Positions 1 through 64,000 of a DNA stretch of 64,000 bases are shown here, one piece after another. This DNA comes from Marasmius tenuissimus (taxonomy: Eukaryota; Basidiomycota; Agaricomycetes; Agaricales; Marasmiaceae), in contig JAQOTA010000052.1 of assembly GCA_029532415.1 (NCBI GenBank), positions 62,001 to 126,000 on the forward strand, given 5' to 3'. The first letter of the stretch is position 1. The number at the start of each line of letters is the position of its first letter. The notes beneath the pieces are model-generated. The model was given only the letters and a program-made list of their open reading frames with translations. It made no database searches and was not told the origin of the DNA. The position numbers and the translations under genes were made by a program.

Positions 1-122
1 CTTCGGAGTGAATCAACACCATGTCGAAAATCAGGAATGCAGTGAGTAGTGGAAGAAAAAGCGGAAGAGTACGCGCGCGTCTGTCGCGTCACGAATCAAG
101 GGCTTTGACCTTCACCACCATC

Positions 123-940
123 ATGTTCTTCATTGTGAGTGAATTTCCCCCCCCCTCGACAACCTCAAGAGCTTCCTCACACATCCCTCATGCAACTCTT
201 AGAAAGAACTGACCCACACCATCCTCCTCCATCCGTCCTATTTCGGCCCCCGCATGCTCAATTTCCTCGAGTCAAAGCTGTATTCAGACGTCGAAGGAAC
301 ATGTTCAGGTCAATTCGGATACATCATCGCTGTGGTCTCCATCCTCGACATTGGGAAGGGGATGGTTCTCAGTGGAAGTGGGCAGGCGGAATTTATAACG
401 AGATATCGAGCGATTGTTTTCAAACCGTTCAAGGGAGAAGTGGTAGATGGAGTTGTGAACAACGTGACGAAGGTGCGTCTCGTCTGTCTATCTGTGAAAT
501 TTCGTTTTTGTTGAACGTTGTCCGACTCTCTGTAGATGGGGTTTTTTGCTGATGTTGGACCTCTGAACGTATTTGTATCACACCAGGTCTTCATTCTCTC
601 CAACATTATTTATCTACCTGGAGCGAAATTCTCAACTAGTGCTCTAGCTCATACACCCGGATATGAAGTTTGATCCCAACTCGAATCCACCGTCGTTTGC
701 TTCTGAAGAACAGGTCAGTCACGGATGCGGGTATTCGAAGGTTTCTACTCTCACCTGACACGAAACAGATCATCGAGAAAAATACAAAAGTGAGGCTAAA
801 GATCGTTGGAACTCGTGTCGACGCGACAGAAATTGTAAGTCTTGTCTTTGTGCCTTTGGTTGACCTCTGTTCTTGACGCCCTTCGTCCACAGTTCGCCAT
901 TGGGACTATAAAAGAAGATCACTTGGGTGTCATCGAGTAA
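123..940 (+). CDS. RPB7: RNA polymerase II subunit RPB7
   Basis: Encodes the RPB7 half of the RPB4/RPB7 stalk of nuclear RNA polymerase II, which binds emerging RNA and helps initiation and mRNA fate. I read six exons: 123-134, 203-472, 536-586, 648-713, 769-834 and 893-940, which add up to 513 bases and 170 residues, almost the same as yeast RPB7 (171). The start MFFIKELTHTILLHPSYFGP is the conserved N-terminus, followed by GQFGYIIAV in the N-terminal RNP-like domain, and the C-terminal OB-fold ends in GTIKEDHLGVIE. All introns are GT-AG and 49-68 bases. The first exon codes for only four residues. Seen: exon joins and frame. Known: family identity is very strong. Confidence 0.95.
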
Positions 941-1365
941 GGTCAAGGATACCATACTATACAAAACGTACCGTCGTGTGCATGTCTGCTGTTCGCTAGA
1001 GTGATTTAGAAGGGAGTGTGGTCGACTTGTTTTTTCGATTTATTGTACTTGTAAGTTCTATGTGTAACAACAGATTCTAATGCACCTTGTCGACTTGTAC
1101 TGAGCTTGAGCTTGAGCTTCCAGTGGCCTCTGAGGAGCACATAATGAAGCCGCGCTTGCAATTCTTCCTATCACGTATTACTGGTATCTTCCCCGGGTGA
1201 TTGCGACCTTGACGACCCAAGGCGCGGCTTTGGGAACATGGACCCTGTAGCTGGCAGACCACAGGCCCTGCAGGGCATACCGTGAGAATATCGGAATTCG
1301 GGGCCGACTCGGACTGATAGTGACTGGCACTTCCAGTGTTGCTTAACCTTTGACCATGACCTTCC
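941..1365. other. Intergenic, RPB7 to REV1
   Basis: 425 bases between two genes on the same strand. It must hold the RPB7 3' end and REV1 promoter. Around 1102 there is a short threefold copy of the hexamer TGAGCT. No coding evidence or clear TATA box was seen. Confidence 0.6.
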
Positions 1366-4300
1366 ATGGTGCCCCTTGCGCCCTCTGCTAGCAACGATTC
1401 CGATTACTTTGGCTCCGAAGACTCCAGCTTCTTAGAGGCGCTCACAACCATCAAGCTACCTGGAGACTTGTCGCAGAGTTCACAACGGTCCAACAAAACC
1501 GAACCGGACAACAATGCACGTATTCCCCCATGCACCCAACCTCGATATTATGATATCGAAGAACCTCCACCTAGTCAACCTCACCTTTCAACGCGCCCCG
1601 TGCACAATGACGAACACAGTCATTCCTTGAAGAGACCGCATAATCCAGATCTAGCCGACGACGATATATACGGCGAAGCTCACTTCGATGGGTTTGGAGA
1701 GTATGCGAGGAGGAAAAGGGCGAAACTACAGATACAGAATTATGGGAATCTAGACGATGAGGTTGGCAAAGAGCCACAGATCTTCAAAGGAGTTGCTATT
1801 TTCGTGCGTCCTGCCTGAGGTTCCTTTCGATTGCTTTGATTGCTGACTATCGTTCTCATTGTTCAAGATAACTGGTTGGACAACCCCATCCTTTCAAGAA
1901 CTCAGAACGCTTATAGTTCGTTACGGAGGGGCTTTTCACGCGTATCTCGATAAGAAAAGCCTAGTGTACGTTTCCACCGTCTTGTAGTCAGTCGTCCATC
2001 GTTGAGCTCCTCTTCCCCTAGAACGCACATAATAACATCCTCCATCACTCCCGCCAAAGTCAGAGAATTCAAGAACATGAAAGTCGTGCGACCAGAATGG
2101 CTTGTTGAGAGCGTGAAGCAGGGTGTTCTTCTTCCGTGGCAGGACTACATCTTTCGTCCCAACCAACGCTCCGAAACTGCCATGGGCAAGCAATCCCTAC
2201 AACAGACTCTTCCCCATACCCTCACTTCCCAAGTCTCATTGCCTACGCCTGCACAAGAGAGTCCCATCCACGTCACGGATCCAAAGTCTCGCCAAGAAGC
2301 TGCTCACGTACCCCACTATGCTGCAGACAAGTCGAATCCAAATGCACAACGCGTTATGAAGAACCCCGAATGGCGTAGCGCTCATACGTCTGTTGCACCC
2401 GATTTTATTGAAGGATACTACAGAAATTCGCGTTTGCACCATTTATCGACGTGGAAGGCCGAGCTTAAACACCTGTTGAAGGAAGCTCAGGAACGAGCCG
2501 AGAGAGGAGATGGATTCTCTAGCAGCGGTGACGCGGGGAAGGTTGACGCTGAAGACGTAGCTGTACCTGGTGTCAGCATGCGAGGAGCTGAGTTCGTCTT
2601 GAGGTCTCCTTCTAAATCTGGAAAGGATAAGGGGAAGGCCAAAGCGACTCCAGCTGGGGAGGAACGGGTTATCATGCACTGTGACTTTGACAGTTTCTTC
2701 GTCTCCGCAGGATTGGTCAAGAGGCCGGAATTGAAGGGCAAACCCGTTGTTGTGTGCCACTCGCAAGGCGGTCAGGGAGGTACTTCCAGCACTAGTGAGA
2801 TAGCGTCTGCTAGTTACGAAGCGCGAGGTTTTGGGATAAAGAATGGCATGAGGTTCTTATTATCTGAACTCTTACCCATTCGGCTGACGCTGACCTCATT
2901 TTAGTCTCCAGCAGGCGAGGAAGTTGTGTCCTAACATCATCACGATCCCGTATGAATTTGAGTTGTGAGGCTATATCCCATTCCTTTCTTTCGCACTGTT
3001 TCGCTAACTGTTTTGCAGATACAAGCAGCTCTCACTCAAGTTTTATACTATTCTTATGAGCCATGCCGACGACCTCCAAGCAGTATCGGTGGACGAGGCT
3101 CTAATCGATGTGACGAGCACAGTCGAACGGCTCCGAGCCAAGGCCAAAGATGGCTTCGATCCTTTCGCAACACCGAGGCCCGTAATCGATCCCGCACAGG
3201 AGTATGCAGAGAGTATCCGAGCCGAGGTGAGAAGAGCTACCAATTGCGAAGGTTAGCTCAAACATCATCTTCCGGTTCCTTTCTCCCGTTCTGATAGATA
3301 CCCACAGTGAGCATCGGCATCTCTCACAACATTCTTCTTGCGCGTCTTGCCACGAAACGCGCCAAACCCGCTGGCTCCTACCATTTGCTACCCAAGGATA
3401 TCGAAACTGTTCTTCACCCTCTGGATATCTCCGACCTGCATGGCTTCGGTCACTCCGCGAAGCAAAAGGCCCTCGACAAGTTTGGTGCAAGCAAACTCGG
3501 GGAGCTGGCGTTGAAGAGCAAACACATTCTTTGTGATGCTTTGGGCAAAACGACCGGGGAAACTCTGTACAATGCTATCCGAGGTATCGACGAGAGAAGA
3601 TTAGAAAGCGACAAGGCAAGGAAATCTGTATCATGCGATATCAACGTGAGTGGTGATGACTATCGAGTGGTTCATGCGCCCTTACGTTCTGTTCCGAGTT
3701 TAGTACGGTATCCGTTTTGAGACGAACGACCAGGTCGAAGCCTTCATACAGAAGGTGGCAGCAGAAGTCAGTCGACGGCTGAATGAAATTGAGATGCTCG
3801 GCAGGTCTATCACGTTGAAGGTCATGAAGCGAGATCCAACTGCACCGGTTGAACCCCCAAAGGTGAGCTTCAGTTGTCAATGACCGGCCTTGCCCTCACA
3901 CTACCCATCTCTAGTTCCTGGGACATGGCGCTTGCGACGTGTTCAACAAGCAAATGCCCCTAGTCGGGCCGAACGGACGTGCAACCGCTGATCCTAAGGC
4001 AATAGGGGAACATGCGTGGAAATTGCTCAAGGCTTTCAACTTCGACCCCAAGGAGTTACGTGGGATCAGTATACAGATCCAAAAATTGGAATCGCAGTCG
4101 GGTGAAAGCTCCGCGGAACCTGGTCAAGGTCGACTGCGATTCGAGAAAAAGCCATTGGGTGCTATTTCTGGTCCGTCCAGCAAAGTGATCGAGGAACGAA
4201 CGCCCGATCCTGAACCTCGACGAGAGGATCGTCTACCTCTTGCACGCCAAACCCTCGATCTGCCTTCGTTTTCGCAGGTGGATAAATCTGTTCTCGAAGC

Positions 4301-5228
4301 TCTTCCGGATGACATACGAAAGGAGTTGGAAGGCGAATACAAACGGCGTTCCGAGTCTCCCTTTCCCGCCCCGGCACCCGGAGGGGCACCTTCGACTACG
4401 GCCAACTCCTCGGCCCTTATAAACCGTGTTCACTTCCCTCCCGCAAACCCAAAACCTCCGTCCGGCCCGTCATTCCCTTTCCCTCGTAAAGCGAACCAGA
4501 ATCCGTTCAACGCAAAACGCATCGCTCAGCAATTAGCACCACGAACGGGCGGCGTTTTATGGTCTCCCACCAGGAAGAACATCTTCAAACGCCCCAGTGT
4601 GGCTGCATGGAAAGTGCCCGATCACGAACTCCGCAAACTCGATATCGATCCTGAAGTATTCGCACTCCTTCCTCGCAATGTACAGCGAGAGCAGATTACG
4701 GCCGCGCGGTTACTCAAAACCCTCGGTACTTTACCTGCGAAGCCGACTCAGCGGGTTGTGCTCAAGCCGCGTAAATTAGATCCTGGAGAAGTTCATATTC
4801 TCCCTCCGCCGAAGGCGAATCATGTTCAGCCTCCTACGCTTAAGCAACAAGGGGGGCAGAAGGGGGAGAAGTTGTATTTCCATGAGACGGATGATATTCA
4901 ACGGGTGATTGAGCAGTGGGTTGAGAGGTATAAGAGTTGGCCACCGGGTGCTAGGGATATCGAGTTTTTCGGGAAGTGGATGGTCAAGAGTTTGGAGGCT
5001 ACGGACGAGGGGATGACGAGGGCTTTGGCGGTGATGAAGTGGTGGAAGATTCTTTTGAAGAGGTACTGGGGACAGTTTGAGTTTGGGTATGATGAGGAAG
5101 ATGAGGATCCTGGGTATGTGCAGAAGGGTCGGGTCGGCGAAGCGTGGTGGAACGCGTTCAGGGCTATTAAGGACCAGATGGATATTATTGCTAAGAAACG
5201 GTTCGGGGGCAAGCTTTCAATACGTTGA
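1366..5228 (+). CDS. REV1: DNA repair protein REV1 (deoxycytidyl transferase)
   Basis: Y-family translesion polymerase that inserts dCMP opposite abasic sites and scaffolds other bypass polymerases in the nucleus. After a short disordered N-terminus comes a BRCT domain split by introns near 1804-1870 and 1960-2020 (IFKGVAIF, then VVRPEWLVESVKQG). The polymerase domain starts at about 2670 with the metal-binding CDFDSFFVSAG and has the second catalytic motif SVDEALIDVT near 3082. The long last exon (from about 3915) carries two ubiquitin-binding motifs of UBM type (SFSQVDKSVLEALPDDIRKE near 4270 and LDIDPEVFALLPRNVQREQ near 4640) and the REV1 C-terminal four-helix domain for Pol zeta and Y-polymerase binding (from about 4895). 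All hallmarks of the family are present in the usual order. The exact start is the first ATG with an open frame; an upstream exon is possible but not needed. Confidence 0.93.
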
Positions 5229-5720
5229 ATGTGCTGTACACTGTACCGCGTCGATTGTAACTCGGGGTGCTACTCAATTCACTCCAAGTCCTCTCACGTC
5301 GCGGGATGGCTTTCAGTCGATCTTACAACTATTGACATTGATCCATATACGATCCAAGAGTCCCTTGTCGAGTAGTGAGATGGCCACAGGCCCGCAGTAA
5401 TCTTGAGTGGGGCCAACTTGGAGACAGCTCCAGCAGACTCCCCAAGTTGTCGCGGAGTGGCGTGGGCACAGCTTACTAAAATGCGTAACGCAATACGCCG
5501 ACACTCGGAAAGGGCCGCCGGCGGTCGTCCCGAGCTCCCAGCCGTGACTCGTGTGACCGAAATCAGGTGAAATTTGTCCTCGGCAAAGATTTTTCCTCCG
5601 CTTCGCTACAAGCTCACACGAGCCCTTTCTTGCCTTCCACCTCCATCCCCACTTCGTTCATCTTATATTCACCCTTCATTGGGACTTAATAGAACATTTT
5701 GCATCTCTAATCCCCTCACG
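5229..5720. other. Intergenic, REV1 to UPS/PRELI gene
   Basis: 492 bases without coding evidence. The second half should be the promoter and 5' leader of the PRELI-domain gene; it has a pyrimidine-rich stretch at about 5630-5710 just before the start codon, common in fungal leaders. Confidence 0.6.
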
Positions 5721-6380
5721 ATGCACTTCGTTAACCAAACATTCTCATACGAGTAAGTTTTCTCGATTACACCGTAGCGATGGTCGTGCTGACTCCGTCT
5801 ATAGCCATCCTTGGTCGCATGTCGTTATTGGAATGTGGCACAAGTATCCCAACCCAAAGTGCTCGCATGTTGTCAGCATAGACGTATTGGATCGCACGGT
5901 AGACCCAAAGACTGGAATCATTAGAACAGAGCGGGTACTGGGTTGCAAACAAAAGGCTCCGACATGGATTGTCAAGGTGAGCGCTCACTTTGTCCCGCTC
6001 TTCTTCCAAAGGTTACTTATCTTGCTCGGTTTATTCAGTTCTTTGGCGGTTCAGAGGATGCCTTTGTCCGTGAGATATCGTTCATCGACCCACGGACCCA
6101 AAACGCAACCATCACCTCAGAAAATCTCTCTCTGTCCCAATTCGCAACATGTCTAGAGCAGATAACATATACACCTTCCTCTACATCCCCCAACCAAACC
6201 AATTTCCGACAAACGGCAGAGATTCAGGCCAGAATGGCCTTATGGCGAAGCGCGGCAGACGGACTAGAAAAGTGGCTGGTACAGCGGTTTGAGCAGAACG
6301 CTCAACTGGGCAAGACGGCGTTTACGGATGTTTTGAGACGGTTATGGGAAGAACGACACATGCAGGGTGCAGCCGTATAG
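5721..6380 (+). CDS. PRELI/MSF1 domain protein (UPS family lipid transfer)
   Basis: Predicted intermembrane-space lipid transfer protein of the UPS1/UPS2 (PRELI) family, which with Mdm35 carries phosphatidic acid or phosphatidylserine between mitochondrial membranes. Three exons, 5721-5752, 5805-5976 and 6039-6380, give 546 bases and 181 residues, the normal length for the family. The N-terminus has the hallmark FSYDHPWSHV, made by splicing across the first intron, followed by KYPNPKCSHVVSIDVLDR. The domain fills nearly the whole protein; the C-terminal helix (WRSAADGLEKWLVQRF) is typical. I cannot decide between the UPS1 and UPS2 subfamily from sequence alone, so no symbol is given. Confidence 0.9.
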
Positions 6381-6574
6381 GTTCTGGACATTGGCTTTTC
6401 TTTTGGTTTCGGAACGCTTAGAAGCTTTGATTTATGTGATGATTTTTATGGCTTTTTCTCTATCGGCACTCCCACCCTCGCACACCACTCTCTTTTTGGG
6501 TTGTATTCTCCATACCATGTAGATGTCGCATAACATACACCACCGTAGATATCCAAAATCACTCTCAAGAGTGC

Positions 6575-9500
6575 CTAGCAATCAATAGTCACGCTCTTAC
6601 CAACAGTAGGAGCAACCCCCGACACTCGCCGAGAGGCTGCGTTGACTGATGCCGAGCACTGGATATGGGGGTTAGTCCTGCTCTGAGGGACCACTCTCAC
6701 GCAGTGCACTCGAATACCAATGTCGTACTTATACACCATCTCATTGATTCTAGTACAGAATACAGCAGCGCCATAGCATAGAACATCATACCGAAAGAGA
6801 AACTCGGGGAATTCTGGAGTAGTTCCATGACTCACAATTGAAACCAGTTCTTGGCCTCCTCAAGGAACCAAAACACCCTCATTTCCTCTGACTCATTCAA
6901 ACCAAGAAGAAGACCACCTCCAAGCATCCCAGCCGGCGGAGCGAACGGGGCGTTGCACCGGTTCTTGACAATACGGTTCTCCTGCAGCGCATGGAGTAAG
7001 TCACACACCTCCTGCCTGTCGTATACCAGCCGAAGACGCCACCGAAGCTCATACTACGACAATCCGGCCATCGATAAGAGACAATATTCGAAAACGGAAT
7101 AACAGTAGACGTACCAATGAGATCCCCGGCCGGAAAACCACAGTGCCCACAACAGCTCTCAACCCCGCCTCCCAGATTTCCATATTTTTAAATCCGGACG
7201 TGGTCACCCATCGTCTAGGTAATGTTCGCATCAGCGGCATCTCTTGGACGACTACCGTCCACTTCTTGAGGTACGCAGGAGTCACGAGGAGTTGAGTCGT
7301 ATACCCGACCCAATATAACGCTGGGTAGGACTCTGAGACTAGCTTTTCAAGGACGGGCATCAACTGGTCCAAGGGAACCTTCGTATTGATCTGCGAAAAG
7401 AATGCGTCAGAAGTGACGAGGACATTCATACAATTGCTCACCACCAGATCCTCCTTGGTAACCCCTCCCTCTCCTGCTTGGTCGACAAGCCACAACACGA
7501 GCTGCGCGACGTGCATCTCCGCTTGGTCAAATCGGTCATGACTCCCGACCCACGATTCCTCGAGACAAGTCGCGCAGTTGACGATCCCCAGCACGTTATT
7601 CAGTCGACAGCAGCCTTCATCTCCCGTGGAGGTCTTCCTATGAGCGTGGGTCGAGCCCTGAGTCGCCTCAAGGTTCGGATTAGGGGGCGGCTCATCGACA
7701 TCCATGTCCACGGACTGTCCTGATATTTGTAAGTCGCGGAACCGGACATGAACAGCCGTCTCGATGTTATCGTCGTCTGATATGAGCCTTCAGAGACGAG
7801 ACTACGCCAATAAAGCACTATCGACTAACCAGCTTTCTTACTATTCCAGTCCAACGTAGGACGGGCGCTTTGCGGCCCTAAGGTATCAATCCGAAAGTCA
7901 ACCTGTATTACATGACTGAGTAAAAAACATTGCTGAGACTCATTGAAAACGCCTACTTTGTCATCAGAGACCAGCTGTATCAAGGCAGCACAGTCGCCGT
8001 CTGTAGCCAACAGAGGCCATTCACGCCATTCGCCCTCCTGCTGGGCAGATAACTCCCTCAAAGACGCAGCGTCTTGGAATAAATCGCGGGACAAGTTGCC
8101 ATTGAGCGAGTTTTGGTTTCTGTATGGTATCAGTCAAATTAACAGCGAGCTTTGTGACTGACTTCACTTACACATCCGAAATCTTCAGCTGCCGCCCAGG
8201 GCGCGTCTTGTTTGGATCACGTACAAGCTTCGATAGGACACCTTGGGCAAGAAGGCCTTTGGTGGCGATCGACACGTCCTCTTCACCGACCTCATGCAGC
8301 ATAGCTGCTGCACGTTCCGGGTCGTACAACTCACTTGGTGTACTCAGTACCATCTAAAAAGGGTTAAGAGAGTTACGATGGATCATTGCAATGATAAAAT
8401 ACCTTCAGAGCAGACTCTGCAACGGACACACCCTCAGACGGCGTGTCTTCGCTGAACGGCAAAATGTCTGACTGTATCACTAGGGGCTGGCCTAACATAC
8501 GCTTTTCACGGCCTTCCTCTACCGTCGCGTTCCAAACAAAGTCCCAAGTAGGTGCCGTCGGAGTGGACTCCACAACATCGAACTGTTCGTACAGGCGCTC
8601 GAGTGAGCTGGATAGTACCACCTGAACAGCTTGTTGCGGTTGCGCATACCCAACACGTCTAGATATAACCCATTAAACATCCGGCGGAAGATTGAAGAAA
8701 GGCATGTCGAAACGACTCACAAAGCATTCTTGTCGATGTGCTTCCGAAGAAACTCAATATGCTCGATGAGACTGAAGTTTGTCGGACTTGTCGGATCGTG
8801 GTCTGGTAGATGCACAGTCCCACGATGTTGCACCCATAGCTCGTACCATCGGTCCTCCAACCGGTTCAGATACGTATCGTTCGCCGGTATTTCCCGAATA
8901 TGTGCTACACGCTGACGGACCGTATTTCGAGGAACGGCAGGGAAGACTTGCTCATAAGCACCCCAGTCGAGGCGAGGTGTGTCTCTACATCTTGCCTTGA
9001 TAATCGCGCAAGCGTCACGGGCGAGCTCTTCATAATCGCGATTCCATTGGAAACGATGTCTACGAAGGGGTAGCTTGATGGCGTTTTCAGGTCCCGGTGC
9101 CTCTGTGGGGTTCTGAGTTCTCGTTCCCTGTAAAACTGATGAAGTTTGGAACACTGACCCTTCTCTTTCCCTTTTTCGCTCTTTTTGCGCTTTTTCGGTG
9201 GGGCAGGTTTGGGAGCGAGAGGAGGACCTTGTTCAGCTATGAGGTCTTTGACAGACTTCTCAGGAGGATTTGCTGCAACCGGCAGGACACCCGTGGCATT
9301 GGCCTGATTCGGCATCGTTGTCTGTTTTTTGGAGAGGTTGCCAGGCATTTTGCTCTTCAAAACCTTCTTCGATATCATCTCCGCCTCTTGGACAGCAGCA
9401 ATAATCTCGTTCTCCCACTTCTGCGTGTCCTTACCAGCCGTTGACTGAAGAAAACGCGTTCGAAGTCGTTTGATACGAGCAGAGGCGGCATCCTGGAGAG

Positions 9501-12500
9501 GCCCTGGGTGTACCTTCTCGACGATGGCATCCCATTCTGCCTCTCGCTGCCTCCGTGCTTCCTCCGCCTTCTTTGCCAGAGACGCCTTGGCTTCTCGATC
9601 TTGCTTCTCCTTTTTCGCCGTAGACTCCCGCTTGCGCTTTCGGCCCTTCTCTAGCTCCTTCACGAGCTTCGCTTGGGCATTCATGTAATACTGAGAAACC
9701 ACAGACGGGGGAGCACAAATGACCCACGCGATGCGCTTCATCTTGGCATCTGCGTCTTCTTCGTCAAGCGGAGTCTTTCTCGTCGCCGAATCGACGAAAC
9801 GTTTGAGGTACTGGGTCTGGTGCCATGTTAGAATGTACTCGGCTTCCCAAGATACCCGGCGGCGAAGTGATCTGGCGACGCTGGTATTGACAATCAACGG
9901 GCCCGTGGTGCTTTCGCTCGACGACGATTGAGGTATTTGTAAGGTCTGCTTAGTACAGGCATCACGGAGTAGCGACCAATACACAGAAACCTGTGATGTC
10001 GAAGATGTAGGCATGTCGCACAAAAAGGGGGGTTCGGTCTCTGAGCGCGCCCAATGATGGAGGGGCGCCAGATTACTGAAAACCCAGTAATTGGGTGCCA
10101 TCATGGGTGTCGATGCGTTCCACCCTTCTAGAGGGGCCGGATCGAAGGCGGTGGGCAGTTCTCCATTTGAGGAGCAGGTCAGCCAGGGACTCTGCGAGGT
10201 CGATGGTACCAGAGGTGTGACAAGCTTGAGAGCCCTCAGGGTCTCCAGATTGTCGAGGAGTCGAGTCCGAGCTCTGGATCTTCCTATCTGTAATGAGGCT
10301 GGGAGCTGAGCGGGTAGATCCCTGACGATTGTTTTCGGGCCTTCTTCAGTGGACAGGAAATCGAGTACATCTTCGGAGTATTCAACTGGAGGGACTATTT
10401 TGCAATAATCAGCGAGAGGAAGTTCGTGTGAAAGAAATGTGAGGGTCATGATCTTCTTGTCGTGAGAAACTATCTCGCGTGAAGGGCAGGCAGATTCGAA
10501 GGCGCGTAACGCAATCATATGTAGCTCTCGAACCCGGAGAACCCTGGCCATGATAGTTCCATAGAGCTGACCCAGAGTAGAACGCTCTGCGAGAAGTACA
10601 CTGCGAATTGCCTCATCATTGAGGGTGGAAAGCTCTTCTGCTCGTGTGGCGTTCTTACTCCATCGTTCATTATTGGCTACAGGGGTTTCCACTCGAAGTA
10701 CTTGCAGGGGTGCGGCGCTCTTGCTCACACGTGAGCCCTCCGAGCCGTATTCGAGCGGTTCGGTGAGCTTCCGTCCAGGGGCTTGTGGTATCGGAGGAGG
10801 TTGGACTCGGCCCAAATTAACAAGGAACTCGTTCAGTTTGGCATTCTCCAGCGTTGGAAGGTAGGCGATCACAACTGATCGGTTGATACCCAACTGGGCA
10901 GCAACAGAGGCCGTCAATTGTTTAACCTTTCCCCGGCTCTCCAAGCTGTTGAAGGTTCCGACAACAGTGCGTTTGTCGGTTCGAGTACCAACAGGTGCAC
11001 TTGTGGGTTCGCCTGCCTTGACCAGGGATTCTACCAATCGCGTATGGGTGTCATAGAGCTCTTTTGAATGAACATTCGCGATACCTCCCATCAGTTCGAG
11101 GACACGCAAGAGTTCATTTTCTCTCCGCAGACCGGAGACATTCACCTTGGTCCTTGCGACGAGTGCCTTTCCCTTGACCGGTTCTCCACTGAGCGAAGGA
11201 GCGACTTCAGAGGGATGAGAGTTGAGTTTGGGTAAGGGTACGGGGTCATCCTCGTTGGGAGAGGGCTGAAGAGGAGGAGGAGCGAAGTCTGGTGGATGAG
11301 GAGCCTGAGCGTTCTGTCCATTCCCCATCTCAACATCAGCGTCCGATTGTCCAGTAACGGGAGCTCCCCCAACGACGGAGGGAGGAGGTTCAAGTGACAT
11401 CGGTCTCGGGATAGAATCCACTGCATTCGGTTGTCCGCGCTCAGACATATCGACATCCTCTTCTGCTGTTGCTCCCTCTTCCGCGAGCTCGTCAACTTCC
11501 CCGTCAGACTGGGAGGGTACCACTGACATTCGAGATCGGCCGCGGCGCGGTGGGAGGGATAGGTGTTCTCTCTGGGATGCACTCGAAGTTTCTGCCTCCA
11601 CAGTGGCGTTCTTTCGCGGTCTGCCGCGTTTCTTAGGAACGGGGACCGTGGAGTCCGGATTCTTCGGTGGGCGGCCTCTTTTTCTGGGAGCGGGTGCGGA
11701 TATTGATTCTATTCGTGTTCAGTTGTTTGAGAGGTGCAAAGCGCATTACGAGAAACTTACCTCCAATGCCCTCGCCTTCGCCACCTTTGCGACTTGTCCT
11801 CTTCGACGGCTGCTCTGCTTCATCGCTCCCATCTTCATTAACGTCGATCTCATCGAATTTCCGCTTTCTCGTCTGACGCGGTTTGATAGCGCTGACGCTT
11901 CCGCCCGAGGTATTCTCCTTCTTAGCTTTACTCTGTTTGGGGGGACGGCCAACTCCCTTTTTGCCCTTGGAGGATTCATCTCCCCTGAGGCAATCCTGAT
12001 AACTGCGCAACGCCTCCTCACTGTCGTAGAAAATACTGGCATCGACTGGAAGGAAATTCCCATAATTGGAAAGATCGGCGTCTGAATATCCTGCCGTAGA
12101 CTTGTCGAGGTTTTCTCTGTCCACCAAAGTTCTGTAGGCTGATACTGTGAAATAACGATAACGACGTTCTCGACCATTCGTCTCCATTAAACCAGCGATA
12201 CCGAGATCGCTTAGATGTGAAGGAGGAGGAACTTTCTCGGCGCGAGTGAGAAGCAGTTCGACAGTTCTCTTATCGAAACTATCGAGAGCCGTGGATAATT
12301 CCTAAGTAGATCCAGCCTGAGCAGAGCGAACTTTGGAATTGGAGTAAACAACCTACGCCCAAGGTCATTCCTCTTGTGCCAGAATCTTCGAGAAGTTCAA
12401 TGATTTGTCTGTGTATTGTGGCATTCATTTTTACACCACTGACATTGACTGTAAAGTGCGTAAGGATCTGCTGACATCTGGGAAAAGAAACGTCATACCG

Positions 12501-13903
12501 AGTTCCTCTGCATCCACCACATCCCCCTCCTCGAAGACTTGGTCAAGATCAGGTGAGATCCCAGACTCATTCCCACCGGTCGCGTTCTCGTCCACCAGAC
12601 GTAGACACAGAACATTGCTGGCACGGGTTGATTTCTTCCGGATACTGGGAACAATGACTTTTTCAACGACCCCTTGCTGTACTAGATCACGGATCCGGCT
12701 CTGGAAGAAACGACGATCGGTCTTTGTTGGATTTGAGAAACCCTGGGAATGGCCCTGTTATTGAGATGCGCGACAAAAAGCGTCAAGACCCACGAGAGTG
12801 AGAAGCATGTTGTTTGAAACGTGCATGTTATTCTTAGAGGCTTTCAAGAGTTTGACCACGCGTGCCCTGACTAACGGCAAACTAGAGAGATGGCGAGCGT
12901 CGAGAGGAGGAAAATCGAGAGAGTTGACTGCTTCGGACTGCTCTTCCTCCTCTGCCTCAACCTTTGGTTCCGAAGCCTGGGCTTGGAGCTGCTCCGCCTT
13001 TTGTTCCTCTTCACGAATCGCTTTCCAGGACGGACTACGTTCAAAAATATATCGGTGAATAACGAAATGTGTTCCTACGCCACCATGCCGGCGTTTCACC
13101 CTTTCAACTGAGGTTAGACGAATATATCTCGAACAGATTGTCAACGCACACAAGGTTGAGTTCCAGTAATTGTTTGACCAGATAGAAACATGTCTTCTGG
13201 TCGTAACCCGACCGAGTTCCTAATTCCACCACGGTGACGCCTTTTTCTCGGCCACGCGTTATGATTTGCAGTGCAGAGTACACCATAGGACTTAGTTTTG
13301 AGAACTAAAGCTCCGATTTCAGCCGTTGAATGAACAATAGATTGAACAGGCCACTGACCCTGATGTGTGAACCTGTGATTGAGGCATAAATCGCATCAGA
13401 GTCGCAGGCGATTCGTAGCTTGTCTCCATATTCTGCCTGTAGCTCCGCCAATGGCCGTAATTTTGCGTCAGCAACAATATCCAGTTCCGGCGGTTGCATT
13501 TCTACATGCGCCTCCCCTCGAGCATTCGCTTTCCGCTTTGCGCTAGTTTGAGGTGCTATCCAAACTTCCGAGGTGATGCCTTCGGGAATCAGACCAACGC
13601 GAACTGTGGGCTGTTGAACGATAAGCGACCATACGAATGCGCAGAACGCATCGTCGACGTTTTGGACGTGTGCGGAGGAATGATTTTCATAGAAACCGCG
13701 CACGAATGTGCTGAGTCGAGAAACACTACAGCCTGAGAGTCAAAATTAAATTAGCGAGGAGAACAGAAAAAAAAGCAGTGGCCAGGGTTCGAACATAGAG
13801 CTCCGTTTTTCGAGCCCTATTTTCAATGGCCCAAAAGGGAAAACTCACCAAGATCACCATCGAATGCAAGTTCACCCAAGCAATGATTCAAAAGTTCGTC
13901 CAT
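6575..13903 (-). CDS. TFIIIC B-block binding subunit (Tfc3/GTF3C1-like)
   Basis: Largest subunit of transcription factor IIIC, which binds the B box of tRNA genes to recruit TFIIIB and Pol III. The start at 13903 (MDELLNHCLGELAFDGDLG) and many exons follow. The B-block winged-helix region lies near 13150-13290 (YSALQIITRGREKGVTVVEL), a second winged helix near 12190-12430 (MNATIHRQIIELLEDSG), and the C-terminal segment typical of the tau138 family near 6840-7000 (ALQENRIVKNRCNAPFAPPA). The central exon 8905-11601 is joined in frame to the upstream exon by a 50-60 base intron near 11705-11760. Three AT-hook like motifs sit in the middle: GVGRPPK (about 11945), KRGRPPKN (about 11675) and KRGRPRKN (about 11620). 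Introns in the 3' third (6575-8700) are not all resolved. The gene is head to head with the RINT1-like gene. Confidence 0.87.
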
Positions 13904-14247
13904 CGTCCTCCACCGCTCCCAGGTCGTTGACCTCCAGATGTTTCAAGTGGCCTCGCCTAAAGCCTCAGAGTGGACGGTAACAGGAAAAGTCGAAGTTCTG
14001 AAGGCGAGGGAGATAGAAGAGGTATTCCAAGATTTCAGGCAGTGGCCCTTGCTTTGCCTCTACTGGGCCTCGAGGAATTGCCCAGTGGGTCCAATAGGTC
14101 GAAACGAGGTCCGAGTCAAATCCGACAATGGCGCCGATAGCTATCGATTCCCGTGACGATAGGACGTGATACTGTGACTTTGTGCCGGCATCGCGCGCCA
14201 AATGAGCGCTTAAATACGTTGCATCCGCTTGTCCACCACACACGTCC
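13904..14247. promoter_or_regulatory. Divergent promoter, TFIIIC subunit / RINT1-like
   Basis: 344 bases between two start codons pointing away from each other. No coding evidence is convincing here; it should hold promoters for both genes. No clear TATA box was seen, as expected for housekeeping genes. Confidence 0.55.
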
Positions 14248-17200
14248 ATGAGCTCTCAAGAAATTCATGCTCTACGACAGTCTCCGGCAAAGCAACCTCT
14301 AGAGCAAGAAGAACTTCTGTATCTGAACTCCAAATTTCGCAATGTCGCCGACTTGGTAGAACTTGATGCGGCAGTGTCCGAGGCACAACATCGTCGCGAG
14401 GACGCAACATCCAAAGTGCGTCTCAGTTTTGTACCCGTACAGACATACGAATCTTGAATTTGTTTAGCTTGGCTCCTCAAAAGCTCAATTGGATGAATTG
14501 ATTACAAACAGCAGAGAGTCTGCTGAATCCTATGTGCAGACTGCTCAAGGGCTATCCCTGATTCGACATTCTATTGCAGACGAACTACAGGAATTATCAG
14601 AACGGTTGATTTCCGTCTCCTCGAACGGTCTATCACCCACTCTACTTGAGGACGTAGAAGCTTTACATCGTAACCTCAAGGAGCTGGAGAGCGTTAGAGG
14701 CTATGTGAGAATCATTGAACATGCTTTGAGCTTAAGGTTCGTCTATTCTGCTCACCAGGTTACCTGAGACTCAAGGCATTGCAGCGAATCCGCCGTGAGG
14801 GACGTTCGAGAAGCTGCAGCTGCTTCGGCCTCTCTGTCCAAAAACTCGGTTGCGCAATATCAAGCCCTTCATGCTTTCGTCTCGCGCGTGTCAGCCACCT
14901 GCTCCAGCTCAGAAGAGGCCAATCAGACGTTACACCTTGTATCATTCATCTCTGCTGTCTATGAGAGGACGTGGTCTGACATCAAGGAAGCATTGGCGTC
15001 GTACGTCCATATTGCAGCTTCTTACAGATGTGTCATCCTGATATATCCCAGGTCATTGTTGGAAGCTGCTGAGCAGCTCAAATGGCCCACGACCATCGAT
15101 TACCGTACTTGCAAACCCGAAATACGGGCCAATTTCGAGCGTGCATTCTTTCATCTACTACAGCTTCAACAAATGTATGTCTATTGCCCGGGATGACGTC
15201 TCCGCAGCTGACATTTCTGAGCAGTGGCGAGCAGATCAGAACGGAACCGAATGCCTCTGAGGACAGAGGGGGCCTCTACCCGTTGGAAGCGTTGGTCAAA
15301 CCCATATCCCTACGATTCAAATACCACTTTGAGGGTGAACGTCAGACCAATCGGCCCGATAAAGTCAGTTTTCTTCAATTCCCTCAGCCCTGGTCCATTC
15401 GATCACTTTGCTGAATCTTGATCCCATGCGGATTTCTTTAGCCGGAGTGGTATTTCACGCACGTCCTGAATGCCATTCACGACCAGCGACCATTCATGGA
15501 AAACGTTATTCAGCCATTGATTGCCAAGGGCGGATACGGCAATTTCAACGCCTGGGTATGTGTGTAAATTGGTTCAGAGGCTTGGCTTAAACTTCCCTGT
15601 TCAGAGAGAATTCACTGTGTTGACGCTCCCGCTACTATCGCGGAAACTTCGTCGGACAGCCCCGTCCTTATTGTTGCATCCATCACTTCTCGCACATACG
15701 ATCTATCAGGCCCTATCATTTGACGCGTCTTTGATTGAACTTGGTTTCAATTTGAAAGACACAACCGCTCAACGGGCGGGCGAAGATGAGACCATATGGC
15801 CAGGGGTCAGCGACGTTATTTTAGGCAAGAAGGAGTGGTTCGACTCGTGGGTGGAAGGCGAGAAGAGATGTGAGTACAGCACGGCTCAAGTCCTGGGAAA
15901 AAACCTCTCTGAACGTCTCTGCCAGTTGCTGAGACTCAGTACAACGATATCATTAGTGCCACGGACGCATGGCAGATAGCGGACGATGATGGCGAAGACT
16001 CAGAAGCCCTCACTGACACGAGGACTACAAATTCAGCAAGACGAGTAAGAGCCTTGGTTCAGCAGACTACAGGTGGTGCTCTTGCCTTCTCGTATCTTAT
16101 GGTGGTAATTGACCAGCCTGTTTAGAACGCTATTCCGCTCTTCCTGACTTCTCACATCGTACTCGATTCCTCATTTCCGTCCAGCTCCCTATCCTCGAAT
16201 CCTATTACGCTCGGATATCCGCCTCTCTGGACGCTTTCGAAACGTTGTCATCCGCGTTGATTCGTGCAGTTCCTGGTGCGCTCGGGGTGTCTTTGGGTGT
16301 GAAGGATGACTCGAGTGTGAACGTCGACACCCGCCGCCTTACAACTGGCATTGATGGGGTTCAGAGACTCTGCAAGGCGCTCCTCAGCGCGAGGCACATC
16401 ACGTCCGCCCTGAAGGTTTGGGGCGAAGATCTAGTGAGTTCAAGTGTTCATCACACGTGATGCGATTTCTGATGTTTCCAAATAGTTCTTCATTGAGCTT
16501 TGGACAGAAATCAATCAACGGGCAGGACTGCGAGCTCAGGCCCATGCTAACCCGGCTCTTCCCAATCCCACACCCGGCAATACAGCGGGCACAATATTCG
16601 AGGAATTGATTTCGACGTACCAGAAACTCTCCCAGAGGACCGAGGACGTCATCGTACAGCAGATATGTGCAGAGGTTGAAGCCGCTCTTAAGGCACATCT
16701 CAATACCATAACTTCGTAAGTGCCGTCCCCACACGCCGAGATGGCCAAGGTGGCTGATACCTGTATTAGGCAAAACGCGAACACACCACCCTCCGATGAT
16801 GTTGCTGTGTCTCAAACGCTGTTGGGCCCGTTGGCTCTGCTTTCTACCCATTTGACATACGCGCGGGGCACGCTTCCAAGGTCAACTATGACCGTCTTAT
16901 ATCGGCGTATTGCTTCGAGGTTGGCAGACCACATCTTGCAGCGACAGATACTCTACCGTGGACACGTTTCTCCGGCAGAGGGCAAGGAAGCACTCGCAGA
17001 ATGCGAGTTGTGGGTAGAAACCTGCCACAGGGGTTTGGGCGGATCGCTCGGAGGCGGTCGAAAGCGTGTAGAGACGCCTTGGGGGAAACTCCTACAGGCG
17101 GGAAGAGTAGTCGTGGCCAACGGTGAAATTCGAGATCGGATTGCCCAGGCGACGTTTGGCATGATGGACCAGGAGGAATGGGAATCAACGATGACGGATA

Positions 17201-17262
17201 CGACCGGTTTCCAGGAGTTGAGTAGAGACGAGGTCGGCAGGATCCTTCGCAGACGAGATTGA
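14248..17262 (+). CDS. RINT1/TIP20 family vesicle tethering protein
   Basis: Predicted subunit of the Dsl1/NRZ tethering complex, which captures Golgi-derived COPI vesicles at the endoplasmic reticulum and interacts with SNAREs. The N-terminus (MSSQEIHALRQSPAKQPLEQ) leads into a helical coiled region (about 14470-14750, IRHSIADELQELSERLISV). The RINT1/TIP20 helical domain follows, with WYFTHVLNAI near 15450, LIAKGGYGNFNAW near 15520 and PILESYYARISASLDAFETL near 16190. The C-terminal exon (about 16770-17262) gives SRLADHILQRQILYRGHVSP and ends with LSRDEVGRILRRRD. About ten exons with short introns. The order and spacing of conserved blocks match the family; assignment to human RINT1 or yeast Tip20 is the same orthologous group. 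Confidence 0.85.
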
Positions 17263-17436
17263 ACGTTCTGACTGATGCTCCGTGTTCCTCGTATGTATCC
17301 TTTTACATTTAATTTCATTGAAATCGTGGACTGGTCGGGCCAAGCAAGAAAACAAACGACGACATAGGGAACAGACGTGACACTACTAAGGTTACAGACT
17401 AGACACATAATACAAGCTATCCATCACATGCGAGCG

Positions 17437-20150
<2,714 letters not shown>

Positions 20151-21958
20151 GGAGATTGAAGAAAGAAGGTGAGAGTTGGAGGAGTTACGCGACGCGTCTG
20201 GTCTGATGACAATGAAGAGTACAGTGACAGTTTGAGCGTTACCGTCACAGTAAGTCACACTACGACAAGTGTACGACATTACATATCACAAGTTCAAACC
20301 AGAACCAGGAACGGCTGAGTCAGGGCAAATTTTTCATCGCAACCACCTCCAGGACCGCCAGGCTGAGGTTGCTGTAGTATTTCCTGCAGTCGAACAGGTT
20401 GTAACTAAATCAACTAGGTATACAAGTCGTATACAGGTACAAAAGAATTGATGATCCGGCACTACTGATAAACCAATGAGAGTAAGAAATGGTAAAGCCT
20501 AAAGAGGACGCTCATTATGGAGTTATGACAACGATTTTTGCAACTAGAACAAAAGAGTGTGAGGCTGTCATGCACGGCCCTCTCGCATCACGGCCGCAGA
20601 ATCGAGCTTTGGTAACGAATGAAAAGTTCGGCCTGACAACATGGAACATTGGAGATCCGGTAAAGCAACCAACAACGATGAGAAAAGAGGTGTATAACGA
20701 TAGCAGCGTCTCAACCCTACTCCGAGAGAGAGGCATGGCCAGTGTTCGAGGAAAGCATTGCGCACTTAGGTCGGGACAACGTCGGGGACAGGGTCAGTAT
20801 GTAAATTTTTCAGGTAAGGTTGGAAGGACGGACTCACATGGGGGTCATTAGCATCGAAGTACGAAGTTCAAGCATTTACTCGTCTTCTCTGCGCCAGTCC
20901 CTGCTGCCAGTAATCTGCCTCCTCCAGTCCCGACTCCCCGTTATTTGACGTCTCCAGTCCCTGCTACCAGTGATCTGTCGCTCTTCGACTTCTGCAACCT
21001 GCCAACCAAGGTACCCGAATTCAGAACCAAGCATGGTCACCGAGAGGTAAAACAACTCACAGGGGCTGCGATCGCGGACGCAACGAAAAGAGTCAAAACG
21101 AGAGCATAGCTTCTCAGCAACATTGCTGGGTGATGTGGTTTAGGATGATGGGGATGGAGAGGGTTTGATTAGGAAAGTTGATATCACGGCGGGGCGGGGA
21201 AAAGGTCGCCCGCGCAAGACGCGCACTTTTAAGAGACTTGGGAAATATAAATTACCACAGGGACACTTGCTGGCAACAGAGATCATGATATAAACCGAAC
21301 CGGGTTCAAATTATGGGATCCAGGGGTTCGTCCATTCCGAGCCTCCGGGCTGCGCCATTCGGCATGGTTCCCCATTCAAAAGCTCCAATCCATGCAATGC
21401 CTCATGACAGGGACGTTGCTCCCACACATATGTGATAGCACCTTGTACCTGAGAGGAATCTGGGAAAGGGAATGGAAATCAACCCACGCGCGTGTCAGTT
21501 GAGACAACGGGATGTTCGAGATACTCAGTGCACGACCAGGCACCGCCGGTGTCGGCGCCATGGAATGGGCGAAGAGTAAAAGGGACACCGCAGTTTCTTT
21601 GAAACGGATGGGCCAGGTAGCTCAAAGCGCTCAGATCTCAGGTCCAAGTTACCGCTAGTAGCTGCCTACCACATACTGTAGCAGGTACAGGCAGGTACCT
21701 TGAGATCTTATACATCATCAAGATCCAGCGTTCGTACGTGTTTATAACGGACGGTTGGGCGTGATTGATAAGACACAACGTCACCAATGGGAAGTTCTAG
21801 TATTCGTGTGGTACAGATTTTCTTGAAAGAACACAAGCCGGAGTGCGCCGCGAACACTGAAAGACTGTACCACCTTTGGACTTCACGTGTGGGGTATGCG
21901 GGGGAAATGTAGGAGGAGGAATGTCATAGGCGTATCTTCGTACAAATCCCATCTGAAT
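20151..21958. other. Large intergenic region, MCM3 to PRP17
   Basis: 1.8 kb with no gene I can support. It includes the MCM3 promoter, a 120-codon open frame at 20489-20851 with no recognisable family, a threefold 30-base tandem repeat at 20894-20983, and the PRP17 3' region. Open frames on either strand are short and not linked by convincing splice sites. Confidence 0.5.
20894..20983 (+). repeat. Three tandem 30-base imperfect repeats
   Basis: Units begin at 20894, 20924 and 20954, each starting CCAGTCCC. Period is exactly 30 bases, so a frame is preserved: read on the plus strand the units give PVPAASNLPP, PVPTPRYLTS and PVPATSDLSL. The open frame runs from 20852, just after an acceptor-like TTAG, to a stop at 21109. 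No start codon or clean upstream donor in the right phase was found. It may be a small minisatellite or an exon of an unrecognised gene. Confidence 0.7.
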
Positions 21959-24041
21959 TCAATCCTGAAAACTTCCGTCAATCAATGTATTCATCGGAGA
22001 ATAGCGACCAGGAAAGTTTACCCAAAGTTTTATCAGGCCGTCCCACGACGCTGTGACTACCTTTGACTATATAAAGAGGCACAGTCAGTGATGAACGTTT
22101 ATTAAGGGCTTTGATACTTGCCGTTTCGTGTGGTAACCACTCATGAGCGATAACCACCTTCGAGTGCGCCTTTAATCTCGATTTGATTCGCCCTGTCTTC
22201 CAATCCCAGAATACGACATTACCCTCGCCATCGCCACTGGTGATCCATTTTCCATCGGGCGAGAATCCCACTTGACAAGCGTAACCGGCTACGGAATGGC
22301 CAGCGAATCGCTTTTTGCGGTTTTGACGGAAGTTATCCGTGCTGTATATGAGGATCTGGTTATCCAGAGATTGAGCCGCAAAATATCTCTCTAAGTGGAA
22401 GGTCAATTCAGACTGTCAGACCGATCCGTCCACTGAGGTTGACGTACTGGATGGATGGAGAGTAACAGCGGGCATGGAGTGCATGTGCGGTTCCGCTATA
22501 TACTTGATCACGACAGGGATGTCGAAATCCCAAGCCCTGATGGTTTTGTCGTCCGAGGTTGTAACGAACCTCCGGTTCTCGTCGACGAATGTGATCGTGT
22601 TCACGGGCCCTAGATGTTGGTCATATTCTTGTGTTATGTCTCCCGAGTTCATGTCATACTGTGGACGGTGATGAGATGAGATGTGAACGGTTCGTCGGCG
22701 GAGAAGTAGGTACCTGAATGATCTTCTTATCGGACATTCCCGCAAGGAATATGTGTTGTTTATCCTGGTCGGGATGGAAGCGAACAACATACGGTATTTT
22801 TCCATTCCCGAACCGCTTCAGACACTGTCCGGTCTCCGTGTCCCATAATTTGATTGAGCGGTCGTAGGCGCAGGAGAGGAATTGCCTTCCATCATTGGAA
22901 AATGTAACGTCTTTGACCGCCTTCGAATGCCCATGGAACGTGCGTAGACAGTTACCGTGCGTGTAAACGTCCCAGAGCTAGACGCGAGAAAATCATGAGC
23001 CGACGGCAGCTTTTGAATCAAATCTAGGGTTGTAGTTACCTTTATCTTGGTGTCCATTGACCCGCTCAACATTAAATGACCACTCTCGGGAAATAGTCGA
23101 ATGACGGATACACCCTTCGTATGTCCGGTCCACGTATGAATGCACACCTTGGGAATAAAGCAGTCCTGTGATCCTGCCTCTTGGAGAAGAGTGGGGGCTT
23201 CGGCAACTGGCGGCGAGATGTAGGTTCGTCCTTGATAGTCGGTCATCTGTTTGCCGTGGAAAGTGGACGATTCTTGCCCCGAGACACCAGGGTTCGGCTT
23301 CGATCGTCTCGAAGTCTTTGTTTCTTCCTCGTCCTCTTCGTCGTCGTCGGCATCTCCCTCGTCGGCCTGCACGCCAGTCAAGAAATGTGTATCCGGTTCA
23401 TCTCCGTCCCAAGTTGCCCAGGGACCCACATACGCTCCTTCTCCTTCAACAACTTCGAGATCTCCTTTTTGCTTCCGCTTCCGCTTGAGTTCCTTGCGCT
23501 GATTTTTCGTCGCACGTAGAGTGTCCACGGTTGCAAAATTATTGGCCTGAGCCTTGTCCAAAGCACCCACAAAAGCGGGCGCGTTGGGGTCTACCGAGGG
23601 ATTGGCGGAGTAGCCGAGGATGGAATGAGTGAGATGTTGAGCACGGAAAGAGTGCTCAGTCATAGACTGCTCCTCGACGTGACCAGCAAGAGCGTTCTGG
23701 TTCAAGAACCGTTTCTTGTCGCCAAAGGGGTTCTCCGGGCCTTGTACAGGCAGCATCATGTCCTGGTACGGTATATTTACATTCATTTGCGTATCGGTCG
23801 GGCGTGTAACTAGCGACGTTTGGTTCAAAGGATCCTGATTGAGGAAATCAGAGGGCTCTGAATACAAGGAGAAGATATTGCTACTCACCTCAGCTAACAC
23901 ATGGGGTGCCGCCTCAGTTTTCAGACTTTGAGATTCTTCTGTGCGAGGCTTCTTCGCGGCTGGTATCGAAGAAAGACCAAAGGTATCGTTTGAGTCAACA
24001 GGTTCATCCTCTCCGGAGGAGTAACCTTGAACAAGAGACAT
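21959..24041 (-). CDS. PRP17: Pre-mRNA splicing factor PRP17/CDC40 (WD40)
   Basis: Second-step spliceosome factor with a C-terminal WD40 propeller. The start at 24041 gives [13 protein letters not shown], the conserved N-terminal opening of CDC40. The first half is low complexity with a basic segment ([16 protein letters not shown]) and an acidic run near 23330. WD repeats start at about 23150 ([20 protein letters not shown]) and include [33 protein letters not shown] and [20 protein letters not shown]. The last intron (22067-22121) is GC-AG: only the donor GCAAGT, joined to an acceptor TATAG, restores the conserved ending [16 protein letters not shown] longer open frame begins at 24209 but overlaps the neighbouring leader and its extra N-terminus has no support. 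Head to head with the MYB-zinc finger gene. Confidence 0.94.
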
Positions 24042-24229
24042 AGCGTCTGTTATGAGAGAGAACTTGAACAGGAGGTTTTCACGCCAAAGCGTTGAATTCG
24101 AACGAGGTTGAGTTGAACGCGCGAGAGGCTGTGACGTGCTGTGACACACTGTCGCACTGCCACCAGCTCCAGAGCCAAACGGTCCGACCACCGTCCGTCC
24201 TACTCCCATCGTCTTGTCATGCCAGAGGT
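24042..24229. promoter_or_regulatory. Divergent promoter, PRP17 / MYB-zinc finger
   Basis: 188 bases separate the two start codons. Both genes must share this stretch for promoters and leaders. It is rich in short C and CA stretches and has no evident TATA box. Confidence 0.6.
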
Positions 24230-26446
24230 ATGGTAGAGAAGGCAGCTAGTCGACCGTGGACCAAGGCAGAGGATGAGCTCCTAAGGGCTGCAGTCGGAAT
24301 CCATGGCGCACATGATAACTGGAAAGCTGTTGCCACCCAAGTCCCTGGCCGTAACAACAAATCTTGTCGAAAGGTGAGTACTATGCTTTTTGCACCCTTG
24401 GGACTAGCTGATCTTTGTCGTTGGCCTTGATCAGAGGTGGTTGCACTCTCTCTCTCCCACAATCAAGAAAACACCATGGACACTCGATGAAGATAATCGC
24501 TTGCTAGAGCTTATGGCCGTACATGGACAGAAGTGGTCCCTTATTGCACGTCAGATACCTGGCAGAACCGATGATGCTTGCTCCAAACGATATAATGAAG
24601 CCTTGGATCCAAGTCTTAGGAAGGGGGAGTGGACCGCAGAAGAAGACGAACAACTCCTCAAAACCTTGCAGGAGATAGGACAGTACAGCTGGAAGGAAAT
24701 TGGGCAATGTTTGCAGCGTAGCGGCCTGGATTGCCGCAATCGGTAAACAGTGTTAGCTGGCCGAATTTGGGATCATGAAAGTCTAATGCTATCTTAGGTA
24801 CAAGTTACTTGAGCGGAAGCGCAAGAGTGCAGAAACACGCCCAGTTGAATCTTCCAAGGAAAGCTCTCAAGAGGCTGTAGCTCAGACCATGGACCCTCCC
24901 CCACAACTGGGTTTCAATCCGCCATACTATCCGCCGGAATCTTACCCTCTGTATCAGGAGGGCACATCGTTCAGTTATCGGGAACCAACACCAGACACTC
25001 AGCTGACACCTCTCTTCACACAGGTGCACCCCTTCCAGCTTTCGCCGTCTTCCCTCAGTGCTGCCCTCACTGATCCTTCCCTCTCCTCGACCTCCAACCT
25101 CCTTCATCCCACATCCTTGCATCCTTCTAGTTGCAACACCCCGTCCGCGCAGCCTTCACCAACCCTTTCGCCCTCTGGCCATGCTTCAGGAGGGGATCTC
25201 ATTGACGAACCGAATTTGCTGGGCAATTTTCCGGTGTCAACAGAATATCTGTTCCACAGTCAATCTATGTCATCGATATACTCAGAAGCCATCATTGCTG
25301 TGGACCCTCCCATCCCCATACAAGGCAGCATTTTGGATTCACCCTACCCGAATCCCACACTCGATTTTAGTAAATCGCCCCTCCCCGTGCATTTCGACGA
25401 CCTTCCTTCGTTCTATGACCGCCATGCTGGCAGTCCTTTCACTAACACGTCGCCGGAGACCAACGTGGGAGAAGTGTCAGCTTCCTGCAGTCCTTTCGAA
25501 CACGAGGCCCAGCTCCCGCCGACATCCCTTCCGGACGTGATACCTGAGGAAGGTCTTCGTCATCATCCATCACCGCCGGAATCTCTCCTCTTCTCAGGCG
25601 CGTCCACGAGTCGAGCGCCCACCCCGTCAGAGCCCATGCTGGCCAAGAAACCGAGCGAGCCTCCCACGCCCCGTCCAAACCAGCGCCTGTCGACGGATAT
25701 GCCTTTATCGTCGGAGTGCGTTGTCTCTTTCAGATCTCTTTTCGCTCACTAACGATATATAAATCAGTCGACGGCTACGGCCTTATGCTTGCGGGCATCC
25801 CTCTTGCTGGCCACCAGGCGCAACAACGGGTTCGTCTTGTTTTGCGATCTCGAAGGAGCTTTGGGAGCATACTAGGGCCGTTCACTTGGACGATTTCGGG
25901 GACGAAAGACCTTTTCGTTGCGCCCTCGAAGGATGTGGGAAGTCTTGGAAGGCAAGTTGTGTCCCCAGTACCGCCTTTTGTCTAGCCTGACTGTCTATCG
26001 AATGCAGAGCCTTAATGGCATCCAATATCACCTCCAAGTGTAACGAGCCTTTTCATTAGTGATTTGAACATCTGTCTAACCACATTTCGCAAGGTCGACC
26101 GCCCATTTTCAGCAAGCGCTCTCGACTACTTTCTGCGCAATAGGCAATGATGAGTCACAGCAATCTCATCCTGATTCTTCCGCGGAACAAGAGGGAGATG
26201 AGCAGGGGAAACGATACGTTTGTGACCAACCTGATTGTTTCAAGACGTACAAGAACGCCAGCGGCCTGAGATACCATAAGAAACACGTAAGTTGCACCAC
26301 TAGCCTTCCTCTTTCTCTTGGGTTTTGTAACATATATGTCACAGGGCCATCCGAAGAAGTTACCTATGCAATTGGACGACATGCCACCATCTCTTACTCG
26401 CGATCTTCCGAGCAGGATACGCAAGATGCGGAAGAAGGATGGTTAA
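24230..26446 (+). CDS. MYB (three-repeat) plus C2H2 zinc-finger regulator
   Basis: Predicted nuclear DNA-binding protein with two unlike domain types. Three MYB/SANT repeats come first: RPWTKAEDELLRAAVGIHG, KTPWTLDEDNRLLELMAVHG and KGEWTAEEDEQLLKTLQEIG, each with the regular tryptophans. A proline/serine-rich linker of about 290 residues (24850-25700) follows. The C-terminal part carries C2H2-type fingers: RPYACGHPSCW, then FRCALEGCGKSWKSLNGIQ followed by YH, and RYVCDQPDCFKTYKNASGLR followed by YHKKH, resembling the fingers of Sfp1/JAZF1 proteins. I find no break between halves: the linker frame is open and exon phases match. Introns are at about 24374-24435, 24744-24797, 25710-25767, 25952-26007 (GC-AG donor GCAAGT), 26040-26095 and 26287-26345. 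The start at 24230 is chosen because it lies just before the first MYB repeat. A longer start at 24092 is in frame but less likely. Confidence 0.82.
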
Positions 26447-26711
26447 ATGAATCTATTTGGGAAATCAAGTTATGGGAATCCAGCAATTTTGTTGTTGTAG
26501 TTTACTTGTTTGTAAGATACACATTACAGCTAATCGATAATCCTCCATAGCCTCGTTCATCTATCGCCTGTACGACTTAGCAACCAATCCTCTCTCAGAC
26601 TCGCGGGGATATCGATACCTAAACCGGACTCCAGGGCAATGTTTCTGTGGATTCCCAAGGTCTAGACAAAGAGCCAACGTTACCCTTCATGTTACACCGG
26701 TCTATCGACTA

Positions 26712-27980
26712 TTATTGGCGTCCGAACTGGTTCGCCCTGGTCGATGAAGCAAGTGAGATGGCGTCCGTCAGGCAGATGTGTTGAACTCACATATCTCTCA
26801 AAGCAGGGTTACTCATCAGTTCTTCCATAGAAGGCATGTCGCCGCGCTGAACGCGGTTCATCTGTTGAAGGCAGCATGCGTCAATCCCTGCGAATCTAGT
26901 ATAAAATCTGAGCTACGTACCATATCTGATACTGCAGGGTTCTGCATGAGATTGGCTAGTCCTCCATTAGCCATCATCTGCTGCGCCATTTGCATCATTT
27001 GAGGGTTGTTGAGGAGGCCGGCCATGTCAGGCATTCCACCGGCGCCGCCGCCACCACCCATACCTCGGAGCATATCGGCCATGCCCGCCATGTTTGGTGC
27101 ACCTCCCGCACCCGCGCCCGCACCACTTCGACTGGAGGGCGGCACGGGTGAGGACCCGTCATCAGGAATGAGAGGTGGGGGCCCGTCATCGTCGTCATCT
27201 TCTGTGATACGCGCTTTCGCGTTTTGGAATCCAGATTTAAGGCCAGCATTAGTCGGGTCGAGTCTGAGCCCACGCTCGAAGGCATCCGCAGCTGCCTTGT
27301 AGTCAGAAAGACAAAACTGAGCGTGGCTAGAATAACATATCAGCCGAGCTGGCTCATGGCAACCTGAACAGATGCACTTACCCGAGTCGATGGTATGCTT
27401 TCACAAATTTGGGATCAGTGGCTATCGCGAGTTCGGCATCTCCAATTGCAGACAGATGGTCGCCTTTGCTGGAGTACGCAGCTGCTCGATTGGAATAGTA
27501 GATCGGGTTGGAAGGATCCAGAGAAATTGCTTGAGAATAGCTGTCTATGGCTTCATCGTACTTCTTGCTCGACATTAGGGAATTTCCCTTCTGTTTGAGT
27601 TCTTCCGCTTTGGTCTTGTCCTCAGCCGATGGACCTTTGGGTTGAGGGGTTGCAGTCGATGTCGACCCCACTTTATCGCGAGTCTTCAAGTATACGTCGA
27701 AGATGCTCTGCAGAGTAGCAGGCTTCACGCTAAGCTTTGCAACTTGATCCGCATTGGCGGGATCCACACCAAAAGCTTCACCTATGCATTGAACTAGACG
27801 TACAAAAGTATTGGCAAGTCTGATGAATACGACTCCGGAAGTCTAGCAATCGAGAAAAGCGAATTGACCTGCAACCTCCAAGCTCTCTTTGTCGTCGGCC
27901 TTCACGGTCCCATCTGTTATAGATTGATTGAGAAAGTCGATGATAGAGAGCACCAGTCTTTGCTGTTTTTCCGAAGACAT
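26712..27980 (-). CDS. SGT2: SGT2/SGTA TPR co-chaperone
   Basis: Small glutamine-rich TPR protein that receives tail-anchored proteins and passes them to the GET pathway. The start at 27980 (MSSEKQQRLVLSIIDFLNQ) opens the N-terminal homodimerisation domain that binds Get4/Get5. Three TPR motifs follow (AEELKQKGNSLMSSKKYDEA, YYSNRAAAYSSKGDHLSA, KAYHRLGHAQFCLSDYKAAA). The C-terminal part is glycine- and methionine-rich (MRGMG-like runs and NNPQMMQMAQQMMANGGLA), the substrate-binding region. The last short exon ends at 26712 with DMANQFGRQ. All domains are in the expected order. The start codon is only 100 bases from that of PRP19 on the other strand. Confidence 0.93.
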
Positions 27981-28080
27981 GGCTGCTGGAATGAGTGAGT
28001 TTTACGAGGCGCTCGCAATCAAGTGCAAACAAAGAGGTGTCCAAAATTGAACTTGTAACTCGTTCCTCGTCACTGGCACC
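27981..28080. promoter_or_regulatory. Very short divergent promoter, SGT2 / PRP19
   Basis: Exactly 100 bases lie between the two start codons, so transcription of both genes must start within it or in overlapping leaders. No TATA box is visible. Both are housekeeping genes. Confidence 0.65.
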
Positions 28081-29701
28081 ATGTTCTTCTGCGCAATTTC
28101 GGGCCTTCCTCCACAGGACCCAGTTGTCTCCACCAAGTCCGGAAAGGTCTATGAGCGTCGTCTTATTGTCAAGCACATTGAGGCCAATGGAACTGACCCT
28201 GTTTCTGGCGACAAACTCGAGGAATCCGACCTCATTACTATAAAAGCTTGTACGCCTCAATTTTTTCGCTGTCCGACGCGTCATTTCTCATTCATTCTTC
28301 TCTCAATAGCCCCAGAAACCGCGCCTCCAAGACCGCCGAACCAGACTTCGATTCCGGCATTGCTCCATACTCTGCAGAACGAGTGGGATGCTCTAGTACT
28401 CGAAACTTTTGCGCTGAAGCAGCAATACAATGCAGTCAGGCAAGAATTGAGCTACGCTTTGTATTCTCAGGATGCAGCGAGTCGTGTTGTGGCGCGACTG
28501 ATCAAGGAGAGGGACTCTGCACGAGAGTGAGTAGTCAATTGCGTGTTATTTCCTTCCTTATACTGACAGTATCATCAGAGCTCTTGCCAGCATCCAGAAT
28601 ACTATGGGGATTTCATCCAGTGCTACCGAAGACGTGGAAATGGCCGAAGAGGCCTCCAGCGAAAGTCTCCCCAAGGAGGTCGTTGCTCAAATTGACGAGA
28701 CACACCAGGCCCTCTCCGCTGCTCGCAAAAAGAGAAAGCCTCCCGCAGGCTATGCGACTCCCGACGAAGTGAAAACCTTAGCCCCGAAACACACCATACC
28801 ATCTCTTCACTCTGCTTCTCCCCCCGGCATCACTTCCATAGCTGTGTCTGGTGCCAACCCCGGCCAGTTTTTGACTGGAGGCAACGACAAAATCGTGCAA
28901 CTCTATGACCGTGGGACTGACAAAGTTTTGGCTTCCCTAAAGGGTCACACCAAGAAAGTGAATCACGTCGCTTTGCGTGAAAAGGCCGGAGAACCAACTT
29001 TCCTTCTCTCTGCAGGTGCAGATAAAATCGCGAAGGTCTGGTCACATGACGAAGCTTCGCAGGAATACATTCCCAAGTCAACTATTCGTACACACAAGGG
29101 TGAACTGACCGGTCTAGCAGTACATCCGACGAACACGCTGTTTGCCTTGTCCTCCGTGGACAAAACGTACTCACTTCACGACTTGTCCACGTTCGACAGC
29201 GTGTTCCGCTCTGCTCCTGCCGATGATCCTTTCACCTCGCTATCCATTCATCCTGATGGCACACTTATCGCATTGGGGACACCAAATTCTACTATTCAGA
29301 TATTCGACATTCGTGTTGGTGGAATCGCCGCAACATTGACTCCTGCAGATATCACGCCCTTCACAGTGCACACCCTCGCATTTTCCGAGAATGGATACCA
29401 TCTCCTTGCTCCCAACTCCCTCTCTTCGGCAGCTATCTGGGATCTGCGAAAGCAAAAGATCTCGCACTCCATCGACCTCGGGGATAGCTTCAAAATCAAC
29501 AGCGTTGCCTATGATACCAGTGCACAGTACTTGAGTATTGCTGGTAGCACTGGGGCACGGGTGTTCATGAACAAAACGTGGGAGGAGTTGGTAAAATTTG
29601 AAGAGGGTGGAGAGGTCGCTACCCTCGCCTTTGGGGAGAGTGCCAAGGAGATTTGGGGCGTTACAGGGAGGGAGGTCAGAATTTGGGGTTTACCGGCGTG
29701 A
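28081..29701 (+). CDS. PRP19: Pre-mRNA processing factor PRP19 (U-box E3, WD40)
   Basis: Core of the PRP19/NTC complex: a U-box ubiquitin ligase needed for spliceosome activation. Three exons, 28081-28249, 28310-28526 and 28579-29701, give 1509 bases and 502 residues, the usual length. The N-terminal U-box begins MFFCAISGLPPQDPVVS, followed by the coiled-coil tetramer region (QQYNAVRQELSYALYSQDAA) and a C-terminal seven-bladed WD40 domain (LASLKGHTKKVNHVAL, DKIAKVWSHDEAS, IHPDGTLIALGTPNSTIQIF). It ends REVRIWGLPA. PRP17, a factor in the same splicing step network, lies 4 kb away, but I see nothing that makes this more than coincidence. Confidence 0.96.
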
Positions 29702-30092
29702 TTCGTGTGTACTGCTTTCTCGAGTACTCTTCTCGATAATTTAAAACGTCTGCCTTGTAACACGTCCTAAGACCGAGCTATTAGTTTGTCGACCAAGCCC
29801 GTTGTGCCGACGCCTCTTTACTGTCCTCACGATTGATCTCCGGTTTCTCGAGCGTGACGTGTGTATTGGGTCCTGGCACTGGCAGTACAGTGTAGCGGCA
29901 ATTCCATATCCGCACGGGAGTTCGAGATTCTCCACCCCAGGTCCCACGGCAAAGCGGGTAATTATATCTATCCTCTGCTCTCATCTAAGAGCCCATAATC
30001 CGGTCAGTGCATAATTTCTCCACGTGTCTACTCGCCGCTGAATCTCTGCTCGCAGCATCGAGCTATTCCGTTTGCCGTATAGTCGAACAATC
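29702..30092. other. Intergenic, PRP19 to KDSR-like gene
   Basis: 391 bases between two plus-strand genes. No coding evidence. It should contain the PRP19 terminator and the reductase promoter. Confidence 0.55.
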
Positions 30093-31305
30093 ATGCCGAA
30101 ATGGCATCCCGCAGGTTTGGTGATTGCTAGGACTCTGCACATGCATTCCCGACGTGCTGACTCTTCATTAGCATATCTATATCCCTGGCGGTAGCACTGG
30201 CTTAGGCCTATCCGTTGGCCTTCTCATGGTTCAGAAGGGCGCACACGTCTCCGTCGTGGCCAGAAATCAAGAGAATCTCGCGAAGGCTCTCGCTTTAATG
30301 GAAGAACATCGGCAGAACAGCTCCCAGGAGTTTCATACGTACTCATTCGATCTCTCGACCGGCTCGGAATCTACCAACGCTCTCGAGGCGGTCTGCGAAC
30401 CATTTGGGGGACGTGCTCCAGATGCGGTAATCGCTTGTCCCGGGTTCGAGAGACCAAAGTTCTTCGTTGAAATGACCGAAGAGGAACTGACGAAAGGGAT
30501 GAACGGCGCATACTGGGTTCAAGCTTGGACTGCTTGGGTGAGGTCAAGCGGAAAAGCGCGTTCTTTCACACAGCTTCTTGACTTACCGCATTTTCGCAGG
30601 CGGCGACTAGAATGATGGTGCGACAGGGCCGCAGAGGAAAGATAGTTTTGGTTTCCTCAACCCTCGGCTTCATGTCGTTCGTGGGCCACGCAAGTTATTG
30701 CCCAGGGAAACACGCACTGCGAGGTACGTTCACTTGATGATCATGATAGGATTACTGTCCACTGTGTCTGACTCTTGACGAGCTCTCGGTGATGCTCTAC
30801 AGTCGGAACTGATGTTATACGATATCAGTGTTCATACGTTTTTCCCCCCCACTATGGTCACCGACAGTTGGGTGAAGGAACTGGAGACGAAGCCTGCCAT
30901 CACCTCTGAAATTGAGGGCCCGGATCAGGGTATGACCACGGAGCATGCTGCGAAGGTATTGTACAAGGGTGAGAGGCACACACCGTTTCGAGGAAGATCC
31001 CGTTATTTACTTTCTTCAACAACTCAAGGCATGCGCAAGGGTCAGCTTCACATCGCGGGCGACTGGATAACCAACATGTTTCGCTCATGTTCAAGAGGTG
31101 CCGCGCCGAGGAACAACGTTCTTGTTGACACTATGTACGACGTCTTCTCGTGGGTGAGTCTGTTCCCAGCAATCCCTCCGAGTGGGTGGCTTACTGCCAG
31201 CCTTAGATCGCTATACCTATCTGGAGGATGGGTGTCGATAAGAAGGTGAAAGCTCATCGACACGCCCATCAAGAATACCTGCGGTCGAACGGTTTTCTAG
31301 AATGA
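30093..31305 (+). CDS. 3-ketodihydrosphingosine reductase (TSC10/KDSR family)
   Basis: NADPH-dependent short-chain dehydrogenase of the endoplasmic reticulum that reduces 3-ketosphinganine to sphinganine in sphingolipid synthesis. The first exon (30093-30119) encodes MPKWHPAGL and joins to HIYIPGGSTGLGLSVGLLMV, giving the cofactor-binding GGSxGLG motif. The catalytic serine lies in KIVLVSSTLGFMSFVGH and the YxxxK pair in ASYCPGKHALRALGDALQSE. The characteristic KDSR segment HTFFPPTMVTDSW follows. The C-terminal exon ends at 31305 (YLRSNGFLE) after a hydrophobic stretch that could be membrane associated. Ketoreductases of other pathways share the fold, but the whole pattern fits TSC10 best. 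Confidence 0.87.
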
Positions 31306-31963
31306 CCGTCCGGGGTCCGTTATGCTTACTGAGTGACCCTGTACGAGTGGATCTAGTGTATGATGCACCCGAAAGATTTACTAGCGTAACTGACTGGGAC
31401 TAACCGCGGCTCTCCAGCCCTCTTCATGGAGGCAAGGATACGTAACTGGCCAGGATCGGTCTGGCTCAAAGCCTCCGCTACGCTGCAATAAAGCTATGGT
31501 GCGTTGACATAGCGACGGGAACATCGACCTTCCACGCGCTGGTGAGAGGTTGCGAAGGTACCGGAGAACCCCGATTTTAAAGATGGTATGAATACTTCAA
31601 GTCCCGTCCGACAAGAAACTCAGACTTTCCCGAAGTTTATGAAGAGTTCCTAACGAACCCATGATCATTGCAGTCATTTTAACTAAGTACTACAAGACGT
31701 GAGATGATTTTACACACAGTGGGAGGGGAAATGGAAGCATGAAATCCTAAGTCGTAGCTGCGAAACGTGAAGGTGAATGACGAAGAAAGAGAAACTGAAG
31801 TAAAAGTGGCAGTGATGAACGAGTGTGCGACAGCTGGCGTCGGGGGATATCCTTGGTGCTATGTATGATACAGTAAGAATAAAGATAAACTGAATCCTGG
31901 AGTCTACCTGAACCCACGAAAGTGAAGAAGAGAAGACATCGAATGTAATAAACCGCTAGGATT
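31306..31963. other. Intergenic, KDSR-like to OPT transporter
   Basis: 658 bases between convergent genes. It holds both 3' ends. Nothing else recognised. Confidence 0.5.
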
Positions 31964-34703
31964 CTACTGCCAGGTCGAAGGGCCGAAAGTCTGGCCTTCT
32001 GGAGGCATCTTCAACGGAATGCCCATAAAGTCGGCAGTTTTATCCATGATCGTGTTTCCAATCCATTCAAGCCTCTTGCCGTTGGTAGGCAGGCTGACGA
32101 AAAGGAAGATTGCGACGAGAGATAGTGCGAGACCAGCTTCAAGGCCGGCGGAGAGGATGAAGTTGTATCGCATCCACCACCTGAAGTGACGGCGACGAAT
32201 CACGAAGTTGAAGATGAATCCAACGAGAGCCCACGAAGCATAGTTAATTCCGGAAGCAGGAGGAATTCCAGCTGCACCGGCGAACATGAGAGGGACGTTG
32301 ACGTATCTCCAGAAGGAGAGAGGGTAGCGACGAGCGAGGAAGTAGAAGGGGATGGGGAGGGCAGCACCGATGAGGAGGAAGTAGAGGGTGAAATTGTAGG
32401 GCTGGCCGGGGCTGAACAGACGTTGAGGGCCGATGGCTCCCCAAATGACGGTTGCTGTAGCAAAGGTCATTTGTCCCGGGCAAATGAATCCATCCTTCTG
32501 GTTACGTGTGCATACGTCCTCAACGTTCGCCAATACCCAGTTCTGGACACCATTGACTACGAAGCAGCTAATCGTCGCTGCGACAAGCTGGATAGTGAAC
32601 ATGGTGCGGGGAGGAATCTTCATGTAGTGGCCGAGCTTGAGATCGCCGACAAAGGCAACGGCCTGAGTGGTTGTGGCACCTGCAAGAACTTTGAAGATAC
32701 CGTTTGCGACGGGGCGATTGGGGAGCATGTAGCCTATGACAAGCTCGTGGAGCACCTGCAAGTTGTTGATACGCTGGTTGGTGAGTGCCTGGAGGATCGC
32801 CATGGGCAATGCAAGGATTCCACCAAGGACTACACCAATGATGCAAGCCCAGATAGGAAGCTCGGTCGGGAATAGGTGTATAGACACGAACAAGAAAACC
32901 ATGGAGATGACCCCGACAATCCCGTACCACCACAAAGGAGTCTCGGGGTAGACCTGCATGAGACGAGAGTGGATGTCCCGCTCGTCCTTCAGGGCACCTC
33001 GGAATCGACGTGCGATGTCGCGTCGGAACCAAACTGACGAGAAGTTAGCGACAGCATGTACCATGATCGAAGCACAACCACTCACGGAACGTATGGACGA
33101 CGACTGAAGTCATGGATCCGAAAGCCAAAGCGTAAGCGAAGATCAACGTGGCTGGGATGAACAACGGAGAATACAGTCGGTACTTCTCGACGTCGAACCT
33201 TCCGTCAGTGATGATAGCGGAAACGTTGTATGGGAGACCCATATTGTCGAACGACATCGCTGAAGAGATGGGCATATACGCCGTATTGAGACTGTTCGTG
33301 ACTGAAACGAAAATCAGCGCCAACTCCAGAACGAAAAGGCAGGACTCCTTACAGTAAACGATAGGGACTATGAGCCAGAACCAGAAGAACGTCGAGAAGA
33401 TCACATTCAATTGAGACCACCACTACAGAGAATGTTTAGTCCGTATCTGAGATAAAATGATGAAGCAGGACGCACTGGTGTAACGAGTGGGCTTCCAATG
33501 TAGGAAATCATAGCCCAGTCGAAGGTCAAGATACCCATTCCCAGACCGCTTCCTGTGCCAAACAGCGCATTCACCACAAGGTTCTCGGGTGCGATCCAGC
33601 ACACCCAGTTGAAGAAACTGAGTGCAGTAAAGAGATAGCCGGGTACCCAATGGTAAACAAAGCTACAGATCATGACGATGACGAAGAATTTCTCGCGCGA
33701 CATATGCCTTCGGTCCCGTTTACCGTAGTTCTTGTGCAGGGTGTTGAACAGGGCCGAGTTGACGAGGGCACCGGGCCAAATCATACTCGACGGCCAGACT
33801 ACGTATTGCCGCAAGAACCCAGCGATGGAGAACCCGATGATCTGAACGCCAAGGGAAAGGGTGATTTGGTAACCAAAGTTTAGCTTGTGGCCATAGAACA
33901 ATTCCTGACCGACGAAGACGTCGGTAGCGGCCGCGCCGCTGAAAACGATGTTGGTCATCACGGTGATGCAAACGTGCTCCTTGATGTTGAAAGGTCCAGG
34001 GTTCAGCGACCAGCGCCAACCGAATGTGTTGAACTGGTAAGTGGGCAAGATGTGCTCCAGTAGCTTGCCGAACGGGAGGGCGACTAGCTGTACAACGACG
34101 CTGCTGATGTAGGTGGATGGGTCTGTATGGAAGTGTCAGTTGATCCGATGAATGAGGAATGATGCTGGAGACGCACATCTGAAACTGAAGAGCTGATTCA
34201 AACCACAGACGAAGATGGAGAATACGATGCCGAGGAACCACATCCTGAAAGTGTTGACAGGCATGGTGGGGTCATCGACGCTAGCGACCGCAGCGCGGAC
34301 TTCGGGGTAAGGGGATTCACTGAATGTGGCGCAAGAGAGAAGCTATAAGTAAGTGGTATTGAAGAATACAATGCGGGACGCACTCGTCAAAGTCTACAGC
34401 TGTAGAGTTCCTGGACTCCGCTCGGGTGTACCGCTCTGATACACTATCGATGTGGGATTCTGTATCAACTTCCGAAGGAGAGTAGTGGAGCTGGTTGGCC
34501 TTCTTGTCATCGAGCTCCAGATCCTCCGTAGCTGTAGAGAGCAGAGGCCTCTTCAGATCCAGGTTGGGATCGTTGAGGTGGTCCATCACGTAGTCGATGT
34601 CCTCGGGCACATCGGGAACCCTTCGAGCCCGTAGGTGGTGTGTGGGAAAGGTCGGAAGATTGACATTGTCAGACGCGGTCGTGAAAGCTTTGCCGTCCTC
34701 CAT
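31964..34703 (-). CDS. OPT family oligopeptide transporter
   Basis: Proton-coupled transporter of the oligopeptide transporter (OPT) superfamily, a polytopic plasma-membrane protein importing small peptides or related compounds. After an acidic cytosolic N-terminus (MEDGKAFTTASDNVNLPT) about 14 to 16 hydrophobic segments follow over roughly 800 residues. Family hallmarks include NPGPFNIKEHVCITVMTNI near 34000, the QYVVWPSSMIWPGALVNSAL region near 33790, LTNQRINNLQVLHELVIGYM near 32770 and GHYMKIPPRTMF near 32610. The 3' exon ends at 31964 with EGQTFGPSTWQ. About seven exons. An in-frame ATG nine bases upstream (34712) is an equally possible start. It lies at the edge of the accessory region and could serve peptide uptake or export, but many fungal genomes have several such genes, so this is not evidence of a cluster by itself. 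Confidence 0.92.
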
Positions 34704-35433
34704 GGTGAGCAACTTTGGAAGGAGTTGGTCGTAGCGGAGGGAGGGGGGGATTTGAGTCGAGAGTTACAAGAAGTCAGCTTTAATATGGCCTCGCTTACGG
34801 TGGCAGCATGGGATAGCTGGAGGATAAGACAATTAGAACAAAAGATGCTTCCTCTTGGGGAAGCCGAACAAAAAAGCAAGACACGCGAGGCCAGTTTCGC
34901 TACACAATAACCTGAGAGCGCGCAGTATGACAGGCCCGTGCACCGAAGAATCCGTGAATTTTGATGAGATGTTCATTCCACCAGGCAGGCCATAGCACCG
35001 ACAGATTTTTCCTGACTGGTTGCAGCCAGCCATCGAGCCTGAGCTCTGGCTGAACGTTTGGAAAGAGAGGGCTTTGGCGAGATGAAAGAGGTCATAAGGC
35101 ACGCACAGTGAATGAAAGCGAGATATGAGTCCTCTCTTATTCAATTCTTATTGTTTTTTCTCGTATTACCGGATATAGCCCTCCGTTCCAGGGCCGATAT
35201 ATTTTCCCGCGCCTGTACTGCCACTGATCACGACGCCATCCCTTCGGAAATTGCTGGACTCGGCTGATCACGCACTCCTTCTGGATACACCGTTCACGCT
35301 CCCAGGCTCGTGCGATTGCACAATCTGAACTCCAAATGATGGAGATGAACTCTCGCGTTTATAAGAGAGCTCCTGTCGGATCTATATAAACGTCAACCCA
35401 AACTCCAACAATAGTCCACTAGTAACACATCCG
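34704..35433. promoter_or_regulatory. Divergent promoter, OPT transporter / TauD-like dioxygenase
   Basis: 730 bases between divergent start codons. A clear TATA box (TATATAAA, 35383-35390) serves the dioxygenase 44 bases before its start. The rest has only short open frames with no recognised similarity. Confidence 0.65.
35383..35390 (+). promoter_or_regulatory. TATA box of the TauD-like dioxygenase
   Basis: TATATAAA 44 bases upstream of the ATG at 35434. A strong TATA box suggests a regulated rather than constitutive gene. Confidence 0.65.
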
Positions 35434-36896
35434 ATGTCGGCCACTCAAACGTTGACTCAAACTCAGGGATCCGTGCCGCAGGCTACCCTGCAACTTCGAC
35501 CCCAATCCGGCGAACAAAAGGATCAGCAACAGGATGCCAGCCAAGAATATCGTTATGCTCATCTACTGCCCGTCTTCTCCCCTGAGACCTATCCACCTCT
35601 GACTCCATTTGAGCATGTCGATCCTGGCAGGCGGGCATTAGATCATCCTAACCCTCGCTCATTCTTGGATAATGCCACAAGCATCGTCGAACTTACCCCA
35701 AATCTTGGAACGGAAGTCCAAGGGGTGGATCTTCTCAGTCTTGATTCGGACGGACGCGACCAACTTGCATTGGAGGTATGTTACTGCACTGACCATCGTT
35801 CTTGAGCACATAAGGCTGACACGTCTCACTTAGGTCGCTCGCAGAGGTCTTGTTGTGTTTAGAGATCAACAAGCGTTCATTGACTCTGGGCCAGAGTCGT
35901 ATCTCCAGTGGGGCAGGCACTTTGGAAGGTGAGTTATCACAATCCTGTCGCCGGTCTGGCTGTCCTTAGTATGGTTTAGGTTACACGTCCACCCGACTTC
36001 TGGCCACCCTCAGAACTATCCGGAACTTCACCTCGTGTACAGGTGCGAAATACCACTCATTTCGTGGAGTACAGGACATTAACAAGATCTCACAAGGGAC
36101 GCAAACTCGACTTTCAACTTCGAGTTGGAGGACAGCGTAACCTCGACATCATGGCACTCTGACGTCTCCTATGAGCTGCAGCCCCCAGGTCTTACGACCT
36201 TTTTCCTGGTCTCCCAGCCATCGACGGGAGGAGACACCCTGTTCACAAGGTCAGTTGGCAATCATTGCGCCATATGAAAACATCCTGAACCTCCCCGGCA
36301 TCCTTAGTCAGGTCTCCACATTGAAGAAACTCTCTCCCCAATTTGTGGCTTTCCTTCGCACACTCAAAGCCGTGCACTCCGGCGTCGAGCAAGCCAACTT
36401 CTCCCGTTCTGGTAAACGCGGTGGCATCGTCCGGCGTGAACCAGTAGAACATGTGCATCCATTGGTTCGAAGGCACCCCGTCACGGGCGAGGAAGCGTTG
36501 TACGTGAATAGACAATTCACTCGCCGTATCGTTGGCCTCAAGCGTGAGGAGTCCGGTGAGTCCCAAAGCTGTGAGTTAGCCCGAACATGAACAGGTAGCT
36601 GACCGTAAGCATCAGAGACTTTGCTCAGGTTCCTTTACGACCATATCGACAAAGGAGCTGACCTCCAGGCGCGGCTGAAGTGGGCACCCAATACTGTTGC
36701 GATCTGGGATAACAGGATCACTGCTCATGTACGTTCCCAGTCCACGAACGATACTCCCTCGTCTAATCCGATGTCTATTCGTTAGTCCGCCATAGTTGAC
36801 TACGGGCAGTCCAAAGAGCGCCGTCACGGTACGAGAATCACTCCTCAAGCAGAAAGACCGATCCCAGCACTGGAGGGTTTGGATCTCAGTGCCTGA
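35434..36896 (+). CDS. TauD/TfdA-like alpha-ketoglutarate dioxygenase
   Basis: Fe(II)/2-oxoglutarate dependent dioxygenase of the TauD family, like yeast Jlp1, which releases sulfite from sulfonates. The N-terminus is glutamine-rich and disordered. The catalytic core begins near 35690 (VELTPNLGTEVQGVDLLSL), with LVVFRDQQAFIDSGPESYL after the first intron. The iron-binding HxD lies in SWHSDVSYELQPPGLTTFFL (about 36150), and the distal histidine and arginine in TVAIWDNRITAHSAIVDYG and RRHGTRITPQAERP near the C-terminus. About seven exons with introns of about 50-60 bases. Substrate cannot be told from sequence: sulfonate use is the default, but related enzymes hydroxylate other small molecules. 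It neighbours the UstYa-type gene, which makes a tailoring role conceivable. Confidence 0.9.
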
Positions 36897-37160
36897 TTAA
36901 AAGCTCGCATCAGTCATTAAGGACATGTGATAGTATAGCAAGAAATGTATCTTTAGGACGGCGACGAACCAGCTCATCTGGGAAAAATCCACGGTGGAAT
37001 GTTCGTTAAAGACTCGGCCACACTTTCAGCCGGCATTAGAAGGCTAAACAAATCTCTTCCATTATGTGTGATACTAAGAGTCTAAGGCTGCCATTATGAA
37101 TATTACATCAAAACGCTGAGGTCAAGAAGTGGTTATATATACAATGGAAGAAATCAAACT

Positions 37161-38330
37161 TCAGACCGAGCTACTCTCCAGGTCGGGGTGCTTGTGTAGC
37201 GACACTGTTTGGATGGTGGTTAAAGACGTTTCGGCTTTGTCAGTCTCGCTCCCAGTAAACGTCATATGAGTGGACGTTAATTGCTCGGAGGTATCTTTCG
37301 ACCAGGCGTGACCCATGGCAACACGAAGAATGATGAGCTGAGGAGAGAGCGCCTGTCGCAATGATGTGGCTTCAGAAAATGTTCCATTTCGAGAAAGAGT
37401 CCCCACTCACACAAAAGTCGCCCCAGACCTGCACAAACGCAATGGACGTAGGGCTATGCCGAGCGTAGGTAATAACGTAGATGATGCCGAGTATCGTGAA
37501 AGGTGCCGCAGATTCGACCATGATGGCGATAACGCTGGTGTACATCCTGGCGTGATGGGGGCCTAGAGTGTGTTGGATCTTGTTCTTAACCGCAATCAGA
37601 CGACCGCAAATCAAGAGAGTAACGATGATGTTCATGCTGATGGTCAGCGCTGTGTATGGCACACCAAAATCCACGACATGACCCTTGAAGAAGTTTGCCC
37701 CAGGTTGTGCACTCTCGTAGACCAGAAGAAGGGACATCGCTAGGGGGTTGGAAGGTAGTATCACTTCTTCAAAGCGAAGGTGAACTGCGACGTACAGAAT
37801 GTGCCGAGGTAGATCATGACAGGTAAGACTATTATCTTCCAAGAGGACCAGATGACGAAACACCTGTAGATCTAAAAACAGGGATGAAACAGGCCGACGT
37901 TCACGCACAGCGGGTCATCCCGTACCAGCAAAGCATCTGCCAACAGATTCAGTCCAATCCCTGCTGTTGTACCGAGGGTGTTGTACGGATCGGATATATG
38001 TTCCGCGATGTAAGCCGCAGGACCTCCCACGACGTCTCTGTGATCAATCCACGAAAACTGTCCGAAGATTGCATTGCACGACAGGGCAATCGTCCAGAGT
38101 ACGAGGAGGCACATTCCGTAACAGATGTAAAACCTTGAGTCTGACTTGTTACTGTGGGGCGGACGGCACATCAGGCGGCATGAGAGCACGAAAAGTACAA
38201 GGTGGATTCCTAGAGCACTGCTAGTATCAAGATGCTCTGAATGGTTGATGAAAACGCACCGTAAAGAATTCCGGTAATCTGTCCGCCAATGTACAAGGAC
38301 CGTTCAAAGATGAGGTCAACAGAACTCATA
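37161..38330 (-). CDS. Agaricomycete seven-helix membrane protein, unknown function
   Basis: Belongs to the very abundant, uncharacterised family of mushroom multi-pass proteins with about seven transmembrane helices and no assigned role. The start at 38330 (MSSVDLIFERSLYIGGQITG) has the usual opening; further segments are FYICYGMCLLVLWTIAL (about 38120), PYTALTISMNIIVTLLICGR (about 37640) and YTSVIAIMVESAAPFTILGI (about 37530). The cytosolic tail begins with the family-typical ALSPQLIILRVAMG (37345-37300) and ends at 37161 after a serine- and threonine-rich stretch. Five exons or so. The function is unknown; GPCR-like topology is often proposed but unproven. Confidence 0.8.
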
Positions 38331-39287
38331 GCAAGACGACTCGACGATGGGAGAGGAGAGAAGGAAGGTTAAACGACGAGATCACCCGGCGTGATACTAA
38401 AGAGCTTCACGGCTCGCAAAGTGAGCTAAATCCGTCAAGAAGCACCATCGACCGCATGTGCAAGTTGCTCCGAGGTGGGATTCGATTGGTTTGTTGAGCG
38501 GGAATTGGCCCAGGTACTGCTAAGGGGAAACCGTCTCGAAGTCAATCTGTCAATCTGTCAGATATAATGGGCGCCCAACTCAGGTTCTGGGAATCGTCCG
38601 TCCTGCATTCAGAGGTGCTAAAACCGGCACTGATCCAAGCTCAAACTTCACCTTGACCTCGTCCCTGTGAGCTCAAAGTACCTCTAGCGTGGTTATATAT
38701 GGATACGTGTGACAAAGGATGAAAAGCTTAGTGAGCCCAACTCACGGTGAATATGATGCGGAGGGTGTGCCATACCTTCGAAGGCCTAAACCATCTCTCG
38801 TGAAACCCACGGCCTCAGGCAACAACCGTCCATGACAAGAGCCCTCTTCGGGAGCGGGCGCTGAGAAAGCCGGGAACACTGCCAACGCTTGTACTATTAG
38901 TGACGGGGGGGATTGGGAAATCTGGACAGCTCCGAGCGGTGATGTTGCAGTCAGAAGGGAGAAATTGGAATCGACGTTCACTTCAGACGCCCAAACACGC
39001 GCGGCCGTGCTGGCCCCTGGTCTGACCATCCGGGCCGAGGTGTTTCCGAGGTCGCAGACTTTTGAGCAACTCGTTCAAACTCGAGCCCGGCCCACTCACG
39101 TCAACCACTCTAGAAAAACCTGGACTCAAAGATTCGAGGCGAGCCTACATCTATGAAGTAGATTAAACTATGCATCAGACCGGCATCTCTCTGTCTGGAT
39201 TCCGGAAAACATCTTCAACCCACGCTTATACAGGTCCGGAGGGTACCGCAGGTTCAATAAAGTAGGAAAAAGCTGCATGTTACTTCC
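38331..39287. other. Intergenic, seven-helix protein to UstYa-like gene
   Basis: 957 bases. No gene supported. A small direct repeat (CAATCTGT twice) lies near 38552, and an open frame of 95 codons at 38742-39029 on the minus strand has no recognised features. Confidence 0.5.
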
Positions 39288-40177
39288 TCATTTGCGAGGA
39301 TTGAGACGATCTTCAATGTATATAGACATATCCTGTTGATGATCCAATAGATGAGCGCGAGCCCATTCTTTGATCTTGTCAAAGTTTCGACAAGTGTGTA
39401 TGACATCACTTCTCTCCTTCGCGGCGTGCGACTTCTCGGACCATTGCCAGACGATTGGGCTGATGTCAGCTGAGCACATCAGTGATTGTCGAATGCTGGA
39501 GATGCAGTGGCGCATATGAGGCGTATGGATGCCCTCCGGAGTGTTTGGATAATGTTCTGGATACATGGCTTTACGCATCTGATTCTGATAGAGCTGAGTC
39601 GACGACTCGTAAAAGAGAGTTGAGCACCTACCAAGCAATGAAGCTGATGGAAGACATCAAGTGCTATCATATAGTGGTCTTCCTCTCCTAGAACTGGATA
39701 GGTCTTATTGGGCATGAGTGCGGCTTGATCTCGTGGAACTTTATTGTAAGAGTCTGGTTTCCTATCAGCCATCAAGCGAAAACCTGGCAGCGTCAAGGTC
39801 TCACATTCGTAAAGACCCTCCCAGGCGGCGTCAACTTGTGCAGAGGGCTCTTGATCGTATATGGGAATATCGGGTCCGAAACCGCTGTGGAACTGGACTG
39901 TAGTATATTCTACAGCGTCTTGGGCGGGTGCTATAGAATTGCCATGAGTAAAACAGTAAACTCTGGCGAGCAGCTGGCACGAACAATACAAGGCTTGCCC
40001 ATGGGGCGGATGTGCTGGAGTCTTGCACGCCCAGAAGACGAGGAAGCCCAGATTGAAAGTCACAGAAAACAATAAGCAAATAAACAGGCCCCAAGGGCTT
40101 CTTCGAGTCCTTTGAACTTCGGGTGACAAGAGGTCATCCTGGTTCTGGGCCAGCGGAAGATAAGTAGAGGACGGCAT
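39288..40177 (-). CDS. UstYa/DUF3328 family oxidase
   Basis: Membrane-anchored member of the UstYa (DUF3328) family; characterised members (UstYa/UstYb of ustiloxin, AprY of asperipin, PhomYs of phomopsin) act in oxidative cyclisation of ribosomal peptides. Three exons, 40177-39805, 39753-39632 and 39584-39288, give 792 bases and 263 residues. A basic-flanked transmembrane helix (LFICLLFSVTFNLGFLVFWA) follows the short cytosolic N-terminus. The lumenal domain shows VEYTTVQFHSGFGPDIPIY, PSAQVDAAWEGLYE and both HxxHC motifs: DVFHQLHCL at the end of exon 2 and HMRHC in exon 3, then SLMCSADISPIVWQW. All expected catalytic-motif residues are present. The repeat-peptide gene starts 1.7 kb away on the other strand. 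Confidence 0.93.
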
Positions 40178-41858
40178 ATGTGCGATGTTGTCAGAGCGAA
40201 GACGTCCAACGTTCGTTCTTCATATACTATGCGAAGATGCCGACAGATCATGATCTTGCTCTCTCAGTTGTCGAGCGGTACAGATTTGATACAAGTCCAA
40301 TCTTTCGGAGTGAAGTCCCATCCCGAGAGTATATCACCGACGAACAGCTTTCAGCAATAGTTGTTTTTTTTTTTTTTTGCGTAGTCGAGGAACACAGGCG
40401 TGTCAACGAATCAACGAGTACGTCCTAAAAACTACGGCAGGTCAATCATAGAGTGATACTTGCTTTCATTTCACGGGAACCTTAACTCACATAACACGTT
40501 CATCATCATCGCTGTCCAGTCTGCCATGAAAGTCGCAGCCGTGTCATCTATCAACGTTCACCACAAAGCGTATTGGTACTCCTGAGATCTTGGCGCCCAC
40601 AGGTGCTCAAATTAGACAGTGAGTTTTGCGCACTGCAGTGACAGTTGTTGATTGAGCTTTACGGTCCCACCGCCCCAGGCCAGCATCCACGAAAAGTTCG
40701 TCATGAGCCAACTCAGACCCCTTGAAGTTGCCGTTAGTCCATTCGAATTGCCTTTCGAGCCATGCATCGGCGAGTTGTCGTCCAAGTGCGGACCATGGTA
40801 CCACAATGGCGGGAGATTCGAGAGTTCGCGTGGGTTTGGATAGGTTTAGAGTGAGCGTGGGATACGACTTTACACCGCTGGAATGATTACAGAATCACGG
40901 GCCGAACTTTCATCCTGCAACTATCACCAATATTTGACATCCTCTAAAACGGCACGTACACGCCAGTCTCTACCTAGAATCAAGCTAAATATCGGCTGTG
41001 AAGACCTCGAGCGTCTTGACTTACACCTCACGAAATCACTGAACCAATACACGGCTGGATTTTCCTCCGACTGTCGCATGGCGTGTCCTAAGGGCTCTCC
41101 AGGAAATAGCGCCGCAATTAGGTACTATCTATGCGCTGAAGGATCTCATACGAGGGTCATGCATAGCGGATAACCGGAACCTCTGATAAGTCTTGTATCT
41201 TCTGGATATGGCGGCCCACCGAAGCCAAATCATCTACTAGAACATCTTCTCGAAAACCCATCGAACCTGGTATAGAAACGAGTTCTTAACTCTGCCTTCC
41301 TCAGATATAACTCGAATGTATCCCGGAATACACAGACTCCCGCAACTGACAACACAGGCTCCAGCTGTCGAGATGTCCTGTGTCTCATGTTCCTTTGGGT
41401 CCCTGTTGATTCAATTTTTGTATCAAGTTTCCTTTGACATACCTAATTAATGTCCATCTGTCTTTCATGGTGGCTGTCCTATGTCTATTTTCTAGGATCT
41501 TGTAGGCCTTCAGATTCAACGGGTAAGTAAGTTTGTAACACGTATCACTCGAACTGTTCAGCCTCCAGTGACCCATCATTCTTCCAGGCCCCACAACGGA
41601 AATAGCCACGGTCCTCTCACATATCCGCCACTCTTGTCAAGGAAGACAAGAAAGGAATGGCTTGACACTACTGTTATACCACTTGCGGGAGTGGTGCAAC
41701 GCCGAGTGGAGGTCGGCAAGACAGCCCAGGAAAGATCTCAAACAGCCAACGTTGGCCTATTTAAGAAGTAGCAGTTTGAGCTGAAAAAACCAGCAAAGGA
41801 CTTCCCTGTTCAAGCTACTCAGAGCTCTCTCTTCTTCCACGTCTCTCACACGTCTACA
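40178..41858. other. Region between UstYa-like and repeat-peptide genes
   Basis: 1.7 kb with no gene I can support. It holds divergent promoter space for the UstYa-like gene, a T-run of 15 bases (40364-40378), overlapping open frames on both strands at 40607-40843 with no recognised family, and the promoter of the repeat-peptide gene. A relic gene is possible but unproven. Confidence 0.5.
41758..41765 (+). promoter_or_regulatory. TATA-like box of the repeat-peptide gene
   Basis: TATTTAAG lies 93 bases before the ATG at 41859, a normal distance for a fungal secreted-protein gene with a short leader. Confidence 0.5.
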
Positions 41859-42861
41859 ATGAAATTTGCCGTCGTCTTCGCCGTGGTGTCTGCGGCCAGC
41901 TTCATCGCTGCTCTACCCACCCCGACGGGTTCGTTTGCCATCCGTGTCTTCAAGAGGACGTTCTACTGATGGTTAAAAGACCTTCCGTCGCTCTCCAAGC
42001 TCCATGCAAGACAGACTACCAACATCTTCGCGGCGGACGCATGGGAGAATGAGTGAGTTCAAACCCTCAGCAATGTTCAGCTTCCCTCCTGACGAAGAGC
42101 ATCTGAATCTCAGAAACACACAGAACGGTGGGTTCGCAACACTAGAATGGAAGCCAAGTAGTGACGACGCAGCACCGACGACAGCCAATGTACAAGCGAC
42201 CAGGTTCGTATCCTACACCGAGGCCTTTAAGCTCGAGTTGACCGTGATTCCTGGTTGTCACCAGCTCCAAACCGCTAGGTGAGAACACTTGAAGCCCTAT
42301 ACAACTCGCTCACATGCGTTCTAAACTCTACAGGTGAACGAATCTTTGCGTACGCAGCTTGGGAGGAAGATGGGCAAGTCGGTCCAGTCTATCGCCATGC
42401 TTCTGGTCCTAAGTCTCTCCTTTAGAAACCAGAAACGCTCCATGCAGCATGGCAATGGTGGTAAGTATAGCTATGCTTGACGACTCGACCGCCCAGCTAA
42501 GACTGTCTAGATGATATATTTGCCAAATCCGCGTGGGCTGGCGTTCCGCGAGAGTAAGTTCATATCCAGTGCCTACAAGTCTGATGCTCGAAATTCGAAG
42601 CTCATGTGTTCTTACCAGGACCGGTCGACTCGCCCTCGCTAAGTACGATATCAGCCTACGTCCCTACGTATACAATGCTGACATTTTCTCCGTTTGATAG
42701 AGATGAGCCCGCCGGGGTTTTGACATCGACCGATGCCGAAGCCACTATTGCTCCCAAGTAGGTATCTTCCATGGCCTTCCAAGCACGGTACTGAAGCCTC
42801 TTCCTTCAGCTCTGGGACCCCCCCTCCCATTTTTGCGTTCGACGCCTGGGAAGCAGAGTGA
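41859..42861 (+). CDS. Secreted repeat protein, candidate ribosomal peptide precursor
   Basis: Not an open frame in any one reading; I built it by splicing. Ten exons: 41859-41928, 41980-42052, 42114-42203, 42265-42278, 42334-42373, 42426-42460, 42511-42553, 42619-42642, 42701-42757, 42810-42861. They total 498 bases, or 165 residues, with nine introns of 50-65 bases; one (42374-42425) has a GC donor. A signal peptide opens the protein (MKFAVVFAVVSAASFIAALP). Then four copies of a core IFAxxAW appear at residues 39-45, 86-92, 110-116 and 156-162, plus a weaker one at 54-60 (GFATLEW). The last core sits at the very C-terminus (IFAFDAWEAE). A dibasic KR, a possible Kex2 site, is at 99-100. The multi-core secreted layout is that of dikaritin precursors such as UstA, and a UstYa homologue lies 1.7 kb upstream. 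Seen: exons, repeats, signal peptide. Inferred: precursor role. The alternative is a repeat-containing secreted effector or structural peptide. Confidence 0.8.
42024..42852 (+). repeat. Five core-peptide repeats split over separate exons
   Basis: Cores of eight codons lie at 42024-42047 (IFAADAWE), 42130-42153 (GFATLEWK, diverged), 42342-42365 (IFAYAAWE), 42516-42539 (IFAKSAWA) and 42829-42852 (IFAFDAWE). Each is in its own exon. The alanine before tryptophan uses four different codons (GCA, GCT, GCG, GCC) in the four good copies, so the protein is conserved while DNA has drifted. Confidence 0.88.
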
Positions 42862-43540
42862 ACAACAATATCAATCGTGACGGATAACTAGACCTAACTT
42901 ATTGGACTCGGGCTCGGTGTTTTTTGTCTTAGATTTCGTGGACTCTGAGGTTTATGCTTGTACTTGTGTACGTATAGACTCGTATTTATTCTTGCGACCT
43001 AAGGGAGTCCCGACTCCCAACACTATGATGAGCTATTGGGGTTGACAATTTCCAGCTCTGCGTACATTGCGCCCTCTCGGACCTATGCCGACCTGAATCT
43101 TCCGCGTCGGATAGAAATATCAACATAACGTTCAGCATCAGGTCCCGGCATATCCTGGCCCGCTTAGTATCCAATAATTACTGAGACGGACGTTTCAATC
43201 TCCAGACGGGACGTTCCGTCGAGTTCCTGGACACATGCAGGGAGGAGAAAAAATCATGCAGTACGTATATGCTATGGCTTGTAGCCTGTAGAGCTATTTA
43301 CCCATTGACAATGATTAAAAGAGGCGACGAGCATGCATGATGCAACACAGATAAAACAATCCTGGAACGTTCCGACTTATTACAACTTGCTATCCCCGTA
43401 TACCTCGTGTTTTGATCGGGTCGGTATGTATATTTCACCTGTTTGTCTTCACATATAAACCCAACGACCAATGTCGTCTACTACATCCTTACCTGGACCT
43501 TGGAAGTGTTCACTCATTTCTTTCCTCTCGAACACCAGTC
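42862..43540. other. Intergenic, repeat peptide to hydrolase
   Basis: 679 bases between two plus-strand genes. Promoter of the hydrolase with a TATA-like box at 43453-43459. No other gene seen and no further IFAxxAW core. Confidence 0.55.
43453..43459 (+). promoter_or_regulatory. TATA-like box of the secreted hydrolase
   Basis: ATATAAA, 82 bases before the ATG at 43541; supports that start over the in-frame ATG at 43412, which lies upstream of the box. Confidence 0.5.
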
Positions 43541-44416
43541 ATGGTCGCTACCATTCTGCTCCTCTCTCTTTTCGCGCTCGCTGACTTGGTCCAATCATCC
43601 CCGTACACCAGGCGGGCTGACCCGGTCTGGAAGACACTACCGCCCACTCCTCAGTTACCGTCTCCCATCAGTACTGAGAAGGCGGCTATCGACAGCGTTC
43701 AGCTCTGGTTCCAAAAGTACAACGAGGCAGCAGGCGGCACTCCTGTTGTCTTCATACACGGCGGACTTGGATATTCAGCCTATTTCGCAGACGTGATCAA
43801 ATCCGTCATGAAGAATCACTACGTGATTGCTGTAGACAGGCGGGGCCATGGAAGGAGTACCTACGGAGCCCAAGATGTCTTTAGCTTCGAAGGATTCGCC
43901 AAGGACACCCACGACCTGCTCAAAGCCAAGGGAGTGAATAGCGCGATGTGGGTCGGGTGGTCCGATGGTGCCGCGACAACCCTCGCGGCCTTGATGGATT
44001 CAGGAATCGCACCCTCCATCGCAAAAGCGTTTGTCTTTGCCGGCTTTCAGAGCGCGAAAGACACCAATAGCTCTTTCACCGATACGGCGATTTACCAGAC
44101 GTTTGTGTCTCGTTGCGCAGAAGAGTACCCCGAGCTACAACCTGGAGCCAACTTCACCGATTTTGCTACGAAGGTCGGCACCCTCGAGAATACCCAGCCC
44201 AACTGGAGCGACGCTGCCATTGCGAAGATCGACGGTTCCAAGGTGACGATTTCGGGCGCAGACCACGATGAGGCCGTCAACCTTGCCGTCCCAGAGCATT
44301 TGCACTCCGTGATCAAGGGTAGCAAGCTTGTTATGATGACCGGTGTCAGCCACTTTGCACCTCTTCAGGACTCGGCACAGTTTTCCAAGAGGATCGAGGA
44401 GTTTATCGCTTCGTAG
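43541..44416 (+). CDS. Secreted alpha/beta hydrolase
   Basis: Intronless gene for a 291-residue alpha/beta hydrolase with a signal peptide (MVATILLLSLFALADLVQSS) and a possible Kex2-like site (TRR) just after it. The oxyanion region is PVVFIHGGLGYSAYF, the nucleophile elbow GWSDGAA (serine in GxSxG), the likely acid in ISGADHDE and the histidine in TGVSHFAPL. This order and spacing fit a complete triad. I start at 43541 because of the TATA-like box upstream and because it gives a clean signal peptide; an in-frame ATG at 43412 would add 43 residues. The substrate is unknown. It is the only single-exon gene in the accessory region, which may hint at a retro-copied or transferred origin. It might act on the nearby peptide product, but this is only proximity. 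Confidence 0.88.
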   Translation: MVATILLLSLFALADLVQSSPYTRRADPVWKTLPPTPQLPSPISTEKAAIDSVQLWFQKYNEAAGGTPVVFIHGGLGYSAYFADVIKSVMKNHYVIAVDRRGHGRSTYGAQDVFSFEGFAKDTHDLLKAKGVNSAMWVGWSDGAATTLAALMDSGIAPSIAKAFVFAGFQSAKDTNSSFTDTAIYQTFVSRCAEEYPELQPGANFTDFATKVGTLENTQPNWSDAAIAKIDGSKVTISGADHDEAVNLAVPEHLHSVIKGSKLVMMTGVSHFAPLQDSAQFSKRIEEFIAS

Positions 44417-44920
44417 AGTCACCACAGACTATGGTCGAGATAGATGAAGACAGTTACAGTCTGGTCGGAAGGGCAGCGTGCAATGATTCGGACTCCTTTC
44501 TGCTAGTCCACACTCATTTGCTCCATTTTACTCTTAGTTCCAGTCACCATGTTTCGTATTATGATTAGTATTTAAGCCTAGATGTAGTCCCTCGTTCTCA
44601 CCTCATGAGTAATATCCTTTTTCGATTCGTGGAAAGGTGGTTGGTGATCTTCACATAGCGTCTCTTGTCCGTGGTACTTGGTAGTCACAGATCATTCAGC
44701 CAGCTATAGACATCTATCAGAGTGAAGAAAGTGGGGGGAGACATTGAGAACTGCAACGTTGTGAACTGACTACACAGTCGGAAGTTGACAATGAGACGAA
44801 GGAAACGAGCGCTCAGAAACCGGCTAACAACGTGTCAACGAGCGCTTAATCGACATACGTTTCACTCTCTCTCGCTTGGACTCAAGGACTCACTCGCTCA
44901 CTGACACTTGTGACCTTGCG
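44417..44920. other. Intergenic, hydrolase to ALG10
   Basis: 504 bases between two plus-strand genes, with no coding evidence. It should contain the hydrolase 3' end and the ALG10 promoter. Confidence 0.5.
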
Positions 44921-46729
44921 ATGTCGTCTTATTTCATTCTATACTGTGGCCTATGTGTTACTATCTTAAAGGAGGTGAATCGGCTGGTTGATGAACCCTA
45001 CATGGTACGTGTTGGTCGTGCATTTGCTCTGCGGTTTCTCAATTTCTTGCCCACAGGATGAACCTTTCCACATACCGCAAGCGCAGGCGTACTGTCGGGG
45101 TGAATTTGACAAATGGGACCCGAAGATAACGACACCACCAGGATTGTGAGTATTCATAGCTCCCTTGGAGAGTTACTTGTTGACCGTTCTACAGGTATAT
45201 CATGAGCTTGATCTTCAAGAGGATTTTCATGTTTAAATGTAACTTGCAAATGCTTCGCCTTACGACCTTGCTTTCTCTTCTCGCCCTTCCCATCGCTCTG
45301 ACGCGACTTGTCTGCTTTCACAAAAGAATCCGACCGCCCTCATCACTCCTTGCCCCCAGTCCAGAAGCCATCCTGCTCAGCTTTTTCCCGATTGGGTGGT
45401 TCTTTGGATTTCTCTACTACACTGAAGTTCCCAGTTTGGTGTTGGTGGTGCTCACAGTCGTCGCCGCTTCGGAAGAAAGACATTGGCTTGCCTCAGTGGT
45501 AAGGGATTCCGTTCATGCCATTCCAATTTCCATTAACCAGAAGGAAGGAATCTAGTTTGGTCTTCTGAGCTGCACGTTCCGTCAAACCAACATCATATGG
45601 GTTTTATACGCCTTTGCCACTAGTCAACTGACACTTCTCCGATGGCAACGCGCTCCTCCGGGCTCACCGCCCCCACCCAGGCTTCACGATCCTCCAGCCT
45701 TGGCAGCCAGTCCAGGTTTTTGGTTTCCTTCCTTCCCCTACATACTAGTGACTAACCTTGTACGTCAAAGTTGACATATTCAAGGCCGTCCTCAGCGCAC
45801 CACATGTTATTCCTGGGCTCCTACTCTCGTTCGTGCCGTACACGTTGGTCTTGGCCAGTTTTGCGGCTTTCGTGGTGTGGAACGGAGGGATCGTTCTCGG
45901 TATGTGGTACAGATCGCGAAATACGTCTGGCGTCGCGGCTGATCGTTCTGGAAACTCAAAGGCGACAAGTCCAACCATATACCCGTGATGCACATTCCAC
46001 AAATATATTACTTTGCTGCGTCTGCGGCCGCGTTTGGGTGGCCTGTTCTTATTAGTGGGATTGGGGGTTTCCTGGGGTTAGCCAGAGAAATATACAATCG
46101 TATGTTTGGTTCGAAAACGTGCGTGTCGTGCCACAACCCTCGATCTTCGGTGTTAACTCAAACCAACTTTCCAGCCGTGTCCTCGTTCATGCGACCATAA
46201 TGGGTGCAATGGCCGTCACGGTGAAACTATTTACGTGCGTGGAGATACCCCTTCCCCGAACTCCGTCACTTATTCGTTGAATAGTATTCACCACCCTTTC
46301 CTGCTGTCCGACAACCGACACTACACCTTCTATGTCTGGCATAGAATATACATGTTTCACTGGACGGCACCATATCTTCTTATACCCGGATACCTGGCGT
46401 GTGCTTGGGCATGGTTCTTGCGTGTTGGTATGTGTAGTCTAACTTCATTCTCCTGACACAAAGTGTTAAACGAAGCTTCTCAAGGAACCGAGCAGTCCAT
46501 TCTGCAGACATTGGTTTTACCCGTGTTGGCATCGCTCACTCTCCTACCTACTCCCCTGCTGGAACCTCGCTACTTCTTGATTCCATACATACTCCTCCGA
46601 TCACAGATTACAGACGCTCCTGGTTGGGCTTTGGGCTTGGAGGCGGCATGGTACGGATTCATTAATCTAATGACTATGGGGGTATTCTTGTACTTGCCTC
46701 GAGAAGGAGTCGGTCGTTTTATGTGGTAG
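44921..46729 (+). CDS. ALG10: ALG10/DIE2 alpha-1,2-glucosyltransferase
   Basis: Adds the third and last glucose to the dolichol-linked oligosaccharide in the endoplasmic reticulum lumen. Exon 1 (44921-45004) ends in the family motif and continues in exon 2 (45057 on) to give [20 protein letters not shown], then [17 protein letters not shown]. Many hydrophobic segments follow, such as [20 protein letters not shown] and [20 protein letters not shown]. The late conserved block [20 protein letters not shown] is near 46295, and the stop is at 46729 (GRFMW). Around nine exons with 50-60 base introns. The middle part (45,500-46,000) has less certain exon ends. Family assignment is very strong. Confidence 0.92.
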
Positions 46730-46992
46730 AATGTCTATCAATAGCCAGATTTAGTACTCTAAGCGCGCGCTAAAACGGACTAACAACGGAACAAACAAGT
46801 GACCACGCGAGGTCGTTGCCTTTACGTGACTTAGTTCAACTTGAACATCTTCCAACAGAAAACCACGGGTTGCTGTCCAAAAGGGCCAGCCACTCAGACT
46901 GCGAAGGACGCCATTCACGACCGTTGCAACGCTCGGTTACGATTCATTCACGACCCATACTACTGTTTTTTTTACCTCAACCATAATCACTC

Positions 46993-49101
46993 ATGCCCCC
47001 AGATACGTCTTCTCATGCTGCCACTGTTCATCAGAAACCCTCCACTAGGAGCTCTATCCGCCAGTCCCTCAATTTCGCTTCGGTTGGAAAGGCATTTGCA
47101 GATGTCATGAATAAGGAGAGTCGCGAAAAGGAGAAGGAGAGAGAAAGGGATGCTAGGGACGCGGAAAAAGCGGGAAAGAAAGCGATGAAAGATTCTCATC
47201 GTTCCAGCATTGGGCTGAGAGGATTAGCTCCTCGACCTTCGCTCGATGCCAGACCATCGCCACCGCCTGCAAAGAGGCCCCGGACACCCGATTCCAAAAC
47301 TATCACAGCACGCAGAAGGAGCTCCATGGCTCACCATCAACCGGCTGTTGAAAATGCTGCAAAGTCACCCGATAGTGTTACACCTCAGAGCGCAGCAGTC
47401 CAGCGTACATCCTCGCTGCGTCCACGCCCCGGAACGTCATCTGGTCTGCCGAAATACCGTCCGAAATCTATCATCGTGGACAACAACAACACCGTGGCCA
47501 AGAAACCAGAGTCTCCCTCAGTATCACGAAAACGACATTCTATCTCAGAGGACGACAAGGACGATTCAGCTAAAGAACAGATGAAGCCCGGAACAGGAAG
47601 GACCTCTCGCCCTATTAGCCCGCTTCCTCATCGAGCGGCTCTCAAAGCAGCGTCGACCAACATCAATCCCGCTCCTTCACCGTCCCCTAGGCCCCAGTTG
47701 AAACATTCTACGCCCACATCAAGTGCCAGATCATCACCCACCAGACTGGCCAAGCATGTAAAGGCTGCCAGCTCAGAACAGCGCCCGCCGTCATCCTCTT
47801 CCTCCTCGAGCACGCCTCACACCCCTAAAGCGTCGCCTGCACGCTCCGGGGTACGTCCCGGTACGGGCAGGAGCAGCCGCAAGGGCAGTCTCGCCACCGA
47901 GTCCTCCGACGACTCCTCGTATCCGTCGCACCCAGGAATCCATGAATCTCCTCTGGTTCGTCATGTTCGTCAGCGATCGAGAACCGAAACCCCAGCGAAA
48001 GAGAAGGAGGTTAACGCAGCGAATATGTCGCACATCTCTGAAGCTGACAGCGAGGACGCGGAGGAACTAGACGTCGAGATGATGCTTGCTCCTGTCGCCT
48101 CCATCGGTGCACCCACTCCAGCCATGCCGAGACTGCAACCGTCTCGCACGCGCCAGAGACTAATTCCCCAAACGCCAAGCAAACCCAGTGTCCCGCCTCC
48201 AAATCGGGAGATGCTGATGCCCCCAGACGCTGAGAGCTCGCCCGCACGTTTACGAATTACACCCACCAGTGACCGTTCCGCGCCCCGTGGCTCCATTCTC
48301 TCATGGGAGCAATTCGCGACGGAAGCCTCCCGTACCCTCGGCGAAGAAGAAATGAGCACCATCTTATCTGACATATCTGCGCCCTTCCAACCTGGCCTCC
48401 TCTCACCCATGCCAACGGGCGACTTATCTCTTCCTGGCATCCCAGAAAGCCCTTGTCTGAGTGCTATGAACTCTCCCAGTGGGTATGGGTCTATTTCTCA
48501 TGTCCTGCTGCCTGCCGTCACACCGTCCCCTGCAATGCCCCGAACCAGATACAAAGATTCACCGGCCGAACAGTCAAAGGGGGCAGACGCGGCTCTGGTT
48601 CCCCTTCTCCGGTTGCAGCTGACTGCCTCAGAGAGTACTGCCAAGGAACGACTAGTTCAAATGCAGCTACTCGAGGAGGAGGTCCACAACTTGAAGCAGG
48701 CTAGGCATCGTGACGCGCAGGAACTATCACAACAGTTTGCTGTGTTGGAGCAACAGATGAAGGACAAGCTCGAAGGTGAGGGAAGGACTGCACAGCAGAC
48801 AGCACACCGAGTGGCTTTCTTGGAGGAACAGCTAAGCAAGGCGGAGAGGGCTAGGCAGAGCGCCATTGAGGATGCAGTTGAGCAAACGCAGAGGCGGATG
48901 CAGTCGCAGTTGAAGATTTCGATGAGGGTACAACAAAGGAAATGGGACGCCGCTTGTGTGGCTCAGGCCACGCATCGGGAATGGACTTGTGTGAAGGATC
49001 AGTGTGAGGATGACCTGGAGGCATCGGAAAGGGACAAGGAACTCATAACCTTCTTGCTGGGGGAGCTGGATCTTGCCCAGCAGCAACTCGGTCGCGTTTG
49101 A
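46993..49101 (+). CDS. Large disordered protein with C-terminal coiled coil, unknown
   Basis: Single long exon of 702 residues that I do not recognise. The N-terminal quarter has a basic-acidic alternating helix (MNKESREKEKERERDARDAE), followed by some 400 residues of serine/proline/arginine-rich disorder with many SP and TP sites (possible CDK or MAPK sites). A short conserved-looking segment (WEQFATEASRTLGEEEMSTI) comes near 48310. The last 150 residues (about 48590-49080) are a predicted coiled coil (QQFAVLEQQMKDKLEGE) with a helical tail. This layout fits a scaffold such as a cytoskeleton or spindle adaptor, but no function can be claimed. The start at 46993 is the first ATG of the frame. 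Confidence 0.75.
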   Translation: MPPDTSSHAATVHQKPSTRSSIRQSLNFASVGKAFADVMNKESREKEKERERDARDAEKAGKKAMKDSHRSSIGLRGLAPRPSLDARPSPPPAKRPRTPDSKTITARRRSSMAHHQPAVENAAKSPDSVTPQSAAVQRTSSLRPRPGTSSGLPKYRPKSIIVDNNNTVAKKPESPSVSRKRHSISEDDKDDSAKEQMKPGTGRTSRPISPLPHRAALKAASTNINPAPSPSPRPQLKHSTPTSSARSSPTRLAKHVKAASSEQRPPSSSSSSSTPHTPKASPARSGVRPGTGRSSRKGSLATESSDDSSYPSHPGIHESPLVRHVRQRSRTETPAKEKEVNAANMSHISEADSEDAEELDVEMMLAPVASIGAPTPAMPRLQPSRTRQRLIPQTPSKPSVPPPNREMLMPPDAESSPARLRITPTSDRSAPRGSILSWEQFATEASRTLGEEEMSTILSDISAPFQPGLLSPMPTGDLSLPGIPESPCLSAMNSPSGYGSISHVLLPAVTPSPAMPRTRYKDSPAEQSKGADAALVPLLRLQLTASESTAKERLVQMQLLEEEVHNLKQARHRDAQELSQQFAVLEQQMKDKLEGEGRTAQQTAHRVAFLEEQLSKAERARQSAIEDAVEQTQRRMQSQLKISMRVQQRKWDAACVAQATHREWTCVKDQCEDDLEASERDKELITFLLGELDLAQQQLGRV

Positions 49102-49339
49102 ACGCCTAATATTGACGAAAATTTGTGCATAACGCCATGACGAGTCGCAACATCATATCAATATTGTACGTTGATGTCTACTCTCACTTGCAGGATCTTC
49201 ATGACTAACCTCCTCTTCACCAGTGACGACTACATTCACTATTCCGACACTCGCTGTCGATTTGTGTATTATATACCCTTTCGTTTCTTCTTGCTCGTAT
49301 ACTTGATCATCTGTATTCTGTACTAGCATTATTATCCAT

Positions 49340-51384
49340 CTATCTGCTGTCATATGTTATATATTCCTGAATAGATATGTAATAAACATTATTAATAAAC
49401 ATCATAAAACCAAGAAAAAGTATCGCGGAGAAGTGGGTGGCGGCAGGAGCAAAACACCTTGGAATTCTATTGGCAAGAGTTCGGGTGGTCGCGCTTCGTC
49501 CGCTTCGGCGGTACATCTGAAGCCAATGCAAGGAGGGACTGGACGTGTATTCAGATCGAGCCAATACCACAGTTCTAACAGCACGTACCGTCAATCTTGC
49601 TGAGGTCGCGAGGGTATTCTGCACGTCCTCCTCGTCAATTTCATCGTCGCTAACGTCTTCCTCGACCTTCCTCTTAGGGGACTTTGCACTGATTTCCTCG
49701 GACTTCACGGCGTAAATGGGCTGCAGGGAGGCGGGCTGTGACTCTAACTTGGGTGTTGTCTTGATCGTGTCTTAGGTGAAGGGATAGGCCCAGAAGACTC
49801 TACCTTCGCCCGCGTTTGTGAGGGCAAATCCTCATCCATTGCTGATGGCCGGGGCGTGAAAGCCTCTTCTTTTGGATAGGCGAGCGCGTCTTCATGAGAC
49901 ATCGGCGCTTGGGGTCCCTGCGGGGGAAGTCGAGGAGTGCCGACTTCAGGTTTGGGAACGTCCGTGGTGGACACGCGGATGGGAACTGGCGGTGGCCTCA
50001 TCTTTCCCGTGCACTTTGGCGTATCCACAGGGCGTATATAGAAGGAGCCAGCGTCCTTTTGGCGTCCGGCCTGGCACTTGGGTGCCTCTCCTGCTTGACG
50101 TTTTGAGGCAATGGCTGGGAGGTCTTTGTACCGCATCGTGAAGAATTGGATTGGGGTCGAGTGGTGGGTGATCTTTCCTGTATGACACGGGTGCCGTTCG
50201 GGGTTTCGCAAAGTGCATACGAGATGTCATGGATTGAGTCGGCGAAGGTTCCGGTTTAGGCAGCTTTGGTTTCTTCTCCTGGCTACTTTCTGCCTCATCG
50301 TCTGGAATCATAATAGGAGACGATACCCTGGGAGAGTGGTCTTTGTCTTTGTTATCTTCTTTGGAGGGTTTGGCTTGACGTCTTCCTCGTCGTCCGAAAT
50401 GAGAATAACCTCTGAGACCGAAATATCGATATCGCGCTTGATCTCTTCCGACTTCTCAACACTCCGCACCGCTATGGGTAGCTGTTTCATGTCCTCTTCT
50501 TCAGAATCGTCTTCAAGAACAATCGGGTCAGATGCTGACGTTCCAATCGAGGGCGCGATCCGCTCCGCGCGTAGGGCGTCTAGGTAAATGACGGTGATTA
50601 GATGGAACTTTCGACATAGCTAATGGCCTTCGTACCGATCGGGCGATAGTAGAACCGAAACTTGGCGACTGGAACTTCCGAAAGTAAAGTGACTCCAATC
50701 GCTGGACGCTCGCGAGCCGCTTCGGCTTTCCCAAAGCTAAGTTCTGAATGAGCATAGTTAAGTTCCAAGACAGGAATCGCGACTGACGTGGTATGGTGTT
50801 GGAGTCCCTTGACATCCTTCTCGTAGAATACCTGGTCTTGATGTCGTGCTTGTTGGATGTAGACTTCAGGCTCCTTGATTCTGACGCGAAATATCAAAAG
50901 CTCTATGTTACCAACGAGCGACGAGCTTGATGGACCTGCTTGACTTTCGTTGTCTTATAGACCAAAGTGTGAATTGACATGCATGACCTTATGAGCCGAA
51001 TCGTACCAGTTGTCTGTAGCTTAGCGAACTGGAAGGGAGCGACCCAGTCGGAAGAGGTCCTGAAACCTTTCTTGGATGTAGTGTCTGGCTTCTCCAAGTC
51101 AGGGGATATTGTCTTCGTGCCACAGTGCTTGCCGTCAATGACTACGAGCCCGTCAGTGGCAGTAGTTCTTCTAGAATCGCGCCAGTGAACTTGATAATTC
51201 TGCAAATGGTAGGTCAGGTAAGAAATTGAAATTTGCTCTTTGATGTACTTACTCGGCCAGCTTGTGATGGTATCCAGCAACACATAGTTTGTTTTTGCGG
51301 GGTCGACCAGTGGGCTTTGTATTCTTCCACAGGGTCTCCTTCAATCGTGACCCATGCAGTAAACTCGTTGCAAGACAGAACCAT
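49340..51384 (-). CDS. DUF7918 protein with SUMO-interaction-like motifs
   Basis: Member of the DUF7918 family, common in mushroom-forming fungi and without known function. The start at 51384 gives MVLSCNEFTAWVTIEGDPVE and CCWIPSQAGR, joining to NYQVHWRD and GLVVIDGKHCG, the family's beta-sandwich-like opening. The end of the domain is AKFRFYYRPI, joining DALRAERIAPS. After it lies an acidic, disordered tail that holds two stretches resembling SUMO-interaction motifs, DPIVLEDDSEEED (about 50495-50535) and EVILISDDEED (about 50370-50410). The distal 600 bases are proline-rich and contain a short acidic helix near 49630. Exon ends in the tail and the stop position (49340 as given) are uncertain; the DUF7918 core is well supported. 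Confidence 0.68.
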
Positions 51385-51556
51385 AGAATAGAGGATATCC
51401 GATGAGAGTGGAGGAAATAACTGATAGTGTGGAATGTTGTGGGTGGCAGTAATGGTTAACGGTGAAACTTCGGGTGAAACATGGTCAAGCTGGTCCTAAT
51501 TCGCGTTTCAAAATTCAAGTCAGGATCGTGCCTTTCTCACGGTCTGTCCTTTGAAC

Positions 51557-52739
51557 ATGCACCGTGTCCCTTGCTGCCTTGGAAGGCTTTCAACTCGTCC
51601 GTTCAACTACACAACTTCCGCAAAATCCGTTCGTTATGCAGGAGTAAGGTTACTGAACACGCAAAATGCTGACTTCGAGTCGAAATACGCCGAAAAGCTT
51701 AACCAGCGGGCCGAGGAGTGAGATGTCTACTTGTATGTGCCCGCTTTCCGGTAAACTGACAATAATGATGATTTTTTGCGACACAGAAAAGGTGTCTCCA
51801 TCACAGAACTCAAATCTGAAGTCAAGGAGAAGCTAGAAGAAGAGAAAGCACGCGTCCGGAATGCCAACAAGGCGGTTCTCGATGCCAGTAAGAAAGCGTC
51901 TGGTCAACAGGAGAAGAGAACAGAGGGAGAGGTCCCCACGAGTGCCAGGCAGGATAGCTCACCGGTCAAAGTGCGTAGACTGCTCTCTTATGGGTAGCAT
52001 GAGTGATGACCACTTGTCCCTTGTAAAGCCTTTGTCCTCAATATTGAATCTCTCCCGTATTGCTTCCCTGAATGCCTCACAAATTGGCGCTTTATGGACG
52101 GCATACCATGCTTCTCGCTCGGAAGGAACTGGACGTGGCTTCCTGTGCGCGTCCATACCCGTCGACATATACGAAAAGATGGCCAGAGTCGGTGCCAAGT
52201 ACCCTATGTTCGTACTTCCTCTTCCCCGTGCCCAACAACCCACGTTGGAGGACACTGGGAGCAAGGAGACGGAGTCGGCATATGAATTCTATTTTATGGA
52301 ATGGGCGTTCCACGAGCCGCCAGCCAGCCCTACAGCAACACCTGCCGACCTCTTCTCCAAGCCTTCCCCGCAATCAGGCCAAGATGCCAGTGGTATTCCG
52401 ATTTCAACCATCTTGTTCACTCCTCTCATAGAGTACAAGATGCGAAATTCATTCGCAACCCCATACCTCGTCCTCACACATTACACCGACCTCGCTAAAA
52501 CGCACGGAACTGTGCTCTTGCGGGGAGAAATCACACCGACATCCGCTGGGAACGGACACATGTTGTCCCAGGAAGACGCGCAAGTTCTCTCGATGGGCTT
52601 GCAGAAGTTCTACCTGTGGGACAACACAACTACCAACGGCGTGGAACACGACGGCGAGAAGATGTTAAAGGCTTTCCACGAAAACCCCGACAAGTTTGAC
52701 TGGCAGGAACTGCTGAAATATGGTACACAACACTTATAG
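51557..52739 (+). CDS. ATP11: Mitochondrial F1-ATPase assembly factor ATP11
   Basis: Chaperone that binds free beta subunits of the F1 ATP synthase in the mitochondrial matrix. The start at 51557 gives an arginine-rich presequence (MHRVPCCLGRLSTRPFNYTT), followed by FESKYAEKLNQRAEEKGVSI across the first intron (donor GTGAGA, acceptor CACAG). The second intron is removed near 51970-52027. The ATP11 domain proper runs to the end, with FLCASIPVDIYEKMARVG, FYFMEWAFHEPP, FTPLIEYKMRNSFATPYLVL and a final block near 52610 (VLSMGLQKFYLWDN). Length and layout are normal. It is head to head with the DUF7918 gene (172 bases apart). Confidence 0.92.
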
Positions 52740-52929
52740 ATTAGACATGCTACTGTACGCTATCCATACAGTTAATATACGTAGAAGATACATGGACATT
52801 GGCGAGCTGGTAGAGATAACGGGTCGACCAATTATCGGCGAGCATTTGATCCACCACTTCTCCCAACCCGTTTCTCAGTGGACAGAGCAGCCTGCTCAAT
52901 CTGCTCCTCTCTGTACACCGGCGCTGTGC

Positions 52930-55900
52930 TTAGGTTTCTAGAAAGAGGGTCAGGACGAAATGGACCTTTCTTGGTAACGTAGTGACACACCTCTTCTTCT
53001 TTGTCGTCCCTGTGGAACCTCTGTTTGGCATGATAACCATAGAATCATCCTCGAATTCCAGGTCTTCAAGTTTCAGACTATTCATCCCCTTGGCAAGATT
53101 CGAGACGCGGGATTGACCGGTGAGCAACCTTGACTGTTGACTACTCTCCCTCGGTCGAGTGGGTGATGGACTAGAGACTGAGTGCCTAGGAGCAGTTTTA
53201 GCTTTCGGGGTTGGCGCTGTGGGAGCCCAATCATCCTCGTCATCATCCCCCGATTCATCGTCGATGTGACCATCTTCTGACTCGTCATCCTCAGTTTGAT
53301 GGACACTGGTGGTCTCCTCTGTCTCTCCGTCGCTCGTCTCGGCTTCTTCATCATCCGAAGGAAGCATGGGAGGGTCCGGCACGAACTCTCGCACTTCCCG
53401 AACTTCCTGTGTCTTCCGAGGACCTTTCGCATGTTTCGACATAACCTCGTCGGGCCCAAAGTCGAACTCTTCTCCCGAACTCGACTCTTCGTCGTCTTCC
53501 TCTTGAATCTAGAAGTCATGAGAGCCTGGAGACATATATTAAACCCTAGATTACTCACAAGACTCATCTCCACATCATCCTCTTCTTCGGAGTCCTGATC
53601 ATCATCGCTCTCGAACTGTGGTTGTGGTTGTGGTCGCTTGACAGGACTGGCAAACAGCCCAGACTGATGAAGCATGTCGATCTTCGCATCAGTCTTGGAC
53701 TCGTTTTGTTCAACTTCCTTCATCAGACGCCTCGTATACATTCTCTGCATTTCTTGCATTCTTTCCTCCATTTCCCTCATCACCTCCTCACGGGTCTCAG
53801 CCTCGATCACAGCACATCGCATTTCAGATTCGAACAACTGGAAGGGACCATCAGCCCACAGATGAATACAACGAGATGGAACACGTACCTGCAGCCGTAG
53901 ATCCTCAATCTCATCAAACAAAGCATCCACTAATGGGTTGATCGGCGTATCGTCGTCGCCATCGTCGCCGTTTGCATCATCTGGTTCATCGACTGTACCC
54001 AAACGGTGAGCACAACAATGGGAGCATGGAATCATTCAACTCACCTTCCAGCACCTCCAGCACCTGTTCACTCATCTTCTTGCCGCTGCCGGGACCTCCT
54101 GTCGAGATGGTCACCTTACGCCTGAATGGTTTAGGAATGATGCCGGGGTCCTTGAGTATCATAGGGCCTAGCTGCTTGATGGTCTTCCCTTGTGGCTTAC
54201 CAGGGCCCACAACCGGTGCACGGTGCACAGGCGCGGGAGCTGGACTGATATAAATCTCTCTCGCCAAGGCAGAGAATTTCATAACATGCGAGTTCTCGTC
54301 GTAGCCTGTGTCGTAGGGATTGACGTTCACTATCATGACCTAAAAAGCGCGTTCTGTGAGGGGAGCAACAAAAAGCGTATGAACACTTACAGTCCTGCCA
54401 TCCCCGACAAAGTAATCCATCAACGCCTCTGTCAGCTTGCTGTGTCTGAAAGGAACTATAGCCAGTCCCTTCTTGACCTCCCTAGTGTCCATTCGCCCAT
54501 CGTCTCCCTCTTGAGAGAGGCTCATCGCAACCTTTCTTTGGTTCTGGCGCAGAACCTCCAGACATTGCCCTAACACCATCAGAGATTTGTTTATATTTCC
54601 TGCCTCTTTCAGTCTTTCACCAGTCGTGTGTGTGTGTTTGGTTCGTTCAGAACCAGCCAGGTCTACGAGAGTGAGCCGGGAAATCTGAATCGCAGTCGGA
54701 TCCTGAAGACCATCGACGGATAAGTACGGTAAATAGAGCTGAAGGGCATTATCTCTCACGTTTCTTTCCCCGCGGTGGCATCGCATAATCTTTAAGATAA
54801 CCATACCATGACTCCGACTACTTTCCCGGTTGGCCAGTGTCCCAAAGACTCGTCGATGAAGCTGTCCAAGCTTGACGAGAGCCTTAGCTTCCGCCGCGCT
54901 CGTCACACGGAACTGACGAAGTCCAGCAATATATTTGCCAGACACGGAGCCGTCTCCACCATCAGCCGAAGGGGAAGGCTTCAAAGGTAAAGCGGTTCTC
55001 GTCAAGACTAAAGACGCCGCACTTCCAGAACGGGGAATCTGGCTTTCTCCCTCGTGAGGTTGGTTTCTCACTGTTTCCAGCAAATCGTAAACTTTCTCGT
55101 TGTACACCTCCGCGTAAGAAAGCCATATGCTGTATTCGTGGTTTCGATCCAACTTAATGACCGTGCTGTCCGCGTCCATATCCATTAAGGAGTTCGACGT
55201 GGTCATTTGGGAACCCAAGACTTTGGCAACAGTGGGCTCGAGTAATGAGGGTGGAGGTAATGAATCGGTCGAGTCAGAAGGCTCAACGCCCTGCAAACGG
55301 ACAGGTCGGTACTGTTGCGTCGCACCGTTAGTAAAGCTACCTCTGTGATCGACAAACGTAAAGCGCACCTTGCCGTCTCCTTGCAGTCCCTCTATACTAT
55401 TGAACATCACATCTAGAGATCTCGGTAGAATTCCAGCACTGTCCTCCGTAGTTCCGCCCTGTACAGTGTACGTCTTTCCTGAATTCGTGACCCCATACGT
55501 GAAAATCAGGCCGTTTTGACCGCTCAGCGCATCACAGACAATGGGAAGAGTCGTCTTCTCGAAGAATTGGGACTGGGAGGTATTCGGTGGGAAGATGTGA
55601 GAGAATGTGTAGGTCGATGAAGGAGGGATCGTTGATGGCCTAAATCGCGAGTGATTTGCCTGGGGGTCCTGGGGGTCTGTCATGCGAACTGCTGTATCAG
55701 AGAGGTGGGTGAGATACGGAGAAGAGTCATCTTCATCGTCGTTTAGCCTGGGGCGAATACGCAAGTATGCCTAAAGGCCATTAGTACTGATCCCTGATCA
55801 CGCAAAAGCCGCTCACCATGATCGGTTCTCGTTCGCTCTCTGGCACCGGGGTGATCTTTGTGGCCTTGCGTAAGGTAGAAGTTGTCTTTGACGATGACTT

Positions 55901-56125
55901 AGTAGCTGGAGCATCTTGTTCAGGTGAGTTATTTCGTTGTGCCAAGGGCTTTCTGCCAACTGCCTTCTTCGTTACGGGGGCTGGTGCCGGCGTGGGCGAA
56001 GTTGTGGGCTGACTAGATGCAGCAGTCTTGGATCTGGTGGCCCTCGTAGTAGGAACCGGGACAGATGATGTCGTAGTTTTAGTCCTCGCTGAAGATCTTG
56101 TTGCAGCTCTCGGTAGGTTCGACAT
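52930..56125 (-). CDS. Kinesin-6 family motor (KIF20/KIF23-like)
   Basis: Microtubule plus-end motor of the kinesin-6 class, which acts in spindle midzone organisation and cytokinesis. The first exon (56125 to about 55818) is basic and serine/threonine-rich, then AYLRIRPRLNDDEDD opens the motor. The P-loop is FTYGVTNSGKTYTVQGG, with the kinesin-6 spelling; switch regions are SSRSHGMVILK and TLVDLAGSERTKHTHTTGER, followed by GNINKSLMVLGQCLEVLRQ. A long insertion between beta strands, typical for the class, lies near 55050-55330. The neck and stalk follow (ETREEVMREMEERMQEMQRM near 53770), with acidic and basic tail segments. The very 3' exon ending at 52930 is uncertain because an alternative splice near 52990 would change the last few residues. 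Confidence 0.9.
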
Positions 56126-57309
56126 GATTGTGGTCGTGATGGAGACAAAACGATGTCACACTCACGCTTTCCAACTCTCGTGTTCGACGCGTGTTAATCA
56201 CCTGATCGTGTCATCTTTCAGTTACAACGTCTCAAGCCTCAGCTTGAGCTCAGGCTCAATACGCAGCGGATGGACCTGACCAGGTTCCTTTGATCCCTCT
56301 CTAAAGCTTCTAAGAGCCCACCATGGCCACGATCTTTTTACCATTTCAAAATCTCAAGGGGAAAGTCGATGACATTACCCCGAGAGGTTATCGAAACAAT
56401 AATCCTCTGGCTCTACGAGCCTAGTATGATTCTTCCATAGTTCCGCAACGTAATCCAGGACGTTTCCTCAGTCTCCGCTCAATCACAATTTACTATTACC
56501 AGGTCGAGCATGTCTTGACCAGAGCTACGGTAAAACTTCCACAGCTTCCACGCCGGAGACCACGGTCGACCTTTCAACAGAAATCAACACGCTTTCGATA
56601 GCCGATAGCCTCGTGTTCGCCAAAATTTACAGAGACAGGGATGCTACATACATATGTACACTTTTTTTCAGTCAATCCGAAGCCGCTCAGTATACAACGT
56701 GTGCTTGTGGGTGGTAAACGAGAGAGGTGAAATAATTGCCGATGCCGATGCGTGGATTCTGGATTGCGATAGTAGATAAGTAAAATGTGTTCGTGCGGGG
56801 GTGGATATCGATGAGTAAGTCCATCATGCGTGTAGAGAGTCCGAAAGATGAGATATGGAAAGGAAAGTGAAGTTGTGTATATACAAGAAAGGGTATCCGT
56901 CTTGGATAAGGGGGGTATGCTAACTAAGTCCCTGGGTATCGCCCGTGTGGCGCATTTCCAGCAACATATGGGTGGTAGGGTAGGCGTTACAATGGGATGG
57001 TACATATAGGCAAAGGATGTTGGGGCATAGACCTATGGCTATTGTGCAAATTAGCTACAAGTACGACGCATAGAGAGAACGTAAGAGACTCACGACATGT
57101 TGATCATTTCGTGAGATCACATAAGGATGGGGCATAGAAGGACGTGATAATCGTCTCATGGGTCGTTAGTGATTATGCGGCTGGTAGTCGAGGTAACCGA
57201 GAATGCGTAGAGTAGCTGCACTCCGCCGATCAAGCACGAGTCAGCGTCAGGCAACTGGAGGCCAACATGCAACCTCACCTTGGACGGAGACTGGAAAGGG
57301 TGCGGGAAC
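56126..57309. other. Intergenic, kinesin-6 to RRM-like gene
   Basis: 1.2 kb. A minus-strand open frame of 143 codons (56574-57005) has no recognisable domain and is probably a 3' trailer of the RRM-like gene. No other coding evidence. Confidence 0.5.
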
Positions 57310-58899
57310 TTATCGCTTGTTGCCTGTGTACCATGACAAGTTTACGCTGCCTACGCCAGCAATGTAAACCTTGGCACGTAGCCGACAAACCTGTCTTGGT
57401 TTGAGAAACATCCCGGAAGGTAAGGGAGGGCCCAGAGCTCACCGTGTCTGCGACTTCCGCGCTCCGGAAATGCACGTGAAGATCACCATTCGGCATCCTC
57501 ACTATCTGATTGACCTCGCCAAAGCTCTGTCATGATAATGAGCACGGCGCGGTAATCAACAGCGGATTGGGGACCATACCTCGCACCACCGTTTCGCCCC
57601 CTCGAATTTGCGAACGTCATTGGAGGCAATCCCGCTGATGACGAGCTTTTTCTTTTTCTGGTTCCGCGAGCTCAACGATCCGAATGAAACGCGCGGAAGA
57701 GTGCCACCTTTGTTCGAAGCAGTGAACGCAACTTCGGGTCGTGCAGGTGCCGGTCTCAACGCCACCGTCGCCTGCTCGCGGCACTCCTCGCAGTGTGCGT
57801 CTTCGTCATCCTCGAGTGGATCTTCCGCAGGAAGGTTCGCTGAGCGGAGGGTACCACCTTTGGGAGCGAAGGGGGTCCTCATAGAATTTGCTTTTTGAGA
57901 GTTCACAGTACAAGAAACAGGATGGCTGGAGTTTTCCGAAGAAGCAGCATTCAAGAGATTTCCGTGGGAGCGGCGGCGTAAGCGAATAGAAGACACAAAT
58001 GTCTTTTGTACTTGAGGTTTGCATTGTGATGGTGGCGAAGGGTTGTCTTCAGTTGCGACGACAGTAGTGAGGGAATGTGACGTGGTCGCGGTGTTACTCG
58101 AGGACATGCTTGGTCGAGATGGGGCGCAAAGGGTTTCAGACTGGAGTACCGAAACTTGTGAGTTTGTGGGAGATGAGAATAAGCCCAAAACAGTTGGACG
58201 CCATTTTGAGGAAGGAGAAAGGTCAGGTATCGAGGTCGCAGTGGTTGTGGTATTGAGTGTAGATAGGCTCGATGACCTATTATGCTGTTGCTTTGGTGTA
58301 CTCTTTCCGGAGGGTGTTCCAAAGCCTAGAAACGACATTCGAGTTGACGAACGGGTGGTTGTGAATGATGAAGGGGATTGTCGAATGGGGGTCGAAGGTC
58401 GCATGGAAAGGTGGAGGTGTCGAAGGGTAGATGAAGGGGAACCTATAAAGTGGGATCTTCTTGAAGGGCTTGGAGTCGCGGGTAGTTGTACCTGGTTGCA
58501 AAAAAAAATCCGAAATTTCCAATGACCCGGGTGTCAGAAGCATATTTCATAACGAATGGAGCTTAAGTCGAGCTCACTCACCTCACCGAATTCTTCTCGA
58601 AACTGTGCGATTTCATCATCTTCGACGACCTCGTAACTATTCAATGTCACTGCCGATGCACAAGGACTGGGTTGGGGATTGGAATGTTGAGAAAGATCCG
58701 GATATGCCAAATACGGATTTAGACGTAGATTTCGATCTTCGGAGGGGTCTTCAGTATTGCAGCTTGAGCCAGCTGTCGAAGACCTTTGTTGATCTTGTAT
58801 CCACTTATCCAACATACTGGACCTCCTTCGACGTGGTTGAAGAAGGGGTCGTACGTTGAATGGGTCTTCTTCGGGGGTCGTGTAGGGTCGGTCGCTCAT
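57310..58899 (-). CDS. Disordered protein with C-terminal RRM-like domain
   Basis: I do not recognise an assigned family. The start at 58899 gives MSDRPYTTPEEDPFNVRPLL and is followed by an acidic segment (VVEDDEIAQFREEFGE), then an exon of serine/threonine-rich disorder (57556 upward, up to about 58503). The C-terminus is spliced from short exons into a compact domain: KKLVISGIASNDVRKFEGAK then RWCE joined to SFGEVNQIVRMPNGDLHVHF and RSAEVADT joined to VCRLRAKVYIAGVGSVNLSW. The pattern of beta-strand, helix around FGEV, two strands with MPNGDLHVHF, and a last helix and strand fits an RRM-like fold. The stop is at 57310. The domain is much better conserved-looking than the rest. Function (RNA or protein binding) is inference. 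Confidence 0.72.
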
Positions 58900-59797
58900 T
58901 TCTGAGAGCTAACGAGAAAGAGACATCAGCAATGGCATAAATAAGAAAAAGGAGAGGTCGTACGTGATGAGAGATCCTGTCGGAGAAAGTTGTAAGGTTC
59001 TCGGGGAGCTATATTGCGGTAACTTGGCCTGAGAAATGGAATCAAATACGGGGTCGTCTCTGCAAGTCGTAGAATAAGAAAAAATAATGCTCAGGGAAGG
59101 GGGGAGGGGCAGTTTCGGGCACGAGGACGGGGATTTAAGGAAATACCATGACGGGGGAGGGCAGGAAACGCGCTTCACCAGAGTTACTCAACGCGCTATG
59201 TCACGGTCAAAAATTTCCATATTTGCTAGTTCAACAATTTTTGCCTCGAGGCTACACGAGGCAAATCAAGTGACGTCCTCAATCATTCGGCTCTCTGAAC
59301 CAATTTGAGCCGTTGTTTTCGAAGCCTTTCTGCTGTAGTTTCGTTACACATAATTGATGTTGTCTGACAAAATCATGAATAGCTCGAGGAGGGCGCGAGG
59401 AGAATCAGGTAACACCGCGAAGCGTGGAAGACAGAATTGGGCAGAACCAATCTGATGTGTGTCGAGGCCCGATGACTGCTGTTGTATAAGATCTAGAACA
59501 CAGATAATGTACAAACGCAATACACGCAACTAATGCCCCGTGCAGGTCAACTTCTGCCCCCAACGAGGGCGTCCGGTTGTGACTGTAAGGTATGAAACTG
59601 GTGGCACTATTAACTGGCGCTTGTACGAAGCTCCGATGGACAAACAGCGAAAGTTGTATGCTGTACCTCCCATTGTCCAACTATGTGTTAGGAAGATCGG
59701 GTGACATTTATCGATGTGCCTCCTGTAGGACACGAGAGGAAGCAACGATATGAGGTTAATGTCTCGTCCAAGGAGGTCGAACCAACGAACCTTCACT
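58900..59797. other. Intergenic, RRM-like gene to NUBP2
   Basis: 898 bases between two minus-strand genes. Small open frames on both strands have no family resemblance. It should hold the RRM-like gene's promoter and the 3' end of NUBP2. Confidence 0.5.
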
Positions 59798-60809
59798 TTA
59801 AGAAGACGCTCGTTCGTTGGACAGTTCATTTCCAGCCGCTTCAATAGTTCCTTCAAGAGTTCCTTCAAGAGAACTAAACACCTTCGTCAGAATACCTGCA
59901 AATAACCTCGACGAGGGGGTGGCTCGATACGACCGGAGAAGCTTGAAGGATGGCCCCTCTTCTGCAGCGCTCACGTCCGAGGTCTCCATCGTATCTGAGC
60001 TGGTGCTGGCATCCAAGAGAGTGACCAACTCGGTATCGACCGGAAGGCTGCCAAGGAATGTCAACCCTTCCCGCTGAGCCATGGCTTCCCCACCTCCGGT
60101 AGAAAACACGTTGCTTACTTCCCCACAGCACGGACACACATAACCACTCATGTTCTCCACTAAGCCCAGGATAGGCAGATTGACTGCCCGAGCAAAAGAC
60201 AGGCATTTCATTGCGTCTGTCAGTGCTACAGCTTGTGGTGTGGTGACGATCACAGCGGAGAGCTTCGAGTGCACTGGTGCCAGGTGTTCAAGTAACGATA
60301 GATGTTCATCAGAGGTTCCTGTTAGAGCGCACTGAGTTCAGCTGACCTCCCACACAGCAGCAGTAAGAAACGAGGAAAACAGCATCAAAGAACTTGCCTG
60401 GGGGTGTGTCGATAACTAGGTAGTCAAGTTCTCCCCATCTCACATCGCTGAGAAACTGCCTGATCATCCCGTTCTTCTTCGGACCTCTCCAAACTACAGA
60501 ATCTTCTCTCTTCTTGAGCAAAAACCCGACGCTCATGCAAGCCAAGCGTGCCTCGCTACCATCCGCAAAGACTGGGACCCAACCGTCGCTACTTTGGTGA
60601 ACCGGGTGACCGTCTAAGCCCAGCATGCGAGGTATAGAGGGACCTGTGAGATCCACATCGAGGATGCCGACCCTGGCTGATGGCGAAGAACCATAGAGAC
60701 TGAGAGCGAGCTGAGTCGAAACGGAGGATTTCCCAACACCACCCTTGCCCGACAACACGATTATGATTTTCTTGATCGATCCGCAACGTCTGGCAACAGG
60801 TGTATCCAT
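59798..60809 (-). CDS. CFD1: Cytosolic Fe-S assembly P-loop ATPase NUBP2/CFD1
   Basis: Scaffold ATPase that, with Nbp35/NUBP1, assembles iron-sulfur clusters in the cytosol for delivery to apoproteins. The start at 60809 is [19 protein letters not shown], followed by the deviant Walker [20 protein letters not shown]. Other blocks: [31 protein letters not shown] and the bridging cysteine pair in YVCPCCGEV. The absence of an extended cysteine-rich N-terminus separates it from NBP35. The intron at 60319-60397 has a GC donor (GCAAGT); it is the only splicing that joins DTPPG to TSDEHLSLL. The C-terminal tail is short and ends at 59798. Confidence 0.94.
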
Positions 60810-61147
60810 CGAATCCTTCCACTGAGCTCAAGCTATGAAATGAGATTCAAGAAATGTAGAGTCTGAGGAGGAGGAAAGTAGAGTCGAGTCGAGGTAAATT
60901 TCCGATGGCCAAGTCATGGTAATGGTATTAGCAATCGATTTTTCTTTGCTTGCTAAACTCCTTCCGTCACCAAATAGCGGCAACTCCAACAGCCTCCACT
61001 GGGCTTCATACTATAGCCCTCACATTCCCGATGTTGTGCTTGCAATACTTGCACAATCTCCACCTCACATTGCTTTGTGTTACACACAGCAGGAACAAAT
61101 ATGCAACTACCCGGCCCAGAGAAGCTAATAATCTCACTACGTATGCC
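60810..61147. other. Intergenic, NUBP2 to RNase T2
   Basis: 338 bases between two minus-strand genes; the NUBP2 promoter and the RNase T2 3' end. No coding evidence. Confidence 0.55.
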
Positions 61148-62366
61148 TCACCACCCCTTGCGCACCTCATGCTCCGCCGAAGGCGTTCGTTCATAATACC
61201 AGATCGTTTCATTCTGGGCGCAGGATGTTACAGTCGTGGAGTCAAGATTTTTGTACGCTCCGTATTGTTCCTACACATACATCATCGGTCAGTACTTCAG
61301 TTTGCAAACAAGTGGCAGGAATCAACCGGAAAACTAACCGTTCCGAGGACGTGACTGAAATACCACACCTCGGTCAAGATCGTGCGGTTTGCGCACCCGA
61401 GGAACGGCACGGCACCGGTCTGGGACCTGAGGGCGTTTTGTATGGATGTGAGAGGGTACCCTGTTTTGTTGGATGGAACAATCCCGGAGCTACGTCTATC
61501 GGTCAGGCAACAATGGCGGCTCATTTGGATGTTAAGTCACATACGCCGAGAGAATATCGAAGGTCGGGTGCTGGTGGAACGACCGCAAGACGGCGTCAAA
61601 GTAATTCACGATATCCATATTTTTCTGATAGGAACTCCCGTAGCAGGCAACGTCGAATGTAGACGTGCAGGTAGCATGTTTAGAAAACTGATGTGTGAAG
61701 TCAGATATCCAAGCTTCCTTCCTGTCAAAAGCGCAGGTAAACACGCACTTCGTGCGCCCATAGAACATTATTGGGTGCACCCTGGTTGATCCAATACTTG
61801 TTCACTGTGTAAAACCAGGTGTCAACTAAGCAAATCACCGAACCGCTTGCAAAAGAAACGCACTGATATCAAGAAGGTCTTTCCGCCCGAACGCCTTGAC
61901 GAAAGTATCAACCCCCGGTCCCCTATACGCAGGGATTACGGTGCCGTTGGGAAACGCAGCCGGAGATGGAGCGGGATCATACTGTCTCGAGGGATCGCAA
62001 TACTGCTCGAACGACCTAATGAAAGCCAGTTCAATGAAGTCAATGAAACCATCATGAGCTCACTCACCCATCGCAGTTGTCCGGCCACAGCCCATGAATC
62101 GTCCAACTGTCCTTGGGAAGCTTTTGTCCCTCGCGCTCCAAGCCAGTGTAAGTGCTCCAGAACTGGGTTTGCAACACAAGTCCTCCCGGAGTGGGACTGC
62201 AGCATGTATTTCGGATCGCAGTCGTATTTTCACAAGAGAATATCGAGGGTTCCAGGGCACAAGACGATATATTCGGATGAGTTGCAGCCAGGTTGGATCT
62301 CGAATAGTGAGCAAGCGCGGGGACCAAAATCCAAAGCAAGTATATCGTCGAGCTATGACCACGCAT
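61148..62366 (-). CDS. Secreted ribonuclease T2
   Basis: Base-nonspecific extracellular RNase that cuts RNA by a 2',3'-cyclic phosphate intermediate. The start at 62366 (MRGHSSTIYLLWILVPALAH) gives a signal peptide. The first active-site block is SWTIHGLWPDNCDG (about 62075). The second, LWAHEFSKHATC, is made only by splicing across an intron near 61691-61748, and keeps both histidines, the glutamate and the lysine. Cysteines for the family disulfides are present (SSCALEPSIFSCENT, NTCCSPTPGG, TSCAQN). Several exons; the final exon gives TIWYYERTPSAEHEVRKGW and stops at 61148. One of two secreted enzymes in the window and probably an ordinary nutritional or defensive nuclease. Confidence 0.92.
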
Positions 62367-62839
62367 TTTTGAGTGTTCTCCAACACCGAGATGGAAGGAG
62401 TCCAGTAGAACGGAGGGCTTCAGAGGGTTTCATGTGGAAAAGTCTGCGGAACTTTATAGTAGTTCGAAAATAGCCTTGGACGAAGTTACGAACAGATAAA
62501 CGTGCGTTGCTTGTGGGCCGAACCACGAGGAACGTCTTTGGGGCGGACGGGTATCGCATGGACCAGTCACCATCATTACGGGAGTGAAAGGTCGTAAAAG
62601 TTTGATTATCATCACACGACCCTGTACAAAGTAATAAAGCCCCCACAGACGGTCCAGAATCAAGGCAGTGAGAACACGCAACCACAATCTCCGGCAGGTG
62701 TACCGATCTGTAGTCTGGGAAAGAGAGGCAGAGAAATTAAGTAGAGGAAGCAAGCATACAGACAGTCCTTCAAGGTTCGAGGGTTGGAGAGGGCCACATT
62801 TTGAGGCCGCCTCCCGAGAACGTCCCACTCTGAAGATAA
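62367..62839. other. Intergenic, RNase T2 to DMC1
   Basis: 473 bases between minus-strand genes; contains the promoter of the RNase T2 gene and the DMC1 3' end. Short open frames only. Confidence 0.5.
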
Positions 62840-64000
62840 TCAAACATCCGCCCATCCACCTTCGTCCAATTTGTAGGATGCTTCACTTTCAGGGCGGTCG
62901 GGGCTGTCAACAAGCTTGGCCACACGTTCCTCGGCTCGACCTGTAATGGCTAGTCTGAGCCCATGGTCCGGACGCACGTCAAAACTTGATACTGGCCTTT
63001 ACGAAGGAACATACGAGTGGCAGATGCATGAGATAGTATGTGGCCACCAATAGGCTTGAGAGCACCACCGGCGACAAAAGTCATCGTGGCACCAGGGTCA
63101 GCTAACGGATCCCACTAGTTGAGCACAAGACCTTCTCGATAGACTAGAGCGAGCTTCGTACACTGAACTTGATTGGTGAGAAGAATTGCAATCTGGGGAG
63201 CGAATAAGTAGTCTGATCAAATGAGGGGTCCCGAATACGTACGTTGTATTCCTCGGAAAGCTTTGTGAGCTTCGATAACATCTATGACCACTGGTCAGTG
63301 GTGAGATTGGTGTCTGTCTTCTGGTACCCACCTGCGCGAGCTATATTGTACAGTAGTCTGAGTTGTGGCCAGTGAGATAGACGAGGAACGAAGAGGCGTA
63401 CCTTCTGCTGCCTTTCCCCGAGTTCTCCTCGGCCACTAAAGTCTACGCGGAATAAAGCCATAATGCTGTCAACAATCTGTGCGACGTTAGTCCAAGAGCC
63501 CTTCGTGTGAGACGTTGGCCGCACCAGAAGGCGGAAGTCTTTGTCTTCAGCAAAACGTTGAGAACACTCGTTGATGAGTTCCATCTGTGCAAACCATGGT
63601 TAGAGACGAGAACGAGAGTGAGAAGAGATCGAGCGACTTGGTGTTCGCTGTTGAACGCTCGAGCTGAAAACGTTTTTGAGACATGCTGTGAGCAATATGG
63701 AGGAGTACGCACCGTACAAGATATTTTCGAGAGCCATGTTACCATCCACCCCAAAGCGGTCTGCGATAGACCTGATACGATCTGGACGGAAAGTACCTGG
63801 GTTGACGATACGTTCAGTTGGCCATTTACATGTTCTTCATGAAGCGCGACCTTCTGTGTCTATATATGCTACCTGTGGGGTGATGTCGATTAGCGGTTGA
63901 CCTCGACGTCCAATCGCGGACCCAAACTTGCCTTTCCTGACGCCCCTCCCATATCGGGAGGGAGCTGTGCAACGACGCTCATCGTATGAGCTAGCTGCGT
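62840..64000 (-). CDS. DMC1: Meiotic recombinase DMC1 (3' part, 5' cut by window)
   Basis: RecA-family strand-exchange protein for meiotic crossover formation. Only the 3' part is inside the window; the gene runs off the right edge. Exons spell [84 protein letters not shown] and ELGERQQK, and end with [20 protein letters not shown] and GGWADV at 62840. [16 protein letters not shown] and [17 protein letters not shown] are typical of DMC1 rather than RAD51. The intron at 63873-63931 has a GC donor (GCAAGT), forced by the join of ASGK to VAYIDTEG. Walker B ([11 protein letters not shown]) is present; the Walker A motif lies outside the window. Confidence 0.9.

Follow-up and report, generated by a model that had tools for sequence, protein, structure and literature searches.

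The window, the 64,000-nucleotide stretch of Marasmius tenuissimus DNA that was analysed here, carries on its minus strand a two-exon gene (40177-39632 joined to 39584-39288, the end including the stop codon) with a product of 280 amino acids. Exon 1 (39632..40177) holds the start codon, a hydrophobic N-terminal stretch and the motif HQLHC, and exon 2 (39288..39584) begins just past HQLHC(L), contains a second motif, HMRHC, and runs to the stop. A pair of HxxHC motifs together with a DUF3328/PF11807 domain marks the UstYa family, and both are present, the Pfam profile PF11807 being matched at 162.3 bits by residues 22-260 from profile position 3 to 220 of 220. The gene is complete, as the original prediction had it. 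Its two exons are the only PF11807 pieces listed on the window's contig (C5), and a search for relatives of solved structure returned none at E<=1. In the literature, UstY enzymes appear as dicopper proteins that cross-link side chains (PMC12186524), and from its enzyme family we predict that the protein is probably a membrane-anchored oxidase.

On the plus strand lies a gene of ten exons (41859-42861) whose frame is open to a single stop and encodes a putative precursor of 165 amino acids. Exon 1 (41859..41928) gives a hydrophobic, signal-peptide-like N-terminus, MKFAVVFAVVSAASFIAALPTPT, as judged by eye from the sequence. Four secure cores follow, one per exon: IFAADAW (42024-42044) in exon 2 (41980..42052), IFAYAAW (42342-42362), with a single Arg immediately before it, in exon 5 (42334..42373), IFAKSAW (42516-42536) in exon 7 (42511..42553) and IFAFDAW (42829-42849), followed by the stop, in exon 10 (42810..42861). 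Spacers are encoded by exons 4 (42265..42278), 6 (42426..42460), 8 (42619..42642) and 9 (42701..42757), and that of exon 6 contains the one KR that was counted in the whole precursor (overlapping KR, RR, KK and RK), which bears out the claim of a sole dibasic site. The nine introns are 50-65 nt long, eight of them GT-AG and one, ahead of exon 6, GC-AG (42374-42425). A dynamic programme for splicing that was blind to the motif recovered the same gene, as had been proposed, except for one added 45-nt intron (42128-42172) in exon 3 (42114..42203); the score was 36.1, compared to a mean of 5.9 and a maximum of 14.6 for 100 dinucleotide-preserving shuffles and 4.5 for the opposite strand of the same stretch. 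Because the alternative intron would splice out the degenerate GFATLEW of exon 3, this proposed fifth aromatic core is doubtful and was dropped as a secure one, and the five claimed cores are reduced to four. Pfam offered no family for the precursor at E<=0.01; at E<=1 there were EstA_Ig_like (E 0.011) and MS_N (0.17), both under their own cut-offs.

How far could four such cores arise by chance? The IFAxxAW codon pattern had 16 matches in the 71 Mb scanned (6 in the reversed control), four in the precursor and 12 scattered, and the rough Poisson chance of four within the precursor's kilobase is ~2e-18. Tandem repetition as the origin of the cores was rejected, as TRF detects none within the gene. 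The cores hold their amino acids while their codons drift: the Ile codons read ATC, ATC, ATA and ATT and those of the second Ala GCA, GCT, GCG and GCC, and DNA similarity leaves no trace upstream of the cores or past nine bases downstream. The repeat score alone is weak, the 4-copy cluster scoring 95 against best values of 94 (3 copies, in a tandem stretch) and 75 (4 copies) in 18 control segments (88 kb) that are on average shorter than the test pieces and 12 of which flank stray IFAxxAW matches. What supports this gene instead is the codon pattern, together with the splice model and the pairing that recurs elsewhere in the genome, as described below.

No credible gene lies in the 1681 bp that separate the start codons (40178..41858). 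Models inside this gap score 3.1 and 12.0, values that shuffled sequence also reaches, so an extra gene was rejected and the UstYa gene and the precursor are immediate, head-to-head neighbours; the supposed weak point that they are not immediately adjacent falls away. Further along on the plus strand, an alpha/beta hydrolase (43541..44416) has a signal-like N-terminus, MVATILLLSLFALADLVQSS, with RR some residues on, and is a possible candidate for a peptide-processing partner.

The same arrangement recurs elsewhere in the genome. In a search made beside UstYa genes only, multi-core precursors with a signal-like start were found at 6 of the 12 UstYa-bearing places examined, the window included, giving seven precursor genes. 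UstYa gene and precursor diverge head-to-head at all six, with 564-1681 bp between them, an outcome of probability 2.4e-4 if orientation is random and the places are independent, although the six may share ancestry, in which case neither these orientations nor the UstYa-type counts given below are independent. A promoter k-mer shared across the six divergent intergenic regions was sought and none was found. The core families are IFAxxAW (window), VDxxNxxW, VDARFSPW, VDLQFPKW, DxAFPYW and VDNANxINR[WY], of which VDARFSPW, VDLQFPKW and VDxxNxxW are more repetitive than the window's; every counted core carries Trp, save one of the four C23b cores, which has Tyr, and Tyr is invariant in one family only. 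In the window itself Trp is found in 4/4 cores and Tyr in 1/4. Dibasic sites vary widely, from none in two C23 precursors to 20 and 5 (overlapping KR, RR, KK and RK) in those of C11, and they lie by the cores in both C11 precursors and in C32. By eye, basic sites are followed by alpha-factor-like, A-rich dipeptide spacers in the C11b and C7 precursors, and STE13-type XA/XP dipeptides after a KEX2 site are visible in the same two, while the window precursor has no clear pattern of this kind. Gene models are rough for the first C23 gene, for C32 and at the 3' end of C7; the C7 model has 12 cores compared to 15 core-coding stretches in the DNA, and the C32 repeat cluster (3 copies, score 102) is also near control level.

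Genome scans with the sister patterns gave 280 matches for VDxxFxxW (reversed control 94) and 168 for VDxxNxxW (reversed control 102), and among the first hundred or so matches listed for each, three loci have clusters of at least three within 2 kb: C7:4.57 Mb, C11:673 kb and C11:773 kb. At C7:5.753 Mb there is a possible VDxxNxxW-like secreted gene with no UstYa match nearby; if this weak model holds, such cores are not always accompanied by UstYa. Isolated VD-x5-W peptides were rejected as extra cores, there being seven unclustered matches in 4 of the 7 places scanned; one of the seven is a minus-strand match in the window, at 40690. Likewise rejected as a precursor was the proline-rich repeat of C11:595.8 kb (6 copies, score 128), since it is of low complexity and its listed copies lack Trp. 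The genome has one match, at 29 bits, to the mating-pheromone family PF08015, which is not known from outside the basidiomycetes.

The UstYa pieces fall into a long type (n=8) and a short type (n=10), a split with support of 0.998 in a tree in which the short-type pieces are domain fragments of 64-99 residues. A UstYa piece immediately adjoins a precursor in 6/8 cases for the long type and in 0/10 for the short (Fisher 0.0015), and any UstYa lies within 10 kb of a precursor in 7/8 and 2/10 cases, respectively (0.015). The long-type UstYa of C68 has no precursor in the 4.5 kb beyond its start.

Among known systems, the dikaritins (ustiloxin, phomopsin, asperipin-2a, victorin) offer a close likeness, a secreted multi-core precursor with one or more neighbouring UstYa/DUF3328 enzymes bearing HxxHC motifs, and the window shares with them the repeated cores (four IFAxxAW) and the clustered UstYa homologue. 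It differs in that its cores conserve Trp and not Tyr, the conserved core Tyr that serves cyclisation in the ustiloxin/phomopsin type being absent; in the lack of KR, RR or KK separators (one KR); in having one UstYa gene in a two-gene, head-to-head layout; and in that no tyrosinase, P450 or FMO was matched among the 26 window frames, of 88 candidates picked, that were sent to Pfam. Victorin, for its part, is said to use Phe for cyclisation (PMC9233826). The epichloecyclins (gigA) are a similar case, with a secreted precursor whose imperfect repeats are presumed to become cross-linked, yet their cross-links are described as Ile-Tyr, with likely Kex2 processing (PMC9233826), and the window cores have no conserved Tyr. 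With the KEX2-processed repeat proteins (KEPs) known from basidiomycetes, Trp-ended and STE13-type ones among them, the precursor has in common a signal-like start and repeated Trp-bearing cores; it differs from them in lacking KR/RR/KK-flanked repeats (one dibasic site for four cores), in its one core per exon, in its unconserved spacers and in the adjoining UstYa. The plant BURP-domain burpitides, for which copper-dependent side-chain cross-linking is described (PMC12186524), are an analogy only, as enzyme family and host differ. The claim that basidiomycetes have yielded few described loci of this kind is only partly right: in Umemura 2020, a DUF3328 gene lies close by for 103 of the 1680 KEPs from basidiomycetes (PMC7329392), so that such pairs were already known computationally, and Vogt 2022 reports many basidiomycete KEPs with Trp-ended cores (PMC9769878). 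Taken against these systems, the one in the window would work in a dikaritin-like way, with neither dibasic spacers nor a conserved core Tyr, its chemistry being that expected of the enzyme family.

The recurrent head-to-head pairing and the Trp-sharing cores indicate that the pairing of UstYa with the precursor is probably functional, and we consider it likely that the two genes work together as a divergent unit whose products are secreted, oxidised peptides. The linear peptides IFAADAW, IFAYAAW, IFAKSAW and IFAFDAW have calculated [M+H]+ values of 793.388, 841.424, 822.451 and 869.419, and the same peptides short of two hydrogens would have 791.372, 839.409, 820.435 and 867.404. The signal peptide, read from the sequence, would bring the precursor into the secretory pathway, where cuts at single Arg residues, at the lone KR and at other sites, with ends trimmed by peptidases, may release several similar IFAxxAW peptides. 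Products possibly cut after a single Arg are reported for Coprinopsis KEPs expressed in Pichia (PMC9769878). UstYa would then oxidise the cores to a cross-linked, dehydrogenated or hydroxylated peptide, with the conserved Trp as the most likely site or route of the reaction. The peptide may then be secreted and serve as a signal or affect other organisms. Counted against the unit are the one dibasic site in the window precursor, the C68 long-type UstYa with no precursor in 4.5 kb, the possible gene at C7:5.753 Mb that has no UstYa nearby, the linear or minimally modified state of the KEP peptides so far detected in mushrooms (PMC9769878), the possible common ancestry of the six places and the lack of a common k-mer in their intergenic regions. 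The sparse dibasic sites, named as a weak point at the outset, are real here but are shared with C23 (none in two precursors), which eases the objection. What stands of the predicted UstYa ribosomal peptide system is thus the pairing, found at five more places with other cores; a close likeness to ustiloxin-type cores is not supported, given the distribution of Tyr and Trp. More tentatively, and with appreciably less confidence, we suggest a head-to-head family whose UstYa targets Trp, so that IFAxxAW, VDxxFxxW, VDxxNxxW and related cores become Trp-bridged or Trp-oxidised, some of them released at single basic residues.

It is also conceivable, if rather unlikely, that the Trp-bearing peptides released from the precursor stay linear and unmodified, as signals or hormones of an alpha-pheromone-like kind, and that the adjoining UstYa acts on something else. 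KEPs whose cores end in Trp and that bear STE13 signatures have been reported from basidiomycetes, and the KEP peptides detected in mushrooms are described as so far linear or minimally modified (PMC9769878); the alpha-factor-like spacers of C11b and C7 and the Trp-core-like gene that may exist apart from UstYa at C7:5.753 Mb point the same way. Such peptides do not account for a head-to-head UstYa at every precursor-bearing place, albeit in a search confined to the surroundings of UstYa genes, nor for the link of precursors to the long UstYa type. An improbable alternative is that the window pair once worked and is now decaying: its dibasic sites would be mostly lost, with one left, GFATLEW is a degenerate core and the gap between the genes exceeds those at the other five places, but the frame and splice signals are maintained across ten exons, the cores stay fixed over drifting codons and UstYa remains intact. 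The signal-like start, the repeats and the few processing sites would also suit a precursor of structural or surface-active secreted peptides, akin to Ustilago Rep1, that has no connection with the oxidase; cores of just seven residues, the unconserved DNA around them and the arrangement with UstYa at five other places make this very improbable.

That the divergent unit recurs with other peptides points to a family of ribosomal peptide products that has been overlooked. Since few basidiomycete KEPs lie near DUF3328 genes, Umemura 2020 proposed that KEP cyclisation might hardly occur in Basidiomycota (PMC7329392). With six divergent places in one genome, those of C5 and C23 having one dibasic site or none, the published KEP/DUF3328 counts may be too low wherever precursors that are intron-split and monobasic go undetected in such searches. 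A UstYa gene with a divergent precursor offers a practical search rule for further units. The examples given for the UstYa family are Tyr or Phe cross-links, or the hydroxylation and chlorination of cyclochlorotine (PMC12048977), and Trp-bearing cores are a direct chemical prediction for the family. If the targeting of Trp by UstYa proves true, these genes would represent a class of UstYa ribosomal peptides centred on Trp, part of which would go unseen in searches that require dibasic repeats.

The window covers positions 62001-126000 of contig C5, part of a 71-Mb assembly of 70 contigs. Its UstYa gene (39288-40177, minus strand) has two exons and encodes 280 residues that match PF11807 with 162.3 bits over profile positions 3-220 of 220 in a Pfam profile search, and both predicted HxxHC motifs are present. 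The ten-exon precursor gene on the plus strand (41859-42861), whose exon chain was read from the sequence and whose product has a signal-like N-terminus and four IFAxxAW cores, was modelled again by a splice-site dynamic programme given only codon use and splice signals. This recovered the same exons except for an extra 45-nt intron within exon 3, and the region scored 36.1 compared with a best score of 14.6 among 100 dinucleotide-preserving shuffles. Because that intron would remove GFATLEW, the fifth core claimed in the original prediction, we count four cores. The single dibasic site of the precursor was also found again, whereas the remark that the two genes are not immediately adjacent has to be withdrawn, as they are direct neighbours with no credible gene in the 1681 bp between their start codons. 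The observation of a UstYa gene with a multi-core precursor is sound.

Around the pair, a Pfam search of 26 window frames (a few chosen by eye and not from the 88 candidate frames picked) identified an OPT transporter on the minus strand (31967-34135) and, on the plus strand, a TauD dioxygenase (36.1-36.8 kb), an alpha/beta hydrolase whose N-terminus is signal-like (43541-44416) and ALG10 (45.2 kb). Of these, the hydrolase alone could conceivably be a partner, and this is speculation. Beside the UstYa gene, open frames at 37375-38303 (minus) resemble a multi-span membrane protein by eye and have no Pfam match.

A PF11807 profile search of the genome returned 26 matching pieces, grouped into 12 places; the 11 outside the window were taken as 16 DNA pieces, and all 12 were scanned in any frame for repeated eight-residue stretches. 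With precursors sought only beside UstYa genes, six of the 12 places, on contigs C5 (the window pair), C7, C11 (two), C23 and C32, were found to carry a gene that encodes several cores behind a signal-like N-terminus, and in all six this gene is divergent from UstYa. The start codons are 1079 bp apart on C7, 1336 and 564 bp on C11 (773 and 673 kb, respectively), 1012 bp on C23 and 785 bp on C32. These observations indicate that the pairing of UstYa and precursor is very probably real. No precursor was found by the repeat scan at C68, C27, C30, C36 (two places) or C11 591 kb; a six-copy proline-rich stretch at C11:595.8 kb (score 128) was not counted as one. The strongest three-copy match in the control scan for repeats was a short tandem stretch, TGSRDWRR, at about 20900-20971 of the window (minus), with two listed copies 30 bases apart.

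The precursors differ in their cores. On C7 (4569300-4575400) two tandem UstYa genes, one having been modelled at each other precursor-bearing place, diverge from a precursor at 4.573 Mb with VDxxNxxW-type cores, about one per exon, of which 12 lie in the 20-exon gene model, whose 3' end is doubtful, and 15 core-coding stretches in the DNA. At C11:773372-775091, head-to-head with its UstYa gene, 21 nearly identical VDARFSPW cores (VD[AT]RFSPW) are in most cases followed by GKR and EA/SA-rich spacers resembling those of alpha-factor. Four VDLQFPxW cores are encoded at C11 673 kb, three DxAFPYW cores at C32 302 kb, and two and four cores by two genes at C23 2.490-2.492 Mb, the second with VDNANxINR[WY]. 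O-methyltransferase (PF00891) frames at C11:667830-669065, some 4 kb away from the UstYa gene and the VDLQFPKW precursor paired with it, are a possible candidate for a tailoring enzyme.

In a tree of 18 UstYa pieces of the genome, two groups are separated by a long branch (support 0.998), with eight long-type genes and ten short-type pieces. The long type comprises all seven UstYa genes at the six precursor-bearing places and an orphan with both motifs at C68:104395-105427, which has no precursor in the stretch examined. Immediate precursor neighbours were found for six of eight long-type and none of ten short-type sequences (Fisher 0.0015); counted by places, the figures are 6/7 and 0/5 (0.015). 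A looser count of UstYa within 10 kb of a precursor gives 7/8 and 2/10 (0.015), the two being short-type genes at C11 778 and 782 kb. As UstYa paralogues are not independent, these statistics serve only as guides. The short-type genes, at C27, C30, C36 and C11:778-782 kb, are often paired, and five of the ten matched short-type pieces have neither HxxHC motif. At C11:591 kb, where the PF11807 match is weak, there is no gene model.

The IFAxxAW codon pattern matched 16 times in the whole genome compared with six for a reversed control, four matches lying inside the window precursor and 12 scattered elsewhere. Across the four cores Ile is encoded by ATC, ATC, ATA and ATT and the second Ala by GCA, GCT, GCG and GCC, so that the encoded residues stay constant despite drift in the DNA. 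Pairwise DNA identity is 57-76% across the 21-base cores, 13-30% across the 30 bases preceding them and 15-35% across the 20 bases that begin nine past them, with intermediate values (22-67%) in the nine bases directly after the core. This is the trace expected of selection acting on the peptide. Trp is present in every counted core but one, a core of the second C23 gene with Tyr instead, and Tyr is otherwise invariant in DxAFPYW only. Core ends were set at Trp for comparison and need not be the mature ends; the sequence that follows varies (GKR, DRKR, TI, AR, E). Overlapping dibasic positions number 20, 6, 5, 5, 1 (the window gene), 0 and 0 across the seven precursors, and since two others have none, a scarcity of such positions is not confined to the window gene. 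Its second core is directly preceded by a single Arg, and products of Coprinopsis KEPs (KEX2-processed repeat proteins) expressed in Pichia were possibly cut after single Arg (PMC9769878).

From the gene structures, motifs, orientation and recurrence we infer that the precursor would enter the secretory pathway and be cleaved to release its cores, and in the simplest reading a probably membrane-anchored UstYa would meet it there and oxidise them. Trp is the likely site because this aromatic residue is kept nearly throughout. UstY enzymes reportedly cross-link side chains by means of a dicopper site and oxygen (PMC12186524). That the window genes are one divergent unit making oxidised secreted peptides through UstYa is, in our judgement, probable. 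It is unlikely that the precursor instead gives linear, unmodified Trp-bearing peptides while UstYa acts on something else, although the mushroom KEP-derived peptides detected to date are reported as linear or minimally modified (PMC9769878). Also in favour of this alternative is a possible VDxxNxxW-like secreted gene at C7:5752934-5753363, with three Trp cores (VDNANSGW, DPCNSGW and VDFCNNGW) and no PF11807 match nearby in the genome-wide profile search; its model is weak (score 9.4, within the window-region shuffle range) and two of its cores contain Cys. The long-type orphan on C68 likewise counts against a UstYa/precursor unit.

As an oxidising unit, the window pair would function like that of a dikaritin. 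The dibasic core spacing and conserved core Tyr of dikaritins are both absent from the window precursor, and for this reason we file it neither as dikaritin nor as KEP. Dikaritins are placed under ascomycetes in one review (PMC9233826). DUF3328 genes are reported to accompany 103 of 1680 basidiomycete KEPs and 17 of 76 homologues of putative basidiomycete pheromones, with an average KEP-DUF3328 distance of 3.09 genes over all fungi surveyed (Umemura 2020, PMC7329392), and in lichen RiPP clusters precursors usually lie about three genes from DUF3328 genes (PMC12048977). STE13-type KEPs occur in Basidiomycota (Le Marquer 2019, PMC6339444), and many basidiomycete KEPs have Trp-ended cores (Vogt 2022, PMC9769878, whose main text does not contain the terms UstY and DUF3328). 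Pleurotus has 16 UstYa-like genes, six of them developmentally expressed (eLife 2022, PMC8893723). Neither IFAxxAW nor a head-to-head rule is described in the open-access texts consulted, an absence that is weak evidence. The interest of the system comes chiefly from the six-fold divergent pairing of UstYa with a precursor and from cores centred on Trp.
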